From: Streptomyces sp. C10-9-1 | GTDB taxonomy: Bacteria > Actinomycetota > Actinomycetes > Streptomycetales > Streptomycetaceae | NCBI RefSeq assembly: GCF_024497955.1 | Contig: NZ_JANHKP010000008.1 | Coordinates: 62,001 to 126,000, forward strand | Direction of reading: 5' to 3' | Length of the DNA: 64,000 nucleotides | In this document: piece after piece, positions 1 through 64,000 of the stretch | Layout: each line of letters opens with the position of its first letter | How positions within the stretch are numbered: the first letter of the stretch is position 1 | The notes under the pieces: model-generated | What the model was told of the DNA's origin: nothing | The model's database searches: none | The model's input: only the letters and a program-made list of their open reading frames with translations | Program-made: the position numbers and the translations under genes

Positions 1-1622
1 GGTCCGCCGAGACGCTGGGCTGCTTCCAGATCGAGTCGCCGGGCCAGCGGGACCTGGTGGGGCGGCTCCAGCCGGAGGACTTCCACGACCTGGTCGTGGA
101 CATCTCGCTGTTCCGGCCCGGTCCGGTCGCCGCCGACATGGTGCGCCCGTTCATCGAGGCGCGGCACGGCCGGGCGCCCGCCCGCTACCCCCATCCCGAC
201 CTGGAGGACGCGCTGCGGGAGACCCATGGCGTGGTCGTCTTCCACGAGCAGGTCATCGAGATCGTGCACACCATGACCGGCTGCGGCCGGGACGAGGCCG
301 ACCGGGTGCGCCGGGGGCTGTCCGACCCCGGCTCGCAAGACCGGATCCGGGTCTGGTTCGCCGAGCGGGCCGCGGCGCGCGGCTACGGCCCGGAGACGGT
401 CGCCCGCACCTGGGAGATCGTCGCGGCCTTCGGCTCCTACGGCTTCTGCAAGGCCCATGCGGTCGCCTTCGCCGTTCCCACCTACCAGTCCGCCTGGCTC
501 AAGGCCCACCACCCGGCCGCCTTCTACGCGGGGCTGCTCACCCACGACCCGGGCATGTACCCCAAGCGGCTGCTGCTCGCCGACGCACGGCGGCGGGGGG
601 TGCCCGTGCTCCCGCTGGACGTCAACCGGTCGGCGGCCGCCCATCGAATCGAACTGGTGTCTGATGGTGAGGGGGGAGAGGCGGAAGGCCCGGGCCGCTG
701 GGGGCTGCGGCTGGCCCTGGCGGACGTCCACGGCATCACGGAGGCCGAGGCGGCGCGCATCGAGGCGGGCCGCCCGTACGCCTCGCTGCTCGACTTCTGG
801 CAGCGGGCCCGCCCCGCCCGCCCGGTCGCCGAACGGCTCGCCCAGGTCGGCGCGCTCGACGCCTTCGGTGCCAACCGCCGGGACCTGCTGCTCCACCTCG
901 CCGAACTCCACCGCGGCCGCCGCGGCCCCGCCGCCCACGACGGGCAGCTCCCCCTCGCCCAGGGGCGCGCCACCGCGCCCGTGGGCCTGCCGGACCTGGG
1001 GGACGCCGAACGCCTCAGCGCCGAACTCGGCGTGCTCGGCATGGACGCCTCCCGCCATCTGATGACCGACCACCAGGACTTCCTCGCCGAGCTGGGCGTC
1101 CTCTCGGCACGGCGGCTGCGCGGCGCCCGGCACGGGCAGAGCGTGCTGGTCGCCGGCGCCAAGGCGGCCACCCAGACACCGCCGATCCGGTCCGGCAGAA
1201 GGGTGGTGTTCACCACCCTCGACGACGGCACCGGCCTGGTCGACCTGGCCTTCTTCGACGACAGCCACGAGGCATGCGCCCACACCGTCTTCCACTCCTG
1301 GCTGCTGCTGGTGCGCGGGGTGGTGCAGCGGCGCGGGCCGCGCAGCCTCAGCGTGGTCGGGGCCGCCGCCTGGAACCTGGCCGAACTGGTGGAGCTGCGC
1401 CGTACCGGCGGGCTCGACGCGGTCGCGGCGCGCCTCGCCGCCCCGGGTCCGGACGAGGCCGCCGGGGAGGCCGGGGGCGGTGGGGAGGAGGCCGGCGCCG
1501 GGCGGCGGATCGAGCTGCCGACCGGCTACCGGATGAACCCCTGGGCGGACCTCCGCCCGGCCGGGTCGCCCGCCGCCACCGGACGGAAGCTGTGGCACCA
1601 GAGCCCCGGGAGCGCCGGATGA
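1..1622 (+). CDS. dnaE2: Error-prone DNA polymerase III alpha subunit DnaE2, C-terminal part
   Basis: The reading frame is already open at base 3 and ends in a TGA at 1620-1622, so only the last ~540 residues of a C-family replicative polymerase are present. The visible part holds the end of the polymerase palm and fingers (motifs such as LGCFQIES and GSYGFCKAHAVAFA), a helix-hairpin-helix-like region, and a C-terminal OB fold around VVFTTLDDGTGLVDL. DnaE2 carries out damage-tolerant mutagenic DNA synthesis. It is assigned as DnaE2 rather than DnaE1 because it is directly coupled by an ATGA overlap to an ImuB-like Y-family gene, the usual mutasome arrangement. The N-terminal PHP domain lies outside the window. 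Any upstream LexA site would also be outside. Confidence 0.93.
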   Translation, partial: SAETLGCFQIESPGQRDLVGRLQPEDFHDLVVDISLFRPGPVAADMVRPFIEARHGRAPARYPHPDLEDALRETHGVVVFHEQVIEIVHTMTGCGRDEADRVRRGLSDPGSQDRIRVWFAERAAARGYGPETVARTWEIVAAFGSYGFCKAHAVAFAVPTYQSAWLKAHHPAAFYAGLLTHDPGMYPKRLLLADARRRGVPVLPLDVNRSAAAHRIELVSDGEGGEAEGPGRWGLRLALADVHGITEAEAARIEAGRPYASLLDFWQRARPARPVAERLAQVGALDAFGANRRDLLLHLAELHRGRRGPAAHDGQLPLAQGRATAPVGLPDLGDAERLSAELGVLGMDASRHLMTDHQDFLAELGVLSARRLRGARHGQSVLVAGAKAATQTPPIRSGRRVVFTTLDDGTGLVDLAFFDDSHEACAHTVFHSWLLLVRGVVQRRGPRSLSVVGAAAWNLAELVELRRTGGLDAVAARLAAPGPDEAAGEAGGGGEEAGAGRRIELPTGYRMNPWADLRPAGSPAATGRKLWHQSPGSAG

Positions 1623-2581
1623 TCCTGTACGCACGCTTCCTGCCGCCGGTGCGCGAGGCGGCGCTGCCCGCACTGCTCGCCGTCGCCGAGGACATCAGCC
1701 CCGTCGTCCAGGCGCTTCCGCCCGACGCGGTCCTGGTCGACGCCGCGGGCGCGGAGCGGTACTTCGGCCGCGGCCCCGCCGGTCTGGCGGCCCTGCTGCG
1801 GGTCCGCCTGCTCGCCCACTGCGGCGTCGACTGCGTGATCGGGGCCGGCCCCGGCCCGATGCTCGCCAGGATGGCCGCCCGCGAGGCGGCTCCCGGCGCG
1901 GTGCGGGTGGTCGCCGAGGAGGAGGCGGCCGCCTTCCTGGCGGACAAGCCGGTCGCGGCCCTCCCCGGGGTGGGGGCGGCGACCGCCCGCACCCTGTGCG
2001 GCTACGGCCTGGACACCGCGGGCAAGGTCGCCGCCGCGCCGCTCGGCGTGGTCCAGCGCCTGCTGGGCGGCCGGGCGGGCCGCGAGGTGTGGGAGCGGGC
2101 GCGCGGTGCCGACCGGAGCAGGGTCGTCCCCGGCGCCCTCGCCCGGTCGATGACCGGCGAGCGGCACTTCCCCCGCGACGAACTGGACCGGGCGGAGCAG
2201 CGCCGGGCGCTGCTCTCCCTGGCGGAGGAACTGGGGGCCCGGATGCGGGGCGAACGGCAGGTGTGCCGCTCGCTGACCCTCTCCGTGCGCTGTGCCGACC
2301 GGTCGGTGACCACCCGCAGCCGCACGCTGCGGGAGCCGACCGCGTACTCCGGGGCGCTCACCGCCACCGCGTACGCGCTGCACGGGGCGCTCGGGCTGCA
2401 GCGGGCGAGGGTGCGCGGGCTGGCGCTGCGGGCCGAGGGCCTGGTGGCCGCGGAACGGGCCTCGCGCCAGCTGACCTTCGACCCGGCCGACGAGCGGGCG
2501 CGCCTCCTGGAGGCGGCGGCCGACCGGGTCCGGGCGCGGTTCGGTCCGGGCGCGGTGGTCCGGGGCGCGACGGCCGCCTGA
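1619..2581 (+). CDS. Y-family (DinB/ImuB-like) polymerase protein lacking catalytic acids
   Basis: This is a 320-residue protein whose ATG overlaps the dnaE2 stop (ATGA), so the two are translationally coupled. The middle shows the Y-family palm and helix-hairpin-helix (VAALPGVGAATARTLCGYG) and a little-finger-like C-terminus. It starts at MILYARF, and the usual N-terminal metal-binding DxD segment is missing. The SIDE motif region reads PPDAVLVD, keeping one Asp but with Ala in place of the catalytic Glu. This fits a structural ImuB-like partner of DnaE2 better than an active Pol IV. A longer frame reaches back to 1274 inside dnaE2, but there it shows only shadow composition. Function as a mutasome adaptor is inferred from family and context. 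Confidence 0.85.
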   Translation: MILYARFLPPVREAALPALLAVAEDISPVVQALPPDAVLVDAAGAERYFGRGPAGLAALLRVRLLAHCGVDCVIGAGPGPMLARMAAREAAPGAVRVVAEEEAAAFLADKPVAALPGVGAATARTLCGYGLDTAGKVAAAPLGVVQRLLGGRAGREVWERARGADRSRVVPGALARSMTGERHFPRDELDRAEQRRALLSLAEELGARMRGERQVCRSLTLSVRCADRSVTTRSRTLREPTAYSGALTATAYALHGALGLQRARVRGLALRAEGLVAAERASRQLTFDPADERARLLEAAADRVRARFGPGAVVRGATAA

Positions 2582-2786
2582 CGGACCGGCAGGGCGGGCG
2601 GGGCGGCGGTCCGCCGGGGCGCCGAGCGCTCCACTCCGTAGCGTAAGTCCCAAAGAATCGTCAAGTTTTACCGACGCGTAACTTCCCACCGCTGGTTACC
2701 GGTTCGTAGATTTGTCGTGAGCGCGACATAGCTCGCCCTGCGTTCCGTCATCCCCCACTCCCCTTGAGCCGCAAGGAGACTGACCG

Positions 2787-3653
2787 ATGCCGCCCTGGAA
2801 CCGTGTGCTCAGACCGCTGTCGGCCCTCGTCCTCGCCATCGTGCTGGCCCTCACCTCCGCCGCCACCGCCACGGCGCAGACGGCCTCCGCCCCGAGCAGG
2901 GGCTGGAACGACTTCTCCTGCCAGCCCTCCAGCGCCCACCCCCGCCCCGTCGTCCTCGTCCACGGAACGCTCGGGAACAAGATCGACAACTGGCTCGTCC
3001 TCGCCCCCTACCTGGTCAAGCGCGGCTACTGCGTCTTCTCCCTCGACTACGGCCAACTGCCCGGCGTCCCCTTCTTCCACGGGCTCGGCCCCATCGAGGA
3101 GTCGGCCGCACAGCTGGACGCCTTCGTGGAGAGGGTGCGCACCTCCACCGGAGCCGCCAAGGTCGACATCGTCGGGCACTCCCAGGGCGGCATGATGCCC
3201 CGCTACTACCTCAAGTACCTCGGCGGAGCGTCCGAGGTGAACGCCCTGGTCGGACTCGCGCCCAGCAACCACGGCACCACCCTGCTCGGGCTCACCAGGC
3301 TCCTGCCCTACTTCCCCGGCGCCTCCGACCTGCTCGACAAGCACACGCCCGCCCTCGCCGCCCAGGTCGCCGGGTCGGACTTCCTCACCCGGCTCAACGA
3401 GGGCGGGGACACCGTGCCGGGCGTGCGGTACACCGTCATCGCCACCCGCTACGACCAGGTCGTCACCCCCTACCGGACCCAGTTCCTGAGCGGCCCGAAC
3501 GTCCGCAACGTCCTGCTCCAGGACCTGTGCCCGCTCGACTTCTCGGAGCACGTGGCGATCGGCGTCCTCGACCTCGTCGCGGCCCACGAGGTCGCCAACG
3601 CCCTCGACCCGGCCAACGCCCGGCGGACCACCTGCGCCTCGGTCTTCGGCTGA
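2787..3653 (+). CDS. Secreted triacylglycerol lipase (alpha/beta hydrolase)
   Basis: A 288-residue protein beginning with a Sec signal peptide (MPPWNRVLRP then a hydrophobic core, likely cleavage near residue 31 after ATA). The mature part shows the oxyanion motif VVLVHGT near residue 58 and the nucleophile elbow GHSQGG with Ser132. An Asp (TRYDQVVTPY) and His (FSEHVAIG) follow in triad order. The family hydrolyses acyl esters such as triglycerides outside the cell. An AAGGAG ribosome site lies at about 2771-2776, before the ATG at 2787. It is monocistronic, with its own leader after the polymerase operon. Confidence 0.9.
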   Translation: MPPWNRVLRPLSALVLAIVLALTSAATATAQTASAPSRGWNDFSCQPSSAHPRPVVLVHGTLGNKIDNWLVLAPYLVKRGYCVFSLDYGQLPGVPFFHGLGPIEESAAQLDAFVERVRTSTGAAKVDIVGHSQGGMMPRYYLKYLGGASEVNALVGLAPSNHGTTLLGLTRLLPYFPGASDLLDKHTPALAAQVAGSDFLTRLNEGGDTVPGVRYTVIATRYDQVVTPYRTQFLSGPNVRNVLLQDLCPLDFSEHVAIGVLDLVAAHEVANALDPANARRTTCASVFG

Positions 3654-3782
3654 GCGGAGGGCCTCGCACGGGGCCGCTCCGGTCCCTCCCGGTGCACGGG
3701 GGCGGACCGGAGCGGCCGCACAGGAGCGGGCCGCCGCGCGCAGCAGAGGCGCACGGCGGCCCGTTCCCGCCCGTGCCGCAGG

Positions 3783-4841
3783 TCAGCCGCCGTGCCGCGC
3801 CCCCGCGCGGGAGGGCCGGCGGCGGCCCAGGAGGAAGAGGGTCCCGGCGCCCGCGGCGAGCACCGCCGCGCCGCCGCCGGCCAGGTACGCGGCCCCGGTC
3901 CCGCCGCCCGTCTCCGCGAGGTGCTCCTCGCCGCCCGCCTGCGCCACCGGGGCCGGCCCGCCCCCGCCCAGGACCTCGGGGGCGCCGCCGCCGTCAGCGT
4001 CCCCGGACTGCCCGTGGCCGCCTTCGCCGTGCCCGGCCTCCGGCCCGTCCGCCTTGGTCTCCGCCTCCGCGGCCGCCGGGCCCGGCTCCGGGCTGTGCCC
4101 GTCCCCGCCGTGGCCGCCGTGGTCCACCGTCGACTGCTCCGCGCCCTTCTCGATCTCCTGCTCGGAGGGGGCCGAGGCGGTGGGGGCCGCCGGGCTGCCG
4201 CCGTCGTCCTTGCCGAACACCACGTCGGAGCAGGTGTAGAAGGCCTCGGGGGAGTCGGAGCGCTGCCAGACCGAGTAGACCAGGTGGCGGCCGGACCTGG
4301 CGGGGACGTCGCCGGTGAAGGTGTACGCACCGTTCTCCAGCTTCGGGTCGGTCGCCGTGGCGAACGGCTCGGCCTCCAGGTCCGCCCAGCTCAGCGGCTT
4401 CGACGGGTCGTAGCCGTCCTTGGTGATGTACAGCGCGAAGCTGCCCTTGTGCGGGGCGGTCGCCTTGTACCGGAAGGTGTGGCTGCCCGAGGCGAGCGGG
4501 GAGGAGGGCCAGTCGGCGCGCGGCAGGTCCAGTCCCTTGTACTTGTCACGGCCGGCACTGCACAGCTTGCCGTCCGGGATCAGCTGCCGGTGGTTGCCCG
4601 CGGCGTTGGCGATGTTGACCTCGTTCCAGTCGTAGAGCGGCTGGGTGCCCCCGGCCGCGACCATCGCCTTGCACGCGGCCGACCGCGGGTTCTCCGGGCC
4701 CTCGGCGAAGCACGCGGACACGCGGCTGACCGGGTCCGTCATCGAGCCGTGGGCGGACGCCGGCGCCGTGCCCAGGGAGAGCAGCGCCAGGGGCGCGAGG
4801 CCGAGGGAGGCGACGGCGGCGGCCGTGCGGCGAGCGGTCAT
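3783..4841 (-). CDS. AA10 lytic polysaccharide monooxygenase with sortase anchor
   Basis: A 352-residue protein. The signal peptide ends ...PASA so that His31 becomes the mature N-terminus; His31 and His131 (TAPHKG) form the copper histidine brace. The catalytic AA10 domain covers about residues 31-212 and would oxidatively cleave chitin or cellulose. It is followed by a Pro/Ala/Gly/His/Glu-rich spacer (about 215-305), an LAETG sortase motif at 308-312, a hydrophobic helix and an Arg-rich tail. The enzyme should therefore be anchored to the cell wall rather than released. No carbohydrate-binding module is visible. The ATG is preceded by GGAGAACCCCCC, and the gene is divergent from the redoxin gene. 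Confidence 0.93.
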   Translation of the reverse strand: MTARRTAAAVASLGLAPLALLSLGTAPASAHGSMTDPVSRVSACFAEGPENPRSAACKAMVAAGGTQPLYDWNEVNIANAAGNHRQLIPDGKLCSAGRDKYKGLDLPRADWPSSPLASGSHTFRYKATAPHKGSFALYITKDGYDPSKPLSWADLEAEPFATATDPKLENGAYTFTGDVPARSGRHLVYSVWQRSDSPEAFYTCSDVVFGKDDGGSPAAPTASAPSEQEIEKGAEQSTVDHGGHGGDGHSPEPGPAAAEAETKADGPEAGHGEGGHGQSGDADGGGAPEVLGGGGPAPVAQAGGEEHLAETGGGTGAAYLAGGGAAVLAAGAGTLFLLGRRRPSRAGARHGG

Positions 4842-5220
4842 GAGGGGGGTTCTCCTTCGAACGGGTGCAGGGTGCCCGGACGGTGCGGGCGGGCACGGCG
4901 CGCTCCGGGGGAGCGGCGGCGACCGACGGCTCGCAACCGTGCGGGACGCTCTGCAAGCTAGCCCGCCGCGGCGCCCGAATCCCTTGCGCGGGACGGAGAA
5001 CGGCGATCCTTATGGTCGGCTTAAGCCGCGTCTAAGAGCGGGCTGAGGATCGCCCCGGAACCGTCCGCCCGCGCCCGGCACGGCACTCGCCGCGGTCTGG
5101 GCGGCCCGCCGCCGGACCGCCCGGCCGGGTGCCGGCGGAGGCGGCGCCGCCGCGCGCCGCCCCGTCCGCGACCGAGCCCGGCGGGGCGCACCCCGCGGGC
5201 CACCGCCTACCCTGGCCGTC
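4842..5220. other. Intergenic region with perfect palindrome between LPMO and redoxin genes
   Basis: No gene is supported in this 379-base divergent intergenic stretch. It contains a perfect 12-bp palindrome CGGCTTAAGCCG at 5017-5028, in the most A/T-rich part of the gap. A TACCCT box at 5208-5213 ends seven bases before the ATG of the next gene. Confidence 0.6.
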
Positions 5221-5664
5221 ATGCCACGCGTCTGGTTCCTGCCGGCCCTCTATGCGATCTGCGGCGCCGTCCTGGCCGCGGTGCTGTTCTCCCGGGGGGA
5301 CCCGGGTGCGGCCGTGGCGGTCCTGCTCGCCTTCCCGGCGCTCGCGGCCCTGAACTCGCCCCTGCCCTTCCCGCGGTCGATCGGAGCGCTGGAGGCGCAG
5401 CGCCGCAGCGCGGCCGACGGCCGTCCGGTCGTGTACTGGCGGCCGGGCTGCGTCTACTGCCTGCGGCTCCGCGTCCGGCTGGGCCGCAGGGCCCGCGGGG
5501 CGCACTGGGTCGACATCCGCAGGGACCCGGCGGGAGCCGCGGCGGTGAGGACCGCCGCCCACGGCAACGAGACCGTGCCCACCGTCGTCCTCGCCGGGCG
5601 CTCGTACGTCAACCCCGACCCCGGCTGGGTGCGCGGCCTGCTTCCTCCGCCCGGCAGGCGCTGA
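5221..5664 (+). CDS. Membrane-anchored glutaredoxin/mycoredoxin-like protein
   Basis: A 147-residue protein with two N-terminal hydrophobic segments (about residues 5-23 and 27-45) followed by a thioredoxin-fold domain. The active-site motif is CVYC (Cys77, Cys80) and the cis-proline motif is TVPTVVL. It is probably a membrane-tethered thiol-disulfide reductase facing the cytoplasm, in a mycothiol-using organism. The ATG sits seven bases after a TACCCT box with no Shine-Dalgarno sequence between, suggesting a leaderless transcript. Its physiological substrate cannot be read from the sequence. Confidence 0.8.
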   Translation: MPRVWFLPALYAICGAVLAAVLFSRGDPGAAVAVLLAFPALAALNSPLPFPRSIGALEAQRRSAADGRPVVYWRPGCVYCLRLRVRLGRRARGAHWVDIRRDPAGAAAVRTAAHGNETVPTVVLAGRSYVNPDPGWVRGLLPPPGRR

Positions 5665-5772
5665 CGGCCGCGCCGCGGCCGGGACCGACCCGCCCGGCCG
5701 CGGGTCGCGTGCGGGTCCGGGGCGCCCGGCCTACGGTGGGACCACCGTCCGCCCCCGACGCCAGGAGCGAGC

Positions 5773-6174
5773 ATGGCCGGCGAGATCACCTTCTTCGAGC
5801 TCGGGGTGGGCGACCCGGACCGGGCCCGCGCCTTCTACGGGGGCCTGTTCGGATGGCTCTTCGAGGACGGCGCGGCCCGCGAGGGGGACGCGGACCCGGG
5901 GAGCGGCTACGCGATCCGCACCGACGGAGCTCCCGGTGGAGTGCACGGAGGCGATCCCGGCGCCCGGCCGTACGTCTTCTTCCGGGTGGACGCCATGGAC
6001 GCCGCCCTCGACCGGGTCCGCGAACTCGGCGGCCGGGTGGACGAGACCGAGCTCGGCGGTGACGAGGCGTCGGTGGCCCGGTTCGGGCGCTTCCGGATCT
6101 GCGAGGACGACCAGGGCTCCCCCTTCGGCCTCCACGAGCCCCCGCAGGCACGCGAGGCCCCGCCCGCGGCCTGA
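5773..6174 (+). CDS. VOC (glyoxalase/bleomycin resistance) superfamily protein
   Basis: A 133-residue single-domain protein with the vicinal-oxygen-chelate pattern: ITFFELGVGDPDRARAFYGGLFGW at the start, and a C-terminal half ending in DDQGSPFGLHEP. Such proteins bind a metal through residues on paired beta-alpha-beta-beta-beta modules. Substrates range from glyoxal adducts to antibiotics, and nothing here fixes one. An AGGAG ribosome site precedes the ATG. It is convergent with the DUF402 gene. Confidence 0.85.
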   Translation: MAGEITFFELGVGDPDRARAFYGGLFGWLFEDGAAREGDADPGSGYAIRTDGAPGGVHGGDPGARPYVFFRVDAMDAALDRVRELGGRVDETELGGDEASVARFGRFRICEDDQGSPFGLHEPPQAREAPPAA

Positions 6175-6246
6175 GGGCCGCGCGGGCGGTCGCGGCCGTC
6201 CTGCGGGGGAGGGGCCGCACTCCTCCGCCCCGGCCCGGACACCTCG

Positions 6247-6753
6247 TCAGACCGGCCCCCGCAACATGTGCGCCAGGGCTGCCGGCCCGCCTTCGCGCAC
6301 GAGGTGTTCGAGTGCGTCGAGCGCGCGCTCCGCCTCCCGCGCGGCTCCGGGGTCCCGCTCGCGCAGTCCGCTCGCGGCGAACTCGTCCTCGTCGAGGCGG
6401 AGCACCGTCCGCCCGTCCGCCGACACCCACAGGTCGAGGTCCAGGTCCTCCACGACCACGTCGGCACCCTCCCGCACCGCGGGCCGCGCGATGTCGCAGT
6501 ACCAGCCCTTGAGCTCTCCCGTGCCCGCGCGCACCTCCTTCACGGCGTACCAGCGGTCGCGCCGGTAGTGCTCGGTGAACACGTCGCCCGGCTCGAAGCG
6601 CACGAAGCCGAAGTCCCGTACGCCCGGGGCCGCCCAGGCGGCGCGCACCGCCAGGTGCGTCCCGTCGTCGAACAGCTCGGCGGCCGGGTAGCGGATCTTG
6701 GTCCTGCCCCTCTTGACGAGACGGACGTGCAGTGCGGTGAAGCCGTCGGGCAC
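6247..6753 (-). CDS. DUF402 domain protein (FomD-like phosphohydrolase family)
   Basis: A 168-residue protein from the chosen GTG at 6753, which has a GGGAGAGG ribosome site six bases upstream. A frame extends back to 6936 but would overlap the divergent GntR start and adds only low-complexity residues. The body shows the DUF402 core with a Trp/Tyr-rich region (YRRDRWYAVKEV, ELKGWYCDIARP) and the acidic metal-site segment VVVEDLDLDLWV, with DEDEF after it. Related proteins hydrolyse nucleotide or phosphonate pyrophosphate linkages, but the substrate here is unknown. It is transcribed divergently from the GntR gene. Confidence 0.8.
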   Translation of the reverse strand: MPDGFTALHVRLVKRGRTKIRYPAAELFDDGTHLAVRAAWAAPGVRDFGFVRFEPGDVFTEHYRRDRWYAVKEVRAGTGELKGWYCDIARPAVREGADVVVEDLDLDLWVSADGRTVLRLDEDEFAASGLRERDPGAAREAERALDALEHLVREGGPAALAHMLRGPV

Positions 6754-6916
6754 GGTGTACCTCTCCCGGGTGGTGGCGGGGTCCAAGCCGGCCGGCGGCG
6801 GGGCTCCGGCCCCGGAGCGAGCGGGCGTCAACCGCCGCGGCCCGCGCGACGACCATAGGGGCGAACCTGCGGGCCGCGCCTCCCGATATGCCGGGCGGTG
6901 GGGAAGAATCCGCCCC

Positions 6917-7306
6917 GTGACCTTCACCATCGCCATCGACCCGCACAGCGCCGACGCGCCCTACGAACAGGTCCGCGCGCAGATCTCCGAGCAGGCGCGC
7001 TCCGGGGAGCTGCCCGTGGGCTACCGCCTTCCGACGGTCCGGGCCCTCGCCGGGGAACTGGGCCTCGCCGCCAACACGGTCGCCAAGGCCTACCGTGCGC
7101 TGGAGGGTGACGGAGTGGTGGAGACCCGGGGCCGCCACGGCACGGTCGTGGCGGCCGCGGGTGATGCGGCGGCGCGTCAGGCGGCGTCCGCCGCAGCGGA
7201 TTTCGCCACCCGGGCGCACCGGCTGGGGCTCACGCGCGAGGAGGCCGGAGCGGCCGCCGCCGAGGCGCTGCGCACGGTCTACGAGGGGGGCGGCGCGGCC
7301 GGCTGA
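6917..7306 (+). CDS. GntR-family regulator, YtrA subfamily
   Basis: A 129-residue protein beginning at GTG 6917 (VTFTIAIDPHS), right after CCGCCCC. The longer frame from 6698 is antisense to DUF402 and is not used. The winged helix-turn-helix covers about residues 10-78 (LPTVRALAGELGLAANTVAKAYRALEGDGVVETRG). It is followed by a short helical tail, the signature of YtrA-type GntR repressors, which lack a large ligand domain. These usually control a linked ABC transporter, but none is adjacent here. It may instead autoregulate or control the divergent DUF402 gene. Confidence 0.88.
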   Translation: MTFTIAIDPHSADAPYEQVRAQISEQARSGELPVGYRLPTVRALAGELGLAANTVAKAYRALEGDGVVETRGRHGTVVAAAGDAAARQAASAAADFATRAHRLGLTREEAGAAAAEALRTVYEGGGAAG

Positions 7307-7467
7307 GAGCCGCGCAGGGGGGAGGGGCGCGTCCGGACGGCGCACCCCGGACGGGAAGTGACTTGGCGGAAACCCGTCAGTAACACATTTGGCATGGACA
7401 CTTCCAGTCAACCAAGCCCGCTGCTACGACAGTTGCAGCAGAGATCCTGCTGTGACTGGGAGGTTCC

Positions 7468-8274
7468 ATGAAGCTGTCCCGCATTGCCGCATTCTCGTCC
7501 TCGCTCGTGCTCGGCGCCGTCCTCGCTCTCACCGGAGCCGGTACCGCGCAGGCCGACTCCGCCCAGGCCGTCGACTACGTCGCCCTGGGCGACTCCTACT
7601 CCTCCGGGCTGGGAGCCGGCAGCTACGAGAGCTCCAGCGGGAGCTGCAAGCGCAGCACCCGCGCCTACCCCCGGCTGTGGGCCAACGCCAACGCACCCTC
7701 CTCCTTCGCGTTCACCGCCTGCTCCGGGGCGCGGACGAACGATGTGACCGCCGGTCAGCTCGGGCCGCTCAACTCGGGCACCGACCTGGTCTCCCTCACC
7801 ATCGGCGGCAACGACGCGGGCTTCGCGGACGTCATGACCACCTGCGTCCTGCAGTCCGAGTCCACCTGCCTCAGCCGGATCGCCCAGGCGAAGTCCTATG
7901 TCGACACCACCCTGCCCGGACGCCTGGACTCCGTGTACGACGCCATCAGCGGCAAGGCCCCCGCCGCCCGCGTGGTGGTCCTGGGGTACCCCCGCTTCTA
8001 CAAGCTGAACGGCAGCTGCATCGCAGGGCTCAGCGAGACCGAGAGATCCGCCATCAACGGTGCGGCCGACCATCTCAACGCGGCGATCGCCAAGCGGGCG
8101 GCCGACCACGGCTTCACCTTCGCCGACGTGGTCGGCACCTTCACCGGCCACGAGATCTGCTCCGGCAGCTCCTGGCTGCACAGCCTCAACTGGTTCAACA
8201 TCGGAGAGTCCTACCACCCGACGGCCGCCGGGCAGTCCGGGGGCTACCTGCCGGCGCTCAACGCCAACGACTGA
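7468..8274 (+). CDS. Secreted SGNH/GDSL lipase (phospholipase A1-like)
   Basis: A 268-residue protein with a Sec signal peptide (cleavage near AQA at about 29). The SGNH blocks are GDS with Ser43 (YVALGDSYSSGLGAG), a Gly in block II, GGND (SLTIGGNDAGF) and His250 in ESYHPTAAG. Six or more Cys residues suggest disulfides, as in the characterised Streptomyces secreted lipases. Together with the lipase at 2787 this gives two secreted esterases in 6 kb. The leader carries an inverted repeat CAGCAG-N5-CTGCTG just before the GGGAGG ribosome site. Confidence 0.93.
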   Translation: MKLSRIAAFSSSLVLGAVLALTGAGTAQADSAQAVDYVALGDSYSSGLGAGSYESSSGSCKRSTRAYPRLWANANAPSSFAFTACSGARTNDVTAGQLGPLNSGTDLVSLTIGGNDAGFADVMTTCVLQSESTCLSRIAQAKSYVDTTLPGRLDSVYDAISGKAPAARVVVLGYPRFYKLNGSCIAGLSETERSAINGAADHLNAAIAKRAADHGFTFADVVGTFTGHEICSGSSWLHSLNWFNIGESYHPTAAGQSGGYLPALNAND

Positions 8275-8376
8275 CGGCCCCCGGGCCCGCGCGGCCGGTC
8301 CCGGCGTCTCCTGCGCCGCTCCCGGGGCCGGTCGCGCACGCGTCCGCCGCCGCTCGGCCGCCGGGTCCGGTCCCGG

Positions 8377-9368
8377 TCAGCGGGACAGTGCCACCGCCCA
8401 CACCAGCACGGCCAGGACGAGCAGCACCACGGCCCCGGCCGCCAGCGCCGTGGCCCGGCCGTGCGCCCCGGCCCCGCCGGAGTCCGCCCGCCCCCCGGGG
8501 GTGCCGTCTCCGGCGGGCCCGCGGAGCCCGCCGCCGGCCCGCTGCCCCGGCCGGCGGCCGCCCCGCTCCCGGCGCGGGCGCCCGCGGCCCCCGCGGGGGG
8601 CGGACCGTGCGCCCCCGCGGCCGGTGCGGGCGGCACCGCACCGCCCGCACCCGCAAGGCGCAGCCGGTGCTCGGCCTCCGCGGCCGACATCGCCCCCGCG
8701 GCGTCCCGCCGCAGCAGCCCCTCGACCACCTCGGCCAGGGCGGCGCCCGCCCGCCCGGCGCGGGGTGCGTCCCCGCGCGGACCCCGGCCCTCCACCGCGG
8801 TGAACAGCACCGCCCCCAGCGCCCGCAGGTCGGCCGCCGCCCCCTGCGTCACCGGCGGCACGCCCGCGGCGCCCGAGCCCGTGCCGAAGCCCGTCACCAG
8901 CACCCGGCCGTCGTTCACGAGCAGCACCTTCGACGGCGTCACGTTCCCGTGCGGGACCCCCGCCGCATGGGCCGCCCGCAGTCCGGCCAGCGCCTCGGCC
9001 CCGATGCGCGCCACCTGCCGCGCAGGCAGCGGACCGTCGGCCTCCAGCAGCTCCGACAGCGCCAGTCCGCGGGCGGGCTCCATCACGATCCACGGCCGCC
9101 CGCCGTGGGCGACGACCTCGTGCACCGCGACCACGTTGCGGTGGGAGATCCGCCCCGCGGACCGCGCGCCGTCCTCCAGGCGCCTGAAGAGCAGGCGGGC
9201 GGCCGTCGGGTCCAGGTCCGGCGGCACCCGGATCTCCTTGACCGCCACCTCGCGCCGGAGCAGCTCGTCGCGGGCCAGCCACGCCACGCCCGTCCCGCCC
9301 TCGCCGAGGGGCCCGATCAGGCGGTAGCGCTCCGCAATCACGCGCCCTGTGACGGGCGTCTCGTCCAT
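8377..9368 (-). CDS. Ser/Thr pseudokinase with C-terminal membrane anchor, apparent frameshift in the linker
   Basis: The N-terminal ~265 residues have the Hanks-kinase fold: glycine loop GEGGTG (22-27) and the ATP Lys in VAVKEI (K44). The HRD catalytic Asp is Asn (H140-G141-N142) and DFG is GFG (160-162), so it should not phosphorylate. Read straight through, the frame runs to 8244 with an implausible Arg-rich tail and overlaps the convergent lipase. In the -1/+2 frame the same DNA encodes a textbook transmembrane helix (AVVLLVLAVLVWAVALS) and stops at 8377. A one-base slip in the Ala/Pro-rich linker, for example at C6G5 8491-8501, is the simplest explanation. The start ATG at 9368 follows AGGGGGA. 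Confidence 0.75.
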
Positions 9369-9651
9369 GCCGTCCCCCTGACCGCAACTCACGTCGAAAT
9401 GTGGTGCATACCCCTTCGGCGGCGATCAACTCACCCGGTGAGAGCCTGTGATGACGCTGCGTCAAATGATGCCCCCGGGGCAGGCGGACCGTTTCGGCGG
9501 TCAACTCGCCCTGAGTCCAGTCGTATTCGGAGAGTGACGGAGCAGGGGTGTGCGGGTGCGTCGGAGCGGGGAGGCGGGATACACGGGTGCCCCCCGGGAG
9601 CGATAGGGTTAATCTGCCCGGGCCGGGTGCATCGTACGGGTGGGGAGAGAC

Positions 9652-9915
9652 ATGGATCAGATAACAGTTCGCAGCAGGCCGCGCGTGCCTGCCATCACCT
9701 GCGGGAGCGGCGCCGCCAGTACGCGCCTCGACCGCCATCTCGCGGTCCTCGGCGGTCCCGCCGTACCGCAGCGGGAGGCCGCCGAGGCGACCCTGCTGAT
9801 GCGGGAGCTGACCTCGCGCGACGCGTCCCACGCGCGCCCGAACGGCACCGCCCGCGTCTCGCTCTTCGCCCCGCTGCGGCGGCTGCGCCGCTCGCTCTTC
9901 GGCAGCCGCGGCTGA
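9652..9915 (+). CDS. Small conserved hypothetical protein
   Basis: An 87-residue basic protein (MDQITVRSRPRVPAITCGSG...). ATG 9652 lies two bases after the GGGAGAG at 9643-9649, and an alternative GTG at 9640 would add four residues. The tail is Arg-rich (LRRLRRSLFGSRG). It is divergent from the pseudokinase. I do not recognise a domain; the segment RLDRHLAVLGG looks helical. A strong hairpin lies 60 bases downstream. Function unknown. Confidence 0.6.
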   Translation: MDQITVRSRPRVPAITCGSGAASTRLDRHLAVLGGPAVPQREAAEATLLMRELTSRDASHARPNGTARVSLFAPLRRLRRSLFGSRG

Positions 9916-10306
9916 CCGACCCGCCACCGGCGCTCCTCCCCGGCACCGGACCACGCACGGAAGACCGGCACCGCGCCAGGATCCTCTCCCCGGGATCCTG
10001 GCGGCCCACCGCCACCCGCACTCCGTTCGACTCGGCACCCGCTCGCCCCGTCGGCGCCCCCGTGGAACGGGCATCACCCCGCACGGCCGCGGGCATCCAC
10101 CGCGACCGACCGGCACCAGGGGACGGCCCACGGCAGCTCCGGAACGACCCCTGAGGACACTGCCCCGTGCGGGCCCACCACCCCTTTCCGCAGCCCCGCG
10201 CCCACCCCGATTCCTCCCGGGAGCGGGCTCCCCGCGCCGGCCCCGTCCCGGAGGGCCCGGAGCACCGGGAGCCGGGGCCCGGCACGGGCCGGACCCCGGC
10301 GGGCCG
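9916..10306. other. Intergenic region after the small protein gene
   Basis: No gene is supported here. Apart from the hairpin at 9975-10004, the 391 bases look like G+C-rich spacer between a plus-strand gene and the 3' end of the minus-strand TPR gene. Confidence 0.6.
9975..10004 (+). terminator. Perfect 11-bp hairpin, likely transcription end
   Basis: CGCCAGGATCC (9975-9985) pairs perfectly with GGATCCTGGCG (9994-10004) around an 8-base loop. It lies about 60 bases past the small gene's stop and has no T-run, as is common for Streptomyces terminators. Confidence 0.6.
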
Positions 10307-13300
10307 TCAGGAGCCCTCCCGGTTCAGGAAGTCCTGGCGGAGCGCCCCGAGGATCCGGGCCGCCTCCTCCAGTCCGGCGTGGCGGCACCGGCGTGCCGCC
10401 TCCGTCAGCCGCGTGACGGCCTGCGCGTATCTGCCCAGGCCGTTCCCCTCGATCAGGGCCGCGATCCGGACCGCCTCCGCGCGCGGCTCCTCGCCGTTCT
10501 CCCCGCCCCCTTCGTGGGCGGCGACGGACGCCTCGGCCTCGGCCAGGGCCTCCGCGAAGCGCTCGCACTCGGCGAGAACCCGGGCCCTGCGGTAGTGGAC
10601 CATGCCCGCGACGTACCAGGGCGCGAAGTCCTCCGCGCCCTCGGGCACCGCCTTGCGGACCTCGTCCGCCCGCGCCAGGTGCCCCAGTGCCGCGTCCAGC
10701 CCCCCGGGCCCGCGCCCCGCCATGACGAGCCGGGCGAACTCCCCCATCATGGCGGTGACGGCCGCCGGGTTCGGCGCCTGCGCATGTGCGTCCACGGCGC
10801 GCTCGTACGCGGCCTCGGCCGCCTCCCACCGCTCGGCCTCGGCCAGCGCGGTGGCCGCGTCCGCCGCCACCATGGTGAGGATCGGCCCGTCCTCCTCCCA
10901 GCCCGCGACGACGTCGGCCAGCAGCAGGAACTCCTCCGCGGCGGCCAGGTGCTCGCCCAGCTCCCGCAGCCCCCGCGCCAGCGTCAGCCGGGCCTGTGCG
11001 AGCATCCGCTCGTCGAGGACGCCGTCCGCCCCGCCGGCGAGCACGGACTCCAGGACGGCGACGGCGTCCGCCAGCTGCCCGTCCCGCGCCAGGACGTCGG
11101 CGAGCTGAAGCCGGAGGTCGGCGGCCTCGGCGAGTGCCCCGTCCCGGTCGAACCGCGCCGCCGCCTCCGAGAGGTGGCGCACGGCGCCGGCAGCGTCGCC
11201 GAGGTGCGTGGCCGCATGGCCCAGCAGCGCGTACGCCGGTGCGAGCGGGAACTCCGTGTCGTCGTACCGGACCGCGTCGCCGATCGCCCGGTGCAGCAGC
11301 TCGGACGCCTCGCCCGGTTCGCTCCGGGCCAGCAGCGCCTGGGCGAGCAGCACCCGCGGACGCGAACCGCGCCAGGGCCGCGCGGAGGACTCCACGTCCG
11401 CCAGCGCCGCCCGCAGCTCCGCCTCCGCCTCCGCCGCGTCACCCCGCCGAAAGGCCAGGTCGGCCGCGAACTGGCGTGCATTGGCCACCTGGTGCGGGAC
11501 CGCCAGGCCCTCCGCCTCGGAGCGCAGGGCACCCACGCACTCCTCGAACCGCTCCATGGCGGCGGCCTGGGCATCCTCCGGGGCCGCGGTCACCTCCTGG
11601 TAGGCGGCGAAGGCCCGGGAGAAGAGCACCGTGAGGTACTCCAGGACGCGCTCCTGCCCCGGTCCGCCCGCAGTGCCGTCCGCGCCCGCCGACGAACCCC
11701 CGGTGAGCGGTTCCCGCTCCTTCAGGAGCTCGGCCTCGTGCAGCACCTCGTCCAGGGCCGCGCGGAAGGCGCCGGGGCCGTCCGGCCCGGCGCCTTCGGC
11801 GGACCCGCCCGCCTCCTCGTCCTCGTCCGGAACGGACTCCCAGGCGAGGGCCCGGGCACGCGCGGAGAGCATGCGCCAGGGCGCACCCGCCCGGCCGAAC
11901 AGCTCGGCGGCCTGCCTCAGTTCGGAGACGGAACGCCCCCCGCGGTCCTCCCGCGACAGCACCAGCGCCCGGTGCTCGGCGAGTTCCGCGGACAGCAGCT
12001 CCCCGGGACCGAGGCCCTCGCCCGGGTGCTCCCCGGCCGCCAGCCGGTCCTCCACACGGGTCCACAGCCGCGCCGCGCCCGGATGCCCCGTCGCCCCCAG
12101 GCGCCGGGCCTCACGCACCAGCCCGGCGAAGTCCTCGGGGACCTCCGGCACCGCGGCGCCCGCCATGGCCGCCGGGCCCGACTCCGGCGCCGCGGAGCCG
12201 ACCACCGGGCTCCGCAGCCCCAGCGGAAGGGGCTCCTCGCGCAGCGGGAGCTGCGCCAGCCGGGCGCGCCGCCGGTCGCCGACCGCCGTGGTCCCGTTGC
12301 GCCCGTCGAAGGCGGCGGCCAGGTGCTCCGCCTCGCCCCGGACGTGGGCGAGGAGCTCGCCCGCCGTCCAGTTCCGTCCGGGCGGGCCCGCGACCGCCGC
12401 CGCGCCGTGGCCGTCTGCGACGATGCGGGCCAGCAGGACCTCCACGCCGGTGAGGAAGCCCAGCAGCGACAGCGGGGCGCCCGTGGCCCCGAACAGCGGG
12501 CGGTTCTCCGCGAGGATCTCCAGCCCCCGGCCCTCGTTGCGCGACAGCGCGCAGAACTCCAGATGCAGGCCGACCTCGTCCAGCATACCCGTGTTGCCGC
12601 GGACCCGGCGGTAACCGGTCAGGTGGTGGGAGCGTGCCTCGTCCGCGCGCCCCGTGCGCAGCAGCGGGAGCAGCGCCCGCGCCTGGCTCATCTGCGGTTC
12701 CTCGGTGCACGCCTGCGCACCCTCGAGGACCGGCCGCCAGGAGTCGAGCGCCCCGGCGTCGTCGCCCGCCGACACCCGGTGCCACGCCAGGTACCGGGTC
12801 TCGCACGCCTCGCAGTCGCTCAGCTCGCTGCGCGGGCGGGTGGCCCAGAGGTCGAAGGCGTCGTCGGCCCCGGTGCCCGTGTGGGCCGCGAGGTGGTAGC
12901 GCATCGCGGCCACCGGCTGCACCTCGTGCCCGGCGGCCTCGTAGAAGCCGCCCATCCGGTCGATCCAGCCCTGGACGGTGGCCAGCGGCACGTCGGGCAC
13001 CTGGAGCAGCGAGGTGGTCACCCACTTGAAGCGCCAGAAGACCTGGTGGGCCTCCCACTGGCTGAACGCCTCGGGCGAGTCCTCCCACAGCTTCAGCAGG
13101 CGGGCGAAGACCACCGGCGACTTGCGGTGCTCGCCGGTGAACTCGTACGCCGCCATCAGCTCCAGCAGGGCGGTGACGAGGACGTCCGGCTCCTCGAAGG
13201 GCTCGGCGGCCTCGGCCAGCTCCTCGGCGGTGATGGTCCGCTGGAGCCCGTGGGGGCGCTCGTTGTTCTCGCGCAGCGCCTCGACCACGGCCTCGGGTGT

Positions 13301-13309
13301 GTCCAGCAT
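10307..13309 (-). CDS. Large tetratricopeptide-repeat protein, HSP90 partner candidate
   Basis: A 1000-residue all-helical, Ala/Glu/Leu-rich soluble protein with no signal peptide or membrane segment. TPR-like helix pairs recur through the second half, for example around ALRELGEHLAAAEEFLLLADVV and AERWEAAEAAYERAVDA. Two Cys in SDCEACETRY near residue 185 are notable. The ATG (13309) follows the HSP90 stop TAG (13312-13310) with no intervening base, so translation of the two is almost certainly coupled. Eukaryotic TPR proteins are HSP90 co-chaperones, and an analogous partnership is inferred here from coupling alone. No enzymatic domain is visible. Confidence 0.85.
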   Translation of the reverse strand: MLDTPEAVVEALRENNERPHGLQRTITAEELAEAAEPFEEPDVLVTALLELMAAYEFTGEHRKSPVVFARLLKLWEDSPEAFSQWEAHQVFWRFKWVTTSLLQVPDVPLATVQGWIDRMGGFYEAAGHEVQPVAAMRYHLAAHTGTGADDAFDLWATRPRSELSDCEACETRYLAWHRVSAGDDAGALDSWRPVLEGAQACTEEPQMSQARALLPLLRTGRADEARSHHLTGYRRVRGNTGMLDEVGLHLEFCALSRNEGRGLEILAENRPLFGATGAPLSLLGFLTGVEVLLARIVADGHGAAAVAGPPGRNWTAGELLAHVRGEAEHLAAAFDGRNGTTAVGDRRRARLAQLPLREEPLPLGLRSPVVGSAAPESGPAAMAGAAVPEVPEDFAGLVREARRLGATGHPGAARLWTRVEDRLAAGEHPGEGLGPGELLSAELAEHRALVLSREDRGGRSVSELRQAAELFGRAGAPWRMLSARARALAWESVPDEDEEAGGSAEGAGPDGPGAFRAALDEVLHEAELLKEREPLTGGSSAGADGTAGGPGQERVLEYLTVLFSRAFAAYQEVTAAPEDAQAAAMERFEECVGALRSEAEGLAVPHQVANARQFAADLAFRRGDAAEAEAELRAALADVESSARPWRGSRPRVLLAQALLARSEPGEASELLHRAIGDAVRYDDTEFPLAPAYALLGHAATHLGDAAGAVRHLSEAAARFDRDGALAEAADLRLQLADVLARDGQLADAVAVLESVLAGGADGVLDERMLAQARLTLARGLRELGEHLAAAEEFLLLADVVAGWEEDGPILTMVAADAATALAEAERWEAAEAAYERAVDAHAQAPNPAAVTAMMGEFARLVMAGRGPGGLDAALGHLARADEVRKAVPEGAEDFAPWYVAGMVHYRRARVLAECERFAEALAEAEASVAAHEGGGENGEEPRAEAVRIAALIEGNGLGRYAQAVTRLTEAARRCRHAGLEEAARILGALRQDFLNREGS

Positions 13310-15172
13310 CTACAGTTCCTTCCGGGGCTCGGAGCCGGGTGCCGCCGTGCCGGTGTGGTGCATGGCGTGGGTGAGCAGGCCGATGAAGGCCCGGTTGAGC
13401 AGGGCGCTCTCGCCCGCCCGCAGCGGGCGTCGGCTGAGCAGCAGGGCCTGGCCGTACAGGGCCTCGGCGGTGGTGACGGCCAGCCCGCGCTCGGCGACCG
13501 TGAGCGCCTGGCGGACCAGCGGGTTGAGGTGGTTCAGGACGAGCTGCGCGCGGGGGGTGTCGTGGCGCAGCGAGCCCAGGATGTCGGCCCACAGGCCGTC
13601 GCTCTCCGCGGCCAGGCCGGACCGGGTGCGCTCGTGCCGCGCCTCCCGGTTGTCCAGGAGCAGCGCCGGGGCGGTGACCGGCTGGAAGTCGCGCAGGACG
13701 ACGTCGCAGTCGTGGACCCCGATCGTCTCGCGCGCCACGGCGAGGAAGGCGGCCGCCCGCAGCTCCGCCGCCGGGTCCACGGCGTCGAGATGGGCCGTGA
13801 CCGTGGCCGGGTCGAGGTCGGCGACCGCCGTCCCGGGACGCAGTTCGGGCAGCCGGTGCACCAGGTCGCGGTCGTAGGTGTAGCCGCCGTTGACGACCCC
13901 CAGCCCGGCCGCCGCGGCGATGGGCGCCACCTGGCGGAACTCCTCGACGCTCCGGGTGACCAGCAGCGTCGGGTGCGTGCGCGCGAACTCCTCCAGGGTG
14001 ACGTTGCCGTCGCTGGTCTCGAACGGCAGCCAGGGCAGCACGATCCGCAGCAGCTCGTCGTCGTAGCGGGCGAGGGCCTTGACCGCGAGGTGGTGCGTGT
14101 CGATGAAGCGGTGCAGCAGGGACGGGTCGCTGGCGGCCAGCCCGGTGAGCCAGTCGCGGATCCGCTCGCCCAGCGCGTCCCGCACCGCCGAGAGCGTCCC
14201 GTCCTCGTACAGCGCCTCCCGGGAGGCGGTCGGGCGCAGACTGGTGGTGTCGACCACGCAGCGCACGAAGAACGCCCACTCGGGGAGCAGTTCCGGCGCC
14301 CGGTCGGTCAGGAGCATGCCCTTGAGGTGCACCCGGTGGCCCGCGCGCTGGGCGGGGCTGACGGCCGTGGGCAGCACATAGGCGACGCCGCGCAGCCCGG
14401 CGGCCGGCAGATCGAGCTCGATGGTGTCCAGCGGGGTGAAGTCGAACAACTCCCTGCAGTGGGCGGTGAGCGCCTCGCGGCGGGCGAGCGGCGAGCGGTG
14501 GGCCCGCTCCCACGGGGGCGTCTCGTTGACGCGGTGGGTCCCGCCGTCCGGCGTGACGACGGTGACCTCGTGCCGCAGCAGTCCGCCGTAGTGCCGGGCC
14601 AGGGCGAGGACCTGCTCCGGGCTCGTCCAGTCCGCGTTGTCGGCGCGCGGTGTGAGCCGCACCGTGGTACCCGGTTCGGGCACGGCCGACGCGGGCAGGG
14701 TCCGGATCGTGTAGGCGCCGTCCGAGCGGCCCCGCCACTCCACGGCGGGCGCGGCCGGGTCCGCCGCCGACCTGCTGAGTACCGTGATCTCGTCCGCCAC
14801 CACGAAGCAGGCGAGCAGCCCGATGCCGAACTGGCCGATGAACTCGCCGCGGGCCTCGTCGAGCCCGGCGCCGTCCAGCCCGCCGCCGGCCGTCCGCTTG
14901 GAGCTCCGGCCGATGGTGGCCAGGAACCGGTGGACGTCGGCCTCCGTCAGGCCGACACCCGTGTCCGTGACGGTGAGCGTCCCGCCCGTGCGCACGGTGA
15001 TGCGGCCGGACGCGCCGGGGTCCGCGGCCTGACGTGCCGTGATGGCGTCCACGGCGTTCTGGAGCAGCTCGCGCAGGTAGACGCGGGGGCTGGAGTACAG
15101 GTGGTGGGAGAGCAGGTCGACCAGACCGCGCAGGTCGACCTGGAAGGTGTGGGACGTCTCGGAAGGGTGCAC
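13310..15172 (-). CDS. Divergent HSP90-family (HtpG-like) GHKL ATPase
   Basis: A 620-residue protein with all three ATP-site motifs of HSP90 in divergent form: YLRELLQNAVDA (Glu35, Asn39, Asp42), DTGVGLT (70-76) and the lid GQFGIGLLACF (113-123). In canonical HtpG the corresponding motifs are ELISNASDA and GQFGVGFYSAF. A middle domain (DTIELDLP, RVHLKGMLL) and a dimerisation region follow, so it is full length. It is an ATP-dependent chaperone. The clear divergence and fusion to a TPR partner in one operon suggest a specialised client rather than the housekeeping role. ATG 15172 is used. Confidence 0.9.
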   Translation of the reverse strand: MHPSETSHTFQVDLRGLVDLLSHHLYSSPRVYLRELLQNAVDAITARQAADPGASGRITVRTGGTLTVTDTGVGLTEADVHRFLATIGRSSKRTAGGGLDGAGLDEARGEFIGQFGIGLLACFVVADEITVLSRSAADPAAPAVEWRGRSDGAYTIRTLPASAVPEPGTTVRLTPRADNADWTSPEQVLALARHYGGLLRHEVTVVTPDGGTHRVNETPPWERAHRSPLARREALTAHCRELFDFTPLDTIELDLPAAGLRGVAYVLPTAVSPAQRAGHRVHLKGMLLTDRAPELLPEWAFFVRCVVDTTSLRPTASREALYEDGTLSAVRDALGERIRDWLTGLAASDPSLLHRFIDTHHLAVKALARYDDELLRIVLPWLPFETSDGNVTLEEFARTHPTLLVTRSVEEFRQVAPIAAAAGLGVVNGGYTYDRDLVHRLPELRPGTAVADLDPATVTAHLDAVDPAAELRAAAFLAVARETIGVHDCDVVLRDFQPVTAPALLLDNREARHERTRSGLAAESDGLWADILGSLRHDTPRAQLVLNHLNPLVRQALTVAERGLAVTTAEALYGQALLLSRRPLRAGESALLNRAFIGLLTHAMHHTGTAAPGSEPRKEL

Positions 15173-15356
15173 GGGCGAAGCCTTCGGTGGGCGCCCGCAC
15201 CGTGTCGGCGCGGGCGGGTTGCGGACGGATGTGCTCTGGACGCGCGGGGGCGGCGCCCCACCGGGCGCCGCGGCCGCCGGTGGGGGCGGCGGGCCGTCCC
15301 GGGACGCGGGCGGCGCCGGTGCGGCGGGCCGGGCGGCGGAGGCGGCGGTGCCGGGC

Positions 15357-16331
15357 TCAGCGTCCGGCCGAGAGCCGGTGCTTGCGGTAGGCCGCCACCG
15401 GGTGGCCGCCCAGGTAGTCCCACGGGGACTCGCTCACACGGCCTTCCGTGGCGCGGAAGCACTCCCGTGCGGAGGAGCGGTCGCCGGCCAGCGAGAAGGC
15501 CATGGCGAAGGCGTTGAGGGCGGCCACCCAGGAGCCCTCGCGGACGAAGTCCGGGTGCAGGACGGAGTGGTCGGCGGCCTCCCGCAGCGACTCCGTCACC
15601 CGGGGCAGGCGCATGTAGGCGGCGTCCTCGCCGTCGCCGAGGGCGAGCCAGTGCTCGATGTGGGCGGTCGCGACCAGGCCGCCCAGCAGGGTTCCGGGGG
15701 GAGCCTCCAGGGCGGCCTGCCGCGCGAAGGAGTGCATCTCCTCGTGCGAGCCGCCCCACTTGTCGCAGACCTGCTGCAACTGCTGGTGGTGCGCGCCCGG
15801 ATGGTGGGGGTCGCGCCGGACCGTCGCCTCGAACCGCCGACGGGCGACCGCCTGGCCGACCTGGAGACCGCGGCCGGTGACCTGGAGGCCGTACCAGGGC
15901 GAGGTCCACCCGGGCTCCCGCTCGGCCACCTCGTACAGCCACGTCTCGGCCGTGCGCAGCCGCGAGTGGAAGGTCTCGAACTGCTCCCGCGAGACGTGCC
16001 GGGCCAGGGCGGCCGTCCGGGCCTCCCAGCCCCACGAGATGTGCCGTATGGCCGCCACCAGGCGCGGCAGCGGCGCCTCGGGATCCGCTTCGAGTACGGG
16101 GGCGATCCACCGCTCGACGCCGGGGGTGTCGGCGACCGCCCACAGCAGCTCGACCCGGTTCCCGCTCTCGGGGCACGCCTCCAGGACCTCGCGCACGGTG
16201 CTCCAGTCCGCCGCGGCGGCCGCCTTCCGTACGCGGGGCACGGCCGGGTCCCCGGAGTCCTTCTGTAGCCGCGCGACGGGCCGCACCGCCCATCTCCCCA
16301 GCGTGAGCCCCCGATCACGGAGCAACGCCAT
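15357..16331 (-). CDS. Uncharacterised helical protein upstream of HSP90
   Basis: A 324-residue protein from ATG 16331 (MALLRDRGLTLGRW), preceded by GGGGTGGGG. A frame continues to 16607 but only through spacer. It is rich in Trp and His (HHPGAHHQQLQQVCDKWGGSHEEMHSF) with repeated helix pairs resembling Sel1/TPR-type folds. It may belong to the DUF4034-like group of actinobacterial proteins, but I am not certain. It is on the same strand as HSP90 and TPR, 184 bases upstream of HSP90, so it may be the first gene of a three-gene unit. Confidence 0.75.
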   Translation of the reverse strand: MALLRDRGLTLGRWAVRPVARLQKDSGDPAVPRVRKAAAAADWSTVREVLEACPESGNRVELLWAVADTPGVERWIAPVLEADPEAPLPRLVAAIRHISWGWEARTAALARHVSREQFETFHSRLRTAETWLYEVAEREPGWTSPWYGLQVTGRGLQVGQAVARRRFEATVRRDPHHPGAHHQQLQQVCDKWGGSHEEMHSFARQAALEAPPGTLLGGLVATAHIEHWLALGDGEDAAYMRLPRVTESLREAADHSVLHPDFVREGSWVAALNAFAMAFSLAGDRSSARECFRATEGRVSESPWDYLGGHPVAAYRKHRLSAGR

Positions 16332-17366
16332 GTCCCCACCCCTTGTGTGCCTGCCCTGACGGGGGCTGATGATCACCCCCTGGTGGAGGTAGTGCCTATC
16401 ACGAGTGACCGACACTCGCACAACCGTTTCAGTCGGCTGCGGGGTTGCGGGCCCGGCGCCCGTCCGGCCGGACCGGTTCCGCACGGGCGCCTGCCCGGCG
16501 TTCCCGTGCGTCCCCGGTGAGGCGGCCACGGTCAAGCGCGTCGGCGGCGCGGTACGGGGGGCGGCGGCCTTCGCCGCCGCCGGGGAGGTGCCGGCTGCGG
16601 TCCGCAACCCCCCTGTGGCGTCCGGCCGGTCGGCCGGCCCCGGCCCCGGCTCTCCGCCCGCACGGGTGCCGAAGGCCCCGGGCGGGACGTGGTGCGGGAC
16701 GGGCGTGGCGCGTGTGCCGTGTCAGGGCGGGATCCCGGGAGGCGGGAGCGCCTGCGCGCGCACGGCGGGGCCGGTTGCGGCCTTACCGCGGCCTTCTTCT
16801 TGGCAGGAGCGTCTGCGCCCGCACGGCCGGGCTCCCGCCGACGCGCACGGTCTGCCGCCCGGCCGTCGGGAACACGTCCGGCACCCGGTCGTGGGGACCC
16901 GTGCGCGCTTCCGGCGGCCGGACCGGGGAGGCCGGCACGACAAGGACGGCGGACACGGCCGGGAGCGGTACCAGCGCCTTCGCCGCCGCCCTCCTCGGTG
17001 GTGCCCCGCCCCGCGGACCGGGACGGCGGCGAGGCTCCCGCGGAGCCGGGTCCCGCCCGGACACGGCAGGCTCGCCGCCGGCCCGGACCGGCGGCCGCTC
17101 CAACCCGCCCTGCACGAGCCCCGGCTGATGCAGCGCCCTGTGCCGAGCGCCCTCCCGCAGGCCACGCTCCCGCCCGCCGCCCTTCGACGGGTACTGCCGC
17201 CTCCCGCCCGGCGGCGAGGCCGTCGCCCCGCCCCTGCCGCTCTGCGGGCGGGACGGGGCCGAGGACCCGCCGAACGGCGCCGGTTCGAGCCCGACGGCGT
17301 CACGGCTGGGGCCGACCGGCCGGGCCCCCGAGCGGGTCTCCGCGCGCCGCCGGCCCCGGCGCTACG
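16332..17366. other. Gene-poor 1 kb region
   Basis: No convincing coding sequence. All long frames here are Pro/Arg/Gly-rich with no recognisable domain. A minus-strand stretch near 16790-17000 has a hydrophobic run (LVPLPAVSAVLVVPA) and could be a decayed secreted protein, but it lacks a start with a ribosome site. It separates the HSP90 cluster from the epoxide hydrolase. Confidence 0.5.
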
Positions 17367-18509
17367 TCAGGACATGCCGCGGAAGAAGGTCCGGATGTCG
17401 TCCGCCAGCAGCTCCGTCTCCTCCATCGCCGGGAAGTGACCGCCCTCGGTGAACTCGCTCCAGTGGCCGATCACCTTCCCCGGGTCGATCGCACGGCGCA
17501 TGAGCGGGTGCGTGTCGAACACGGCCCATCCGGACGGCACGCCCGAACCCATGACCACGTCGAGACCGGAGTGCTCGTTCTCGTAGTAGAACTGCGCGCT
17601 GGTGGCGCCGCTGCGGGTGAACCAGTACAGGCTGATGTTCGTGAGCAGCTGGTCGCGGTCGACCGACTCGTCCGGCGTCCGGTGGGCGCCGCCGGACCTG
17701 GGCCTGAACTTCTCGGCGATCCAAGCGAGCTGACCGACCGGCGAGTCGGTGAGCGCCGCGCCGATCGTGTCCGGGCGGTGGTTCTGCATCAGGAGGTACC
17801 CGCGGTCGGTCGCGTCCTCGGCGCGCACGGCCTCGAGCTGGGCGGTCTCCTCGTCGGACAGGCCCTCGGGGTAGGGGAACTTCTCGCCGATCAGCCCGAG
17901 CCACCGGGGGTCGGCGCCGAAGTGCGTCCCGATGACGCGCTCCGGGCAGAGCGCCGCGAGGCGGCCGACGGTGCCCGCGCCGACGTCGGTGCCGTGGGCC
18001 GCGAACCTCTCGTAGCCCAGACGCGTCATGATCTCGGCGTAGGCCTCCGTCGTCCGCGCCAGCTCCCAGCCGGTCCCCGACAGCGGGGTCGAGAACCCGA
18101 AACCGGGCAGCGACGGGACGACCACGTGGAACTCGTCGGTCAGCAGCGGGATGATCCGCTGGTACTCGACGAACGACCCCGGCCAGCCGTGGTTCAGGAC
18201 CAGCGGGACGGCCTCCGGGTTCGCCGACCGGACATGGACGACGTGGAAGGTCTGGCCGTCGACGACCGTCGTGACCTGTTCGTACGCGTTGAGCTTCTCC
18301 TCCTGCGCGCGCCAGTCGAACCCGTCACGCCAGTACTCGGCGAGTTCCTTCAGGTACACCGGCGGAATGCCGCGGCTGAAGTCGGTGCGGTCGTCGCGGC
18401 CCGGCACCGGGACCGGCCAGCGCGTGTGCGCCAGCCGGTTGCGCAGGTCGTCGACATCGGCCTGCGGGACGTCGATCCGGAACGGTGTGAGTGCGTTGTC
18501 CTCGTTCAT
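17367..18509 (-). CDS. Epoxide hydrolase (EHN family alpha/beta hydrolase)
   Basis: A 380-residue soluble enzyme. The N-terminal EHN segment (FRIDVPQADVDDLRNRLAHTRWP) is characteristic of microsomal-type epoxide hydrolases. The core shows the oxyanion motif HGWPGS and the nucleophile elbow AHGTDVGAGT (Asp nucleophile). A C-terminal segment GGHFPAMEE supplies the catalytic His. It would hydrate epoxides to diols in the cytoplasm. It is transcribed divergently from a WYL-type regulator across a strong inverted repeat, so it is the probable regulatory target. Confidence 0.92.
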   Translation of the reverse strand: MNEDNALTPFRIDVPQADVDDLRNRLAHTRWPVPVPGRDDRTDFSRGIPPVYLKELAEYWRDGFDWRAQEEKLNAYEQVTTVVDGQTFHVVHVRSANPEAVPLVLNHGWPGSFVEYQRIIPLLTDEFHVVVPSLPGFGFSTPLSGTGWELARTTEAYAEIMTRLGYERFAAHGTDVGAGTVGRLAALCPERVIGTHFGADPRWLGLIGEKFPYPEGLSDEETAQLEAVRAEDATDRGYLLMQNHRPDTIGAALTDSPVGQLAWIAEKFRPRSGGAHRTPDESVDRDQLLTNISLYWFTRSGATSAQFYYENEHSGLDVVMGSGVPSGWAVFDTHPLMRRAIDPGKVIGHWSEFTEGGHFPAMEETELLADDIRTFFRGMS

Positions 18510-18525
18510 GGCATCGACGCTCCCA

Positions 18526-18556
18526 GCAATCGCGGCAGGATTGCTTCCGCGATTGC
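18526..18556. promoter_or_regulatory. Operator between epoxide hydrolase and WYL regulator
   Basis: GCAATCGCGG (18526-18535) and CCGCGATTGC (18547-18556) form a perfect 10-bp inverted repeat with 21-bp start-to-start spacing, two helical turns. A third half-site GATTGC lies between them at 18539-18544. It fills the space between the divergent start codons. Confidence 0.8.
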
Positions 18557-18572
18557 GGGGATGATGGAGAGC

Positions 18573-19535
18573 ATGCTGGAGACCTCGGCCCGCCTGCTCG
18601 AACTGCTGTCACTGCTCCAGCTCAAGCGCGACTGGACGGGCTCCGAGCTCGCCGGCCGGCTCGACGTGAGCACGAGGACCGTGCGCGCCGACATCGGCAG
18701 GCTGCGGTCGCTCGGCTACCCCGTGGACGCGCGCCCGGGCGTCGCGGGCGGGTACCGGCTGGCCGCCGGGACGGCGATGCCCCCGCTGCTGCTCGACGAC
18801 GACGAGGCCGTCGCCGTCGCGGTCGGACTGGGTGCGGTCGCGACCCAGGGGCTCGGCGTCGAGGAGACGTCGCTCACCGCGCTCGCGAAGCTGGAGCAGG
18901 TGCTGCCCTCGCGCCTGCGTCGGCGCGTCGAGGCGGTACGCGAGGCGACGAGCGTCGTTCCCGGGGCCGCACCGCCGCTCGACCTCTCCGTGCTCGGCGC
19001 GGTCGCTGCCGCGATCCGCGGCCGCGAACGGCTCCGGTTCGGCTACACGAAACCCGGGGGCAGCGAAGCGGCCCGCCACACCGAACCGCAACGGCTGGTG
19101 GGCTGGGGGCCGCTCTGGTACCTGCTCGCGTGGGATCTCGACCGTGACGACTGGCGGGTCTTCCGCGTCGACCGCATGGCCCCCCGCCCGCCGACGGGTG
19201 CGCGGTTCCGGCCGCGCGCGGTCCCGGGGGGCGATGCCGTCGCGTACGTCGTCGGGCGCGTCAGCAAGGGGGCCTGGAAGTACCGCGCCCGGGTGCTCGT
19301 GCGTGCTCCCGCCGCCACGGTCGCCGCGAAGATCCCCGTCCCGGTCGACATCGAGGAGGTGGACGGGTCCACCTGCCGTGTGGAGCTGGGTTCCGACGAC
19401 CCGGACCGGCTCGCGCTGTGGATGACGCAGCTCGACGTCGACATCGAGGTGATCGACGGAGACGAGCTCGCGGCGGCGTTCGACCGCCTCGCGACGAGGT
19501 GCCGCCGCGCGGCGGGCGGCGCGGCCACCGCGTGA
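18573..19535 (+). CDS. DeoR/YafY-type transcriptional regulator with WYL domain
   Basis: A 320-residue protein from ATG 18573 (MLETSARLLELLSLLQ), which matches the usual start of this family. In-frame ATGs at 18561 and 18564 are alternatives. The N-terminal HTH is WTGSELAGRLDVSTRTVRADIGRLRSLGYPV (about residues 19-49). The WYL ligand domain follows from about residue 140 (LRFGYTKPGG, PLWYLLAWDLDRDDWRVFRVDR), then a C-terminal WCX-like domain. It probably represses itself and the divergent epoxide hydrolase through the operator at 18526-18556. The ligand is unknown. Confidence 0.9.
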   Translation: MLETSARLLELLSLLQLKRDWTGSELAGRLDVSTRTVRADIGRLRSLGYPVDARPGVAGGYRLAAGTAMPPLLLDDDEAVAVAVGLGAVATQGLGVEETSLTALAKLEQVLPSRLRRRVEAVREATSVVPGAAPPLDLSVLGAVAAAIRGRERLRFGYTKPGGSEAARHTEPQRLVGWGPLWYLLAWDLDRDDWRVFRVDRMAPRPPTGARFRPRAVPGGDAVAYVVGRVSKGAWKYRARVLVRAPAATVAAKIPVPVDIEEVDGSTCRVELGSDDPDRLALWMTQLDVDIEVIDGDELAAAFDRLATRCRRAAGGAATA

Positions 19536-19778
19536 ATCCCGCCGTCGGTCCTCCGGCGATGCCGTCGGGGGCCGGCGGCGGGCCCGGGCGTGGTCGGGAC
19601 CGGTGCCGTGGCAGGCCGGCCCCACCACCTCCCCGGTGATCCGAAGGAGACGGCCCGGGGCTGCCAGGCCCCGGCGGCCCTGCCCCGGCGCACGCACGGG
19701 CCCGGTCCGAAGGCGGCCCTCCGCCGCGCAACCGCGTCCGGCGCCGCGCACCGGTCCACCGGACGCCGCGGACGGCCC

Positions 19779-20975
19779 TCAGGCCACCACGCCCTTGCCG
19801 CGCAGCGCGTCCACCTCCGCCTCCGACAGTCCCAGGCCCTTCAGCAGCGCGTCCGTGTGCTCGCCCAGTGCCGGGACCGCGCCCATCCGCGCCGGGACCC
19901 CTCCCGGCAGCGTGATCGGGGGCAGCAGGGCCCGCAGCGGACCGGCCGGGGACCCGACCTCGCGCCACCGGTCACGTGCCGCGAGCTGCGGGTGGCCGGC
20001 CACGTCGCCCACCGAGTTCAGCCGCGCGCAGGCGATCCTGGCCGCCTCCAGCCGGGCGACGGCCTCCGCCGTGCTCAGCTCCGCGAGTGCCGCGCCGACC
20101 ACCTCGTCCGTCCGCTCCCGGTTCGCCGTGCGGGCCGTGTTGGTCGCGAAGTCCGGGTCGTCCGCCAGCTCGGGGCGCCCGGCCACCTGCTCGGCGAGCC
20201 GCCGCCACTCGCGGTCGTTCTGCACCGACAGCAGCACCCGGCCCCCGTCCGCGGTCCGGTAGGCGTCGTACGGGGCGATGACGGCGTGCGCGAGCCCGGT
20301 GCGCACCGGCGCGGGCGAGCCGTGCATCCCGTGGTGCAGCGGATGCCCCATCCACTCCGCCAGGGACTCCAGCATCGAGATCTCCACCGGCCCGCCGAGC
20401 CCCGTGGTGCCCCGCCGCACCAGGGCGGCCAGCACCCCCGAGAACGCGTACATCCCGGCCGCCACGTCGGCGGCCGGGATCCCGGCCTTCACCGGCTGCT
20501 CCGAGGTGCCCGTGACCGACACCAGTCCGGCCTCGCACTGGACGAGCATGTCGTAGGCGGCCTTGTGCGCGTACGGCCCCCCGGAGCCGTAGCCGGAGAT
20601 GTCCACCGCGACCAGCCGCGGGTGCGCCGCGCACAGCGTGGCCGCGTCCAGCCCCAGCCGGGCGGCGGCCCCCTGGGCGAGGTTCTGCACGAACACGTCG
20701 GCGTCCGCCACCAGGCGCCCGACCAGCTCCCGGCCGCGCGGGTCCTTCAGGTCCACGGCGAGGGACTCCTTGCCGCGGTTGCACCACACGAAGTGCGAGG
20801 CGAGCCCCTTCGCCGCGGTGTCGTACCCGCGGGCGAAGTCCCCGCCGTCCGGACGCTCCACCTTGATCACCCGGGCCCCGAGGTCGGCGAGCTGCCGCGT
20901 GGCGAACGGCGCGGAGACGGCCTGCTCGACGGCGACGACGGTGATCCCGTCGAGGGGGAGTGGCTGAAGGCTCAT
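19779..20975 (-). CDS. Family III (CaiB/BaiF) CoA-transferase
   Basis: A 398-residue enzyme with the family III fold: N-terminal GITVVAVEQAVSAPFATRQLADLGARVIKVERPDGGD, then NLAQGAAARLGLD and the catalytic Asp in KAAYDMLVQCEAG. It transfers CoA between short carboxylic acids in the cytoplasm. Its substrate pair (for example itaconate/succinate or carnitine-like) cannot be decided. It appears monocistronic, and neighbours on both sides are unrelated. Confidence 0.92.
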   Translation of the reverse strand: MSLQPLPLDGITVVAVEQAVSAPFATRQLADLGARVIKVERPDGGDFARGYDTAAKGLASHFVWCNRGKESLAVDLKDPRGRELVGRLVADADVFVQNLAQGAAARLGLDAATLCAAHPRLVAVDISGYGSGGPYAHKAAYDMLVQCEAGLVSVTGTSEQPVKAGIPAADVAAGMYAFSGVLAALVRRGTTGLGGPVEISMLESLAEWMGHPLHHGMHGSPAPVRTGLAHAVIAPYDAYRTADGGRVLLSVQNDREWRRLAEQVAGRPELADDPDFATNTARTANRERTDEVVGAALAELSTAEAVARLEAARIACARLNSVGDVAGHPQLAARDRWREVGSPAGPLRALLPPITLPGGVPARMGAVPALGEHTDALLKGLGLSEAEVDALRGKGVVA

Positions 20976-21787
20976 GGGGCGTGTCTACTGTGCGACCGGC
21001 GGATCTGTCACCCCGGGGCCCCAGGCCGGGCCGGTGCCGGCCCGGCCCGGCAGGGGATGCCGGGACCCGGGCCCCGGCCGCTCGATCCGCCCGTCGCGTG
21101 TGCGGCTCGACCCTGTCCACCGGCCCCGACGGGCCGTGGACGCGGATCGCACCCGGCCACGCCCCGCAGCGCCGCACACGGGCCGAGCACGCGACCGGCC
21201 GCCTCGGGGACTCCCGGCCATGGCCCCCCGCCATGGCAAGCGGGCCTGCATCCTTCCCGGTAGGGTCACCGCGGCTGCGAGCCGCCCAACCGGGCACGGG
21301 ATCGGTGACGGTCAGTGATCTGGTTCGCGCGTGTCTTCCATCCTGTCCGGCGGTTCCCGCGACAGCCGGACCGAGGTCGGTGGGGAGGCGGCGCACTGCC
21401 AGGGCGACGGCTTCCTCGGCCGTGGCGGCCTCTTCGGGAACGTCGCCGGAGAGCGGATGCCTCTTCACGCGGAACGGGCTGCCCCCGTGCGACGGGACGA
21501 TGGCCACCTCGTCGCGGAACGGGTATCCAGTGCAGGAGCTGAAGCCGAGCGTCCAGTGGCTGGAGAAGACGTGGAGCTGCCGCAGCCGTGGTTCTGCGTG
21601 AGCTGCTTCCACGAGTTCGCCGAACCCTGTGAAACCGTCTGCCGTTGCACTCCGCCGAGAGAACAGCGATCGGACGTCGCAGCGAGGCCGTGTGCATCCT
21701 CCTGCGCAAACGGGTCCTGCTCGCGCCGTAGTCGTGTTGTCAGTCCCTGATGCGAGGATCCGGGCGACCACACGCAAGGAGATCAGC
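20976..21787. other. Intergenic stretch containing a degraded gene
   Basis: About 0.8 kb between the CoA-transferase and the DUF4259 gene. The first ~360 bases show nothing recognisable. A minus-strand DUF6193-like fragment occupies roughly 21340-21660. Confidence 0.55.
21340..21660 (-). pseudogene. DUF6193-like C-terminal remnant
   Basis: The minus-strand translation reads protein-like from SATADGFTGFGELVEAAH through RLRQLHVFSSHWTLGFSSCTGYPF to ATAEEAVALAVRRLPTDLGPAVAGT, the usual C-terminal pattern of DUF6193 proteins in actinomycetes. There is no start codon with a ribosome site upstream. The expected stop is missing and the frame runs on into unrelated sequence. It is therefore a truncated, decayed copy. 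The family is linked by name to natural-product clusters, but its function is not established. Confidence 0.55.
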
Positions 21788-22201
21788 ATGGGCACCTGGG
21801 ATACCGGTCCCTTCGACAACGACACAGCGGCGGACTTCGCCAACACCCTCGACGATGCCGAGCCCGAAGCGCGCGAAGCCCTGATCCGAGGCGTCCTCAT
21901 CCGGACGATCGACGCCACCGGTCATGTCACGGAAGCAGGAGAGGCGGTGGCCGCCGCCGCCTTGATCGCGGCGCAATGTCCGGGAGGCGAACCCGTCGAC
22001 ATGACCTACGGTCCCGAAACACCCATGCCCGTTTTCCCTTCCGACCTTCGGGCACTCGCCGACGAAGCCCTCGCCCGCATCGTCAGGGACGAGGACGGGC
22101 CAGCCTCGAACTGGGTCGACCCGGAGGACTCGAAGCAGTGGCGAGGCACACTCACGCGCCTTCGCGCAGTGCTCGACCCGCCACCCCCTTCCATGGCGTG
22201 A
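21788..22201 (+). CDS. DUF4259 domain protein
   Basis: A 137-residue acidic protein starting MGTWDTGPFDNDTAADFAN, the hallmark of DUF4259. An AAGGAG site lies seven bases before the ATG; the longer frame from 21629 is not used. It contains a Trp near the C-terminus (SNWVDPEDSKQWRGTL). It is cytoplasmic with no predicted enzyme motif. In actinomycetes such genes are often in accessory regions, and here it follows a degraded gene. Confidence 0.85.
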   Translation: MGTWDTGPFDNDTAADFANTLDDAEPEAREALIRGVLIRTIDATGHVTEAGEAVAAAALIAAQCPGGEPVDMTYGPETPMPVFPSDLRALADEALARIVRDEDGPASNWVDPEDSKQWRGTLTRLRAVLDPPPPSMA

Positions 22202-22450
22202 CGACTCCCGCGATGACCAGGAGCAGCCCCGGGAAGGCGCCCGTTCCTGCGACCCATGCCATGGGTGTCGCTCCGCTCTGACCCGGGGAGGGCCCGGAAC
22301 GCGAGCAGCATCCGGGCCGGGAGACGCTGGCATTCTCCTCGGACCCGGTGGTCGCCCGTCATGCCGGGTCCGGGAACTCCCCGCCGGCTCCGCCGTCGTC
22401 CGTACCCGGTGGGCTCGGGACCTGCCGGACCGCGCCCGCCCGGTGCTCCC

Positions 22451-23674
22451 TCACAGCAGCGCCAGCTGCCCCTCCGGCCCCTCCTCGCGGGCTTCCAGGA
22501 CCGAGGCCGGGCGCCGGGAGGCGGGTGGGGGCGGCAGGACGCCCGCGGCGCGCAGGGCGGACGCGGGGACGAGCGGGCCGCCGCCCAGCGCGGCGCCCTG
22601 CGGGCGGAGTTCCGCCAGCAGGGCCAGCACCGTGACGAGCTCCAGCAGCTCGGAGGTCCACTCCTGCGGCCACGCCGCCGGGCGCAGCGCCTCCAGCGTG
22701 CCCGCCTCGCCGGCCTCGGTGCGTCGCCGGAACCACTGCTCCAGCACCCGTTCGCCCGCGACCGCGGACTCCCAGGCCCCGCGCGGGACCGGCGCGATGC
22801 GCCCGGTGCCGCCGACCAGCAGCACCTCGCCGTCCTCCTCGTAGGCGAGGGAGTCGGGCAGCCGGGGCAGCGCCGCACGGACGTAGGGGCGCCGACCGCC
22901 CGGCAGCCGGGGCCGCTCGCCGCCGTGGGCGCCGCGCAGCTGGACGTCCAGTATCCGGCGGCCCAGCGCGACGCCCCGGGCCCACTGCCCGGCGTCGGCC
23001 GTCAGCGGGACCGCCGCACCCCGCTGCCCGGGGCGGGCGGCGGCCATCGTCCAGCACAGCAGCTCCTCGGCCGTCACCGGGTGGCCGTAGCGGTCGGCGA
23101 GCAGGTCCGTCAGCCCCGGGGCGATGTTCGCCTCCCGTCCGCCGGGCCTGCGGTACAGGGGCCGGATGCGGCCCGGTCGCCCCGCGGGGGAGCGCCCGTC
23201 CGGGAGGTGGGCGGTGGCCACCAGGGCCGGCCCGTCCGCACCCGGGACGCGCCCCTGCTCGACGACGAAGACCTGCCGGGCGTCGCGCACCCGCCACAGT
23301 TCGGGGCGGGCGTCGTCGAGCAGGCGCTGGTCGGGTATCAGCCACTGCTGGTCGTAGGCCCCGTGCAGGACCCGGACGGGCTCCGGGCAGGGCCCCGTCT
23401 CGCGGGCGATCCGCCCGGTGCCGGCGGGCTGCCCGGGGAGCTGGGCGACCGTGCTGTGCGGCGTCCGGGAGCGGGTGGGCCGGAACAGCTCCTCGCGCCG
23501 GGCGGCGTCCTCCGCCCCGGTCAGGGCCTCCCAGCGGCGGCGCAGCGAGGCCGCGTCCGGAGCCATGACCCAGCCGCGGCCCGGCCGCAGCGGCCGGACC
23601 GACCAGGGCATGAGGTCGTCGAGCAGCGGCACGTCCTCGGAGGCGGACTCGGGTGCTTCGCTCACCGTGCGCAT
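22451..23674 (-). CDS. Standalone type ISP restriction-modification specificity-domain-like protein
   Basis: A 407-residue protein that resembles the C-terminal target-recognition part of type ISP (LlaBIII-like) restriction-modification enzymes. Recognised stretches are LRPGRGWVMAPDAASLRRRWEALTG, FRPTRSRTPHSTVAQLPGQ, GRIRPLYRRPGG and WPQEWTSELLELVTVLALL. The helicase, nuclease and methyltransferase domains are absent, and none is encoded next door. Streptomyces genomes commonly carry such standalone copies. It may recognise DNA or have been repurposed, and the biochemical role is unknown. It starts at ATG 23674; the next gene upstream ends 55 bases away on the same strand. Confidence 0.75.
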   Translation of the reverse strand: MRTVSEAPESASEDVPLLDDLMPWSVRPLRPGRGWVMAPDAASLRRRWEALTGAEDAARREELFRPTRSRTPHSTVAQLPGQPAGTGRIARETGPCPEPVRVLHGAYDQQWLIPDQRLLDDARPELWRVRDARQVFVVEQGRVPGADGPALVATAHLPDGRSPAGRPGRIRPLYRRPGGREANIAPGLTDLLADRYGHPVTAEELLCWTMAAARPGQRGAAVPLTADAGQWARGVALGRRILDVQLRGAHGGERPRLPGGRRPYVRAALPRLPDSLAYEEDGEVLLVGGTGRIAPVPRGAWESAVAGERVLEQWFRRRTEAGEAGTLEALRPAAWPQEWTSELLELVTVLALLAELRPQGAALGGGPLVPASALRAAGVLPPPPASRRPASVLEAREEGPEGQLALL

Positions 23675-23729
23675 GGTAGTGCTCCTCGCCGCCCCCGTCC
23701 GGTGGCCGCCGCCCGCGGTGCCCGGCGGC

Positions 23730-24485
23730 TCAGTCCGCCGCGTCGAGGGTCACCGAGAAGGAGAAGCGGTCCCCGCGGTAGCGGATGCGGGCGACGTCCA
23801 CGACGCGGCCGTCCTCGTCGTAGGTGACGCCCGTGTAGTGCAGGATCGGGCTGAGCAGCGGGACGTCCAGCAGCTCCGCGGTCTCGGGGTCGGCGAGCCG
23901 CGCCTCCACGGTGTCGGTGATCCGGCTGATCCGCACGCCGAGGACGTCCCGCAGGACCTTGGTCATCGGCCAGCGCTCCAGGTCCGCGATGTCGACCCGG
24001 TCCGCCAGCTCGGTCCGGAGCGCGTTCTCGGCCCAGTTGGTGGGTTCCTCGCTGTCGCCGTCCCGGCGCAGCCGCCGGAACAGCACGACCTCCTCCGCGC
24101 TGGGGAAGTACTCCGCCAGGTCGGCGGGGACGGGGCACGGCCCGTGGCCGAGGACGGTCGTCCGCTCGCCCGACTGCTGGGCGACCACCGCGTCGATCGA
24201 GCCCAGCAGCCGCCGGGGCGCGCCCCGGCGCGCGCCCGGCTCGATGAAGGTGCCGCGCCGGCGGTGCCGGCTGATCAGCCCCTCCTCCTCCAGCTCCTTC
24301 AGCGCCTGCCGCATGGTCAGCACGCTGACCCCGTAGTGCCGGGCCAGCTGCTCCTCGGTGGGCAGCCGCAGCGACGCCTCGGGGGAGCGCCCCAGTATCG
24401 AGGCGCGCAGCGACTGCGACACCTGGTACCACAGCGGGAGCTTGCGGTTGAGGACCAGGGAGTCCGGGGCGAAGGAGGAGGTCAC
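23730..24485 (-). CDS. GntR/HutC-family regulator with UTRA domain
   Basis: A 251-residue regulator from GTG 24485, which has GGAG five bases upstream; GTG 24500 is an alternative. A winged helix (LPTEEQLARHYGVSVLTMRQALKELEEEGLISRHRRRGTF) is followed by a UTRA effector domain (about residues 90-245; RLADPETAELLDVPLLSPILHYTGVTYDEDGR). It lies 27 bases downstream of hmgA on the same strand and is probably cotranscribed. It is therefore a candidate regulator of tyrosine/homogentisate catabolism responding to a pathway acid. That role is inferred from position. Confidence 0.9.
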   Translation of the reverse strand: MTSSFAPDSLVLNRKLPLWYQVSQSLRASILGRSPEASLRLPTEEQLARHYGVSVLTMRQALKELEEEGLISRHRRRGTFIEPGARRGAPRRLLGSIDAVVAQQSGERTTVLGHGPCPVPADLAEYFPSAEEVVLFRRLRRDGDSEEPTNWAENALRTELADRVDIADLERWPMTKVLRDVLGVRISRITDTVEARLADPETAELLDVPLLSPILHYTGVTYDEDGRVVDVARIRYRGDRFSFSVTLDAAD

Positions 24486-24512
24486 GGCGTCTCCGTACAC
24501 GGCATCTGCTGA

Positions 24513-25838
24513 CTACGGCCGGAAGTGGCGCTCAAGACCCTCCCACACGGAGTCGTACCCGGTCTGAAGGTGTCCCGCGGAAGCCGCCTGGGCGGTGGTG
24601 GTCACCGGCCAGCGGGTCTCGAACATGAAGGCCAGGCCGTCGTCGATCTTCTGGGGCCTCAGCTCCGCCGCGCTGGCCCTGTCGAAGGTCTCCCGGTCCG
24701 GGCCGTGCGCGGACATCATGGTGTGCAGCGAGCCGCCGCCCGGGACGAAGCCCTCCGCCTTGGCGTCGTAGGCGCCCTCGATCAGACCCATGTACTCGCT
24801 CATCACGTTGCGGTGGAAGTACGGCGGGCGGAAGGTGTCCTCGCCGACCAGCCAGCGCGGTGCGAAGACCACGAAGTCGACGCCCGCGAGCCCCGGGGTG
24901 TCGGACGGCGAGGTCAGCACGGTGAAGATCGACGGGTCCGGGTGGTCGTAGGAGATGCTGCCGATGACGTTGAAGCGGCGCAGGTCGTAGACGTAGGGGG
25001 TGTGGTTGCCGTGCCAGGCGACCACGTCGAGCGGAGAGTGGCCGTAGGTCGCGGTCCACAGGTTGCCGCAGTACTTGTTGACCACCTCCACCGGGCCCTC
25101 GACGTCCTCGAAGGCGGCGACCGGCGCGAGGAAGTCCCGGGCGTTGGCCAGGCCGTTGGCGCCGATCGGGCCGAGGTCGGGCAGCTGGAAGGGCCGTCCG
25201 TAGTTCTCGCACACGTAGCCGCGGGCGGTCGCGTCCAGCAGCTCGACGCGGAAGCGCACCCCGCGCGGGACGAGCGCCACCTCCCCGGGGCGCACCGGCA
25301 GCAGGCCCAGCTCGGTGACGAGCAGCAGGCCGCCGCGCTCGGGGACGATCAGCAACTCGCCGTCGGAGTTCCCGAAGACCCGCCGCATCGACGTGTCCGC
25401 GTGGTAGAGGTGCACGGCCATGCCCGAGCGCTGGGTGACGTCGCCGTTGCCGCCGAGCGTCCACAGTCCGGCGAGCCAGTCGGTGCCCGGCTCCGGTTCC
25501 GGCAGCGGGTTCCAGCGCAGCCGGTTGGGGTCGGGCACGGCCTCGGTGAACGGGGCGCTGCGCAGCGTTCCGTTGTCGGTGCGCACGAAGGCGGGGTGCG
25601 CGGCCGAGGGGCGGATCCGGTACAGCCAGGAGCGCCGGTTGTCGGCCCGCGGCTCGGTGAAGGCACTGCCGCTGAGCTGCTCCGCGTACAGGCCCAGGGG
25701 CGCCCGCTGGGGGGAGTTGCGCCCGTGCGGGAGGGCGCCGGCCGCCGCCTCCGAGCTGTGCTCGTTCCCGAAGCCCGGGGAGAAGGACCGCTCCGTCAGA
25801 CCTTCCGCGATCTTCCGCGCCTGCTCACTGCCGCTCAT
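24513..25838 (-). CDS. hmgA: Homogentisate 1,2-dioxygenase
   Basis: A 441-residue enzyme, the normal family length. The start is ATG 25838 ([14 protein letters not shown]) with AGGAG nine bases upstream; a longer frame to 25898 overlaps the promoter. Typical stretches are [57 protein letters not shown] and [15 protein letters not shown], which carry the iron-binding His/Glu residues. It opens the homogentisate ring to maleylacetoacetate in tyrosine and phenylalanine catabolism, and its loss usually gives brown pyomelanin. The later pathway enzymes are not adjacent. It is divergent from a TetR gene across a palindrome. Confidence 0.95.
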
Positions 25839-25884
25839 CGCCGCTCCTGTGCCTGTCGGCCTGCCGCCGACGCCCGCGTTTCCG

Positions 25885-25908
25885 ATTCCTATGGACAACC
25901 GTAGGATT
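25885..25908. promoter_or_regulatory. Palindrome between hmgA and TetR gene
   Basis: ATTCCTATGG and CCGTAGGATT flank ACAA, an inverted repeat with 8 of 10 matching positions. The right arm contains TAGGAT (25903-25908), a good -10 box toward the TetR gene. The opposite strand has TAGGAA toward hmgA. A repressor here would block both promoters. Confidence 0.65.
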
Positions 25909-25952
25909 CCAGGTCGGGTCCGTCAACGGCTGCGGCCGGGCATGATGGGCGC

Positions 25953-26579
25953 GTGTCCTCGTCCCCGCTGCGGCGCGTCCCCGTGCAGCGGCGCAGCGCC
26001 GACCGGCTCGCCCGGATCCTGGACGCCTGCGCCGAACTCCTCGACGCCTGCGGCTACGAGGAGCTGTCCACGCGCGACGTGGCGGCCCGCGCGGGCGTCC
26101 CGATCGGCTCCGTCTACCGCTTCTTCGGCAACAAGCGCGCCCTGGTCGAGGCCCTCGGGCGGCGCAACCTCGACCGCTACGCCGCCCGGGTCGAGGAGTG
26201 CCTGGCCCGGGTGCCCGCAGGGTGCTGGCGCGGAGCGGTGGACGTGGTCCTCGACGAGTACCTCGCCATGAAGCGCACGGTGCCGGGCTTCGGGCTGATC
26301 GACTTCGGGGTGCAGGTGCCGCTCGGCTCGCGGGGCGCCCGCGTCGGCAGCGAGGTGGCCGACCGGCTCGCCGGCCTGCTCGCGGCGCACCTGGGCCGCG
26401 ATTCGGCGGACGGGGAACTGCGGCGGGCCGTGCTCGTCGCGGTCGAGGCGGCCGACGCCGTGCTCCAGCTCGCCTTCCGGGTGGACGAGTCCGGTGACGG
26501 GGCGATCGTGGCCGAGGCGAGGCGCCTGGTGTGCGCCTACCTGGCCCACGTGCTGCCGGACGGCGCCGGGCGCGGCTGA
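25953..26579 (+). CDS. TetR-family regulator divergent from hmgA
   Basis: A 208-residue protein starting at GTG 25953. The HTH is YEELSTRDVAARAGVPIGSVYRFFGNKRALVEAL (about residues 36-69). The C-terminal half is a ligand-binding helical domain (FGVQVPLGSRGARVGSEVADRLAGLLAAHLG). The palindrome at 25885-25908 is a likely operator. It may control itself and hmgA, or sense a related aromatic acid. It is followed after 111 bases by the molybdopterin oxidoreductase. Confidence 0.88.
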   Translation: MSSSPLRRVPVQRRSADRLARILDACAELLDACGYEELSTRDVAARAGVPIGSVYRFFGNKRALVEALGRRNLDRYAARVEECLARVPAGCWRGAVDVVLDEYLAMKRTVPGFGLIDFGVQVPLGSRGARVGSEVADRLAGLLAAHLGRDSADGELRRAVLVAVEAADAVLQLAFRVDESGDGAIVAEARRLVCAYLAHVLPDGAGRG

Positions 26580-26628
26580 ACGGCGGGGTGCGCCGCCGGG
26601 GCCGTGCCTTCCGGGGGCTGCCCCGCAT

Positions 26629-26646
26629 CCGTACCGGTCGGTATGC
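26629..26646 (-). promoter_or_regulatory. TetR-type operator upstream of molybdopterin oxidoreductase
   Basis: The minus strand reads CATACCGACCGGTACGG, sharing CATACCGACCGGT with a site upstream of the SDR gene at 45008 and nearly matching one at 49182. It ends about 45-48 bases before the GTG at 26691. Confidence 0.55.
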
Positions 26647-26690
26647 TGCCGGGGTCCCGTGCCGCCGCACCCCCGCTCCCGGGAGGCCCC

Positions 26691-28928
26691 GTGTCCCGCA
26701 CGTCACCCACCGCCCGCACCGCCCTGCGCATCTGCCCGCTCTGCGAGGCGACCTGCGGGCTGGTCCTCACCGTGGAAGGCGACCGCGTCACCCGCGCGCG
26801 CGGCGACCGCGACGACGTCTTCAGCTCCGGGTTCGTCTGCCCCAAGGGCGCCGCCTTCGCGGAACTCGACTCCGACCCCGACCGGCTGCGCACCCCCCTG
26901 GTCCGGACCGCGGGTGTCCTGCGCCCCGCCACCTGGGACGAGGCCTTCGACCGGATCGCCCGCCGCATCCCCGGGATCGCCGCCGCCCACGGCCCGAACG
27001 CCGTGGGCGTGGTCCTCGGCAACCCCAACGTCCACACCATGGCCGGGGGCCTCTACCCGCCCCTGCTGCTCGCGGCACTGGGCACCCGCAGCCTCTTCAC
27101 CGCCTCCACCCTCGACCAGATGCCCAAGCACGTGTCCGGCGGGCTCCTGTTCGGCAGCGCCGCCGCCATCCCCGTGCCCGACCTCGACCGGACCCGGCAT
27201 CTGCTGCTGCTCGGCGCCAACCCCTTGGAGTCCAACGGCAGCCTCTGCACCGCACCCGACTTCCCCGGCCGCCTCAAGGCACTCCGCCGCCGCGGCGGCA
27301 CCCTCACCGTGGTCGACCCGCGCCGCACCCGCACCGCGCGCCTCGCCGACCGCCACCTCGCCCTCCGGCCCGGCACGGACGCGCTGCTGCTCGCGGGCCT
27401 GGTCCACGTCCTGTTCGAGGAGAAGCTCACCGACCTCGGGGGCCTCGCCGACCACGTGGAGGGCGTCGACGCGGTGCGCGAGGCCGTCGCGGACTTCACC
27501 CCGGAGGCCGTGGCCGCCGCCTGCGACACGGACCCCGGGACCGTACGGGAGGTCGCCCGGGAACTGGCGGCCGCGGAGTCGGCCGCCGTGTACGGGCGCA
27601 TCGGCAGCTGCACCGTCGACCACGGGACCCTCGCCAGCTGGCTCGTCGACGTCCTCAACATCCTCACCGGCAACCTCGACCGCCCCGGCGGCGCCCTCTT
27701 CCCCCTCTCCGCGACCGAGCGCGCACCCCGCCCCGCGGCTCCGGGCAGGGGCTTCGTGCTCGGCCGCTGGAGCAGCCGGGTCTCCGGCCGTCCCGAGGCC
27801 AAGGGCGAACTGCCCATGGCCGCCCTCGCGGAGGAGATCGAGACGCCCGGCGAGGGCCGCGTCCGCGCCCTGGTCGCCATCGCCGCCAACCCCGTCCTCT
27901 CCGCCCCCGACGGCGACCGCCTCGACCGGGCCCTGGAGGAGCTGGACTTCATGGTCAGCGTCGACCCCTACCTCAACGAGACCTCCCGCCACGCGGACGT
28001 GGTGCTCCCGCCGCCCCCGCCCTCCCAGAGCGCCCACTACGACTTCGCCTTCAACGCCCTCGCGGTGCGCAACCAGGTCCGCTACACCCCGCCCGCCGTT
28101 CCCCTGGCACCCGGCCTGATGGACGAGTGCGAGATCCACGCGCGCCTGGTGCTGGCCGTCTCCGGGATGCACGGCGCCGAGCCCGGCACCGTCGACGACC
28201 TGGCCATCCGGCGGACCCTGGCCGCGGCGGTCCGGGACCCCCACTCGCCCGTCCACGGGCAGGACGCCGACGCCCTGGCCGCACGCCTCACCGGCACCAC
28301 GGGCGCCGAGCGCCGCCTCGACCTGATGCTGCGCCTCGGCCCCTACGACCTCACCCTCGACGAGCTGCGCGAGCACCCCCACGGCATCGACCTCGGCCCC
28401 CTCGCCCCCCGTGTGCCGGGGATCCTGCGCACCCGCAGCGGGCGGGTCGAGCTGCTGCCGGAGCCGATCGCCGGCGACCTGCCCCGGCTGCGCGCGGCAC
28501 TCACCGGCCGTGCGGAGCACGCGCTGGTGCTGGTCGGCCGCCGCCATCTGCGCTCCAACAACAGCTGGATGCACAACCTGCCCGCGCTGAACGGTGGTTC
28601 CAACCGCTGCACCCTGCACGTCCACCCCGAGGACGCGGCCCGGCTCGGCCTGCGCCACGGGGGCCGGGCCGCGGTCTCCTCCGACGGCGGCCGCATCGAG
28701 GCCCCGGTGGAGGTCACCGAGGAGGTCCGCCGGGGTGTCGTCAGCCTGCCGCACGGCTGGGGGCACGACCGGGCCGGGACGCGGCTGTCGGTCGCGTCCG
28801 CCGTCCCCGGGGCCAACGTCAACCAGCTGCTCGACGGCTCCCGGCTCGACCCGCTGTCCGGCACCGCGGTGCTCAACGGCTTCCCCGTCACGGTGACCGC
28901 CCTTCCGCCCGCGCCCCCCGCGCCCTGA
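26691..28928 (+). CDS. Molybdopterin-dependent oxidoreductase (DMSO reductase family)
   Basis: A 745-residue enzyme from GTG 26691, with GGGAGG directly upstream; the frame from 26604 is longer but unsupported. The N-terminal Fe4S4 motif is C15-x2-C18-x3-C22-x27-C50. It is followed by the bis-MGD catalytic domains (LLLGANPLESNGS, VDPRRTRTARLADRHLALRPGTDALLLAG) and a C-terminal molydopterin-dinucleotide-binding barrel (RRHLRSNNSWMHNLPAL). It has no Tat signal, so it is cytoplasmic. No electron-transfer subunits are adjacent and the substrate is unknown. A TetR-type operator shared with acyl-CoA genes lies upstream. Confidence 0.92.
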   Translation: MSRTSPTARTALRICPLCEATCGLVLTVEGDRVTRARGDRDDVFSSGFVCPKGAAFAELDSDPDRLRTPLVRTAGVLRPATWDEAFDRIARRIPGIAAAHGPNAVGVVLGNPNVHTMAGGLYPPLLLAALGTRSLFTASTLDQMPKHVSGGLLFGSAAAIPVPDLDRTRHLLLLGANPLESNGSLCTAPDFPGRLKALRRRGGTLTVVDPRRTRTARLADRHLALRPGTDALLLAGLVHVLFEEKLTDLGGLADHVEGVDAVREAVADFTPEAVAAACDTDPGTVREVARELAAAESAAVYGRIGSCTVDHGTLASWLVDVLNILTGNLDRPGGALFPLSATERAPRPAAPGRGFVLGRWSSRVSGRPEAKGELPMAALAEEIETPGEGRVRALVAIAANPVLSAPDGDRLDRALEELDFMVSVDPYLNETSRHADVVLPPPPPSQSAHYDFAFNALAVRNQVRYTPPAVPLAPGLMDECEIHARLVLAVSGMHGAEPGTVDDLAIRRTLAAAVRDPHSPVHGQDADALAARLTGTTGAERRLDLMLRLGPYDLTLDELREHPHGIDLGPLAPRVPGILRTRSGRVELLPEPIAGDLPRLRAALTGRAEHALVLVGRRHLRSNNSWMHNLPALNGGSNRCTLHVHPEDAARLGLRHGGRAAVSSDGGRIEAPVEVTEEVRRGVVSLPHGWGHDRAGTRLSVASAVPGANVNQLLDGSRLDPLSGTAVLNGFPVTVTALPPAPPAP

Positions 28929-29162
28929 TCCCCGCACCCGGCTCGGGCCCGCCCGGTCGCCGCCCGGACCGGCGCCGACCCGGCGCCCCGCCCGTCCGCC
29001 GCCCCCGGAGGGCGTGTTCCGGCCAGGGTCCCGCCCCCGCACGGCCCCGGGCGGCGGCGGGAATCCCGGCCGTTCGGGCTCGTGCACAAGGCATTCCCCC
29101 GGCGCGTGCGGTGGGCTACCTTCAGCCACTCGGCTGCCTTCCTCACCTCCGGGCGGGACCTC

Positions 29163-30491
29163 ATGACGCGCGCCATCGCTCTGCACGACGTCGGCAAGAG
29201 ATACGGGCGCGGCCCGCGTGCCGTCGACCGCTTCACGCTCACCGTCGAACCCGGCGAGTTCCTGGTGCTCCTCGGGCCGTCCGGATGCGGCAAGTCCACG
29301 GTGCTGCGCATGATCGCCGGGCTGGAGGACATCACCGAGGGCCGGCTGCTGCTCGACGGCGAGCCCGCCAACCACATCCCGCCCCGCGAGCGGGACATGG
29401 CCATGGTCTTCCAGAACTTCGCGCTCTACCCGAGCATGACCAACCGCGAGAACATCGGCTTCCCGCTCCGGCTGGAGAACCCGCGGGCCGACCGGAACCC
29501 CCGCGTCGAGGCCACCGCCCGGATGCTCGGGATCGAGGACCTCCTCGACCGCTTCCCCGGCCAGCTCTCCGGCGGCGAGCGCCAGCGGGTGGCCATGGGG
29601 CGGGCGATCTCCCGTCGCCCCTCCGCCTTCCTCATGGACGAGCCGCTCTCCAACCTCGACGCCAAGCTCCGCGGCCACCTGCGTGCCGAGATCGCCCGCC
29701 TCACCGCCGAACTCGGCGTCACCACCGTGTACGTCACCCACGACCAGGCCGAGGCGATGTCCCTCGGCGACCGGGTGGCCGTGATGCGCGGGGGCGTCCT
29801 CCAGCAGGTCGGCGCCCCCCGGGACACCTACGCCCTTCCTGCCAACGTCTTCGTCGCCGCGTTCATCGGCACGCCCCGGATCAACCTGTTGGAGGCCGTC
29901 GTGCACGCCCCCCTCGACGGACCGATGACCCTCGACCTCGGGCGCCAGCGCATCCGGCTGCCCGAACCCCTCAGCCCCGACCACCAGTTGCTCCGCATCC
30001 AGCAGGGGCGGCGGCTCGTCCTCGGGCTGCGCTTCGAGGGGGTGCGCATCGCCCCGCCGAGCCGGGCCCGGCCCGGCGAGGCCCCGCTCACCGGCACGGT
30101 GGAGCACATGGAGTACCAGGGCCACGAGGCCCTGGTGCACTTCGCCACCGGCTCGCGCCCCGCCCCCGTGGGCGAGCTGGAGGCCGCCCGGCCCGTGTCG
30201 CCCGTCCGCCGCCGCGCCGGCGGGCCCGGCACGCTCACCCGGTTGAAGAACCGGGCCGCCGGCCGGCTCGCCCGCCCGCTCGCCGTCCTGGACGCCCCCG
30301 AGGCGCCGGGCGAGGGCGAGCGCCCCGCCACGGCCCCGGGCGACCTGGTGGTCCGCACCGGACCCGACGTCCGCCTGCGGCGGGGTGCGCAGGTGCCGCT
30401 GCTGGTGGACGTGGCCCACCTGTACGTCTTCGACCACCACGGCCGCCGGGTGTGCCCGGCACCCGCCGAGCTCCCCGGCTTCGACGTCTGA
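29163..30491 (+). CDS. ABC transporter ATP-binding protein, MsiK/UgpC-like, no adjacent permease
   Basis: A 442-residue ATPase from ATG 29163. Walker A is GPSGCGKST (38-46), the signature is LSGGERQR, Walker B is AFLMDEPLSNLDAKL and the switch His is VYVTHDQAEA. A C-terminal TOBE/OB region places it with carbohydrate-importer ATPases of the MsiK, MalK and UgpC type. The C-terminal part contains a ~65-residue Arg/Pro/Ala-rich insertion (about residues 345-410) unusual for MsiK. There are no permease or binding-protein genes nearby, so it may serve several distant transporters, as MsiK does. Confidence 0.88.
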   Translation: MTRAIALHDVGKRYGRGPRAVDRFTLTVEPGEFLVLLGPSGCGKSTVLRMIAGLEDITEGRLLLDGEPANHIPPRERDMAMVFQNFALYPSMTNRENIGFPLRLENPRADRNPRVEATARMLGIEDLLDRFPGQLSGGERQRVAMGRAISRRPSAFLMDEPLSNLDAKLRGHLRAEIARLTAELGVTTVYVTHDQAEAMSLGDRVAVMRGGVLQQVGAPRDTYALPANVFVAAFIGTPRINLLEAVVHAPLDGPMTLDLGRQRIRLPEPLSPDHQLLRIQQGRRLVLGLRFEGVRIAPPSRARPGEAPLTGTVEHMEYQGHEALVHFATGSRPAPVGELEAARPVSPVRRRAGGPGTLTRLKNRAAGRLARPLAVLDAPEAPGEGERPATAPGDLVVRTGPDVRLRRGAQVPLLVDVAHLYVFDHHGRRVCPAPAELPGFDV

Positions 30492-30621
30492 CGGCCCGGT
30501 TTCCCGAGGCCGCGCGCCGGCGTCGGCCCCGCCCGGCCGCGCGCCGCCCGCGGCCGGGGTGGTGCGCGCCCGCCGGTGGCCGGAACGGCCGCGGTGGGGG
30601 GAGGGGGGCCCTGGCGCTCGA

Positions 30622-30640
30622 AAACTAACATCGCTAGTTT
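30622..30640. promoter_or_regulatory. TetR-type operator AAACTA-N7-TAGTTT
   Basis: A perfect inverted repeat AAACTA/TAGTTT with a 7-bp spacer, 33 bases before the aldehyde dehydrogenase start, in an otherwise G+C-rich leader. The same architecture occurs at 37226-37244. Confidence 0.75.
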
Positions 30641-30673
30641 GGTGGGCCGGAGCTACCCGTGCGGAGGAGTGCC

Positions 30674-32068
30674 ATGAAGGCTCACGACGGCCTGTACATC
30701 GACGGCGCCTGGCGGCCCGCCCTCGCGACGGGCGCCATCGCCGTGGTGAACCCGGCCGACGAGCAGATCATCGCCCATGTCCCGGACGGCGGGGAGGCCG
30801 ACGTGGACGCCGCCGTGCGTGCCGCCCGGGCCGCGTTCCCCGCCTGGCGGGCCACCCCGCCCGCCGAGCGGGCCGCCGTGCTGTCCGCCCTCCACGAGGA
30901 ACTGGGCCGCCGCACCGAGGAGATCGCCGAGACCGTCACCGCCGAGCTGGGCGCCCCGCCGAAGCTCGCCCTCGCCGTCCACGCCTCCCTCCCGGTCACC
31001 GTCGCCGGATCCTTCGCGGAGCTGGCCGCCACCTGCGCCTTCGAGGAGACCATCGGGAACTCGACCGTGCTGAGGGAGCCGGTCGGCGTCGTGGGCGCCA
31101 TCACGCCCTGGAACTACCCGCTCCACCAGATCGTCGCCAAGGTCGCGCCCGCCCTGGCCGCCGGGTGCACCGTGGTGCTCAAACCCGCCGAGGACACCCC
31201 GCTGACCGCGCAGCTCTTCGCGGAGGCGGTCGACGCGGCGGGTGTGCCGGCAGGTGTGTTCAACCTGGTCACGGGCGTCGGGGCGGTCGCCGGGGAGGCC
31301 CTGGCCGGGCACGAGGACGTGGACCTGGTCTCCTTCACGGGGTCCACCGCCGTGGGCCGCAGGGTCGCCGCCACCGCGGGCGCCGCGATCAAGCGGGTCG
31401 CCCTCGAACTCGGAGGCAAGTCCGCCAACGTCGTCCTGCCGAGCGCCGACCTCGCCGCGGCCGTCAACGCCGGAATCGCCAACGTGATGGCCAACTCCGG
31501 CCAGACGTGCAGCGCCTGGACCAGGATCCTCGTGCACACCGACCGCTACGAGGAGGCCGTGGAGCTGGCGGTCGCGGCCGTCGCCAGGTACGTCCCCGGC
31601 GAGCGGGTCGGCCCGCTGGTCAACGCCCGCCAGCGCGAGCGCGTGCGCGGCTACATCGACCGGGGCGTGGCCGAGGGCGCCCGGCTCGTCGCCGGCGGCA
31701 CCCGGCCGCCGCTGCCGACCGGCTACTACGTCAGCCCCACCGTCTTCGCCGACGTCACCCCGGGCATGACCATCGCCCAGGAGGAGATCTTCGGCCCGGT
31801 CGTCTGCCTGATGCGGTACGAGGACGAGGAGGACGCCCTCGCCCTCGCCAACGGCACCGTCTACGGTCTGGCCGGAGCGGTGTGGGCGGCCGACGACGCC
31901 GAGGCCGTCGCCTTCGCCCGCCGCATGGACACCGGCCAGGTCGACATCAACGGCGGCCGCTTCAACCCCCGCGCCCCCTTCGGCGGCTACAAGCAGTCGG
32001 GCGTCGGCCGGGAACTCGGGCCGCACGGCCTTGCCGAGTACCTTCAGACCAAGTCCCTCCAGTTCTGA
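30674..32068 (+). CDS. NAD(P)-dependent aldehyde dehydrogenase
   Basis: A 464-residue ALDH-superfamily enzyme from ATG 30674, with GGAGGAG upstream; ATG 30659 lacks a good site. Catalytic residues are Glu245 (LELGGKS) and Cys279 (NSGQTCSA); the cofactor and oxyanion Asn is in TPWNYPLHQ. It oxidises an aldehyde to its acid in the cytoplasm. It is the first gene of a two-gene operon with an alcohol dehydrogenase 17 bases downstream, so the pair can convert an alcohol through its aldehyde to an acid. The AAACTA-N7-TAGTTT operator indicates TetR control shared with an acyl-CoA dehydrogenase. Confidence 0.93.
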   Translation: MKAHDGLYIDGAWRPALATGAIAVVNPADEQIIAHVPDGGEADVDAAVRAARAAFPAWRATPPAERAAVLSALHEELGRRTEEIAETVTAELGAPPKLALAVHASLPVTVAGSFAELAATCAFEETIGNSTVLREPVGVVGAITPWNYPLHQIVAKVAPALAAGCTVVLKPAEDTPLTAQLFAEAVDAAGVPAGVFNLVTGVGAVAGEALAGHEDVDLVSFTGSTAVGRRVAATAGAAIKRVALELGGKSANVVLPSADLAAAVNAGIANVMANSGQTCSAWTRILVHTDRYEEAVELAVAAVARYVPGERVGPLVNARQRERVRGYIDRGVAEGARLVAGGTRPPLPTGYYVSPTVFADVTPGMTIAQEEIFGPVVCLMRYEDEEDALALANGTVYGLAGAVWAADDAEAVAFARRMDTGQVDINGGRFNPRAPFGGYKQSGVGRELGPHGLAEYLQTKSLQF

Positions 32069-32085
32069 TCCGGGAGCAACGCATC

Positions 32086-33165
32086 GTGGTCCGTGCAGCC
32101 GTCCTGCCCTCCGTCGGCGCCCCCCTGGAGATCACCCGGATCTCCCTGCCCGAGCCCGGCCCCGGCCAGGTCCGGGTCCGGCTGGCCGCCGCGGGGGTCT
32201 GCCACTCCGACCTGTCGCTCTCCGACGGCACCATGCGGGTGCCCGTCCCGGCCGTCCTCGGCCACGAGGGTGCCGGGACCGTGCTCGCCGTCGGCGAGGG
32301 CGTCGAACACGTCGCCGTCGGCGACGGCGTCGTCCTCAACTGGGCGCCCTCCTGCGGAACCTGCCACCACTGCTCCCTGGGCGAGGTGTGGCTCTGCACC
32401 GAGGCGCTGGCCGGCGTGGGCCGCGTGCACGCCACCGCGGCCGACGGCACCGCGCTCCACCCGGGCCTGAACGTGGCCGCCTTCGCCGAGGAGACCGTCG
32501 TCCCCGCCGGCTGCGTACTGCCCGCCCCCGAGGGCGTCGACCTCGCCGACGCGGCCCTGCTCGGCTGCGCCGTGCTCACCGGCTACGGCGCGGTCCACCA
32601 CGCCTCCCGGGTGCGCGAGGGGGAGTCCGTGGCCGTCCTCGGCGTCGGGGGCGTCGGCCTCGCCGCGCTCCAGTCCGCCCGGATCGCGGGCGCCGGGACG
32701 ATCGTCGCCGTGGACGTGTCCCCGGAGAAGGAGGAGCTGGCACGGCGAGCGGGCGCCACCGACTACGTGCTCGCCTCCGACGCCACGGCCAAGGAGGTCC
32801 GCCGCCTCACCGGGGGCCGGGGCGCGGACGTGGCGGTCGAGTGCGTCGGCCGCGCCGCCACCATCCGCGCCGCCTGGGACGCCACCCGGCGCGGCGGGCG
32901 CACCACGGTCGTCGGCATCGGCGGCAAGGACCAGCAGGTGACCTTCAACGCGCTGGAGATCTTCCACTTCGGCCGCACCCTCTCGGGCTGCGTCTACGGC
33001 AACTCCGACCCCGCCGCCGACCTCCCGGTCCTCGCGGAGCACGTGCGCGAAGGCCGCCTCGACCTCTCCGCGCTGGTGACGGACCGCATCCCGCTGGACG
33101 GGATCCCGGCCGCCTTCGACGCGATGCGCCGGGGGCGGGGCGCGCGTTCACTGGTCGTCTTCTGA
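32086..33165 (+). CDS. Zinc-dependent alcohol dehydrogenase (MDR superfamily)
   Basis: A 359-residue medium-chain dehydrogenase starting at GTG 32086, with GGGAG nine bases upstream. The catalytic zinc ligands are in GVCHSD and GHEGAG; the structural zinc Cys are in CGTCHHCSLGEVWLC. The Rossmann motif is VLGVGGVGLAALQSA. It oxidises an alcohol, or reduces an aldehyde, with NAD(P). It is coupled to the upstream ALDH, and both probably feed acids into acyl-CoA metabolism. It is similar in sequence style to, but distinct from, the mycothiol-dependent enzyme at 53263. Confidence 0.92.
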   Translation: MVRAAVLPSVGAPLEITRISLPEPGPGQVRVRLAAAGVCHSDLSLSDGTMRVPVPAVLGHEGAGTVLAVGEGVEHVAVGDGVVLNWAPSCGTCHHCSLGEVWLCTEALAGVGRVHATAADGTALHPGLNVAAFAEETVVPAGCVLPAPEGVDLADAALLGCAVLTGYGAVHHASRVREGESVAVLGVGGVGLAALQSARIAGAGTIVAVDVSPEKEELARRAGATDYVLASDATAKEVRRLTGGRGADVAVECVGRAATIRAAWDATRRGGRTTVVGIGGKDQQVTFNALEIFHFGRTLSGCVYGNSDPAADLPVLAEHVREGRLDLSALVTDRIPLDGIPAAFDAMRRGRGARSLVVF

Positions 33166-33211
33166 CGCGCCGGGGCGGCGCGCCCGCCCGAGGGCGTGGA
33201 CCGGGCGGGTG

Positions 33212-33652
33212 TCAGCGGGCCATCCGCCGCCCCAGCTCCCGGGCCCGGGCACGCAGCCCCTCGGCCCAGTGGGCGCCGTCCGGCGGGAGGTGCGCCCCCG
33301 TGCCTTGGGAGACCTGCACGTCGGTGAGTGGTTCCCCGGGCGGGAGACCGAGCCTGGCCCAGTCCGGCTCGATCCCGGCGCGCTCGGCGAGGACGAGGAC
33401 CGTCGCGGTGAAGCCCTCGGACAGCGCGAGGACGACGGCGTGGCCCGTCCTGCGGTGCCGGTCGAGCAGGGCCTCGACGAAGGCGGCGAAGGCCACCGGG
33501 TCGATCGCGCACTCGTCCATCTCCATCGGCCCCAGTCCCGACGGCAGCTCCAGCTCCTCCTCGAAGAGCCTCACCTGGCGCAGGAACAGCCGCGAGGCGC
33601 CGTTGGACGGGTTCCACAGGGTCTCGTCGCCGAGGTCGTAGAACTGGCTCAT
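33212..33652 (-). CDS. DUF6086-like small protein
   Basis: A 146-residue protein from ATG 33652, with GGGAGGG ten bases upstream. It begins MSQFYDLGDETLWNPSNGASRLFLRQV and continues LPSGLGPMEMDECAIDPVAFAAFVEALL, which I recognise as the DUF6086 pattern of actinomycetes. It is cytoplasmic and acidic, with no catalytic motif. It is divergent from the frameshifted XRE regulator and marks the left edge of an accessory patch. Function unknown. Confidence 0.7.
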   Translation of the reverse strand: MSQFYDLGDETLWNPSNGASRLFLRQVRLFEEELELPSGLGPMEMDECAIDPVAFAAFVEALLDRHRRTGHAVVLALSEGFTATVLVLAERAGIEPDWARLGLPPGEPLTDVQVSQGTGAHLPPDGAHWAEGLRARARELGRRMAR

Positions 33653-33825
33653 CGTGCTGGTGTCCCTCCCGTTGCGGCCGGCCATCGTATGCGCCGCCGG
33701 GCAGCCCCTACCCCTCCGGGTGATGTGCGCGGTGTCCGCGCTTCGGGCGATGGCCGCGGTCGGTACGGTCGCGGGCGGGGGCCCGGCCGAGGTCCTCCAG
33801 GCCCCGGATCGTGGAACGGTGAACC

Positions 33826-34705
33826 ATGGCCGCACGCAAGGACGTCGACGGCTCCGCGAGTGTCCCGGCCCTCTACGGGGCGGAGCTCCGCCACCCACCG
33901 GAGGGAGGCCGCCGGGCTGACGCTCCAGCAGACGGTGGAGGGCAGCTTCTACGGCGCGAGCCTGCTCAGCGAGATCGAGCGGGGCTCGCGGCGGATGCCC
34001 GCGGATCTGGCCCGGCACGTGGACCGGCTGCTCGCGACGGACGGCTTCTTCGAGCGCCGCTGCGAGGACGTGCGCAGGGCCAAGCACCGTGGACACGCCG
34101 AGTACTTCGAGCGCGTCCTGGACGCGGAAGCCCATGCCTCGGCCATCGAGCAGTGGTCGCCCGCCGTCGTTCCCGGTCTGCTCCAGACAGAGGCGTACAT
34201 GCGTGCGCTGTTCAAGACGGAGCGCTCGCCGCTCTCCTCACGGGAACTGGAGGAGAGGGTGGGCGCGCGCCTGGCCCGCGCCGATGTGCTCCGGGCGTCC
34301 ACCGGCACCCCGCAGTACTGGGTCGTGGTGCACGAGGCCCTGGTCCGCCACTCCGTGCTGCCGCCCGGTGAGATGGCCGTGCAACTCGACCACATCGCCC
34401 AGTTCGCCCGGGACGAGCGCATCTTCGTGCAGGTTCTGCCGTGGAGCGCCGGGGCGTATCCGCTCATGCAGGGGAACGCGATGATCCTGGAGTTCGCCGA
34501 CGCTCCACCCCTGGTGTACGTGGAGTCCCAGCACCACGGCAGCACTCATGACGATCCAGCCCTCGTGAAGCGGTACCGGAGGTCGTACGATCTGCTGAGG
34601 GCTGCCGCCCTGCCACTGGACGCGTCCCTGGCGCTTCTGGAGAAGGCGGCCGAAGACTGCGGACAAGGCGGGCAAGCTGGTGGACGTGACCACAGGCTGG
34701 CGTAA
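33826..34705 (+). pseudogene. XRE-family regulator with DUF5753 domain, frameshifted
   Basis: The ATG at 33826 starts MAARKDVDGSASVPALYGAELR, a normal beginning for this family. That frame then turns into Arg/Pro-rich noise. The frame one base off continues the protein: REAAGLTLQQTVEGSFYGASLLSEIERGSRRMPADLARHVD, then the DUF5753 core WSPAVVPGLLQTEAYMRALF. Removing one C from the run near 33890-33896 would restore a ~290-residue protein. It may be a true inactivating mutation or a sequencing error. Such regulators pair with DUF397 proteins, as here, in BldB/AbaA-like modules. Confidence 0.75.
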
Positions 34706-34871
34706 GAGCAGCTACAGCAACACCTCCGGCGGAGACTGCCTCGAAGTGGCCGACGGGGTCTCCGGCTCCGTCCCGGTGCGGGACTCCACGCGGCCCGAGG
34801 GGCCCGTCGTGGTGGTGGGCGCGGGGGCGTGGGCGGTGTTCGTCGGCGGCCTGCGACGCGGGGCCCGCTGA
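34680..34871 (+). CDS. DUF397 domain protein
   Basis: A 63-residue protein starting at GTG 34680 or GTG 34686. It has the DUF397 pattern WRKSSYSNTSGGDCLEVADG, VPVRDSTRPEGPVVVVGAGAWAVFVGGL. Its start overlaps the end of the XRE/DUF5753 gene, the standard arrangement for this regulator-partner pair in Streptomyces. These proteins are thought to act as antagonists or partners of the XRE regulator. The partner gene is frameshifted here, so the module may be inactive. Confidence 0.88.
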   Translation: MDVTTGWRKSSYSNTSGGDCLEVADGVSGSVPVRDSTRPEGPVVVVGAGAWAVFVGGLRRGAR

Positions 34872-34933
34872 CCCGCCCGGGGATGCCGCGGGCGCGGGTC
34901 CGGGTGTTGCGGGGCATGAGTCGGTGACACCGG

Positions 34934-34983
34934 CCGATGCCAGTGGAACCGAGATGCTCCGACGGGCATCGGTCGGGTAGCGT
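34934..34983 (+). promoter_or_regulatory. cmlR promoter region with inverted repeat
   Basis: CCGATGCC (34934-34941) and GGCATCGG (34965-34972) form a perfect 8-bp inverted repeat. TAGCGT at 34978-34983 is a -10 box ending seven bases before the ATG of the leader peptide, predicting a leaderless transcript. Confidence 0.55.
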
Positions 34984-34990
34984 GCGGGCC

Positions 34991-35056
34991 ATGTCGAGTC
35001 CTGAGTCAGACGAGGTGGGGGCTTTCGGTCACGCCGTCAGCCCCCTGGACCACTGA
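34991..35056 (+). CDS. cmlR leader peptide
   Basis: A 21-codon open reading frame (MSSPESDEVG... ending PLDH, TGA at 35054-35056). Its ATG lies seven bases after a TAGCGT -10 box, so translation can begin at the mRNA 5' end. It precedes the efflux gene by 112 bases that contain a strong hairpin. Leader peptides whose translation stalls with a ribosome-targeting drug control several chloramphenicol resistance genes by attenuation. The same is inferred here and not shown by sequence alone. Confidence 0.55.
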   Translation: MSSPESDEVGAFGHAVSPLDH

Positions 35057-35084
35057 GCTCGTAGCCCTGTCGTCCCGCCGCGTT

Positions 35085-35122
35085 CCGCGGCCGGGCGAGT
35101 GTGCCCTTGGGGCTGGCCGCGG
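35085..35122 (+). promoter_or_regulatory. Hairpin in cmlR leader, candidate attenuator
   Basis: CCGCGGCC (35085-35092) pairs perfectly with GGCCGCGG (35115-35122). An alternative inner pairing GGGC/GCCC (35093-35096 with 35103-35106) overlaps the loop. It lies between the leader stop and the cmlR start. Confidence 0.55.
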
Positions 35123-35168
35123 TGACGAGATGACCTTCTCGTGCTTCTCCTCACCCCGGAGCCACTCG

Positions 35169-36347
35169 ATGCCTCTCCCGCTGTACCTGCTTGCCATGGC
35201 GGTTTTCGCCATGGGCACCTCGGAATTCATGCTTGCCGGCCTCCTGCCGGACATCGCCTCGGACCTCGACGTCACGGTCGGGACCGCCGGAACGCTCACG
35301 TCGGCCTTCGCGGTCGGCATGATCGTCGGTGCCCCACTCGTGGCCGCGCTTGCCCGCAACCGGCCCAGGCGCTCCACCCTTCTCGGGTTCATCCTCACTT
35401 TCGCCGCAGCTCATGCCCTGGGCGCCATGACCACGGGCTTCCCGGTCCTGTTCGCCACCCGGGTCGTCGCCGCGCTCGCGAACGCAGGGTTCCTCGCCGT
35501 CGCTCTGACGGCTGCCGCCACACTGGTCTCACCCGACAGGAAGGGACGTGCACTGGCCGTGCTGCTGTCAGGCACGACGGTGGCCACGATCGCCGGTGTC
35601 CCCGGCGGCTCGGTGCTCGGCACGTTGCTCGGCTGGCGGGCCACGTTCTGGGCTGTCGCCGCTCTCTGCCTGCCCGCGGCCCTCGGCATCCTGAAGGGAA
35701 TCCCCGCAGGGCGTGACGAGGATGAGGCGACTGGCAGGCCGGCGTTGCGAGCGGAGTTCACCCAGCTCACACGGCCGCGGTTGATCCTGGTGATGCTGCT
35801 CGGCGCGCTGGTGAACGCGGCAACCTTCGGAAGCCTCACCTTCCTCGCCCCCGTGGTGACCGACAGCGCCGGGCTGGGCGAGTTGTGGGTCTCCGTCGCC
35901 CTGGTGCTCTTCGGCGCCGGTTCCTTCGTGGGCATCACCCTCGCCGGCCGACTGTCCGACCGGCGTCCCGGTCCGGTCATCGCAGTCGGCGGCCCGCTGC
36001 TGCTCGTCGGCTGGCCGGCCCTCGCGATGCTGGCCGACGAGCCGGTCGCCCTGTTCCTCCTCGTGTTCGTACAGGGCGCGCTGTCGTTCGCGCTGGGCAG
36101 CACGCTGATCACGCGGGTCCTCTACGAGGCCACGGGAGCCCCCACCATGGCCGGCTCGTACGCGACCGCGGCGCTCAACGTGGGCGCCGCCGTCGGCCCC
36201 GTCATCGCTGCGGCGACCCTCAGCACCGAAGCCGGGGACCTCGGGCCGCTCTGGGCAAGCGGACTCCTCGTCGCGGTCGCGCTGCTCATCGCGTTCCCTC
36301 TCCTCACCACCATCACGGCCGGCCGGAGCGCCGAGGTGCTCCGGTGA
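35169..36347 (+). CDS. cmlR: Chloramphenicol efflux MFS transporter, Cmx/CmlR family
   Basis: A 392-residue, 12-helix major-facilitator protein from ATG 35169 (MPLPLYLLAMAVFAMGTSEFMLAGLLPDIA). The 392 residues match the length I recall for Streptomyces CmlR. The conserved loop AALARNRPRR, motif C-like GSVLGTLLGW and the tail ALNVGAAVGPVIAAATL are typical. It exports chloramphenicol across the membrane using the proton gradient. An in-frame ATG at 35130 is upstream but unlikely. Base composition is visibly less G+C-rich than its neighbours, and it abuts a transposase remnant, which fits lateral acquisition. Its leader suggests drug-responsive attenuation. Confidence 0.92.
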   Translation: MPLPLYLLAMAVFAMGTSEFMLAGLLPDIASDLDVTVGTAGTLTSAFAVGMIVGAPLVAALARNRPRRSTLLGFILTFAAAHALGAMTTGFPVLFATRVVAALANAGFLAVALTAAATLVSPDRKGRALAVLLSGTTVATIAGVPGGSVLGTLLGWRATFWAVAALCLPAALGILKGIPAGRDEDEATGRPALRAEFTQLTRPRLILVMLLGALVNAATFGSLTFLAPVVTDSAGLGELWVSVALVLFGAGSFVGITLAGRLSDRRPGPVIAVGGPLLLVGWPALAMLADEPVALFLLVFVQGALSFALGSTLITRVLYEATGAPTMAGSYATAALNVGAAVGPVIAAATLSTEAGDLGPLWASGLLVAVALLIAFPLLTTITAGRSAEVLR

Positions 36348-36535
36348 CACACGCGAACGCCCCTTTGGACGTTGAGGGGCGCCGAAGGCGCGCGGCGCGC
36401 TGCCGTACCCGTCCGATCGCGCACGTCACCGCCGAGGCCGGTGTCTCCCGTGGGCCTACTCGGTTGATTCGGCAACGCGGCGAGTCGCCGTGCCGGGCGT
36501 CGCGACGGGGCGAACGTTGCCTGACGGGGCACTAG
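36344..36535 (+). pseudogene. IS481-type transposase N-terminal remnant
   Basis: Starting at a GTGA overlap with the cmlR stop, the frame encodes VTHANAPLDVEGRRR...RPIAHVTAEAGVSRG. This is the familiar N-terminus of IS481-family transposases (HTH region) in Streptomyces. After about 40 residues the similarity stops and the frame ends at 36535. The DDE catalytic domain is gone. Its presence next to cmlR supports past movement of this patch. A hairpin CGCCCCT/AGGGGCG (36358-36381) lies inside it and could also terminate cmlR mRNA. Confidence 0.7.
36358..36381 (+). terminator. Hairpin after cmlR
   Basis: CGCCCCT (36358-36364) and AGGGGCG (36375-36381) form a perfect 7-bp stem with a 10-base loop just past the cmlR stop. 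It lies inside the transposase remnant and has no T-run. Confidence 0.45.
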
Positions 36536-37197
36536 TCGCCCCTGGTGCTCCAGCCGCCGCGCACGCCCGCCTCGTACTGGAGGGCCAGGCCGTCGAGCAG
36601 GGCGGTCAGGCCGGTGGCGAACGCGCCCTCGTCCACCTGCTCCTGGCGCTCCGCCAGCAGATGCGCCTGGCCGAGGTGGGGGTAGTCCGCCGGGTCGTAG
36701 GCGGCCGCGTCGTCCACGAAGCCGCGGGCGAAGGAGCCGAGGGCCGAGCCCGTGACGAAGTAGCGCATCAGGGCGCCGATGCTGGTCGCCTGGGCGGGCG
36801 GCCATCCGGCGCGGACCATCGCCCCGAAGACCGCGTCGGCGACCCGCAGGCCGGCGGGCCGCCGTCCGGGGCCCCGGGCGAGCACCGGGACGGCGTTGGG
36901 GTGGGCGCGCAGGGCGGCCCGGTAGGAGAGCGCCCAGTCGTGCAGCGCGGTGCGCCAGTCGCGGGGGTCGTCCGCGTCGAACATCGACAGGTCGATCCGG
37001 GCGCTGACCGCGTCCGCGACGGCGTCCAGGATCTCGTCCTTGTTGCGGAAGTGGTTGTACAGGGAGGGCCCGCTGACACCGAGTTCGGCCGCGATCCGGC
37101 GGGTGGAGACCGCGTCCAGGCCCTCCGCGTCCACGAGTGCGCCGGCCGTCTCGACGATCAGGTCGCGGCTGAGGAGGGGCTTGCGCGGTCGGGCCAT
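36532..37197 (-). CDS. TetR-family regulator of acyl-CoA dehydrogenase and ALDH/ADH genes (predicted)
   Basis: A 221-residue protein from ATG 37197 (MARPRKPLLSRDLIVETAGALV); ATG 37206 is also possible. The HTH is LDAVSTRRIAAELGVSGPSLYNHFRNKDEILDAV, and a TetR_C-like ligand domain follows. It is divergent from an acyl-CoA dehydrogenase, with the operator AAACTA-N7-TAGTTA between them. The same operator lies 6.6 kb upstream before an aldehyde/alcohol dehydrogenase operon. It therefore probably represses both sets and is released by an acyl-CoA or related ligand (inferred). Confidence 0.88.
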   Translation of the reverse strand: MARPRKPLLSRDLIVETAGALVDAEGLDAVSTRRIAAELGVSGPSLYNHFRNKDEILDAVADAVSARIDLSMFDADDPRDWRTALHDWALSYRAALRAHPNAVPVLARGPGRRPAGLRVADAVFGAMVRAGWPPAQATSIGALMRYFVTGSALGSFARGFVDDAAAYDPADYPHLGQAHLLAERQEQVDEGAFATGLTALLDGLALQYEAGVRGGWSTRGD

Positions 37198-37225
37198 GCG
37201 GCACATAGTAGGGCCTGCCCACAAT

Positions 37226-37244
37226 AAACTAGCGGTGGTAGTTA
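37226..37244. promoter_or_regulatory. TetR operator AAACTA-N7-TAGTTA
   Basis: An inverted repeat with 7-bp spacer between divergent tetR (28 bases) and acyl-CoA dehydrogenase (18 bases) starts. It has the same half-sites and spacing as 30622-30640. Confidence 0.75.
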
Positions 37245-37262
37245 ACGGGGGAGTGCCCGCGC

Positions 37263-38414
37263 ATGGACCTGGAGCTCAGCGAGGAGCAGGAGGCCGTCCG
37301 GCGGCTGGCCCGGGACTTCGTCGTCCGCGAGGTGGCCCCCCATGCCGCCGCGTGGGACCGGGCCGAGAGCGTCGACCGCGCCCTCGTGCGGAAGCTGGGC
37401 GCTCTGGGGTTCCTGGGGCTCACCGTCGACGAGGCGTACGGCGGCTCCGGCGGCGACCACCTCTCCTACTGCCTGGTCACCGAGGAGCTCGGACGCGGGG
37501 ACTCCTCCGTGCGCGGAATCGTCTCCGTCTCGCTCGGGCTGGTGGCCAAGACCATCGCCGCCCACGGCACCGACGCGCAGAAGCGGGCCTGGCTGCCCCG
37601 CCTGACCTCGGGCGAGGCGCTCGGCTGCTTCGGCCTCACCGAGCCCGGCACCGGCTCGGACGCGGGCAACCTGGCCACCCGCGCGGTCCGCGACGGCGAT
37701 GACTTCGTCATCGACGGCACCAAGATGTTCATCACCAACGGAACCTGGGCGGACGTGGTGCTGCTGTTCGCCCGCACCGGCGAGGCCCCCGGTCACCGGG
37801 GCGTCTCGGCCTTCCTGGTCCCGGCCGGCACCCCCGGGCTGACCCGCCGCCCGGTGCACGGGAAGCTCGGTCTGCGCGGCCAGGCGACGGCGGAACTGGT
37901 GCTCCAGGGCGTCCGCGTCCCCGCCTCGGCGATGCTCGGGCCCGCGGGCAAGGGGTTCGCCGTCGCGATGTCGGCCCTGGCCAAGGGGCGGATGTCGGTC
38001 GCCGCCGGGTGCGTCGGCATCGCGCAGGCCGCGCTGGACGCCGCGGTCGGCTATGCCGGGGAGCGCGAGCAGTTCGGCCGCTCCATCGCCCACCACCAGC
38101 TGGTCCAGGAACTGCTCAGCGACATCGCCGTCGACGTGGACGCGGCCCGGCTGCTCACCTGGCGGGTGGCCGACCTCGTCGACCGGGGCCGGGAGTTCGC
38201 CACCGCCGCCTCCACCGCGAAGCTGTTCGCCTCCGAGGCGGCGGTGCGCGCCGCCGGCAACGCCCTCCAGGTCTTCGGCGGCTACGGCTACATCGACGAG
38301 TACCCCGTCGGCAAGCTGCTGCGCGACGCGCGGGTGATGACCCTGTACGAGGGCACCAGCCAGATCCAGAAGCTGATCATCGGCCGGGCGCTGACCGGGG
38401 TGTCCGCCTTCTGA
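37263..38414 (+). CDS. Acyl-CoA dehydrogenase
   Basis: A 383-residue flavoenzyme. Family signatures are CFGLTEPGTGSDAGNLATRA and the catalytic base Glu in LYEGTSQIQKLIIGRAL; the N-terminal helical domain starts MDLELSEEQEAVRRLARDF. It introduces the alpha-beta double bond in an acyl-CoA and passes electrons to ETF. Length and motifs fit the short/branched-chain class, but chain length is not determinable. It is controlled by the divergent TetR through the operator immediately upstream. Confidence 0.95.
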   Translation: MDLELSEEQEAVRRLARDFVVREVAPHAAAWDRAESVDRALVRKLGALGFLGLTVDEAYGGSGGDHLSYCLVTEELGRGDSSVRGIVSVSLGLVAKTIAAHGTDAQKRAWLPRLTSGEALGCFGLTEPGTGSDAGNLATRAVRDGDDFVIDGTKMFITNGTWADVVLLFARTGEAPGHRGVSAFLVPAGTPGLTRRPVHGKLGLRGQATAELVLQGVRVPASAMLGPAGKGFAVAMSALAKGRMSVAAGCVGIAQAALDAAVGYAGEREQFGRSIAHHQLVQELLSDIAVDVDAARLLTWRVADLVDRGREFATAASTAKLFASEAAVRAAGNALQVFGGYGYIDEYPVGKLLRDARVMTLYEGTSQIQKLIIGRALTGVSAF

Positions 38415-38497
38415 GGGGCGCTGCGGACCCGCGGGCGTGCCCCCGGGCCCGCGGCGGGCGCCCGGAGTGAGTACCCGGAGTGAGTACCCGCGCCCAT

Positions 38498-38511
38498 GTG
38501 GCACGTGCCAC
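38498..38511. promoter_or_regulatory. Perfect 14-bp palindrome GTGGCACGTGCCAC
   Basis: It lies 19 bases before the YiaA-like start and is preceded by a tandem CCGGAGTGAGTAC duplication (38461-38488). It is a probable operator with a CACGTG core. Confidence 0.6.
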
Positions 38512-38530
38512 CACCCCGGATGCTGGGGCC

Positions 38531-38818
38531 ATGAGTGAGACACCGGTCAAGCAGCAGAACACCGCGGCCTACTACGGTCAGGCCGTCCTCTCCTTCGCGA
38601 TCGCCCTGGGAGCCGTGGTCCTCGGGCTCTACCACATGGAGGCGGACGCCTGGGTGCGGGCCTTCCTCGGGATCGCCGTCCTCTACCTGACCACCTCCGC
38701 CTTCACCCTCGCCAAGGTCGTCCGCGACCGGCAGGAGGCCGGGCAGATCGTCAGCCGGGTCGACCAGGCGCGCCTGGAGAAGCTGCTCGCCGAGCACGAC
38801 CCCTTCCAGAAGCTCTGA
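38531..38818 (+). CDS. YiaA/YiaB-type two-helix inner-membrane protein
   Basis: A 95-residue protein with two transmembrane helices (about 20-38 and 46-66; AVLSFAIALGAVVLGLY and AFLGIAVLYLTTSAFTLAKVV), matching the YiaA/YiaB family. The C-terminal helix is charged and cytoplasmic (QARLEKLLAEHDPFQKL). ATG 38531 is preferred over the frame start at 38480, which overlaps the palindrome. Role unknown. It is followed by a TetR gene on the same strand. Confidence 0.82.
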   Translation: MSETPVKQQNTAAYYGQAVLSFAIALGAVVLGLYHMEADAWVRAFLGIAVLYLTTSAFTLAKVVRDRQEAGQIVSRVDQARLEKLLAEHDPFQKL

Positions 38819-38828
38819 CGCGTCCGGC

Positions 38829-38842
38829 TAAGCGGCCGCTCA
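38829..38842. promoter_or_regulatory. Operator TAAGCGGCCGCTCA
   Basis: It lies 45 bases before the TetR start at 38888 and matches TAAGCGCTTGCTCA upstream of maoC (40052-40065). The common form is TAAGCG, two variable bases, then NGCTCA. Confidence 0.7.
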
Positions 38843-38887
38843 TCCCCGGGGTATGGTGTTCGTCCTGTGCCAGGGAAGGGGCGAGCG

Positions 38888-39565
38888 ATGACAGCGGCGG
38901 ACCAGTGGGCGGGCGGCGACATGCCCTGCGGCGCGCCCGACGACGAGAAGCCGTGGGACGAGGTCACCCCCGAGGCGGCCCGCAAGCTCCTGGTCGCCGC
39001 GGTCGAGGCCTTCGCCGAGCGCGGCTACCACGCCACGACCACCCGCGACATCGCGAGCCGGGCGGGCATGAGCCCCGCGGCCCTGTACATCCACTACAAG
39101 ACCAAGGAGGAGCTGCTCCACCGGATCAGCCGGATCGGCCACGACAAGGCGCTGGAGATCCTCTCGCGGTCGTACCGCAAGGACGGCACCCCGAGCGAGC
39201 GGCTCGCCGACGCCGTGCGCTCCTTCGTCCGCTGGCACGCGGGGCGCCATGCGACCGCCCGGGTGGTGCAGTACGAGCTGGACGCCCTGAGCGACGCCCA
39301 CCGGGCGGAGATCATCGAGCTGCGCCGCGAGACGGACGCCGTGGTGCGAAGGATCCTCGACGAGGGCGTGGCCGCGGGCGAGTTCGAGGTCCCGGACGTC
39401 CCCGGCACCACGGTGGCCGTGCTCTCGCTCTGCATCGACGTGGCCCGCTGGTTCAACACCCAGGGGCGCCGCACGCCCGACGAGGTCGGCGCGTTCTACG
39501 CCGACCTCGTGCTGCGGATGGTGGGGGCCCGGCCCGCGGGCCCGGGGCCGGATCAGAAGAAGTAG
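38888..39565 (+). CDS. TetR-family regulator, linked to maoC
   Basis: A 225-residue protein from ATG 38888 with GGGG upstream; GTG 38867 is an alternative. The HTH is YHATTTRDIASRAGMSPAALYIHYKTKEELLHRI, and a large ligand domain follows. Its 3' end overlaps the convergent maoC by 13 bases. Matching operators before this gene and before maoC indicate autorepression and control of the hydratase. An acyl-CoA ligand is likely for this family branch but is inferred. Confidence 0.88.
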   Translation: MTAADQWAGGDMPCGAPDDEKPWDEVTPEAARKLLVAAVEAFAERGYHATTTRDIASRAGMSPAALYIHYKTKEELLHRISRIGHDKALEILSRSYRKDGTPSERLADAVRSFVRWHAGRHATARVVQYELDALSDAHRAEIIELRRETDAVVRRILDEGVAAGEFEVPDVPGTTVAVLSLCIDVARWFNTQGRRTPDEVGAFYADLVLRMVGARPAGPGPDQKK

Positions 39566-40014
39566 CGGGAGACCGCCTCCGCCACGCACACGGGCTTGTC
39601 GCCGCCCTCCCGCTCCACGGTGACCCGCGCGGTCACCTGCACCCCGCCGCCCGCCTCCTCGACCCCGGTGAGCACGGCGGTGGCGCGGACCCGGGAGCCC
39701 GCGGGGACGGGGGCGGGGAAGCGGACCTTGTCGGAGCCGTAGTTGAGGCCCATGCGCACGCCCTCGACGCGCAGCACCTGGGGGACGAGCACGGGCAGCA
39801 GCGAGAGCGTCAGGTAGCCGTGGGCGATGGTGGTCCCGAACGGGCCGCCCGCCGCGCGCTCGGGGTCCACATGGATCCACTGGTGGTCGCCGGTCGCCTC
39901 GGCGAACAGGTCGATCCGCTTCTGGTCGACCTCCAGCCAGTCGCTGTACCCGAGCTGCTCGCCGACTCCGGCGCGCAGTTCCCCGGGGGAGGTGAAGATC
40001 CTGGGCTCCGCCAT
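39553..40014 (-). CDS. MaoC-like (R)-specific enoyl-CoA hydratase
   Basis: A 153-residue hot-dog-fold hydratase. The catalytic motif is FAEATGDHQWIHVDPERAAGGPFGTTIAHGYLTLSLLP (Asp and His of the R-hydratase active site). It hydrates trans-2-enoyl-CoA to (R)-3-hydroxyacyl-CoA. Its operator TAAGCGCTTGCTCA lies 37 bases upstream. It fits with the acyl-CoA dehydrogenases nearby as part of a fatty or branched acyl-CoA degradation set. Confidence 0.92.
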   Translation of the reverse strand: MAEPRIFTSPGELRAGVGEQLGYSDWLEVDQKRIDLFAEATGDHQWIHVDPERAAGGPFGTTIAHGYLTLSLLPVLVPQVLRVEGVRMGLNYGSDKVRFPAPVPAGSRVRATAVLTGVEEAGGGVQVTARVTVEREGGDKPVCVAEAVSRYFF

Positions 40015-40051
40015 GTCGCTGGTCCCTGCCTCTCGTGTCCCGTCCCGTGTC

Positions 40052-40065
40052 TAAGCGCTTGCTCA
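40052..40065. promoter_or_regulatory. Operator TAAGCGCTTGCTCA upstream of maoC
   Basis: Same motif as 38829-38842, positioned 37 bases before the maoC start on the minus strand and 61 bases before soxR on the plus strand. Confidence 0.7.
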
Positions 40066-40126
40066 GCATGCTGGTGGGCGGGACGTCCTGTCAACGGACC
40101 GCCCGGTGCGGCGTAGGCTCCGGGGA

Positions 40127-40600
40127 GTGCCCAAGATTCCCGAGAAGGTCCACGAACTCACCGTCGGCCAGGTCTCCGCGCGCAGCGGGGCGGCCGTCTC
40201 CGCGCTCCACTTCTACGAGGCCAAGGGCCTGATCCGCAGTCGGCGCACGAGCGGGAACCAGCGCCGCTTCACCCGGGACACCCTGCGGCGGGTCGCCTTC
40301 ATCCGGGCCGCCCAACGGGTGGGCATCCCGCTGGCCACGATCCGCGAGGCACTGGCCGAACTCCCCGAGGAGCGGACGCCGGACCGCGAGGACTGGGCGC
40401 GCCTGTCGGCCGCCTGGCGCAGCGAGCTCGACGCGCGGATCAAGCAGCTGGGGCGCCTGCGCGACCACCTCACCGACTGCATCGGCTGCGGCTGCCTCTC
40501 GCTGGAGAACTGCGTGCTCTCCAACCCCGACGACGTCTTCGGCGAGCGGCTCACCGGCTCCCGGCTGCTGCCGGAGCAGGAGCGGGGCGGCGAGGGCTGA
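40127..40600 (+). CDS. soxR: Redox-sensing MerR regulator SoxR
   Basis: A 157-residue protein from GTG 40127. A MerR HTH (LTVGQVSARSGAAVSALHFYEAKGLIRSRRTSGNQRRF), a dimerisation helix and the [2Fe-2S] site C118-x2-C121-x-C123-x5-C129 identify SoxR. In Streptomyces SoxR senses redox-active metabolites and activates oxidoreductase and efflux genes rather than soxS. A TAGGCT box (40114-40119) ends seven bases before the GTG, so the mRNA is probably leaderless. An in-frame ATG at 40106 would lie upstream of that box and is rejected. Confidence 0.95.
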   Translation: MPKIPEKVHELTVGQVSARSGAAVSALHFYEAKGLIRSRRTSGNQRRFTRDTLRRVAFIRAAQRVGIPLATIREALAELPEERTPDREDWARLSAAWRSELDARIKQLGRLRDHLTDCIGCGCLSLENCVLSNPDDVFGERLTGSRLLPEQERGGEG

Positions 40601-40641
40601 CACGGTGCACGCGGACCGGTGCCGGTGCCGCGCTCTGGCTG

Positions 40642-41253
40642 TCAGGCCACCGGGGCCAGCCGGTGCCGGGCCGCACGCCGGGCCGCGGTGACGGCCTCCG
40701 GGGTCAGGGCCGGCGGGGGCACCAGGATGCCGCAGTCCCGGCACAGCGGCCCCGACCAGGGAGCCTGCCGCAGGTCCTGCCGCCACTCCAGCCGGGAGCC
40801 GAGGCAGACCGGGCAGGTCCGGCCCGGTCCCCGCTCCAGGGCGCCGATGAGCCGGCGCAGCACCTCGGCGAGCGGCTGCGGGGGGTGTGCCGCGGGGCTG
40901 GGGCAGCGCGCGACGCCATGGCCGCCCCAGGTGCGGCGGTGCCAGTCGTCGACGTGGCCGGGGCGCCGCAGCCCCGCGGACTTCTCCTGTTTTCGGCGGT
41001 CCGCGAAGCCCTCCTCGTACGCGAGCCAGACGGCCCGTGCCTCCTCCAGCTCCTCCAGCGCGGCCACCAGACGCACCGGATCGGGGGAGCGGTCCTCGGG
41101 GCCGATGCCGTGCCGGGCGCACAGGTGCGCCCAGGTCGCCCGGTGACCGTAGGGCGCGAAGCGCTCCAGGCACTTGCGCAGCGAGTACCGCCGCAGCGCC
41201 AGGTCGCACCGCGGATCACGCACCTGTCTGGCAAGACTCCGGAATCCGGCCAT
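40642..41253 (-). CDS. Uncharacterised protein with zinc-finger-like CxxC pairs
   Basis: A 203-residue protein from ATG 41253, with GGAGGTGG upstream; the longer frame to 41490 is spacer. It starts MAGFRSLARQVRDPRCDLALRRYSLRKCLERFAPYGHR. The C-terminal third has CPVC (in GRTCPVCLGSRLEWRQ) and CRDC (in PLCRDCGILVPP), likely a C4 zinc site. It is basic and soluble. I do not recognise the family. It is convergent with soxR. A role in nucleic-acid binding is possible from the zinc ribbon but unproven. Confidence 0.75.
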   Translation of the reverse strand: MAGFRSLARQVRDPRCDLALRRYSLRKCLERFAPYGHRATWAHLCARHGIGPEDRSPDPVRLVAALEELEEARAVWLAYEEGFADRRKQEKSAGLRRPGHVDDWHRRTWGGHGVARCPSPAAHPPQPLAEVLRRLIGALERGPGRTCPVCLGSRLEWRQDLRQAPWSGPLCRDCGILVPPPALTPEAVTAARRAARHRLAPVA

Positions 41254-41368
41254 CGTGTCGCCACCTCCGTCGCTCGTGGATCGGCGTTGAAGAATGGACG
41301 TAGCAGTGCCCGTTCCGGCTCCATCCAAAAGGCGGGGGTGGCGTTTCGTCCGGATCCCGTCGGCCCCC

Positions 41369-42679
41369 TCAGTCGCCCACGCGGCCCGCTGCCAGCACCA
41401 GCCTGGCCAGTTCCTCGTGGCAGATGTCGCTGTGCGCGCCCGCGGGCGGACCGCCTCGGCGCACCACCCGGGCCGCGTCCACGCTGACACAGCCCCGGCG
41501 CGGCAGGGGTCCCCGGAGCGCCTGGTCCAGGGACACCCGTACCGCCCCCGGCACGGCCCGGATCCCGTCGTGGCCCATCGCCCACCACCGCGGGTCCGTG
41601 CCCGCCGCGGACGGCGGCTCGCCCGCGAGGCCGGAAGCGAGCGGGTAGAACACGCCGAGGGCGCTGTCGTGGCGTGAGAAGCAGGCCACGACCGGTCCGT
41701 CCACCCGCTCCTGGACCGATGCCAGGACTCCGGGGCTGTGCGGGGCGTGCGGCAGTCCGTCGGCGAAGGCGTAGTGCGAGAAGGCGCCCTGGAGGAGGGT
41801 CACGGACCCGACGTTCTCCGCACCCTCCGGCAGCCCCCGCAGCGCGAAGGCCACCAGCCGGGCCCCGTGGCTGTGGCCCACCAGATGCACCCGCACCCCC
41901 GGCGCCGACCGGGCCAGCCGCCCCAGCAGCGGCCCGAGCCCCAGCTCCCCGACGGCACCGGCCCGGCGCTTCACGGCGTAGTACGTGGTCTGCCGCAGCA
42001 GCTCCTTGGCGCCCCGCCACACGGGTGCGAGCCCGCCCCGGGCCGTGCGGGGCGCGGTGTCCGGGCGCACGGGGCCCGCGCCGTCGGCCGACTCCTCCAG
42101 CGCCGCCGCCAGCCTCTCGCACAGTTCGATCGGCTCCTCGAAGAACAGGGCGGGCGGGCCCTGCTCCTCGTGCGGGAGGTCCTCGGCGAAGGGCGACTCC
42201 AGGCTCCCGGTCGGCGCCGCCGCCAACTGCCGTGCCAGGCGGCCGAACTCGCCGACCGCCGCGCGGCTCTCGGGCCGCTCGTCCAGCAGCGCGGCGAGCC
42301 GCCGCACGGTGGCGTGGTGCCCCGGGTGCAGCGACGCCAGCACCTCCCGGGTCGAGGGGTCCAGGCCGGGGCCCGCAGGCTGCGCCCCCGGGGCGGGCGG
42401 TGCCACGTCGGGTATCGGTTCGTCCCCGAAGCGCATCGCGGGCCACCGGACCCCGGCGTAGGCCAGCCGGGCCCCCGGCGCCTGCGCGGCCGACTTGGGG
42501 AAGGGCGCGAGGAAGGCCGCGGTCAGGGCGCGCGCGACCGCGGGGGAGTTCTGCCAGCCGTGGGCGAGGACCACCAGGTCGGTGGTGTCCTCCGGGACCG
42601 GCTCCGGTCCCGGGCCCAGCACGTCGCCGTCCGCGTCGAACACGATCTCCCGGTACGGCTGCACACCCACCCCGGTCAT
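41369..42679 (-). CDS. Alpha/beta-hydrolase-like protein of unknown role
   Basis: A 436-residue protein from ATG 42679, with GGGGAGGG upstream. The N-terminal LVVLAHGWQNSP resembles an oxyanion loop, and GHSHGARL with Ser270 is a nucleophile elbow. Between them lies a ~200-residue Ala/Pro-rich helical insert. No signal peptide is seen. Similar Streptomyces proteins are often loosely labelled as kinases or hydrolases; only the hydrolase signature is visible here. It is downstream of the erythromycin esterase remnant on the same strand. Confidence 0.78.
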   Translation of the reverse strand: MTGVGVQPYREIVFDADGDVLGPGPEPVPEDTTDLVVLAHGWQNSPAVARALTAAFLAPFPKSAAQAPGARLAYAGVRWPAMRFGDEPIPDVAPPAPGAQPAGPGLDPSTREVLASLHPGHHATVRRLAALLDERPESRAAVGEFGRLARQLAAAPTGSLESPFAEDLPHEEQGPPALFFEEPIELCERLAAALEESADGAGPVRPDTAPRTARGGLAPVWRGAKELLRQTTYYAVKRRAGAVGELGLGPLLGRLARSAPGVRVHLVGHSHGARLVAFALRGLPEGAENVGSVTLLQGAFSHYAFADGLPHAPHSPGVLASVQERVDGPVVACFSRHDSALGVFYPLASGLAGEPPSAAGTDPRWWAMGHDGIRAVPGAVRVSLDQALRGPLPRRGCVSVDAARVVRRGGPPAGAHSDICHEELARLVLAAGRVGD

Positions 42680-42749
42680 GGCAGACCCTCCCCTCGCCCT
42701 GGTCCCAGCATCCTGCGCAAGAGGGGAAACGGCCATACCTCGGAACCGG

Positions 42750-43530
42750 TCAGAGCCGGTGGGCGGCGCGAACCCGGTGGAGGTGGACCAGTACGTCGTA
42801 GGAGTCGAGCGGCCGGAGCGGAGCGGGGGCGGCGGGCCAGGCGTTGCCGATGTCCCGGGCGGGGCGCTCCACCGCCGGCCAGTCGCGGGCCGCCGCGGGC
42901 GCGGTGCGCAGGTCCAGGACGTAGTCCCGTGGCGAGACCCGCTCCAGGGTGTGCTCGTGGGAACCCGGTGCGGGCGGGCCGGCACGGAAGGTCCCCGGCG
43001 TCTCCCCGGGGTCGGTCAGGTCCAGGGCGTTGAACGAGCCCCGGCCGAAGGTGAACCCGACGGCGACGTAGTCCGCACCGATCGCCTCGCGCAGGTAGGT
43101 CCCCTGCACCACGGGGTGACGCGCGGGGTCGCTGGTCTTCAGCCGGATGTGGCCGTTGTGCGCGGAGACCAGGATCCGGTGCCCCGTCTGCCGCTGCCAC
43201 CACAGGGTGTTCTCGGCCATGATCCGGTCGCGGTACCGCATCGCCTCCCGGCCCTGCCCGGGGTCGTCCAGGTCGTGGGCGAACTCGGTCGCGTTCTGGA
43301 CGATGGCCCGTGCATGCCGGAGCACGAAGGCGTGGCGGCGGGCGTCCGCGCCCGTGTGCAGGGCGCTCCAGCAGGTCGAGCACCGCGCGCACGTCCCGCG
43401 CCATGGCCCTGCGTTCGCCGAGCGGCAGGGCGAGCCGGGCCCTGATCGTCTCCCGCACGCCACCGGTCGGCCGGGAGGCGCGGTAGCGGCGCTCGGCCTC
43501 GGGGAGCAGGCGGGGGTGGTGGCGAGCCGG
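42750..43530 (-). pseudogene. Erythromycin esterase-family gene, truncated and frameshifted
   Basis: Two frames carry consecutive parts of one protein. The upstream frame has EAERRYRASRPTGGVRETIRARLALPLGERRAMARDVRAVLDLLER (about 43521-43370). After a shift near 43350-43372 the other frame continues GADARRHAFVLRHARAIVQNATEF through MAENTLWWQRQTGHRILVSAHNGHIR, an Ere-family signature, to the stop at 42750. The N-terminal third with the catalytic His/Glu residues is absent because the NamZ-like gene ends at 43593. The gene is a remnant and should be inactive. Confidence 0.75.
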
Positions 43531-43592
43531 TGCGCCCCCGCGGCCGCGGTGGGGCCGCCCGGCGTGGCGGGTGCCCCGCGGGCGCGGGTTCC

Positions 43593-44882
43593 TCAGTACA
43601 GCAGGTGGCGGCGGCGGACCGCCCGGAAGGCGGCCAGGTCGCCGGACCAGGCCCCGACGACCTCGTCGGTGTCCGCGCCCGCGTCGAGGAGGGTGCGGAC
43701 CGTCGCCGACCCGGTGAGCTTGTCGATCCAGTGGTCCGGCCGCCAGGCGAAGCCGCTCCAGGTCCGTTTGGCGGTCGCCAGCAGTGCGATGCCGGTGCGC
43801 ACCGGGTCGAAGTCCTCCCGGTCGTGGACGTGGACCTGGACCCCGCCGACGGTGCGTCCCTGGAACTTGGAGAAGGTCGGGGTGAAGTACGCCTCGCGCA
43901 GATGCACACCGGGAAGCCCCAGCGCGTTCGCGGCGGCGGCCCAGTGCCGGTCGATGCCCTCCGCGCCCAGCAGTTCGAAGGGGCGGGTGGTGCCGCGCCC
44001 CTCCGAGAGGTTGGTGCCCTCGAAGAGGCAGGTGCCCGCGTACACCAGCGCCGTCTCGGGGGTGGGCATGTTGGGGCTCGGGGAGACCCACGGCAGGCCG
44101 GTCCGGTCGAAGAAGTCGGAGCGCCGCCAGCCCCTCATGGCCACCGTCTCCAGCGCGACGGGGGAGGGCAGGAACTCGGCGTTGAACAGCAGCGCGAGTT
44201 CGGCGACGGTCATGCCGTGGACCTGGGCGATCGGCTCCCGCCCGACGAAGCTCGCGAACCGCCTGTCCAGGACCGGGCCGAGGGCGGTCCGGCCGGTGAC
44301 GGGGTTGGGCCGGTCCAGGACGACGAAGCGCTTCCCGGCCAGGGCGGCGGCCTCCATGCAGTCGTAGAGCGTCCAGATGTAGGTGTAGAAGCGGGCCCCC
44401 GCGTCCTGGATGTCGAACAGCACGGTGTCCGCGCCCGAGGCGGTGAAGATCTCCGCGAGGTCCCGGCCGCTCGTGCGGTAGGTGTCGTAGACGGGAAGGC
44501 CGGTGGCCGGGTCCTCGTGGCGGCCCTCGGAGCCGCCCGCCTGGGCAGTGCCCCGGAACCCGTGCTCGGGCCCGAACACGGCCACCAGGTTCACCCGTTC
44601 GTCGCTGTGCATCACGTCGACGACGTGGCGTACGTCCCGGGTGACGCCGGTCGGGTTGGTGACCACCCCGACCCGCTCCCCGGCGAGCCGCGCGTAGCCC
44701 TCGGCGGCGAGCCGCTCGAACCCGGTGCGCACGGTCCGCCCGTGCCCGCGGGCCGCGGCGGGGGAGGGGGCGCCGGCCAGCGCGCCGGCCGCGGCGCCGC
44801 CCGCGGCCAGCAGACCCCGTCTGGACAGGCTCAAGGGACTGCCTCCGTGGGTGCGGTGTGTCTCCGGGGTGCGGTCTGTCAT
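43593..44882 (-). CDS. NamZ-like exo-beta-N-acetylmuramidase (DUF1343), Tat-exported
   Basis: A 429-residue protein from ATG 44882. A twin-arginine signal (SLSRRGLLAAGGAAAGALAG) implies Tat export. The DUF1343 core follows: RVGVVTNPTGVTRD, VFGPEHGFRG, LFDIQDAGARFYTYIWTLYDCMEAA, VLDRPNPVTG, PSPNMPTPETALVYAGTCLFEGTNLSEGRGTTRPFE. Bacterial homologues release terminal MurNAc from peptidoglycan fragments. A role in wall recycling outside the membrane is expected. It is divergent from the SDR gene. Confidence 0.92.
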   Translation of the reverse strand: MTDRTPETHRTHGGSPLSLSRRGLLAAGGAAAGALAGAPSPAAARGHGRTVRTGFERLAAEGYARLAGERVGVVTNPTGVTRDVRHVVDVMHSDERVNLVAVFGPEHGFRGTAQAGGSEGRHEDPATGLPVYDTYRTSGRDLAEIFTASGADTVLFDIQDAGARFYTYIWTLYDCMEAAALAGKRFVVLDRPNPVTGRTALGPVLDRRFASFVGREPIAQVHGMTVAELALLFNAEFLPSPVALETVAMRGWRRSDFFDRTGLPWVSPSPNMPTPETALVYAGTCLFEGTNLSEGRGTTRPFELLGAEGIDRHWAAAANALGLPGVHLREAYFTPTFSKFQGRTVGGVQVHVHDREDFDPVRTGIALLATAKRTWSGFAWRPDHWIDKLTGSATVRTLLDAGADTDEVVGAWSGDLAAFRAVRRRHLLY

Positions 44883-45007
44883 GGCCACGCAGGCTAGCGC
44901 GGCCGGGGCCCGCCGGGAACGACCCCGGGGCGCGCCGCCGGGGCGTGCCGCCGGGGCGTGCCGGGCACGGCCGCGCGCGAGGGGCGCGGAGAGTCCTTCC
45001 CCCGGTG

Positions 45008-45026
45008 CATACCGACCGGTTAGTCT
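45008..45026. promoter_or_regulatory. TetR-type operator upstream of SDR
   Basis: CATACCGACCGGTTAGTCT overlaps a TAGTCT -10-like box (45021-45026) about 40 bases before the SDR start. It shares CATACCGACCGGT with 26629-26646 and CATACCGAC with 49182-49199. Confidence 0.65.
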
Positions 45027-45065
45027 GCTCTCGTCGACCGGGACGAGGGGAAGGGCTGGGAAGCG

Positions 45066-45830
45066 ATGGAGACGCTTGAGGGCGCGGGAGTGGTCGTCAC
45101 CGGCGCGGGCGGCGGGATCGGTGCGGCACTGGCCCGCAGGTTCGCCGCCGAGGGGGCGCGCGTGGCCGTCAACGACCTGGACGCCGCCAGGGCCGAAGCC
45201 GTCGCGGCCGAGTGCGGGGGCACCGCCGTGCCCGGCGACGCCTCCGAGGCCGTGGACGCGGCCCGGGACGCCCTGGGCGGCCGCGTCGACGTCTACTGCG
45301 CCAACGCCGGACTGGCTTCCGGAGGCGACGCCTTCGCCGAGGAGGACGTGTGGGCCGCCGCCTGGGACGTCAACGTCATGGCGCACGTCCGGGCGAGCCG
45401 GGCCCTGCTGCCCGAGTGGCTGGAGCGCGGCAGCGGCCGCTTCGTGTCCACCGTCTCGGCGGCCGGGCTGCTCACCATGATCGGTGCCGCCCCCTACAGC
45501 GTGACCAAGCACGGGGCGCTCGCCTACGCCGAGTGGCTCCAGCTGACCTACGCCCACCGCGGCCTCAAGGTCCACGCCGTCTGCCCCCAGGGTGTGCGCA
45601 CCGACATGCTGGCGGCCACCGGCACCGCCGGGGACCTGGTGCTCAAGCCCACCGCGATCGAGCCGGAGGACGTCGCGGACGCCCTGTTCCTGGCCATGGC
45701 CGAGGACCGCTTCCTCGTCCTGCCGCATCCCGAGGTGGCGGGCTTCTACCGCGCCAGGGCCGCCGACAACGGCCGCTGGCTCGCCGGGATGAACCACCTC
45801 CAGCAGAAGTGGGAGCAGGGCGGCGCCTGA
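45066..45830 (+). CDS. Short-chain dehydrogenase/reductase
   Basis: A 254-residue classical SDR. The cofactor motif is TGAGGGIG (TGxxxGxG), NAG is in CANAGLASGG, and the active-site Ser is in STVSAAG with YSVTKHG as the YxxxK pair. It probably oxidises or reduces a hydroxyacyl or alcohol substrate with NAD(P). Its promoter carries a TetR-type operator also found before the phosphotransferase/acyl-CoA dehydrogenase operon at 48-49 kb, so a shared role in acyl-CoA breakdown is likely. Confidence 0.92.
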   Translation: METLEGAGVVVTGAGGGIGAALARRFAAEGARVAVNDLDAARAEAVAAECGGTAVPGDASEAVDAARDALGGRVDVYCANAGLASGGDAFAEEDVWAAAWDVNVMAHVRASRALLPEWLERGSGRFVSTVSAAGLLTMIGAAPYSVTKHGALAYAEWLQLTYAHRGLKVHAVCPQGVRTDMLAATGTAGDLVLKPTAIEPEDVADALFLAMAEDRFLVLPHPEVAGFYRARAADNGRWLAGMNHLQQKWEQGGA

Positions 45831-46029
45831 GCACCCGGAGGCCGGCTGCGGCCCCGCGCGCCCCGGGCCGCCGGGGAATGGGAAGATCTGCGGGCGGGAA
45901 CACGACTCCCCGGACGCGGGCCCACCCGGTCGCGGGGCCGGCGCCCCGCTCCGGGGCCCGGCCCCGGGGACGCGCGGCACCCCGCGCGGCGGCACGGACG
46001 AGACCGGACGGAACCGGCAGGAAGGGCGG

Positions 46030-46632
46030 GTGGCGGCGATGGCCAGGACGACGGACGGGGGCGGCACCCCCGTACCGCAGAGGCTGCTGGCCACCGCCAC
46101 CCGCCTGTTCGCCGAGCAGGGCTACGACCGCACCTCCGTCCAGGAGATCGTCGAGGCGGCGGGGGTCACCAAGGGCGCCCTCTACCACTACTTCGGCTCC
46201 AAGGAGGATCTCCTCCAGGAGGTCTACTCCCGCGTCCTGCGCGTGCAGCAGGAGCGCCTGGACGCCTTCGCGGGAGCCGACGCGCCCGTCGAGGAGCGCC
46301 TGCGCGCCGCCGCCGCGGACGTGGTCGTCACCACCATCGACAACCTCGACGACGCGGCCATCTTCTTCCGCTCCATGCACCACCTCAGCCCGGAGAAGCA
46401 CAAGCAGGTGCGTGCCGAGCGGCGCCGCTACCACGAGCGCTTCCGGGCCCTGGTGGAGGAGGGCCAGCGCACCGGCGTGTTCTCCACCGCCACCCCCGCC
46501 GACCTGGTCGTCGACTACCACTTCGGGTCGGTGCACCACCTGTCGACCTGGTACCGCGCGGACGGTCCGCTGAGCAAGCAGCAGGTGGCCGACCACCTCG
46601 CCGACCTGCTGCTGCGCGCCCTGCGGCCCTGA
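46030..46632 (+). CDS. TetR-family regulator between SDR and acyl-CoA dehydrogenase operons
   Basis: A 200-residue protein starting at GTG 46030, with AGGAAGG closely upstream; ATG 46039 is possible. The HTH is YDRTSVQEIVEAAGVTKGALYHYFGSKEDLLQEV. The ligand domain is rich in His/Phe (FFRSMHHLSPEKHKQVRAERRRYHERF), as in FadR/KstR2-like regulators. It sits between two genes or operons that both carry ATACCGAC-type operators, so it is the best candidate to bind them. Confidence 0.88.
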   Translation: MAAMARTTDGGGTPVPQRLLATATRLFAEQGYDRTSVQEIVEAAGVTKGALYHYFGSKEDLLQEVYSRVLRVQQERLDAFAGADAPVEERLRAAAADVVVTTIDNLDDAAIFFRSMHHLSPEKHKQVRAERRRYHERFRALVEEGQRTGVFSTATPADLVVDYHFGSVHHLSTWYRADGPLSKQQVADHLADLLLRALRP

Positions 46633-46693
46633 GGGCCGCGCGCCGGCCCGGGTGGCGGTGGCGGCCGACCGCCCGCGGGGCCAGCCTGGAGGT

Positions 46694-46843
46694 ATGAACG
46701 AGGGCCTGCCGCGGCTGTGGGCCGCCGCCTACGGCTCGCGCACGGGCCGGCTGAGGCGGTGCGCCGCCCGGGCCGCGCTGAGGGTGCTGCGCTTCGTCCG
46801 CGCCCTCGCACTCGCCGACCACACACCACCGGCCGGCTACTGA
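46694..46843 (+). CDS. Possible small basic protein
   Basis: A 49-codon frame (MNEGLPRLWAAAYGSRTGRLRRCAARAALRVLRFVRALALADH...) with GGAGG ending one base before the ATG, which is too close to be ideal. It is Arg-rich and amphipathic. It could be a real small gene downstream of tetR or chance. Confidence 0.3.
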   Translation: MNEGLPRLWAAAYGSRTGRLRRCAARAALRVLRFVRALALADHTPPAGY

Positions 46844-46889
46844 CGCCCCGGGGGCCGGGCGGGTCGGCCCCGGGGCGTCAGGGCGCCGC

Positions 46890-48104
46890 TCAGCGGTGGC
46901 GCTTCAACTCCCGCAGGGCCAGGGAGCGCTGGTGCACCTCGTCCGGGCCGTCCGCGAGCCGCAGCGTCCGCGCCGCCGCCCACAGCTCGGCCAGCGGGAA
47001 GTCCTGGCTCACGCCGCCCGCCCCGTGCAGCTGGACCGCCGAGTCCAGGATGTCCACCACCGCGCGCGGTGTCGCGATCTTGATGGCCTGGATCTCGGTG
47101 TGCGCCCCCCGGTTGCCCACCGTGTCCATCAGCCAGGCCGTCTTCAGCACCAGCAGCCGCAGCTGCTCCACCGTCACCCGGGCGTCCGCGATCCAGTTGT
47201 GCACCACGCCCTGCCGCGCCAGCGGGACGCCGAAGGCCTCGCGGGACACCGCCCGCCGGCACATCAGCTCGACCGCCCGCTCCGCCATGCCGATCAGCCG
47301 CATGCAGTGGTGGATGCGCCCGGGGCCCAGCCGCGCCTGGGCGATGGCGAACCCCTCGCCCTCCCCGCCGATCAGGTTCGACGCCGGGACGCGCGCGTCG
47401 GTGAAGACGATCTCGGCGTGGCCGCCGTGGGAGTGGTCCTCGTAGCCGTAGACCCGCATCGCCCGGCGCACCTCCACGCCCGGGGTGTCCCGGGGCACGA
47501 GCACCATGGACTGCCGGCGCCGGACGTCCTCGCCCTCGGGGTCCGTCCGGCCCATGACGACGAAGACCTCGCACCGGGGGTTCATCGCCCCGGAGATGTA
47601 CCACTTGCGCCCGTTGACCACGTAGTCGTCGCCGTCGCGGTCGATCCGGGTGCGGATGTTGGTCGCGTCCGAGGACGCGACCTCGGGCTCGGTCATCGCG
47701 AAGGCGGAGCGGATCTCGCCGGCGAGCAGCGGCTCCAGCCACCGCTTGCGCTGCTCCCCGTCGCCGAACTGGGCCAGCAGCTCCATGTTCCCGGTGTCCG
47801 GAGCCGCGCAGTTGAGGGCCGTGGGGGCCAGGTGCGGGCTGCGGCCGGTGATCTCGGCCAGCGGCGCGTACTGCAGGTTGGTCAGGCCCGCCCCGTGCTC
47901 CGCGTCGGGCAGGAACAGGTTCCACAGCCCCTGCCGGCGCGCCTCGGCCTTGAGCTCCTCCACGATCGGCGGGGTGTCCCAGGGCGAGGCCAGCCGTGAC
48001 CGCTGCTCCTGCTCGACGGCCTCGGCCGGGTGGACGTGCTCCTCCATGAAGGCCAGCAGGCGGCCCCGGAGCTCCTCGGTGCGGGTGTCGAACGCGAAGT
48101 CCAT
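46890..48104 (-). CDS. Acyl-CoA dehydrogenase (ACAD10/11-like class)
   Basis: A 404-residue enzyme with MDFAFDTRTEELRGRLLAFMEEHVHPAE at the N-terminus, AFAMTEPEVASSDATNIRT in the FAD/substrate domain and LARQGVVHNWIADARVTVEQLRLLVLKTAWLMD in the C-terminal domain. This class in bacteria and animals pairs with APH-like kinases and acts on 4-hydroxy or 3-hydroxy acyl-CoAs after phosphorylation. It is the second gene of a two-gene operon, six bases after the phosphotransferase. Confidence 0.94.
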   Translation of the reverse strand: MDFAFDTRTEELRGRLLAFMEEHVHPAEAVEQEQRSRLASPWDTPPIVEELKAEARRQGLWNLFLPDAEHGAGLTNLQYAPLAEITGRSPHLAPTALNCAAPDTGNMELLAQFGDGEQRKRWLEPLLAGEIRSAFAMTEPEVASSDATNIRTRIDRDGDDYVVNGRKWYISGAMNPRCEVFVVMGRTDPEGEDVRRRQSMVLVPRDTPGVEVRRAMRVYGYEDHSHGGHAEIVFTDARVPASNLIGGEGEGFAIAQARLGPGRIHHCMRLIGMAERAVELMCRRAVSREAFGVPLARQGVVHNWIADARVTVEQLRLLVLKTAWLMDTVGNRGAHTEIQAIKIATPRAVVDILDSAVQLHGAGGVSQDFPLAELWAAARTLRLADGPDEVHQRSLALRELKRHR

Positions 48105-48110
48105 GGGTGC

Positions 48111-49139
48111 TCAGCCTTCCTGGAGGGTGGACAGTCCGTGGCCGATGAAGACGGGGACGAGGTCGCCGATCCGGTCGAAGCCGGGGCCGACCGTTTGGCC
48201 CAGGGTGTGCCGGTAGTGGATGCCCTCCAGGATCACGGCCAGCTTGAACCAGGCGAAGGCGGTGTACCAGGAGATCGCGGAGGTGTCCCGGCCGGAGAGC
48301 TCGGCGTAGCGGTCGACGAGTTCCTGCGGTCCGGGATGGCCCGCTGCCGCCGCCGTGGTGCTCACGGGGGAGTCCGGCAGCTCCAGGCGCCTGCTGTACA
48401 TCACGAGCAGACCGAGGTCGGTCAGCGGGTCGCCGAGCGTGGACATCTCCCAGTCGAGGACGGCGGTGATCCGGTCGTCCTCGCCGATGAGCACGTTGTC
48501 CAGCCGGTAGTCCCCGTGGACGACGGCGGGTGCGGGGGAGCGCGGCAGGCTCCTGCCGAGGGCGGCGTGCAGCTCGTCGATCCCCGCCAGCTCCCGGCCG
48601 CGCGAGGCGTCCAGCTGCTTGCCCCAGCGGCGCAGCTGGCGGTCGAGGAAGCCGTCCGGGCGGCCGAAGTCGCCCAGGCCGACGGAGTCCGGTTCGACGG
48701 CGTGCAGGTCGACCAGGGTGTCGACGAGCGAGAGCACCGCGCCCCGGGTGCGCCCGGGGCCGAGCGGGGCGAGCTGTTCGGCGGTGCGGTACGGGGTGCC
48801 CTCGACGAACTCCATCACGTAGAAGGGCGCCCCCAGCACCGACGCGTCCTCGCACAGCAGCAGCGGCTCCGGCACGGGTACCGCCGTCGGGGCGAGGGCG
48901 CTGATCACGCGGTGCTCGCGCTTCATGTCGTGGGCCGTGGCGAGGACGTGGCCGAGCGGCGGGCGGCGCACCACCCACCGGTCGGTGCCGTCGGTGACCA
49001 GGTAGGTGAGGTTGGAGCGCCCGCCCTGGAGGAGCGTCGCGTCGAGCGGGCCGCGCACCGTCCCGGGCCGTGCGCGGTCCAGATGTCCGCGCAGCCTCTC
49101 GGGGTCGAGTCCCTGCGGGGCTGGGCTCATGGTGCGCAC
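48111..49139 (-). CDS. APH-family phosphotransferase, acyl-CoA metabolism type
   Basis: A 342-residue protein with the aminoglycoside-phosphotransferase fold: LQGGRSNLTYLVTDG for ATP binding, the catalytic loop VVHGDYRLDNVLI (HGDxxxxN) and the metal Asp in AVLDWEMSTLGDPLTDLG. This subgroup, fused to the dehydrogenase in animal ACAD10/11, phosphorylates hydroxyacyl-CoA, and it is not a resistance enzyme. It is directly coupled to the acyl-CoA dehydrogenase downstream. The promoter has a perfect-arm ATACCGAC/GTCGGT operator. Confidence 0.93.
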   Translation of the reverse strand: MRTMSPAPQGLDPERLRGHLDRARPGTVRGPLDATLLQGGRSNLTYLVTDGTDRWVVRRPPLGHVLATAHDMKREHRVISALAPTAVPVPEPLLLCEDASVLGAPFYVMEFVEGTPYRTAEQLAPLGPGRTRGAVLSLVDTLVDLHAVEPDSVGLGDFGRPDGFLDRQLRRWGKQLDASRGRELAGIDELHAALGRSLPRSPAPAVVHGDYRLDNVLIGEDDRITAVLDWEMSTLGDPLTDLGLLVMYSRRLELPDSPVSTTAAAAGHPGPQELVDRYAELSGRDTSAISWYTAFAWFKLAVILEGIHYRHTLGQTVGPGFDRIGDLVPVFIGHGLSTLQEG

Positions 49140-49181
49140 CTCCGGGGTGGTTCGGGGGTCGGTCCTGGACGCGACCCATCA

Positions 49182-49199
49182 TGACCGACCAGTCGGTAT
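49182..49199. promoter_or_regulatory. TetR-type operator upstream of phosphotransferase
   Basis: ACCGAC-CA-GTCGGT (49184-49197) is a perfect-arm palindrome. Read on the minus strand it is ATACCGACTGGTCGGTCA. It lies 44 bases before the start at 49139. Confidence 0.7.
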
Positions 49200-49274
49200 G
49201 TCGTCCAGTGCCGGTGCGCGCTCCGGGCCGGGCAGCGGCCGCCCTGCCCGCGATCAGGCGCGGCAGGCCACCGG

Positions 49275-49430
49275 CCCCGGGGCGCGCGGCGATGACGACG
49301 CCCCGCTCCGGCAGGTGCACCACCGTGTCGCCCGCCGTGTGCGCCACGCCCACGGAGTGCGGCAGGCGCACCTCCGTCTCCCCGAGGTGCCGGGTCGGCC
49401 GGTCGGCGGAGGTGAGCTGCCGGACCGGAG
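49275..49430 (-). pseudogene. Metallo-beta-lactamase-fold hydrolase remnant
   Basis: The translation VRQLTSADRPTRHLGETEVRLPHSVGVAHTAGDTVVHLPERGVVIAA is the central stretch of an MBL hydrolase, keeping the AHTxGDTVVHLPE pattern. The upstream HxHxDH motif and the downstream half are missing, and the frame continues only into shadow sequence. This is a ~50-residue relic. Confidence 0.55.
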
Positions 49431-49652
49431 GCGGGGGTGCCCGGGGAGTCCTCCGGCGCGAGGGTGCCCGGGCTCCCGGGCGTGGGGGCAGTTGCCCGCG
49501 CCGCGGGAGCGCGGGGCGGCCACCGTGCCCGGCCGGAGGGGCGTGGCAGGTGGGGCGCCCCGTTTCCCGGTGGCGCACGAGGAGGGCCGCGGCGCCTCGG
49601 AGCGGCCGCCGTGCCGGGGGTCCGCGGCGGTGCCCACCCGACCCCGGGCCCC

Positions 49653-49970
49653 TCAGGTCACCACGGTCACCGCGAAGGCGGCCAGCGCCAGCGTGCACAC
49701 CGCCGCGGCGACCGCCCCCGCCGGGGTCAGCACCACGGGGCGGGGCGCGGACATCGCGGCGATCCTGCGGTGGGCCACGGCGAGGAAGCCGATCAGCGCC
49801 ACCGCCCCCGCGCCGAGGGCCAGGGCGCCCGGTCGTCCCAGCCGCCCCGCGTCGAGCACCCCCCGCACCGCCAGCACGGCCACGACCACCCAGGTGAGGG
49901 TGGTGCGTCGCCAGGCCAGCCGGGTCCGCTCCGGCTGGAGCCCCGGGTCCCGGTCACCGGGCGCCGTCAC
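49653..49970 (-). CDS. DUF202 membrane protein
   Basis: A 105-residue protein starting at a GTG that overlaps the preceding stop (GTGA at 49970-49967). LQPERTRLAWRRTTLTWVVVAVLAVRGVLD matches DUF202, with three hydrophobic helices. It forms an operon with the YidH-like DUF202 protein upstream. Role unknown. Confidence 0.85.
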   Translation of the reverse strand: MTAPGDRDPGLQPERTRLAWRRTTLTWVVVAVLAVRGVLDAGRLGRPGALALGAGAVALIGFLAVAHRRIAAMSAPRPVVLTPAGAVAAAVCTLALAAFAVTVVT

Positions 49971-50356
49971 GCGTCCCCCAGCGCCACGATGACCACCATC
50001 ACCACCGACACCACGGCCACCATCACGGCCAGCAGCGCAGGGAACCGCGAGCCGGGCAGGTCCTCGCCCCGGCGCATCGCCCGCTCGCAGCGCACCCAGT
50101 GGTCGACGGCCCGCACCGCGCAGACCGCGCCGGTGCCGATCAGGGCGAGCGCCAGGCCCGCGCGGACGCCCCAGCGCAGGTCGGGAAGGAACTGGTCGAC
50201 CGCGAACCCCCCGCCGATCAGCGCGAGCGCGGTGCGGATCCAGGCGAGGAAGGTCCGCTCGTTGGCGAGGGAGAAGCGGTAGTCGGGTGTCTCGCCCTCG
50301 TCCCGGACGCGGCCGGGAGAGAACCACAGGCGCAGACTCCGAACCAGATCACTCAC
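49967..50356 (-). CDS. DUF202 (YidH-like) membrane protein
   Basis: A 129-residue protein from GTG 50356 (VSDLVRSLRLWFSPG). The DUF202 motif is YRFSLANERTFLAWIRTALALIGGGFAVDQF, with three transmembrane helices. A TAGGGT box on the minus strand (50369-50364) ends seven bases before this GTG, indicating a leaderless start. The frame start at 50365 lies between the box and the GTG. It is coupled to the next DUF202 gene. Function unknown. Confidence 0.87.
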   Translation of the reverse strand: MSDLVRSLRLWFSPGRVRDEGETPDYRFSLANERTFLAWIRTALALIGGGFAVDQFLPDLRWGVRAGLALALIGTGAVCAVRAVDHWVRCERAMRRGEDLPGSRFPALLAVMVAVVSVVMVVIVALGDA

Positions 50357-50416
50357 GCTGCGCACCCTACCGGTGGCCCTCCGGGAGCCCCCTCCGCCGT
50401 GCGGGCGGCGGGCGGC

Positions 50417-51001
50417 TCACACCTCCGGCAGCGCGCGCACCCGCCGGTAGGCGTCGAGTCCGTCCGGCACCCACGGCCAGGTCTCCAGCCGGGCCGCCAG
50501 CTCCTCCTCGGTGAGGAAGGCGTGCCAGGCGACCTCCTCCGCCTGGGGGCGCACCGGCAGGGTGCAGCGGACCTCGTAGACCGCGGACCACCACTCGCCG
50601 GCGCCCTCGCCGCCGGTGAACAGAAAGCGCGTCAGCGGACGGGGGCGGGGCAGTCCGCTCACCCCCAGTTCCTCCTCCGCCTCGCGCAGCGCGGCCTCGT
50701 CGTAGCCCTCTCCCGTGCCGACGACCCCGCCGACGAACATGTCGTACCGGGAGGGGAAGACCAGCTTGGAGGCCGTGCGGCGGTGCACGAAGATCCGGTC
50801 CTGCCCGTCGCGGACGAGCACGAACACGCAGCGGTGGCGCAGCCCCCGGGCGTACACCTCCCCGCGGGGGGCGCTGCCGACGACCCGGTCCTCGGCGTCG
50901 ACGACGTCCAGCACCTCCTCGGCGGGGTCGCCCGGACGGCCGGGCGGGGGAGCGGCCCGCGGGCCGGGCGGCGGGGCGGCGGACGGGCGCTGGTTCTCCA
51001 T
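50417..51001 (-). CDS. NUDIX hydrolase
   Basis: A 194-residue protein from ATG 51001 (MENQRPSAAPPPG). A Pro-rich N-terminal tail (about 25 residues) precedes a NUDIX domain like YfcD/IPP-isomerase relatives (EEVLDVVDAEDRVVGSAPRGEVYARGLRHR). The NUDIX box is GGVVGTGEGYDEAALREAEEELGV, with the metal-binding REAEEEL. Members cleave a nucleoside diphosphate linked to another moiety. The substrate is not evident. CAGAAT six bases before the ATG may be a leaderless -10, but it is weaker than the other cases. Confidence 0.88.
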   Translation of the reverse strand: MENQRPSAAPPPGPRAAPPPGRPGDPAEEVLDVVDAEDRVVGSAPRGEVYARGLRHRCVFVLVRDGQDRIFVHRRTASKLVFPSRYDMFVGGVVGTGEGYDEAALREAEEELGVSGLPRPRPLTRFLFTGGEGAGEWWSAVYEVRCTLPVRPQAEEVAWHAFLTEEELAARLETWPWVPDGLDAYRRVRALPEV

Positions 51002-51644
51002 GGCGGCATTCTGGCACCCGGCCCACCCGGCCCACCCGGCCCGTCGTCGCAGCACGGGGGCCGGCAGCAGGACCCCCGCGCTGCCGACGACACGGACGGG
51101 CGTCGCCACGGCCGGACGGGTCCGCGGCGCTCCCCGAAGCTCCTCCGCCGGGGCCGAGCGCAGGCGCCGCACGGTGCGCGAGGCGGTCCGGGCGCCGGAG
51201 TCCGTGCGCCCGGTCGAGCCCCGCCGCCGCGCCCGGCGCACCCGCCACCGGGTGGTGGCCGAGCATCCGGGCCCGGCCGCCGCCACCCTGCGCGTGCATG
51301 CGCCGAGGTCGTTCGCGAAGGCGATGCGGGGGCGGGCGGCGCGGCTCACCCGGCGGATCGCCGGGCCGCACCCGGAGAGCTGGACGCGTCGGCTCCCTGA
51401 GCGTCCTCGTCTCGGGGCGAGTGGGCCGACGACCTTGGTTCATCACTGTGAAACCTCTGAAATACCTCAGATGGCTATCTGACTGGGCCTCAGCACTGCC
51501 AAGATCCCAGGGTTGCCGTTGATCACCCGCTGGAGGCCCACACTCCGGCGCGGCCTGCCCGGTGACCGCCCCACCCCGGTCCGGCAGGCCGTCGACTCTC
51601 GGCCGCTGACCGGATTCATCCCCTCACGAAGGCGAACACCCCCT
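51002..51644. other. Intergenic region upstream of amino-acid permease
   Basis: No gene is supported over 643 bases. A tandem CACCCGGCC repeat (three copies) lies at about 51015-51041. The right part, 51430-51530, is notably A/T-rich for this genome and holds the palindrome at 51467-51482, probably the permease promoter. Confidence 0.55.
51467..51482. promoter_or_regulatory. Inverted repeat TCAGAT-N4-ATCTGA
   Basis: Perfect 6-bp arms in an A/T-rich island about 160 bases before the permease start. CTCTGAAATA just upstream resembles another half-site. Confidence 0.5.
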
Positions 51645-53096
51645 ATGAGTGACCGCGCCACCGCTGCGGCCGAGACCCCTGCCGGCGCCCCGGGCGCGCC
51701 CCATGTCGACGCGGGCGACGCCGGGTACCGCAAGGACCTCAAGTCCCGGCACATCAACATGATCGCCATCGGCGGCGCCATCGGCACCGGCCTCTTCCTC
51801 GGGGCCGGAGGCCGGATGGCGGACGCCGGACCCTCGCTCTTCCTCGCCTACGCCGTCTGCGGCGTCTTCGCCTTCCTCGTCGTCCGCGCGCTCGGCGAAC
51901 TCGTCCTCTACCGCGCCTCCTCGGGTGCCTTCGTCTCCTACGCCCGGGAGTTCATGGGCGAGAAGGGCGCCTACACCGCCGGCTGGCTCTACTTCCTCAA
52001 CTGGTCGACCACCGCGGTCGCCGACATCACCGCGGCCGCCACCTACGCCCACTTCTGGTCCATGTTCAGCGACGTCCCCCAGTGGGTGCTCGCCCTGATC
52101 GCCCTCGCCGTGGTGCTGGCCGCCAACCTCATCTCGGTGAAGTACTTCGGCGAGATGGAGTTCTGGTTCGCCATCGTCAAGGTCGCGGCCCTCGTCGTGT
52201 TCATGGTGGTCGGCATCTTCCTGGTCGCCACCTCGCACGACGTCGGCGGACACACCGCCGGCCTCGCCACCATCGGCGACAACGGCGGCATCTTCCCCTC
52301 GGGCGTGATGCCGATGCTGCTGCTCATCCAGGGCGTCGTCTTCGCCTACGCCTCCGTCGAACTCTGCGGCGTCGCCGCGGGCGAGACCGAGAACCCGGAG
52401 AAGATCATGCCGAAGGCGATCAACTCCATCATGTGGCGCGTCGGCCTCTTCTACGTCGGCTCGGTGATCCTGCTCGCGCTGCTGCTGCCCTACACCGCCT
52501 ACTCGGCCGACGAGAGCCCCTTCGTCACCGTCTTCGACCGGCTCGGCGTCCCCGGCGCGGCCGGGGTGATGAACCTCGTCGTGCTCACCGCCGCCCTCTC
52601 CAGCCTCAACTCCGGCCTCTACTCGACCGGCCGCATCCTGCGCTCCATGTCGCTGGCGGGCTCCGCGCCCCGCTTCACCGGCGTCATGAACAGGGGAGGC
52701 GTGCCCTACGGCGGCATCCTGCTCACCGCGGGCTTCGGCGTCGCGGGCGTCGTCCTCAACTACGTCATGCCCGGCGAGGCCTTCGAGCTCGTGCTCAACC
52801 TCGCCTCCGTCGGCATCATCGGCACCTGGGCCATGATCATGGTGTGCTCCCTGGTCTTCTGGATCCGCTCCCAGGAGGGTGCGCTCACCCGCCCCGGCTA
52901 CCGACTGCCGGGCGCCCCCTTCACCCAGCTCGCCACCCTGCTGTTCCTGGCCTCCGTCCTGGTCCTGATGTGGCTGGACGGCGGCATCGCCCGCACCACC
53001 GTCAACTGCCTTCCGCTGATCGCCGCGGCGCTCGTCGGCGGGTGGTTCCTGGTCCGCGGCCGGGTCCGGGAACTCGCCGCGGGCAGCGGGCGCTGA
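51645..53096 (+). CDS. Amino-acid permease, AnsP/GabP-like (APC superfamily)
   Basis: A 483-residue, 12-helix APC transporter from ATG 51645. The family signature is [23 protein letters not shown], followed by [26 protein letters not shown] and [17 protein letters not shown]. It resembles L-asparagine permeases most closely ([19 protein letters not shown]), but GABA or other amino acids remain possible. It imports its substrate with proton symport. It is monocistronic with a long leader. Confidence 0.92.
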
Positions 53097-53262
53097 CGCA
53101 CCGCCACCCGGCCGCTCCGCGTCCCGCGGTCCGCGGCGGGCGCGGGGCCGGCCGCATGGCGCGCGCCCGCGGCGCGGCCCGCGGGCGTACCGTCCCCGCG
53201 GGACCCGCCGACGGGCCATAGTGGGGGGCGACACCACCGTGAGAGGAAGGGCAGGTCCGAGG

Positions 53263-54351
53263 ATGCCGCAGCAGGTGAACGGCGTGATCGCACCCGGCAG
53301 GGACGAGCCGGTCCGGGTGGAGGCGATCATCGTCCCCGACCCCGGCCCCGGAGAGGCGGTGGTGCGGATCCAGGCCTGCGGGGTCTGCCACACCGACCTG
53401 CACTACAAGCAGGGCGGCATCAACGACGACTTCCCCTTCCTGCTCGGCCACGAGGCCGCCGGCGTCGTGGAGAGCGTCGGCGACGACGTCACCGACGTCG
53501 CCCCCGGGGACTTCGTCGTCCTCAACTGGCGTGCCGTGTGCGGCCGCTGCCGTGCCTGCCGCCGCGGCCGCCCCTGGTACTGCTTCGACACCCACAACGC
53601 CCGGCAGAGGATGACCCTGGCCGAGACCGGCGCCGAACTCTCGCCCGCCCTGGGCATCGGGGCCTTCGCCGAGAAGACCCTGGTCGCCGCCGGCCAGTGC
53701 ACCAAGGTCGACCCGGCCGTCTCCCCGGCCGTCGCGGGGCTCCTCGGCTGCGGCGTCATGGCGGGCATCGGCGCCGCGGTCAACACCGGCCGGGTCGGCC
53801 GCGGGGACACGGTCGCCGTCATCGGCTGCGGAGGCGTCGGCGACGCCGCCGTGGTGGGCGCCCGCCTCGCCGGAGCGGCCGCGATCATCGCCGTCGACAT
53901 CGACGACCGCAAGCTGGAGACCGCCAAGGCCATGGGCGCCACCCACACGGTCAACTCGCGCTCCACCGACCCCGTCGAGGCGATCCGCGCCCTCACCGGC
54001 GGCTTCGGTGCCGACGTCGTCATCGAGGCCGTCGGCCGCCCCGAGACCTACCGGCAGGCGTTCTACGCCCGCGACCTGGCCGGCACCGTCGTCCTGGTCG
54101 GCGTCCCCACGCCCGAGATGACCCTTGAACTCCCCCTGCTCGACGTGTTCGGCCGCGGCGGGTCCCTGAAGTCCTCCTGGTACGGCGACTGCCTTCCCTC
54201 GCGTGACTTCCCCATGCTGATCGACCTCCACCAGCAGGGCCGCATCGACCTCGGCGCCTTCGTGACCGAGACCATCGGCCTGGGCGACGTGGAGAAGGCC
54301 TTCGCCCGGATGCACGAGGGCGACGTCCTGCGCTCGGTGGTGGTGCTCTGA
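53263..54351 (+). CDS. mscR: S-(hydroxymethyl)mycothiol dehydrogenase
   Basis: A 362-residue zinc MDR enzyme. Catalytic zinc ligands are [28 protein letters not shown]; structural Cys are [15 protein letters not shown]; the Rossmann motif is [15 protein letters not shown]. The [16 protein letters not shown] stretch is characteristic of the mycothiol-dependent formaldehyde dehydrogenase branch. It oxidises the formaldehyde-mycothiol adduct with NAD. The next gene, an MBL hydrolase, overlaps it by one base, completing the detoxification operon. Confidence 0.92.
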
Positions 54352-54980
54352 TGCCCGCGGCCATCGACCACCTGGTCACCTCCGGCACCTTCTCCCTCGA
54401 CGGCGGCACCTGGGACGTCGACAACAACGTCTGGATCGTCGGCGACGACACCGAGGCCGTCGTCATCGACGCCGCACACGACGCCGTGGCCATCGAGGCG
54501 GCGCTCCGCGGGCGGCGCCTGCGCGCGATCGTGTGCACCCACGCCCACGACGACCACGTCGGCGCCGCCCCGGCACTCGCCGAGGCCACCGGGGCACCGG
54601 TCCTGCTCCACCCCGACGACCTGCCCCTGTGGAAGCGGACCCACCCCGAGCGCGACCCCGACGGCGAACTCGCCGACGGCCAGGTGCTCACCGTCGCCGG
54701 CACGGCCCTGACCGTGCTGCACACCCCCGGCCACGCACCCGGGGCCGTCTGCCTGTACGCACCGGAACTCGGCACGGTGTTCACCGGGGACACGCTGTTC
54801 CAGGGCGGTCCGGGGGCCACCGGGAGGTCCTTCTCCGACTTCCCGACGATCATCGACTCCATCCGCGAGCGGCTGCTCACCCTTCCGCCGGAGACCGTGG
54901 TGCGCACCGGCCACGGGGACGCCACCACCATCGGGCGGGAGGCCCCGGGCCTTCAGGAGTGGATCGACCGGGGCCACTGA
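54351..54980 (+). CDS. MBL-fold hydrolase paired with mscR
   Basis: A 209-residue metallo-beta-lactamase-fold enzyme whose ATG overlaps the mscR stop (TGATG). Metal ligands are THAHDDH, the His in HTPGHAPGA, the Asp in FTGDTLF and the His in RTGHGDATT. In actinobacteria this gene travels with mscR and is proposed to hydrolyse S-formylmycothiol to formate and mycothiol. Its 3' end overlaps the convergent pseudouridine synthase gene by 28 bases. Confidence 0.92.
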   Translation: MPAAIDHLVTSGTFSLDGGTWDVDNNVWIVGDDTEAVVIDAAHDAVAIEAALRGRRLRAIVCTHAHDDHVGAAPALAEATGAPVLLHPDDLPLWKRTHPERDPDGELADGQVLTVAGTALTVLHTPGHAPGAVCLYAPELGTVFTGDTLFQGGPGATGRSFSDFPTIIDSIRERLLTLPPETVVRTGHGDATTIGREAPGLQEWIDRGH

Positions 54981-55897
54981 GCCAGCCGCAGCCGGCTGGT
55001 GAACCGGCGCGGCCCACCCGTCACGGGGTCGGTGAACTCCAGCACCCGCGCGAGCAGTTGCAGCGGGCGGCCGAAGTCCTCCGACCCCGCCTCGCGCACC
55101 ACGGGGTACAGCGGGTCGTCCAGGATCGGCAGCCCCAGCGCGTTCATGTGCACCCGCAGCTGATGGGTCCGGCCGGTACGCGGCAGCAACCGGTACCGGC
55201 CGATCCCGTCGCGCACCCCGATCAGCTCCACCCGGCTCTCGCTGTTCGGCTCGCCGGGCTCCTCGCGGGCCGCCAGCACCCCCCGCTCCTTGACGATGCG
55301 GCTGCGCACGGTCGTGGGCAGTTCCACGGACGGGTCGTGCACCGCGAGCGCCTCGTACTCCTTGCGCACCGCCCGGTCCCGGAACATCGTCTGGTACGCC
55401 CCCCGCTCCTCGGGGCGTACCACGAACAGCACCAGCCCCGCCGTCACCCGGTCCAGCCGGTGGGCGGGCTGGAGCGCGGGCAGCCCCAGGTCCCGCCGGA
55501 GGCGGGCCTGCGCCGTCTCGGCGACATGCCCCCCGCGCGGCATCGTGGCCAGGAAGTGCGGCTTGTCGGCCACCACCAGGTGCGCGTCCCGGTGGACGAT
55601 CCCCACCTCGGCGGGGACCCGGGGCTCGGCGGGCAGCGCGCGGTGGAACCAGACGGACCGCCCCTCGGTGTAGGGGTCGTCCGGCCGCACGGGGCCGTCC
55701 TCGCCGACGAATCCGCCGCCGGCCAGCAGGGCGTCGACCCACTCCACCCCGACGGCCCGGCCGTACCGCGCCACCAGGTGGTCGCGCACCGTCGTCCACG
55801 CTCCCTCGGGATCCGGCGGCAGCCGCAACCGCACCGGGTCCACGCCCTCGCGCTGGGGGAGGGGGGACACCGGCCGGGAGGAGCGTCTGCGGGGCAC
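54953..55897 (-). CDS. RluA-family pseudouridine synthase
   Basis: A 314-residue protein from GTG 55897. The catalytic HRLDRVTAGLVLF (Asp in RLD) and the later LLPRTGRTHQLRVHMNALGLPILDDPLYP identify the RluA family. It isomerises uridine in rRNA or tRNA; the exact site is not determinable. TAGAGT on the minus strand (55910-55905) ends seven bases before the GTG, a leaderless arrangement. A longer frame to 56203 crosses this promoter and is rejected. Confidence 0.9.
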   Translation of the reverse strand: MPRRRSSRPVSPLPQREGVDPVRLRLPPDPEGAWTTVRDHLVARYGRAVGVEWVDALLAGGGFVGEDGPVRPDDPYTEGRSVWFHRALPAEPRVPAEVGIVHRDAHLVVADKPHFLATMPRGGHVAETAQARLRRDLGLPALQPAHRLDRVTAGLVLFVVRPEERGAYQTMFRDRAVRKEYEALAVHDPSVELPTTVRSRIVKERGVLAAREEPGEPNSESRVELIGVRDGIGRYRLLPRTGRTHQLRVHMNALGLPILDDPLYPVVREAGSEDFGRPLQLLARVLEFTDPVTGGPRRFTSRLRLAQWPRSIHS

Positions 55898-56243
55898 GGG
55901 TACGACTCTATGCCCGGCCCCGGGGAGGGCCGCCCCGGTCCGGCACGACGGAGCGGGGCCCGGCGGACGCCGGCCCCCGAGCGGCTGCGCCCGTCCCGGC
56001 CTGCACGGCCCCCACCGACGGCTCCTCCCGCTCCGGCGGGCGGGGTCCGTCGACCGTCCGGGAACGGAGCGGCACCACCGCGACCGCGCGGGGTTCGGAA
56101 AGGGGCGGGCGTTCGTGCGACGAGGGCATCCGGTGACCGGCGGACCCGGACTCCGCCCGCGGGGTCGGCCCGTACCGTGCGGCGCGTGGTCGAGCGGCAC
56201 CACCGGAAGCGCGGGGCTCCTGCCGCAGTTCGGCGAGCCCCGT
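55898..56243. other. Intergenic spacer
   Basis: Beyond the minus-strand -10 box at 55905-55910 I see no gene or repeat in these 346 bases. The open frames are Pro/Arg-rich without ribosome sites. Confidence 0.5.
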
Positions 56244-56720
56244 TCAGAAAGACCGGAAGATCCCTTCGGGATCGTCGTGAGCCCGTGCCGCGTACTCCTC
56301 GAAGCCCAGGTTGCCGATGGTCAGGTTCGCGTGGACGTCATGAACCCCGGCGGGGTCGGTGCGGAACGCGCGGCCGAACTCGGTCAGCTGCTCGTAGTCC
56401 TCGTCGTCCACGCACTCCTCCCGCGTCAGCGTGGTGACCGCCTGCAGTGCGTGACCCTCGGCCTGCATCGTCTTACGGTCGGCGAGAAAGACCACCGCCA
56501 GGTCGTCGTCGCTGCGGACCGCGGTCAGCACCTCGTCGAGGGTCGCCCCCGCCCAGACCGGATCGTCGACGAAGTGGATGTGCGCCTCGTCCCGCTCGCC
56601 GCCCCGGGGCTCCGTCAGTGCCGCCGCCACGTCCTGCCACGCATGGTCGTCGTCGTAGTCGGTCCTGACGACCAGGACAGCGAACTCATCACGCCTGGTG
56701 ACGGTGGGCAGCACTCTCAT
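56244..56720 (-). CDS. DUF6924 domain protein
   Basis: A 158-residue acidic protein. It reads MRVLPTVTRRDEFAVLVVRTDYDDDHAWQDVAAAL, IHFVDDPVWAGATLDEVL, AVVFLADRKTMQAEGHALQAVTTLT and ANLTIGNLGFEEYA, which I recognise as the DUF6924 pattern. It is soluble, and no catalytic residues are known. Often present in accessory regions; here it begins a run of small and degraded genes. Confidence 0.8.
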   Translation of the reverse strand: MRVLPTVTRRDEFAVLVVRTDYDDDHAWQDVAAALTEPRGGERDEAHIHFVDDPVWAGATLDEVLTAVRSDDDLAVVFLADRKTMQAEGHALQAVTTLTREECVDDEDYEQLTEFGRAFRTDPAGVHDVHANLTIGNLGFEEYAARAHDDPEGIFRSF

Positions 56721-56964
56721 CGATCCTTCTCCTCGGCGGCCACGGACAGGAGGGCGAGAGCGACGGCGGTCCGCCCCGTCATCCCCGTTCCCGCGCGTTG
56801 TCGGTCATGCGCTGGCCACGTGGCCAACCCCCGGGCCGAGCCTTCCACGTGGCCGAGAACCGCCCCACAAGGGGCCTGCGAACGGCCATCAGCCGCGACG
56901 CTCGGATGCCGCCGGAGCCAAACTCCTGCACGCTGGCGTAAGCCGTTCGACGCCGGAGGCAGTC

Positions 56965-57165
56965 ATGGCACTGCGGTGCACCGGGATTGATCCAGACACG
57001 GGGCGGCAGGGTTCCCCCACTGTATGGATGGACGAGGACAAGGGGAAGCCGGACGGGAAGCCAGATGTGGAGTGCGCCGTGTCGGGGCGGAATGCCCGGC
57101 GCGGCCGGGCAGCCCGGGGGTCTGCGAGTTCACGCGGAACGTCCCGTCCGCGATATCCCACGTGA
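56965..57165 (+). pseudogene. Truncated small gene (MALRCTGIDPDT family)
   Basis: ATG 56965 has an ideal GGAGG five bases upstream. The first ~25 residues (MALRCTGIDPDTGRQGSPTVWMDEDKGKPDG) match a small Streptomyces protein family that often sits beside XRE/DUF397-type genes. After that the frame becomes Arg/Gly/Ser-rich and stops at 57165. The body of the gene appears lost by deletion or frameshift. Low to moderate certainty. Confidence 0.4.
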
Positions 57166-57399
57166 TGCGAGCCGAGACCGGCAGGACACGGCAGCAGGCA
57201 TCCCCTGCTATGCCTCGGGTCACTCGCGGCGCGTGGGGAGGCCGTGGCACTGGATGGCCGTTGCCGTTGGTGGCTGATTACCTCGGCATCCGCTCGCGAA
57301 GCGAGTCTGGGCCGGGCCGAGCTCCGTGCCCCGCTCCGGCCGACGGCTTGTTCACCGCCTGCGCGACGCCTGGACGGGGCCGAGACCGGCTCCCGGTCA

Positions 57400-57885
57400 T
57401 CAGACAGCGACCACGTGGACGTCCGAGGGCGCGAGAATCGTGAGGTAGGCGTGGATGTCCCCCGGGTCGGTGGTGAAGATCACCGAGCTGCCGTGACGTG
57501 CCGCCGCCAGGGCCACCCAGGCGTCCACCGCGTCCGGCCGCTTCTTCGCCGGCAGGGCCGCCCGCCCCAGAGCGGTCCCGATGCGCCGCCAGTCCGCGAG
57601 GTCCGGGCCCGTCGCACAGGCCAGACACTCCGGACGGCCCGCCTTCGTCTCGCGCACGGGCGGCTCGGACGTACGGGCCTGGGGGACGGTGCAGTCCTTC
57701 AGGACGCCGGACAGGGCATGCACCAGCGCCGGCCGGGGGCGCCACACCTGGGCGAGGACCGGTCCGAGCACCAGCGCCCGGTGAGGGACCGTGATCAGTC
57801 CCTCATGGAGGGCCACCGCCTTCGCCTTGCGGTCGGCCAGTGCGATGAGCATGCCGGTGTCGTAGACCGGCACCCGTGCGCTCAC
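57400..57885 (-). CDS. PIN-domain toxin, VapC-like
   Basis: A 161-residue PIN protein starting at a GTGA overlap with the antitoxin stop. Acidic residues expected at the RNase site are seen in VYDTGMLIAL, DAVDAWVALAA and FTTDPGDIHAYL. It would cleave RNA (tRNA or rRNA) when not bound by its partner. The overlap with an upstream ribbon-helix-helix gene gives the classical toxin-antitoxin order. Confidence 0.85.
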   Translation of the reverse strand: MSARVPVYDTGMLIALADRKAKAVALHEGLITVPHRALVLGPVLAQVWRPRPALVHALSGVLKDCTVPQARTSEPPVRETKAGRPECLACATGPDLADWRRIGTALGRAALPAKKRPDAVDAWVALAAARHGSSVIFTTDPGDIHAYLTILAPSDVHVVAV

Positions 57886-58211
57886 GCGGCGTGTCCCGGA
57901 CGGCGGCCTTGCCGGTCGCGGCCGTGGACGAGGCCCAGGGCCTCCTCCACCTCGCGGCGTTCCTGCTCCGTCAGCTCCGCGGCCGTCTCCGGGGCGGGTT
58001 CTTCGGGCAGCCCGTCCGCCGCTCGCTCCGCCCGGGCGATGAGTGCGTCCACCGCGGCGAACTGTTCCTCTATGGCATCGCTCTCGGCCATCTGGCGCGT
58101 TGCGGCATGCACCAGATAGGCCGAGACGTCCATGCCCGCCCGTTCCGCGTGCTGCCTGATGCGTTCGGCCTGGTCCTGCTCCAAGCTGATGCTGATGCGC
58201 GTCTTCGCCAC
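57882..58211 (-). CDS. Ribbon-helix-helix antitoxin, VapB-like
   Basis: A 109-residue protein from GTG 58211. An N-terminal RHH DNA-binding segment (KTRISISLEQDQAERIRQHAERAGMDVSAYLVHAATRQMAE) is followed by an acidic C-terminal tail (PAPETAAELTEQERREVEEALGLV) suited to bind the PIN toxin. TACGAT (58223-58218 on the minus strand) ends six bases before the start, so the message is probably leaderless. Two palindromes at the promoter are candidate autoregulatory operators. The long frame to 58586 runs into another gene and is not used. Confidence 0.85.
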   Translation of the reverse strand: MAKTRISISLEQDQAERIRQHAERAGMDVSAYLVHAATRQMAESDAIEEQFAAVDALIARAERAADGLPEEPAPETAAELTEQERREVEEALGLVHGRDRQGRRPGHAA

Positions 58212-58236
58212 GAAGACATCGTAATACGCGTATGAC
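58201..58236. promoter_or_regulatory. Toxin-antitoxin operator palindromes
   Basis: GTCTTC-N5-GAAGAC (58201-58217) spans the antitoxin start codon. ATACGCGTAT (58224-58233), extendable to 58221-58236 with one mismatched pair, lies just upstream of the TACGAT -10 box. Confidence 0.65.
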
Positions 58237-58329
58237 GACGGTGCGAGTGCGGCTGGGCGAGGTGGGCAACCGGGCACGCTCCCTCCCCGGCACCCTGCTC
58301 CGTGCCGCCCCCGGACCACCGGTCGACGT

Positions 58330-58586
58330 CTGCCCGCCCGCCCCGCGCGACGGGCCTGCGGTCCGGCGTAGGACTCCGGGCGCAGGGCCTGGGCGTGCGG
58401 CGGGTGCGGTCTGCGGGTTTGCCAGTGGCGACCCAGGGCCTCTTCGAGGGCGTGGCGCAGCGGCAGGGCCACGGCGCGCGGCCCGACGCCCGTGGTGGAG
58501 GCGGTGGCAGTGTCGAGCAACCGGTCCGCACCCGCGAGCAGTTCCTCGGGGGTCGAGATGGACGGCGGCGGATTCGGGAGGGTCAC
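58330..58586 (-). pseudogene. Truncated small helical protein gene
   Basis: From GTG 58586 the frame reads MTLPNPPPSISTPEELLAGADRLLDTATAST, GPRAVALPLRHALEEALGRHW, resembling the N-terminal half of a ~120-residue Streptomyces protein. After RRPHPPHAQAL it becomes nonsense and runs into the antitoxin frame without its own stop. Probably 3'-truncated. Confidence 0.4.
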
Positions 58587-58640
58587 GGGGAGCCCGGGGC
58601 GGGCGCGCGGACGGCACGGGTGTGGCCGGGCGCATCGTGG

Positions 58641-59144
58641 TCACAGGGATCGCACCGCATTCGCGAGGTGCGCGGTGCGGCGGATGATCTCCTCCACGTC
58701 GCCGACGGGCACGGCTTCATGGGAGCCCTTGTCGCACCACAGGATGTGGTCGGTGGCCTGCTGGCCGTAGGCCCGGGTGAGGGCGGTCATGGCCCCGCCC
58801 ATGCGGAGCGTCGCCCCGTCCCACGAAGCCCGGAGCTTGGTGGTGAACGACGGGTCGCGTGTGACCCGCTTCAAGACCTCCGTCCATTCCTCCTCGACCA
58901 CCAGGGCCCAGGCCGGGACGTCGCGCCGGTGCTCCGTCTCGGCCGTCGCCTCCTGTTGTTCCCACAGGTGATGGACCAGGCTGGCGCCGGAGGTGATTCC
59001 GGATGGGGCGTGAATAGCGAGGAACCGCCCCGAGGAAGGGTCCAGGACGTGAAGCGCTGCCCGTAGCGCGGTCCCTTTCCCGCGCAGGTCTCCGCGAACG
59101 TCCGGCACCACTCGCCGGGCTCCACCATGGCCCGGTACGGCCAC
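58641..59144 (-). CDS. Uncharacterised protein, possibly 5'-damaged
   Basis: A 167-residue frame. The part from FLAIHAPSGITSGASLVHHLWEQQEATAETEHRRDVPAWALVVEEEWTEVLKRV to VGDVEEIIRRTAHLANAVRSL is convincingly protein-like, amphipathic and helical. The N-terminus (GTG 59144, MAVPGHGGARRVV) has no ribosome site. An adjacent frame carries plausible upstream sequence (SLREWPYRAMVEPGEWCRTFAETCAGKG), so a frameshift near 59080 is possible. I do not recognise the family. It precedes the truncated gene at 58586 in the same direction. Confidence 0.55.
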   Translation of the reverse strand: MAVPGHGGARRVVPDVRGDLRGKGTALRAALHVLDPSSGRFLAIHAPSGITSGASLVHHLWEQQEATAETEHRRDVPAWALVVEEEWTEVLKRVTRDPSFTTKLRASWDGATLRMGGAMTALTRAYGQQATDHILWCDKGSHEAVPVGDVEEIIRRTAHLANAVRSL

Positions 59145-59274
59145 TCACGTAAGGACGGAGCGCGGAAGCCCGCCGCCTCCGGTGCGGGCCGACTCGGCCT
59201 GTCATCCCTGGTCTGACCTGGGGATTCGCTGGGTTGCTGGTCACGTGGCCGGTCCCGCCACCGCCCAGAAACGC

Positions 59275-59298
59275 AAAAAACCCCAGATCGCCTGGGGT
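59275..59298 (-). terminator. Rho-independent terminator of tRNA-Leu
   Basis: On the minus strand CCCCAG-GCGAT-CTGGGG is followed by six T (plus-strand A-run 59275-59280), directly after the tRNA 3' end. Confidence 0.9.
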
Positions 59299-59304
59299 CT
59301 CTGC

Positions 59305-59392
59305 TGGTGTCCGAGGGGGGACTTGAACCCCCACGCCCGATAAAGGGCACTAGCACCTCAAGCTAGCGCGTCTGCCATTCCGCCACCCGGAC
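59305..59392 (-). tRNA. tRNA-Leu (anticodon GAG), CCA encoded
   Basis: The minus strand folds as a class II tRNA. The acceptor GTCCGGG (5' end at 59392) pairs with CTCGGAC, and the anticodon stem CTAGC/GCTAG encloses loop TTGAGGT with anticodon GAG. A long variable arm (about GCCC...GGGC) precedes the T-arm GGGGGTTCAAGTCCCCC. The 3' CCA is encoded at 59307-59305. It reads CUC/CUU leucine codons. Confidence 0.96.
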
Positions 59393-59559
59393 CAGGTGTC
59401 TGCCGTGCGGCCCCGGGCCGCTCCGACGTGGAAAACCATAGCAAACATTCCGCGCCCCCGATCACACCCCCGGGACTGCCGGGGAGGCCCTTGGGCCCGG
59501 TGCCCCGGGAGCGGGAGGATGGGGAGCGGACCACCAGCAGCGACAGTGGGAGGAACAGC

Positions 59560-60885
59560 GTGAGCGAGTCCAGCACGGATCGGGCGGTCTCGGGGGAGGA
59601 CGAGGTCGTCGACCTCTGCCGCGAGCTGATCAGGATCGACACCAGCAACTACGGCGACCACTCCGGTCCCGGCGAGCGCGCCGCCGCGGAGTACGTGGCG
59701 GAGAAGCTCGCCGAGGTCGGCCTCGAACCGCAGATCCTCGAGTCGCACCGGGGCCGGGCCTCCACGGTCGCCCGTATCGAGGGCGAGGACCCCTCCCGGC
59801 CCGCTCTGCTCATCCACGGCCACACCGACGTCGTCCCCGCCAACGCCGAGGACTGGACGCACCACCCGTTCTCGGGCGAGATCGCCGACGGCTGCGTCTG
59901 GGGCCGCGGCGCGGTGGACATGAAGGACATGGACGCCATGACCCTGGCCGTGGTGCGGGACCGCCTGCGCAGCGGCCGCAAGCCGCCCCGGGACATCGTG
60001 CTCGCCTTCCTCGCCGACGAGGAGGCCGGCGGCACCTACGGGGCCCGGTACCTGGTGGACAAGCACCCGGGCCTCTTCGAGGGGGTCACCGAGGCGATCG
60101 GCGAGGTGGGCGGCTTCTCGTTCACCGTCAACGAGAACCTGCGGCTCTACCTGGTCGAGACCGCCCAGAAGGGCATGCACTGGATGCGCCTCACCGTCGA
60201 GGGCACCGCCGGCCACGGCTCCATGACCAACGACGACAACGCCCTCACCGAGCTCTGCGAGGCCGTGGGCCGCCTCGGGCGCCACACGTGGCCGATCAGG
60301 GTCACCAAGACCGTCCGCTCCTTCCTGGACGAGCTGTCCGACGCCCTCGGCACCCCGCTCGACCCGGAGGACATGGACGCCACCCTCGCCAAGCTGGGCG
60401 GCATCGCCAAGATGGTCGGCGCCACGCTGCGCAACTCCGCGGCGCCGACGATGCTCGGCGCCGGCTACAAGGTGAACGTCATCCCCGGGCAGGCCACCGC
60501 CCATGTCGACGGCCGCTTCCTGCCCGGCTACGAGGAGGAGTTCCTCGCCGACCTCGACCGGCTGCTCGGACCCCGGGTGCGCCGCGAGGACGTGCACGCC
60601 GACAAGGCGCTGGAGACGAGCTTCGACGGCGACCTCGTGGACGCCATGCAGACCGCGCTGCGGGCCGAGGACCCGATCGCCCGTGCCGTGCCGTACATGC
60701 TCTCCGGCGGCACGGACGCCAAGTCCTTCGACGACCTGGGCATCCGCTGCTTCGGCTTCGCCCCGCTGAAGCTCCCGCCCGAGCTGGACTTCGCCGGAAT
60801 GTTCCACGGCGTGGACGAGCGCGTCCCCGTCGACGGCCTGACCTTCGGGGTGCGCGTCCTGGACCGCTTCATCGACCAGTGCTGA
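59560..60885 (+). CDS. M20/M25/M40-family metallopeptidase (ArgE/DapE/carboxypeptidase-like)
   Basis: A 441-residue enzyme from GTG 59560, with GGGAGG upstream; the frame from 59428 crosses the leader. Metal ligands are in HGHTDVVPA, GRGAVDMKDMDA, FLADEEAGG and the C-terminal MFHGVDERVPV. The dimerisation domain runs about 190-330 (RLTVEGTAGHGSM). It hydrolyses an amide bond of an N-acyl amino acid or peptide in the cytoplasm; the exact substrate is unknown. It lies directly after the tRNA and before the chaplins. Confidence 0.92.
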   Translation: MSESSTDRAVSGEDEVVDLCRELIRIDTSNYGDHSGPGERAAAEYVAEKLAEVGLEPQILESHRGRASTVARIEGEDPSRPALLIHGHTDVVPANAEDWTHHPFSGEIADGCVWGRGAVDMKDMDAMTLAVVRDRLRSGRKPPRDIVLAFLADEEAGGTYGARYLVDKHPGLFEGVTEAIGEVGGFSFTVNENLRLYLVETAQKGMHWMRLTVEGTAGHGSMTNDDNALTELCEAVGRLGRHTWPIRVTKTVRSFLDELSDALGTPLDPEDMDATLAKLGGIAKMVGATLRNSAAPTMLGAGYKVNVIPGQATAHVDGRFLPGYEEEFLADLDRLLGPRVRREDVHADKALETSFDGDLVDAMQTALRAEDPIARAVPYMLSGGTDAKSFDDLGIRCFGFAPLKLPPELDFAGMFHGVDERVPVDGLTFGVRVLDRFIDQC

Positions 60886-61018
60886 GCGCGCTTCGTCCAC
60901 CTGTTCATCACCCACCGGAAAGAGTGAAAGGAGGTTTCGGCTCGTAGCTCCCCTCCGGCCTCCTCGTTACAGGTGGTGCGGTCCGAGGTTGGGGCCGTTT
61001 TGCCAACAAGGAGGAATA

Positions 61019-61252
61019 ATGATCAAGAAGGTCGTCGCTGCTGCGGCTGCCACCGGTGGTCTGGTGCTCGCTGGTGCGGGTGTGGCCATGGCCGACTCGG
61101 GTGCCCACGGTGCCGCCGTCGGTTCCCCCGGCGTGCTCTCCGGCAACGCCATCCAGGCGCCGATCCACGTTCCGGTGAACGTGTGCGGCAACACGGTCAA
61201 CGTGATCGGCCTGCTGAACCCCGCCTTCGGCAACACCTGCGTCAACGCCTGA
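61019..61252 (+). CDS. chpH: Short chaplin ChpH
   Basis: A 77-residue protein with a signal peptide (cleaved after AMA, residue 25) and one chaplin domain. [39 protein letters not shown] carries the paired Cys56 and Cys74. It assembles into amphipathic amyloid-like fibrils that lower surface tension and coat aerial hyphae. An AAGGAGG site lies five bases before the ATG. Length and neighbour (chpC) match ChpH. It is expected to be under developmental control (BldN in S. coelicolor). Confidence 0.97.
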
Positions 61253-61407
61253 CGTTCGTCAGACGTTCCGGCCCGGCCTCCGAAGGTGCCCGGGTCCGGT
61301 CCGCGGGCGGCTTCGGAGTGCGTGCCATGCACCCCGGAGCCGCCCGCTTGTTCCTCCCCGGACAGGGACCGGGGGATTCCTGACAGTCGGAAGGCAGGGC
61401 ATCAGAC

Positions 61408-62187
61408 ATGCGACAGGTCACGCGCAAGGGCCTGATCACCGTGGCGGCCGCGGGCGGCGTGCTCGCGCTCGGCGGGGGGTACGCGCAGGCGGACTCGAGC
61501 GCGACGGGCGGGGCGTCGAACTCGCCGGGCGTACTGTCCGGCAACTCGGTCCAGGCTCCGGTCCACGTGCCGGTGAACGCCTGTGGCAACACGGTCAGCG
61601 TGGTGGGGCTCCTCAACCCCGCCATGGGCAACTCGTGCGCCAACGTCTCGCGGGGCGGCTCCGGGGCGGGCGGCCACGGAGGCGGTGCGCACGCGGAGGG
61701 CTCCACCAGCAACTCGCCGGGCGTGGGCTCGGGCAACAACGTCCAGGCACCGGTGGACGTCCCCGTCAACGCCTGCGGGAACAGCATCACCATCGGCGGC
61801 CTGCTGAACCCGGCGTTCGGCAACGACTGCGCCAATGCTCCCGGGGGGACCACGCCGGGCAACCCCGGTAACCCGGGCACCCCCGGCAACCCCGGTGAGC
61901 CGGGTACTCCGGGCAACCCCGGTGAGCCGGGCGAGCCGGGTACTCCGGGCAACCCGGGCACCCCCGGTGAGCCGGGCACCCCCGGCAACCCGGGGACGCC
62001 CGAGACCCCCGTCACACCGGAGGCGCCGGGCGTCCCGAACACCCCGGGCGCGCAGACCGTCACGCCGCACGGGGACGAGCAGCTCGCCTCCACCGGCATG
62101 GACACCCTGGGGGTCGCCGCCCCCGTCGGTGCGGGCCTGCTGCTGGCCGGTGCGATCCTGTACCGCCGCGCCCGCTCCGCCGCGTAA
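61408..62187 (+). CDS. chpC: Long, sortase-anchored chaplin ChpC
   Basis: A 259-residue protein: signal peptide (to about Ala28), chaplin domain 1 (residues 38-79; Cys59, Cys77), a Gly/His linker, chaplin domain 2 (102-143; Cys123, Cys141), a Gly-x-Pro-rich collagen-like spacer (about 145-205), LASTG sortase motif (226-230), a hydrophobic helix and an Arg tail. Sortase links it to the wall, where it seeds fibrils of short chaplins. GGAAGG lies upstream. It is 155 bases after chpH with its own leader. Confidence 0.97.
61855..62000 (+). repeat. Collagen-like [10 protein letters not shown]-type repeats in chpC
   Basis: Tandem degenerate 9-base units encode Gly-Asn-Pro, Gly-Thr-Pro and Gly-Glu-Pro triplets across about 48 residues. 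Near-identical blocks recur, for example GGTGAGCCGGG and ACTCCGGGCAACCC. Such tracts are prone to length change. Confidence 0.85.
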
Positions 62188-62267
62188 CCCCACCGCGCCG
62201 GACACGGCAAGGAGCGGGTCCCCGCAGGTGGGGGCCCGCTCCGGCCCGGCTCCGGGGCCGGGCGGGA

Positions 62268-62456
62268 TCACCAGATGCCGCGCACCTGGCGGATGATGCG
62301 GCGCCGCAGCCGCACACGGCGGCTGCCGTTGCGCAGCAGCGTCAGTCTGTCCAACTCCCAGTGTCCGTATTCCGCATGGTCGGTCAGCAGCCGCGTCGCC
62401 TCCTTGCGGGACACCCCGCGCGGGACGTACACGTCGGTAAATTCGTATTCCGGCAT
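62268..62456 (-). CDS. DUF5703 family small protein
   Basis: A 62-residue protein reading MPEYEFTDVYVPRGVSRKEATRLLTDHAEYGHWELDRLTLLRNGSRRVRLRRRIIRQVRGIW, in two halves: an acidic/aromatic N-terminus and an Arg-rich C-terminus. It matches the DUF5703 proteins that follow the chaplins in Streptomyces. It is divergent from the next gene. Function unknown. Confidence 0.9.
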   Translation of the reverse strand: MPEYEFTDVYVPRGVSRKEATRLLTDHAEYGHWELDRLTLLRNGSRRVRLRRRIIRQVRGIW

Positions 62457-62503
62457 CGCATCTATTGTGCGGGCAGCGGCCCGGTACGGATAGCGTGCGC
62501 ACT

Positions 62504-63160
62504 ATGTCTGATGCTGCGCAGCCCACCGCTGCCGAGGTACGCGCCGCCGCCGAGGCGGTCAAAGCCGCACTGGACCGCCACCTGGAGGCGGTCGAGAACC
62601 GCACGGGCGACGACGACCCGGCCGTCTACGACGCGTTCAACGCGCTCGCCACGGCGGCGGAGGCGTACGACGAGAGGCTCTACGACCGCTACGACGAGGT
62701 GACCCCCTTCGAGATCCCCGGCGCGGACGACTCGCTTCCGCCCTACGGGGGGCCTGAGGAGCCGAACGCGCTCAGCGTCCTCATCCGCCGCGACTACGCG
62801 GTGGTCGAGTCCAAGAGGCTGCTGGCGCAGGCACAGCGCATCGCCGACCTCGACCCCGACGCCCAGGACCGCCCCGGCCGAGCGCCGGTCGTCGGTGCCA
62901 GCGTCCACGCGGCGCTGGGGGTGCTCTTCGGGGAGTTCGAGCCGGACGAGATCGCCTCCCGCCACCGGGAGTTCGGCCTGGAGGAGGGCGACTCGACGCT
63001 CTGGGTCTGCGCGGCGGACGACCTCCCCGAGCCGGGGGAGTGGCTGACCACCCCCTTCGACCAGGCCGATCCGGAACGGGTGGTGTGCCGCTTCGACGTG
63101 AGCGCCGTGTTCGACGAGGAGGAGGCGGCCGGCTACGAGGACGACGGCGAAGCCGGCTGA
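62504..63160 (+). CDS. Conserved hypothetical protein downstream of chaplins
   Basis: A 218-residue acidic protein from ATG 62504 (MSDAAQPTAAEVRAAAEAVKAALDRHLEAVENRTG). The N-terminal half is helical; the centre contains PYGGPEEPNALSVLIRRDYAVV; the tail is Glu/Asp-rich. A TAGCGT box (62491-62496) ends seven bases before the ATG, so it is probably leaderless. No domain is recognised. The location next to DUF5703 and chaplins is typical for Streptomyces. Confidence 0.85.
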   Translation: MSDAAQPTAAEVRAAAEAVKAALDRHLEAVENRTGDDDPAVYDAFNALATAAEAYDERLYDRYDEVTPFEIPGADDSLPPYGGPEEPNALSVLIRRDYAVVESKRLLAQAQRIADLDPDAQDRPGRAPVVGASVHAALGVLFGEFEPDEIASRHREFGLEEGDSTLWVCAADDLPEPGEWLTTPFDQADPERVVCRFDVSAVFDEEEAAGYEDDGEAG

Positions 63161-63278
63161 ACCCCTCGCGCCCACCCGCCCCCGGCCCCGGGCAGTGCCC
63201 CGCACCCGCCCGGCGCCGGGGGCGGGTGTCCGCGTGGCGGGTCCGGGCCAGCGCCCGCACCCGCCCGGCGGCCGGACG

Positions 63279-64000
63279 TCAGGACGGGGAGGGTGCCGCC
63301 AGCAGGCCCCGGAGCAGCACGCCGAGGCGGGTCCGGCGAGGCTCGGCGGCCACGTCGGCCACCGCGCCGGGGAGCGCCCGGTCGACCCCGTGCACCACGG
63401 ACAGATGCCGCTCCGCGCGCCCGAAGGCCGTGTAGACCCAGGGCCTGCTCAGCCCCGCCGCCGCGTCGCCCGGCAGCACCACGACCACCGCGGGCCACCG
63501 CATCCCGGCCGCCTGGTGGACCGTCATGGCCCACCCGTGGCGCAGCACCGACGCCACCCGGTCCCTCGGGACCGTCACCGCGCCCCCCTCGCCGTCCAGC
63601 CGGAGGCCCTCGGGGGAGGCGGAGACGACCGTGGCGGCGACCGTCCGCCCGGGTGCCTCGGCGAGCGCGACCCGGTCCCCGGGGTCGAAGCCGCCGAACC
63701 TGCCCGGACCGGGGTTGAGGTGCTGCTTCAGCGCCGTGTTCAGCGCCCTGGTCCCGGCCGGGCCGCCGTGCCCCACCGTCAGCACCTGGGTCCGGTCCGC
63801 GGGGACGCCGATCGCCCGGGGGACCGAGTCGGCGACCAGCTGCACCGTGCGGTGCACGGCCTCGGCCGCCTCCCGCACGGGCACGATCGCGATCTCCTTC
63901 CCCGGGGCGTCGACCTGGTTCAGCTCGCCGATCCCGATGCCCGACACCAGCTCGCCGAGCGGCCCCGGGTCCGGGACGCGCGAGTCGACCCGGGGGCAGA
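63279..64000 (-). CDS. RecD-like helicase (UvrD_C_2 domain), C-terminal part
   Basis: Open to the window edge, so only the C-terminal ~240 residues are seen. Recognisable are ALNTALKQHLNPGPGRFGGFDPGDRVAL, VLRHGWAMTVHQAAGMRWPAVVVVLPGDAAAGLSRPWVYTAFGRAERHLSVVHG, the motif V/VI region of superfamily 1 RecD2-type helicases (TVHxxQGxEW-like and YTAxTRA-like). The Gln/Thr substitutions (AAGMRW, FGRAER) are within variation for actinobacterial copies. It probably unwinds DNA in repair. The Walker A half lies outside the window. Confidence 0.85.
   Translation of the reverse strand, partial: CPRVDSRVPDPGPLGELVSGIGIGELNQVDAPGKEIAIVPVREAAEAVHRTVQLVADSVPRAIGVPADRTQVLTVGHGGPAGTRALNTALKQHLNPGPGRFGGFDPGDRVALAEAPGRTVAATVVSASPEGLRLDGEGGAVTVPRDRVASVLRHGWAMTVHQAAGMRWPAVVVVLPGDAAAGLSRPWVYTAFGRAERHLSVVHGVDRALPGAVADVAAEPRRTRLGVLLRGLLAAPSPS

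Follow-up and report, generated by a model that had tools for sequence, protein, structure and literature searches.

An HSP90 of the NF010683 class encoded with a TPR-solenoid partner in Streptomyces: a candidate dedicated bacterial chaperone pair

HSP90 family proteins of the NF010683 class (PRK14083) have been annotated as a family on their own, and the near-obligate TPR partner described here is absent from every curated description of the class that we found. The Streptomyces HSP90 studied here is a full-length, high-scoring member of this class. It shares the three-domain Hsp90 plan and the same catalytic residues with HtpG (NF003555; E. coli HtpG and mitochondrial TRAP1), but it falls below the HtpG cut-off, and no homologous TPR gene adjoins the HtpG copies that were examined. 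S. coelicolor has been reported to have two HtpG-type genes, encoding proteins of 638 and 615 aa (PMC1525184); our guess is that the shorter one belongs to the NF010683 class. A search of the open-access literature, which left subscription papers outside its scope, found no description of an NF010683 HSP90-TPR pairing. As far as we found, the NF010683 HSP90 class is already known and its TPR pairing is apparently new.

Family membership and catalytic residues of the HSP90

The stretch of DNA that we analyzed, referred to as the window, comprises 64,000 nt of the genome of Streptomyces sp. C10-9-1 (GCF_024497955.1, NZ_JANHKP010000008.1, positions 62,001 to 126,000 of the forward strand). The HSP90 gene lies on the minus strand at 13310..15172, with a GTG start codon and a TAG stop codon (13312-13310), and encodes a protein of 620 aa. 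This protein matched the NCBIfam model NF010683 ("HSP90 family protein") over residues 5-608 with 826.6 bits, against a cut-off of 455, but reached only 177.3 bits with the HtpG model NF003555, under its cut-off of 371. Its relatives of solved structure were TRAP1, HtpG, and Hsp90 (E values down to 2e-33).

The original prediction had called the ATP motifs of this HSP90 divergent. As a sign of altered catalysis, such divergence was not supported: the features of a GHKL/Hsp90 ATPase (ELxxN, DxGxG, GQFGIG, and the middle-domain arginine, in SRE) are all intact and that the motifs depart from those of HtpG at noncatalytic positions only. At E35, N39, D70, G72, and G74, and at R318 of the middle domain, no substitution occurs in 122/122 NF010683-type family members, implying that the protein is not degenerate; the 27 outgroup or distant HSP90s likewise all keep these residues. 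From its sequence, the Streptomyces HSP90 is expected to be an active ATPase. Membership of the class by the geldanamycin-insensitive HtpG of S. hygroscopicus (E88G/N92L) was also considered but found to be unsupported, as D and F predominate at the two sites in members of the class.

HSP90-TPR linkage is near-obligate and translationally coupled

The gene for the 1000-aa TPR-solenoid partner (10307..13309, minus strand) has an ATG start codon. The coordinates of the two open reading frames confirmed the predicted abutment of the genes, with 0 nt between the HSP90 TAG and the TPR ATG, which begins at 13309. The fixed stoichiometry that had been read from this junction was an overstatement; contact between stop and start codons implies translational coupling of the two genes instead. 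Across the fetched loci, the distance from the HSP90 stop to the TPR start ranged from −7 to +26 nt and was mostly −4 to +3 nt (a value of −811 nt at locus L105, an artifact of start choice, was left out of this range). An AAGGAA Shine-Dalgarno sequence for the TPR gene lies at 13316..13321 (minus strand), within the HSP90 codons R-K-E close to the C terminus, and a strong Shine-Dalgarno sequence for the TPR gene was present inside HSP90 at 80/92 loci, compared with 49/1900 background windows. A long plus-strand open reading frame (10379-15517) covers the same DNA as the two genes. Since it is the minus-strand frames that hold the homology and the conserved junction, we take the plus-strand frame to be a shadow frame of the kind expected in high-GC DNA.

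We surveyed 100 relatives and the host for conserved linkage, counting a place with an NF010683-type HSP90 gene only if it was uncut by a contig end. At all 67 countable places, a TPR gene lay directly 3' on the same strand, whereas none of the HtpG copies in the same genomes (about 30% identical) had an adjacent TPR partner gene. No NF010683-type HSP90 lacking a TPR neighbor was seen among the places examined. The pair was carried by 37/60 genomes of the same genus and by 14/14 sampled genomes of a related family of the order. Two HSP90 copies, each with its own cognate TPR gene, were present in 15 relatives, suggesting that the pair has been duplicated or has moved as a unit. A homologous TPR gene was present in 121/122 fetched loci, including one (L096) at which the choice of start codon alone had hidden it. 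The exception (L122/L152, from another family of the taxonomic class) encodes an unrelated-looking TPR protein of 297 aa that matches Pfam TPR models, and its gene overlaps the HSP90 stop codon in an ATGA. No one-frame HSP90-TPR fusion occurred among the fetched loci. The distance matrices of HSP90 and TPR proteins agreed (r = 0.97), an agreement that mostly reflects shared species history and is given little weight here.

In Streptomycetaceae clades, the cassette has a third member, which lies upstream of HSP90 at 15357..16331 (minus strand, ATG start) and encodes a helical, TPR-like protein of 324 aa. The third helical protein of the original prediction is thus present where it was proposed, on the same strand. 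Loci of clade A (51) and clade B (29) shared just three conserved genes on the coding strand, namely the upstream gene, HSP90, and the TPR gene, with no further conserved neighbors in surroundings that otherwise differed; antisense matches at these loci were rejected as shadow open reading frames. A third clade has the HSP90-TPR pair without the upstream gene. A promoter-like box, TGTCGGTCACTCGTGATA, lies 5' of the three-gene cassette at 16397..16414 (minus strand), and related boxes precede the same gene in relatives. The promoter-like region was recognizably conserved in many relatives, and no second copy of the box was found in the genome at 0 or 1 mismatch.

The range of the pair was extended through a plasmid collection, which includes misfiled chromosomes and large replicons. 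Listeria monocytogenes encodes an NF010683 HSP90 (799 bits) followed by two proteins of ~320 aa, beside fri. As fri adjoins lmo0942 in Listeria (PMC3534079), these genes appear to be lmo0942-lmo0941-lmo0940, the numbers of the partners following from gene order; no function for them was reported in the literature found. Paenibacillus cellulosilyticus has an HSP90 gene and a gene for a 353-aa partner that overlaps its end. Linkage of the NF010683-class Hsp90 to a TPR gene is therefore near-obligate, is translationally coupled, and spans two phyla, and the pair is the conserved genetic unit that had been proposed. Because the arrangement was found again in every testable relative, it is not a product of chance, and it suggests a dedicated bacterial chaperone pair.

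Structure and conserved core of the TPR partner

With Pfam, the 1000-aa partner gave only subthreshold TPR matches, including TPR_12. An AlphaFold2 model built on 41 homologues predicted a confident all-helical solenoid (pLDDT of 88.7), which a disordered linker divides into residues 1-352 and residues 394-999. A Foldseek search with this model returned TPR superhelices of solved structure (OGT, LGN, the SKI complex, and Ctr9), without singling out any cochaperone. The model thus has the form of a tandem helix-turn-helix TPR solenoid. For the upstream 324-aa protein, a TPR-like solenoid was likewise predicted (pLDDT of 91.6).

The Listeria and Paenibacillus partners match residues 10-344 of the Streptomyces partner over their whole length (hhalign probability of 99.8%, E value of 8e-30). 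This alignment implies that the N-terminal domain (residues 1-352; 12254..13309, minus strand), the best-conserved segment of the partner, is the conserved core and that the other 650 residues are an actinobacterial extension. Within this domain, the segment from C166 to C201 (12707..12814, minus strand) carries a CxxC...C arrangement, kept in Actinobacteria and Firmicutes. All 41 homologues have the cysteines C166, C169, and C201, and the arrangement persists in Listeria, Paenibacillus, Actinomyces, and most outliers, with all three cysteines in 10/11 rows; it could possibly form a metal or redox site. The TPR domain was also found without HSP90, beside YbjN genes in Actinomyces oris and, in another of the order's families, as additional copies, and so must have uses besides the NF010683-type Hsp90.

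The original prediction drew a parallel with eukaryotic HSP90-cochaperone biology, and at the molecular level this parallel was not borne out. None of the HSP90 tails has an MEEVD-like end; they vary in length, and in one clade there is no tail past the C-terminal domain. The only tail element that is conserved, RK(E/D), was considered as an MEEVD analogue in its forms RKEL, RKDI, and RKDS but was rejected, since its codons contain the AAGGA of the TPR gene's ribosome-binding site; conservation of the element is explained by the Shine-Dalgarno sequence that this DNA encodes. Among 41 partner sequences, we found neither a full five-residue carboxylate clamp nor a conserved K/R-xxx-N pair. If HSP90 and the TPR protein bind each other, the mode must therefore differ from eukaryotic docking.

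Possible roles of the pair and comparison with known systems

The reading that we favor, and hold to be rather probable, is a dedicated bacterial Hsp90 module in which an ATPase-competent NF010683 Hsp90 would be co-translated with a large TPR-solenoid partner that binds it in a non-EEVD manner and captures clients. The N-terminal domain of ~350 residues, with its CxxC...C, would be the ancestral, required piece, binding Hsp90 directly through the body of the chaperone and not through a C-terminal EEVD tail, and its cysteines may have a functional role. The C-terminal 600-residue solenoid of Actinobacteria and the upstream TPR-like protein might capture restricted clients for the Hsp90 cycle, the upstream protein presumably serving as an accessory adaptor. 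Two observations count against a dedicated module, namely that the TPR domain can be found apart from HSP90 and that no client gene is linked to the cassette in its neighborhood.

In the main rival reading, the client is the TPR protein, and Hsp90 would be a private foldase or activator of a large, cysteine-containing TPR sensor or scaffold that later acts alone (with YbjN-type partners elsewhere). Co-translation would suit folding during synthesis, the length of the partner ranges among loci from roughly 300 to 1000 aa, its evolution is faster than that of HSP90 (mean identity of 58% versus 73%), and TPR copies without HSP90 occur. The same standalone copies, however, show that the TPR protein can do without HSP90, and the failure to see an HSP90 without a TPR neighbor is more in keeping with a cochaperone than with a client, so that we regard the client reading as unlikely. 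It is less probable still that this Hsp90 stands in for HtpG in stress or housekeeping and has a TPR neighbor through operon inertia alone. No other HSP90 is present in the host assembly, as replacement would have it, but many relatives hold both an NF010683-type HSP90 and HtpG, and the linkage outlasts both neighborhood change and phylum-level distance. A stress role, which had also been proposed, was checked through two heat shock elements only, and neither HAIR (HspR) nor CIRCE (HrcA) was found in the window at up to 3 mismatches.

An anti-phage function had likewise been put forward, and the pair could by analogy set the threshold of an effector in a conflict system, in the spirit of the MoxR-vWA ternary systems. 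Such a role would suit its patchy distribution in the genus and its copies on chromosome arms and plasmids, as well as a distant relative encoded by a Pseudanabaena plasmid, an HSP90 whose C terminus weakly matches TIR and that has a TPR gene two genes on and vWA and AAA genes nearby. The cassette nevertheless has no effector domain, and its chromosomal loci elsewhere lie beside fdhD/frv (E. coli) and fri (Listeria). Furthermore, PADLOC gave no system match for the TPR or upstream protein and, for HSP90, only a generic GHKL-domain match to TmtA/REase models, no relative was confirmed on viral contigs, and the neighboring genes in the window are metabolic. An anti-phage role is therefore not favored, and we consider a conflict system very improbable. 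(A "phage" record, MT837560, was rejected as a viral copy because it is an unverified fecal scaffold.)

The proposed Hsp90 module can be compared with other arrangements. The Listeria lmo0942-lmo0941-lmo0940 genes encode the same HSP90 class and a partner domain homologous to that of Streptomyces, but with a pair of short partners where Streptomyces has a single one of 1000 aa, and with no upstream third gene. In Xanthomonas, Pseudomonas aeruginosa, Salmonella, and E. coli, an HSP90-like gene is followed 1-36 nt downstream by a gene for a large TPR-like protein of ~770 aa. In E. coli, each gene of the pair occurs in 248/5,426 genomes, always on the chromosome, and the copy examined sits between fdhD and frvR. 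The likeness to the Streptomyces pair is one of arrangement, whereas the proteobacterial HSP90s fall under the NF010683 cut-off (277 bits in Xanthomonas). The ~770-aa partners were rejected as homologues of the Streptomyces partner, the match not being significant (hhalign probability of 9%), and the proteobacterial pairing may thus be independent. A broader proposal, which we advance only tentatively, is that bacteria own Hsp90-cochaperone systems of their own, with NF010683 proteins and, separately, the proteobacterial Hsp90-like proteins each having evolved with an operon-encoded, EEVD-independent TPR partner that is possibly metal or redox gated through CxxC...C.

A near-obligate Hsp90-TPR operon in two phyla provides a tractable candidate cochaperone for a bacterial Hsp90, encoded by two small genes in Listeria and by one in Paenibacillus, and lets one ask whether Hsp90 and TPR proteins have become paired more than once and without an EEVD tail. 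Eukaryotic Hsp90 is likewise paired with TPR proteins (Hop/Sti1, FKBP51/52, PP5, and SGT1). The Streptomyces pair differs from these in having neither MEEVD nor clamp columns and resembles them in sequence only through the generic TPR fold; its partner, by contrast, is encoded in the operon of HSP90 itself.

Flanking and overlapping open frames

At window positions 57-2581 (+), the 3' part of a DnaE-type polymerase gene is followed by a gene for a Y-family (ImuB-like) polymerase, a mutasome-like translesion pair. The TPR gene is closely followed, on its own strand, by a Ser/Thr protein kinase-like open reading frame (8244-9392, −) that matches the kinase domain over only about its first half. 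The 1712-aa antisense frame spanning the TPR and HSP90 genes (10379-15517, +) is a typical high-GC shadow open reading frame.

HSP90 leader and partner cysteines

In the clade that lacks the upstream gene (loci L030 and L111-L115), a GCGGTC...GACCGC inverted repeat is kept in the leader upstream of HSP90 and is possibly a 5' untranslated region hairpin. The CxxC...C cysteines of the TPR partner (window 12707-12814), kept from Streptomyces to Listeria, may form a metal or redox site.

TPR and HSP90-like proteins in other settings

In Actinomyces oris (locus L144, 4367-10916), the same TPR N-domain protein (1011 aa) occurs with no HSP90; upstream of its gene lie a YbjN-domain gene and a weak YbjN match. 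On a Pseudanabaena plasmid (locus L145), an HSP90-like gene and, two genes downstream, a TPR gene (5932-8565 and 9371-10795) share an island with TIR protein, vWA, AAA and DEAD/DEAH genes. The HSP90-like protein weakly matches TIR/CAP12 at its C-terminus (E 0.001) and could be an Hsp90-TIR conflict protein.

Proteobacterial pairs

An HSP90-like gene is paired with one for an ~770-aa TPR-like protein in E. coli SE15 (L164, 10001-14144) and at three further proteobacterial loci (L150, L148 and L146); in E. coli, each gene occurs in 248 of 5,426 genomes. The CxxCxxCE segment of this TPR-like partner resembles the actinobacterial CxxCE by eye, although profile comparison gave no significant match.

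Follow-up and report, generated by a model that had tools for sequence, protein, structure and literature searches.

A candidate leaderless, chloramphenicol-sensing translation attenuator upstream of Cmx/CmrA efflux pump genes

The chloramphenicol exporter gene cmlR of Streptomyces sp. C10-9-1 is preceded by a short leader frame. This frame is real, and of the relatives that were chosen by protein similarity and examined, nearly all with about 50% identity or more possess it. We propose, at a probability of roughly 0.77, that this frame is the sensor of a leaderless, chloramphenicol-sensing translation attenuator of the exporter. If true, (i) nascent-peptide drug sensing would operate on a leaderless message, an initiation mode common in actinobacteria; (ii) the induction of a whole pump family, with the mobile cmx of clinical corynebacteria among its members, by the very compound that it exports would be explained; and (iii) a leader of nine codons would be a minimal natural candidate arrest peptide for the context-specific action of chloramphenicol on actinobacterial ribosomes.

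Results

The leader frame and the pump gene

The window, that is, the whole analyzed stretch of 64,000 nucleotides, carries the following features around the start of the pump gene, as read from its letters:

34978–34983, + strand: −10 box TAGCGT, followed by a gap of 7 nt
34991–35056, + strand: leader frame of 21 codons, MSSPESDEVGAFGHAVSPLDH, with its ATG at 34991 and a stop ending at 35056
35158–35161, + strand: Shine-Dalgarno sequence GGAG of the pump gene
35169–36347, + strand: cmlR-type gene for a Cmx/CmrA family chloramphenicol efflux MFS transporter of 392 aa (NF033135)

The pump protein (beginning MPLPLYLLAM...) scored 517.2 bits against NF033135, for which the curated cut-off is 400, and is assigned to the Cmx/CmrA family on this basis; its gene start at 35169 lies at the end of the range covered by the preliminary description of this locus. 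The 6.4-Mb genome from which the window is taken has one Cmx/CmrA gene, and no such leader was seen at the three nearest paralogues of the pump in that genome (41, 37 and 30% identical). Upstream, the frames at 33826–34871 (+) are presumably those of an XRE-type regulator and a DUF397 protein, and we take the convergent frame that follows cmlR (36532–37224, −) to encode a TetR-type regulator.

Conservation of the leader among pump relatives

We examined 80 loci that had been chosen solely by similarity of the pump protein (63–94% identity; the best 80 of 572) and whose genome contigs were scanned. A TAnnnT box, a spacing of 6–7 nt, an ATG or GTG and an MSSPE-like frame were found at 78 of them, including one in which MSSPE is followed directly by a stop (L015), while the leader is absent from two (L013 and L055). 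The preliminary description had placed a 21-codon frame seven bases after TAGCGT; these coordinates were confirmed, and the recurrence of the layout among relatives shows that it is not due to chance. The genera represented include Streptomyces, Kitasatospora, Saccharopolyspora, Saccharothrix, Micromonospora, Dactylosporangium, Plantactinospora, Actinomadura, Nocardia, Pseudonocardia, Spongiactinospora, Nonomuraea, Thermomonospora, Actinoallomurus, Nocardioides, Mycobacterium, Mycolicibacterium and Arthrobacter. Among more distant pumps (54–60% identity), all 20 loci opened, which were protein matches without a leader-model match among those listed, have the layout with a spacing of 6–8 nt, so that a conserved short frame upstream of the resistance gene is seen in both protein-picked sets. 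The leader was found at four of five earlier loci chosen likewise (L160–L164), and a pump relative at 45% identity (L097) is without one.

Plasmids were sampled by opening 12 of the 48 plasmid records that contain a pump relative. Eleven of these 12 loci have the leader, 10 of the 11 together with a TAnnnT box, and they add the genera Brachybacterium, Corynebacterium, Microbacterium, Rhodococcus, Glutamicibacter, Tsukamurella and Streptantibioticus.

The pattern TANNNT-N7-ATG-WSN-NSN-CCN-GAR-KCN matched 144 of 392 genomes of the window's genus, with two genomes matched by a reversed-pattern control, and 28 of 394 genomes of its class, with none for the control among the matches listed; 25 of the pattern loci that were opened proved to be long ordinary frames without a Cmx relative rather than leaders. 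Our leader model R1 matched 134 of the 392 genomes of the genus, the pump protein (E 1e-80) 196 of them; phylum-wide, R1 matched eight of 396 genomes, four of these weakly (E above 0.001).

Promoter and leaderless start

Two further features belong to the promoter:

34945–34950, + strand: GGAACC, a one-mismatch copy of the family's GAAACC-like box, WblC/WhiB7-like, at −46 to −41 from the leader start
34991, + strand: putative transcription start, the A of the leader ATG, as suggested by the spacing, the C at −1 and the rarity of SD-like 4-mers

Among 165 tabulated leaders, a TAnnnT box stands at 7 nt in 155, at 6 nt in nine and is absent in one, a count that is not independent because the set was chosen partly by the TAnnnT pattern; the 80 protein-picked loci and the 20 distant ones are the fairer samples for layout and spacing. 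An SD-like 4-mer occurs upstream of the leader start in only two of the 165, which argues against translation from a Shine-Dalgarno site. The locus combines two traits of leaderless actinobacterial attenuator uORFs, a −10 box at start-site distance from an RTG codon and no Shine-Dalgarno sequence, and this fits a transcript that would begin with the A of the leader or one base away from it. A simple sigma-70 consensus scan at the locus found no promoter.

The 153 distinct promoters in which the spacing is 7 nt show little conservation of the spacer apart from the C at −1 (143 of 153); AAA peaks at −45 to −43 from the leader start, which resembles the WblC/WhiB7 box, and GAAAWY or GAAAWWY lies within −60 to −33 in 25, compared with 1.0 in shuffles. 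An excerpt of PMC7157823 describes GAAAWY as the WblC site and counts cmlR2 among the genes of the WblC regulon. The GAAAC-like box upstream and the place of cmlR2 in that regulon would speak for purely transcriptional regulation, by a WblC/WhiB7 promoter, with the leader a relic. We consider this hardly credible, as codons 1–8 and the switch block described below are conserved over more than 20 genera; moreover, promoter control and leader attenuation can act together.

The promoter is also flanked by a perfect 8-bp inverted repeat, CCGATGCC/GGCATCGG (34934–34941 and 34965–34972), which encloses the GGAACC box and the −35 region. It opens the range of the preliminary description and is kept only in part in near relatives (L006, L008).

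Codons 1–8 of the leader peptide

The codon table comprises the 165 leaders left after loci without a Cmx relative, long frames, duplicates, two loci in which no leader was seen (L251 and L163) and L135–L144 had been dropped; L261–L280 were added later and stand outside it. From this table we delimited one feature, in which stalling is predicted:

34991–35014, + strand: putative stall module, codons 1–8 (MSSPESDE)

Proline at codon 4 is invariant (165/165) and glutamate at codon 5 nearly so (164/165, lysine in L091). Codon 6 is Ser in 95 leaders, Ala in 68, Thr in one and a stop in one (L015); codon 7 is chiefly Asp (88) or Ser (59); codon 8 is Arg in 100, Lys in 32, Glu in 17, Thr in 13 and Asp in two, so that the window, with Glu, has a minority state there. 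Wobble bases are free at codons 4–6. Leader length ranges from 9 to 26 codons (five in L015), and 33 of the 165 have just nine; a stall would therefore have to occur within nine codons or at the stop. Searches of NCBIfam with five leader peptides, and of Pfam with that of the window, gave no match.

Chloramphenicol is reported to stall ribosomes best after Ala, Ser or Thr (excerpts of PMC12121999 and PMC10192921), and the arrest motif of CmlA to be K-N-A-D (PMC10192921, likewise in part), which resembles the ..E-S-D or ..E-A-S of these leaders. By sequence, the Ala/Ser/Thr penultimate residue typical of phenicol stalling attenuators is present at codon 6 of 164 of the 165 leaders, and we predict that ribosomes stall when codon 7 occupies the P site, the residue of codon 6 (Ser/Ala/Thr) being penultimate. 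A run of the regulated amino acid, a trait of leaderless actinobacterial attenuator uORFs, is absent from the peptides.

The arginine at codon 8 is encoded by AGA in 72 leaders and AGG in 28, never by CGN, and by AGA in all 56 leaders of the type 2 described below; in 92 pump genes, AGA makes up 11 of 1387 arginine codons. Since AGA and AGG are the sole arginine codons at this position (100/100), slow decoding could itself be a signal. It might be argued from this, and from Pro4-Glu5 being the most constant residues of the leader, that the frame is kept for another signal (amino-acid supply or slow translation in general) or for a small peptide, chloramphenicol stalling being incidental. We regard this as very improbable: leader length varies (down to five codons in L015), the sequence after codon 8 is read in three frames, the peptide has no single-amino-acid run, and the short leaders found precede a chloramphenicol pump, bar the exceptions L175, L195 (=L253), L252, L180 (=L135), L136, L137 and L142.

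The change of frame is evident from the core of the leader hairpin P1, GGTCACGCCGTCAGCCCC, which was located in 99 loci; 87 of them have it in frame 0, nine in frame 2 and three in frame 1, and it accordingly reads GAFGHAVSP, GLSVTPSAP or GGFRSRRQP. Past about codon 8 it is the RNA rather than the peptide that appears to be kept; the conserved peptide part is codons 1–8, and the remainder of the leader would carry RNA structure.

Three competing helices between leader and pump

Folding and alignment of the leaders suggest the following elements:

35017–35045, + strand: P1 leader hairpin, 35017–35023 with 35039–35045, inner part 35026–35028 with 35034–35036
35028–35044, + strand: 5' strand of the P2 antisequestor, the 3' half of P1, predicted to pair with 35109–35126 once the 5' part that a ribosome at codon 7 would cover is omitted
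35109–35126, + strand: 3' strand of P2, GGGGCTGGCCGCGGTGAC, shared with P3, a strongly conserved block in 79 aligned leaders
35117–35159, + strand: P3 sequestor, 35117–35119 with 35157–35159 and 35121–35125 with 35151–35155, inner part 35125–35130 with 35137–35142

P1 (7+3 pairs) is present in the RNAalifold consensus of 49 leaders and in the predicted fold of the window, which for the whole leader consists of P1 and P3; in this fold P3 covers part of the pump's Shine-Dalgarno sequence. The same fold pairs UCGAG of the leader with CUCGA before the pump ATG, which is suggestive. No Rfam family matched window positions 30000–40000, and two matches below threshold (L083 and L085, minus strand) were taken as chance.

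Covariation was assessed in 102 loci (97 distinct rows) against 500 shuffles, which ignore relatedness. The pattern used for typing had assigned some type-2 rows to type 1; six of these were removed, and L157 and L227 remained. Double-change cells numbered eight for P1 (1.1 shuffled), 16 for P2 (4.2) and five for the outer part of P3 (0.5), values reached by none of the 500 shuffles; the inner part of P3 has 11 compared with 5.3, in a set that still held some type-2 rows. The clearest case is P2 pair 43 (GC 75, GT 7, AT 7, CG 4, non-pair 6, gap 3), in which the four CG rows lie beside an indel and depend on the alignment. The number of P2 pairs with any double change (4 vs 2.8 shuffled, equalled in 122 of 500) and that of extra P2 pair types (14 vs 13.9, equalled in 318 of 500) are not raised. 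Versions of P2 slid along the alignment gave 9–17 double-change cells, yet only 31–37% of their cells are paired, compared with 90%. The three competing helices, P1, the P3 sequestor and the P2 antisequestor, are predicted structures with some support from covariation.

The preliminary description had named a different switch, a perfect hairpin before cmlR:

35085–35092 and 35115–35122, + strand: arms of the 8-bp repeat CCGCGGCC/GGCCGCGG, not the conserved pair

Its letters are as described, but the hairpin is not conserved. For each of 102 relatives, we took its own 8-mer at the place of the 3' arm and sought a partner upstream; a perfect partner was found in five (1.1 shuffled) and seven of eight positions in 25 (16.1 shuffled), slightly above chance, and the repeat was rejected as the conserved switch. 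In the predicted fold of the window its 5' arm pairs locally, while its 3' arm, which is conserved, belongs to the antisequestor/sequestor block.

A helix sequestering the Shine-Dalgarno sequence of the resistance gene is predicted, with an outer part that covaries, for type-1 leaders only. The type-2 leaders (n=56), which belong to more distant pumps, have a different hairpin, CCACCGG/CCGGTGG, and are often of nine codons, for example MSSPEASRR. When an antisequestor was sought in 54 of the 56 by complementarity to the 3' arm of this hairpin, none was clear (8.46 vs 8.23 shuffled).

That type 2 lacks an evident antisequestor would also suit transcription attenuation, in which a ribosome halted on the leader would keep transcription from ending early, at an intrinsic terminator or through Rho, ahead of the pump gene, as for wblC or actinobacterial ABCF genes. 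Such attenuation is known for Streptomyces drug uORFs (according to parts of PMC12421871 and, for wblC, of PMC7157823), and a closed Shine-Dalgarno sequence could also expose the RNA to Rho. However, a search for an intrinsic terminator found no terminator-like site in 34850–36500, and P3 covers part of the Shine-Dalgarno sequence and covaries in its outer part, so that we judge termination control to be unlikely and prefer control of translation.

Simulated ribosome stall

To estimate what a stalled ribosome would do to these helices, the RNA was masked in ViennaRNA as far as 15 nt downstream of the first base of the P-site codon, and the cost of opening the stretch from the Shine-Dalgarno sequence to 6 nt past the pump ATG was computed for 84 leaders (L018, in which no Shine-Dalgarno sequence was found, was left out). 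The predicted cost is 10.5 kcal/mol for free RNA, 8.3–8.5 with codons 3–5 in the P site, 5.2–6.2 with codons 6–10 and 8.6 with codon 16. The pump start is therefore easiest to open at codons 6–10, where the cost lies below that of free RNA in 80–83 of the 84 leaders; for the window itself, it is 10.2 free, 6.0 at codon 7 and 7.8 at codon 16.

The effect was weaker when the 3' arm was shuffled: the difference between codons 7 and 16 is −1.39 compared with −3.14 for real arms, and 66 of 120 shuffled and 25 of 30 real arms favored codon 7 over codon 16 by 1 kcal or more. The mean unpaired probability of the Shine-Dalgarno sequence drops, opposite to the expected direction, from 0.22 free to about 0.10 at codons 6–8; a CUCC/GGAG mini-hairpin forms in the modeled stalled state, so that only the opening cost falls. 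Type-2 leaders (n=56) respond more weakly (10.2 free, 8.3 at codons 6–8, 9.2 at codon 16).

Discussion

The codons at which the computed switch would open the pump include the predicted stall site, and this argues for drug-induced translation attenuation. We envisage a transcript whose first base is the A of the leader ATG or its immediate neighbor. Without the drug, the leader would be read through, P1 would form, and the strand GRCCGCGGTGAC would fold onto the pump's ribosome-binding site (P3) and presumably keep it closed. Judging from the sequence and the known specificity of the drugs, ribosome-bound phenicols would halt peptide-bond formation once M-S-S-P-E-[S/A]-x has been made, Ser/Ala being penultimate; the stalled ribosome would cover the 5' arm of P1 and free its 3' half for GGGGCTGRCCGCGGTGAC (P2), whose formation would break P3 and open the pump's start. 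Chloramphenicol-dependent stalling on a leaderless peptide had been suggested in the preliminary description, and this part fits the identity of the gene, the codon-6 rule, the −10 spacing and the helices, while the hairpin named there does not.

In the classical cat-86 and cmlA attenuators, a short uORF with a Shine-Dalgarno sequence is stalled by the drug, with Ala, Thr or Ser before the P-site residue, and alternative helices control a sequestor over the Shine-Dalgarno sequence of the resistance gene. The cmlR leader shares with them the short upstream frame and, by prediction, the drug-dependent stall context, the sequestor and the alternative helices. It differs in having no Shine-Dalgarno sequence and apparently no 5' UTR, and in its actinobacterial peptide, MSSPE.., for which no sequence relation to theirs was shown.

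A leaderless short frame acting as a sensor would be a feature shared with the amino-acid attenuator leaders leuL, trpL and ilvL of S. lividans (PMC8079986, in part) and with the cysteine uORFs proposed in mycobacteria (PMC4633059, in part). Those leaders sense amino-acid supply, without a drug context, whereas the cmlR leader precedes a chloramphenicol pump; the terms cml and chloramphenicol do not occur in the searched text of PMC8079986. In wblC/whiB7, tiaA and are5sc, as is proposed for cmlR, actinobacterial uORFs sense ribosome-targeting drugs before Streptomyces resistance genes (excerpt of PMC12421871). Unlike the cmlR leader, the ABCF uORFs (tiaA, are5sc) have ribosome-binding sites of their own, a terminator switch and start-codon stalls, according to the same excerpt.

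In the preliminary description, a regulatory peptide on a leaderless 5' end was taken as not described in detail, and by title or abstract no paper on an MSSPE leader before cmlR or cmx was found among the literature matches listed; the kind of attenuation is known, and its leaderless, family-wide, drug-sensing version is undescribed among these matches. The 1992 report on R. fascians cmr and the 1998 report on Tn5564 may have noted a leader. A 'chloramphenicol resistance leader peptide' is mentioned for 77 C. striatum sequences in an excerpt of PMC10486106 and may or may not be the same ORF. The words chloramphenicol, leaderless, cmlA and Cmx do not occur in the uORF4u paper (PMC10219788), nor 'leader' or 'attenuat' in the text of PMC5467266, which covers the spread of cmx to proteobacteria; the annotation tables of seven Tn-type cmx plasmid records have no leader among the features listed.

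The leader-to-cmx region of C. striatum pTP10 recurs at at least 99% in 20 plasmid records, five of them proteobacterial (three Pseudomonas aeruginosa, Comamonas, Shinella), and had no match in the E. coli genomes searched. Only tentatively, and with considerable doubt, we suggest that the start codon, SSPE[S/A]x and a rare AGA/AGG or Lys A-site codon form a separable leaderless phenicol-sensing module, which evolution may have coupled to different RNA switches and which Tn5564/Tn45-type cmx elements may have carried into proteobacteria; the rare Arg codon might then contribute to sensing by slowing the ribosome exactly where the drug acts.

Short MxxPE leaders have a Cmx relative at most 2.3 kb away, except L175, L195 (=L253), L252 and L180 (=L135), and we take leaders without such a relative nearby to be decayed loci or chance. 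L135, L136, L137 and L142 retain a leader, with no cmlR within about 2.7 kb, and in L144 (G718:C17) about 3.1 kb of other DNA lies between the leader and the cmlR start. Two long ordinary frames with leaderless-type starts, L173 and L194, also begin MSSPESD, by chance or through a shared start preference.

In the mobile cmx loci (L088, L255–L260; Tn5564/Tn45-type), the −10 box, leader and switch region are all within the stretch kept at at least 99% in the 20 of 20 matched plasmid records, and the C. resistens locus has an IS1628 transposase gene directly upstream. L015, with TGA at leader codon 6, 177 bases before an intact-looking pump start, and with its RNA elements kept, is a natural leader mutant.
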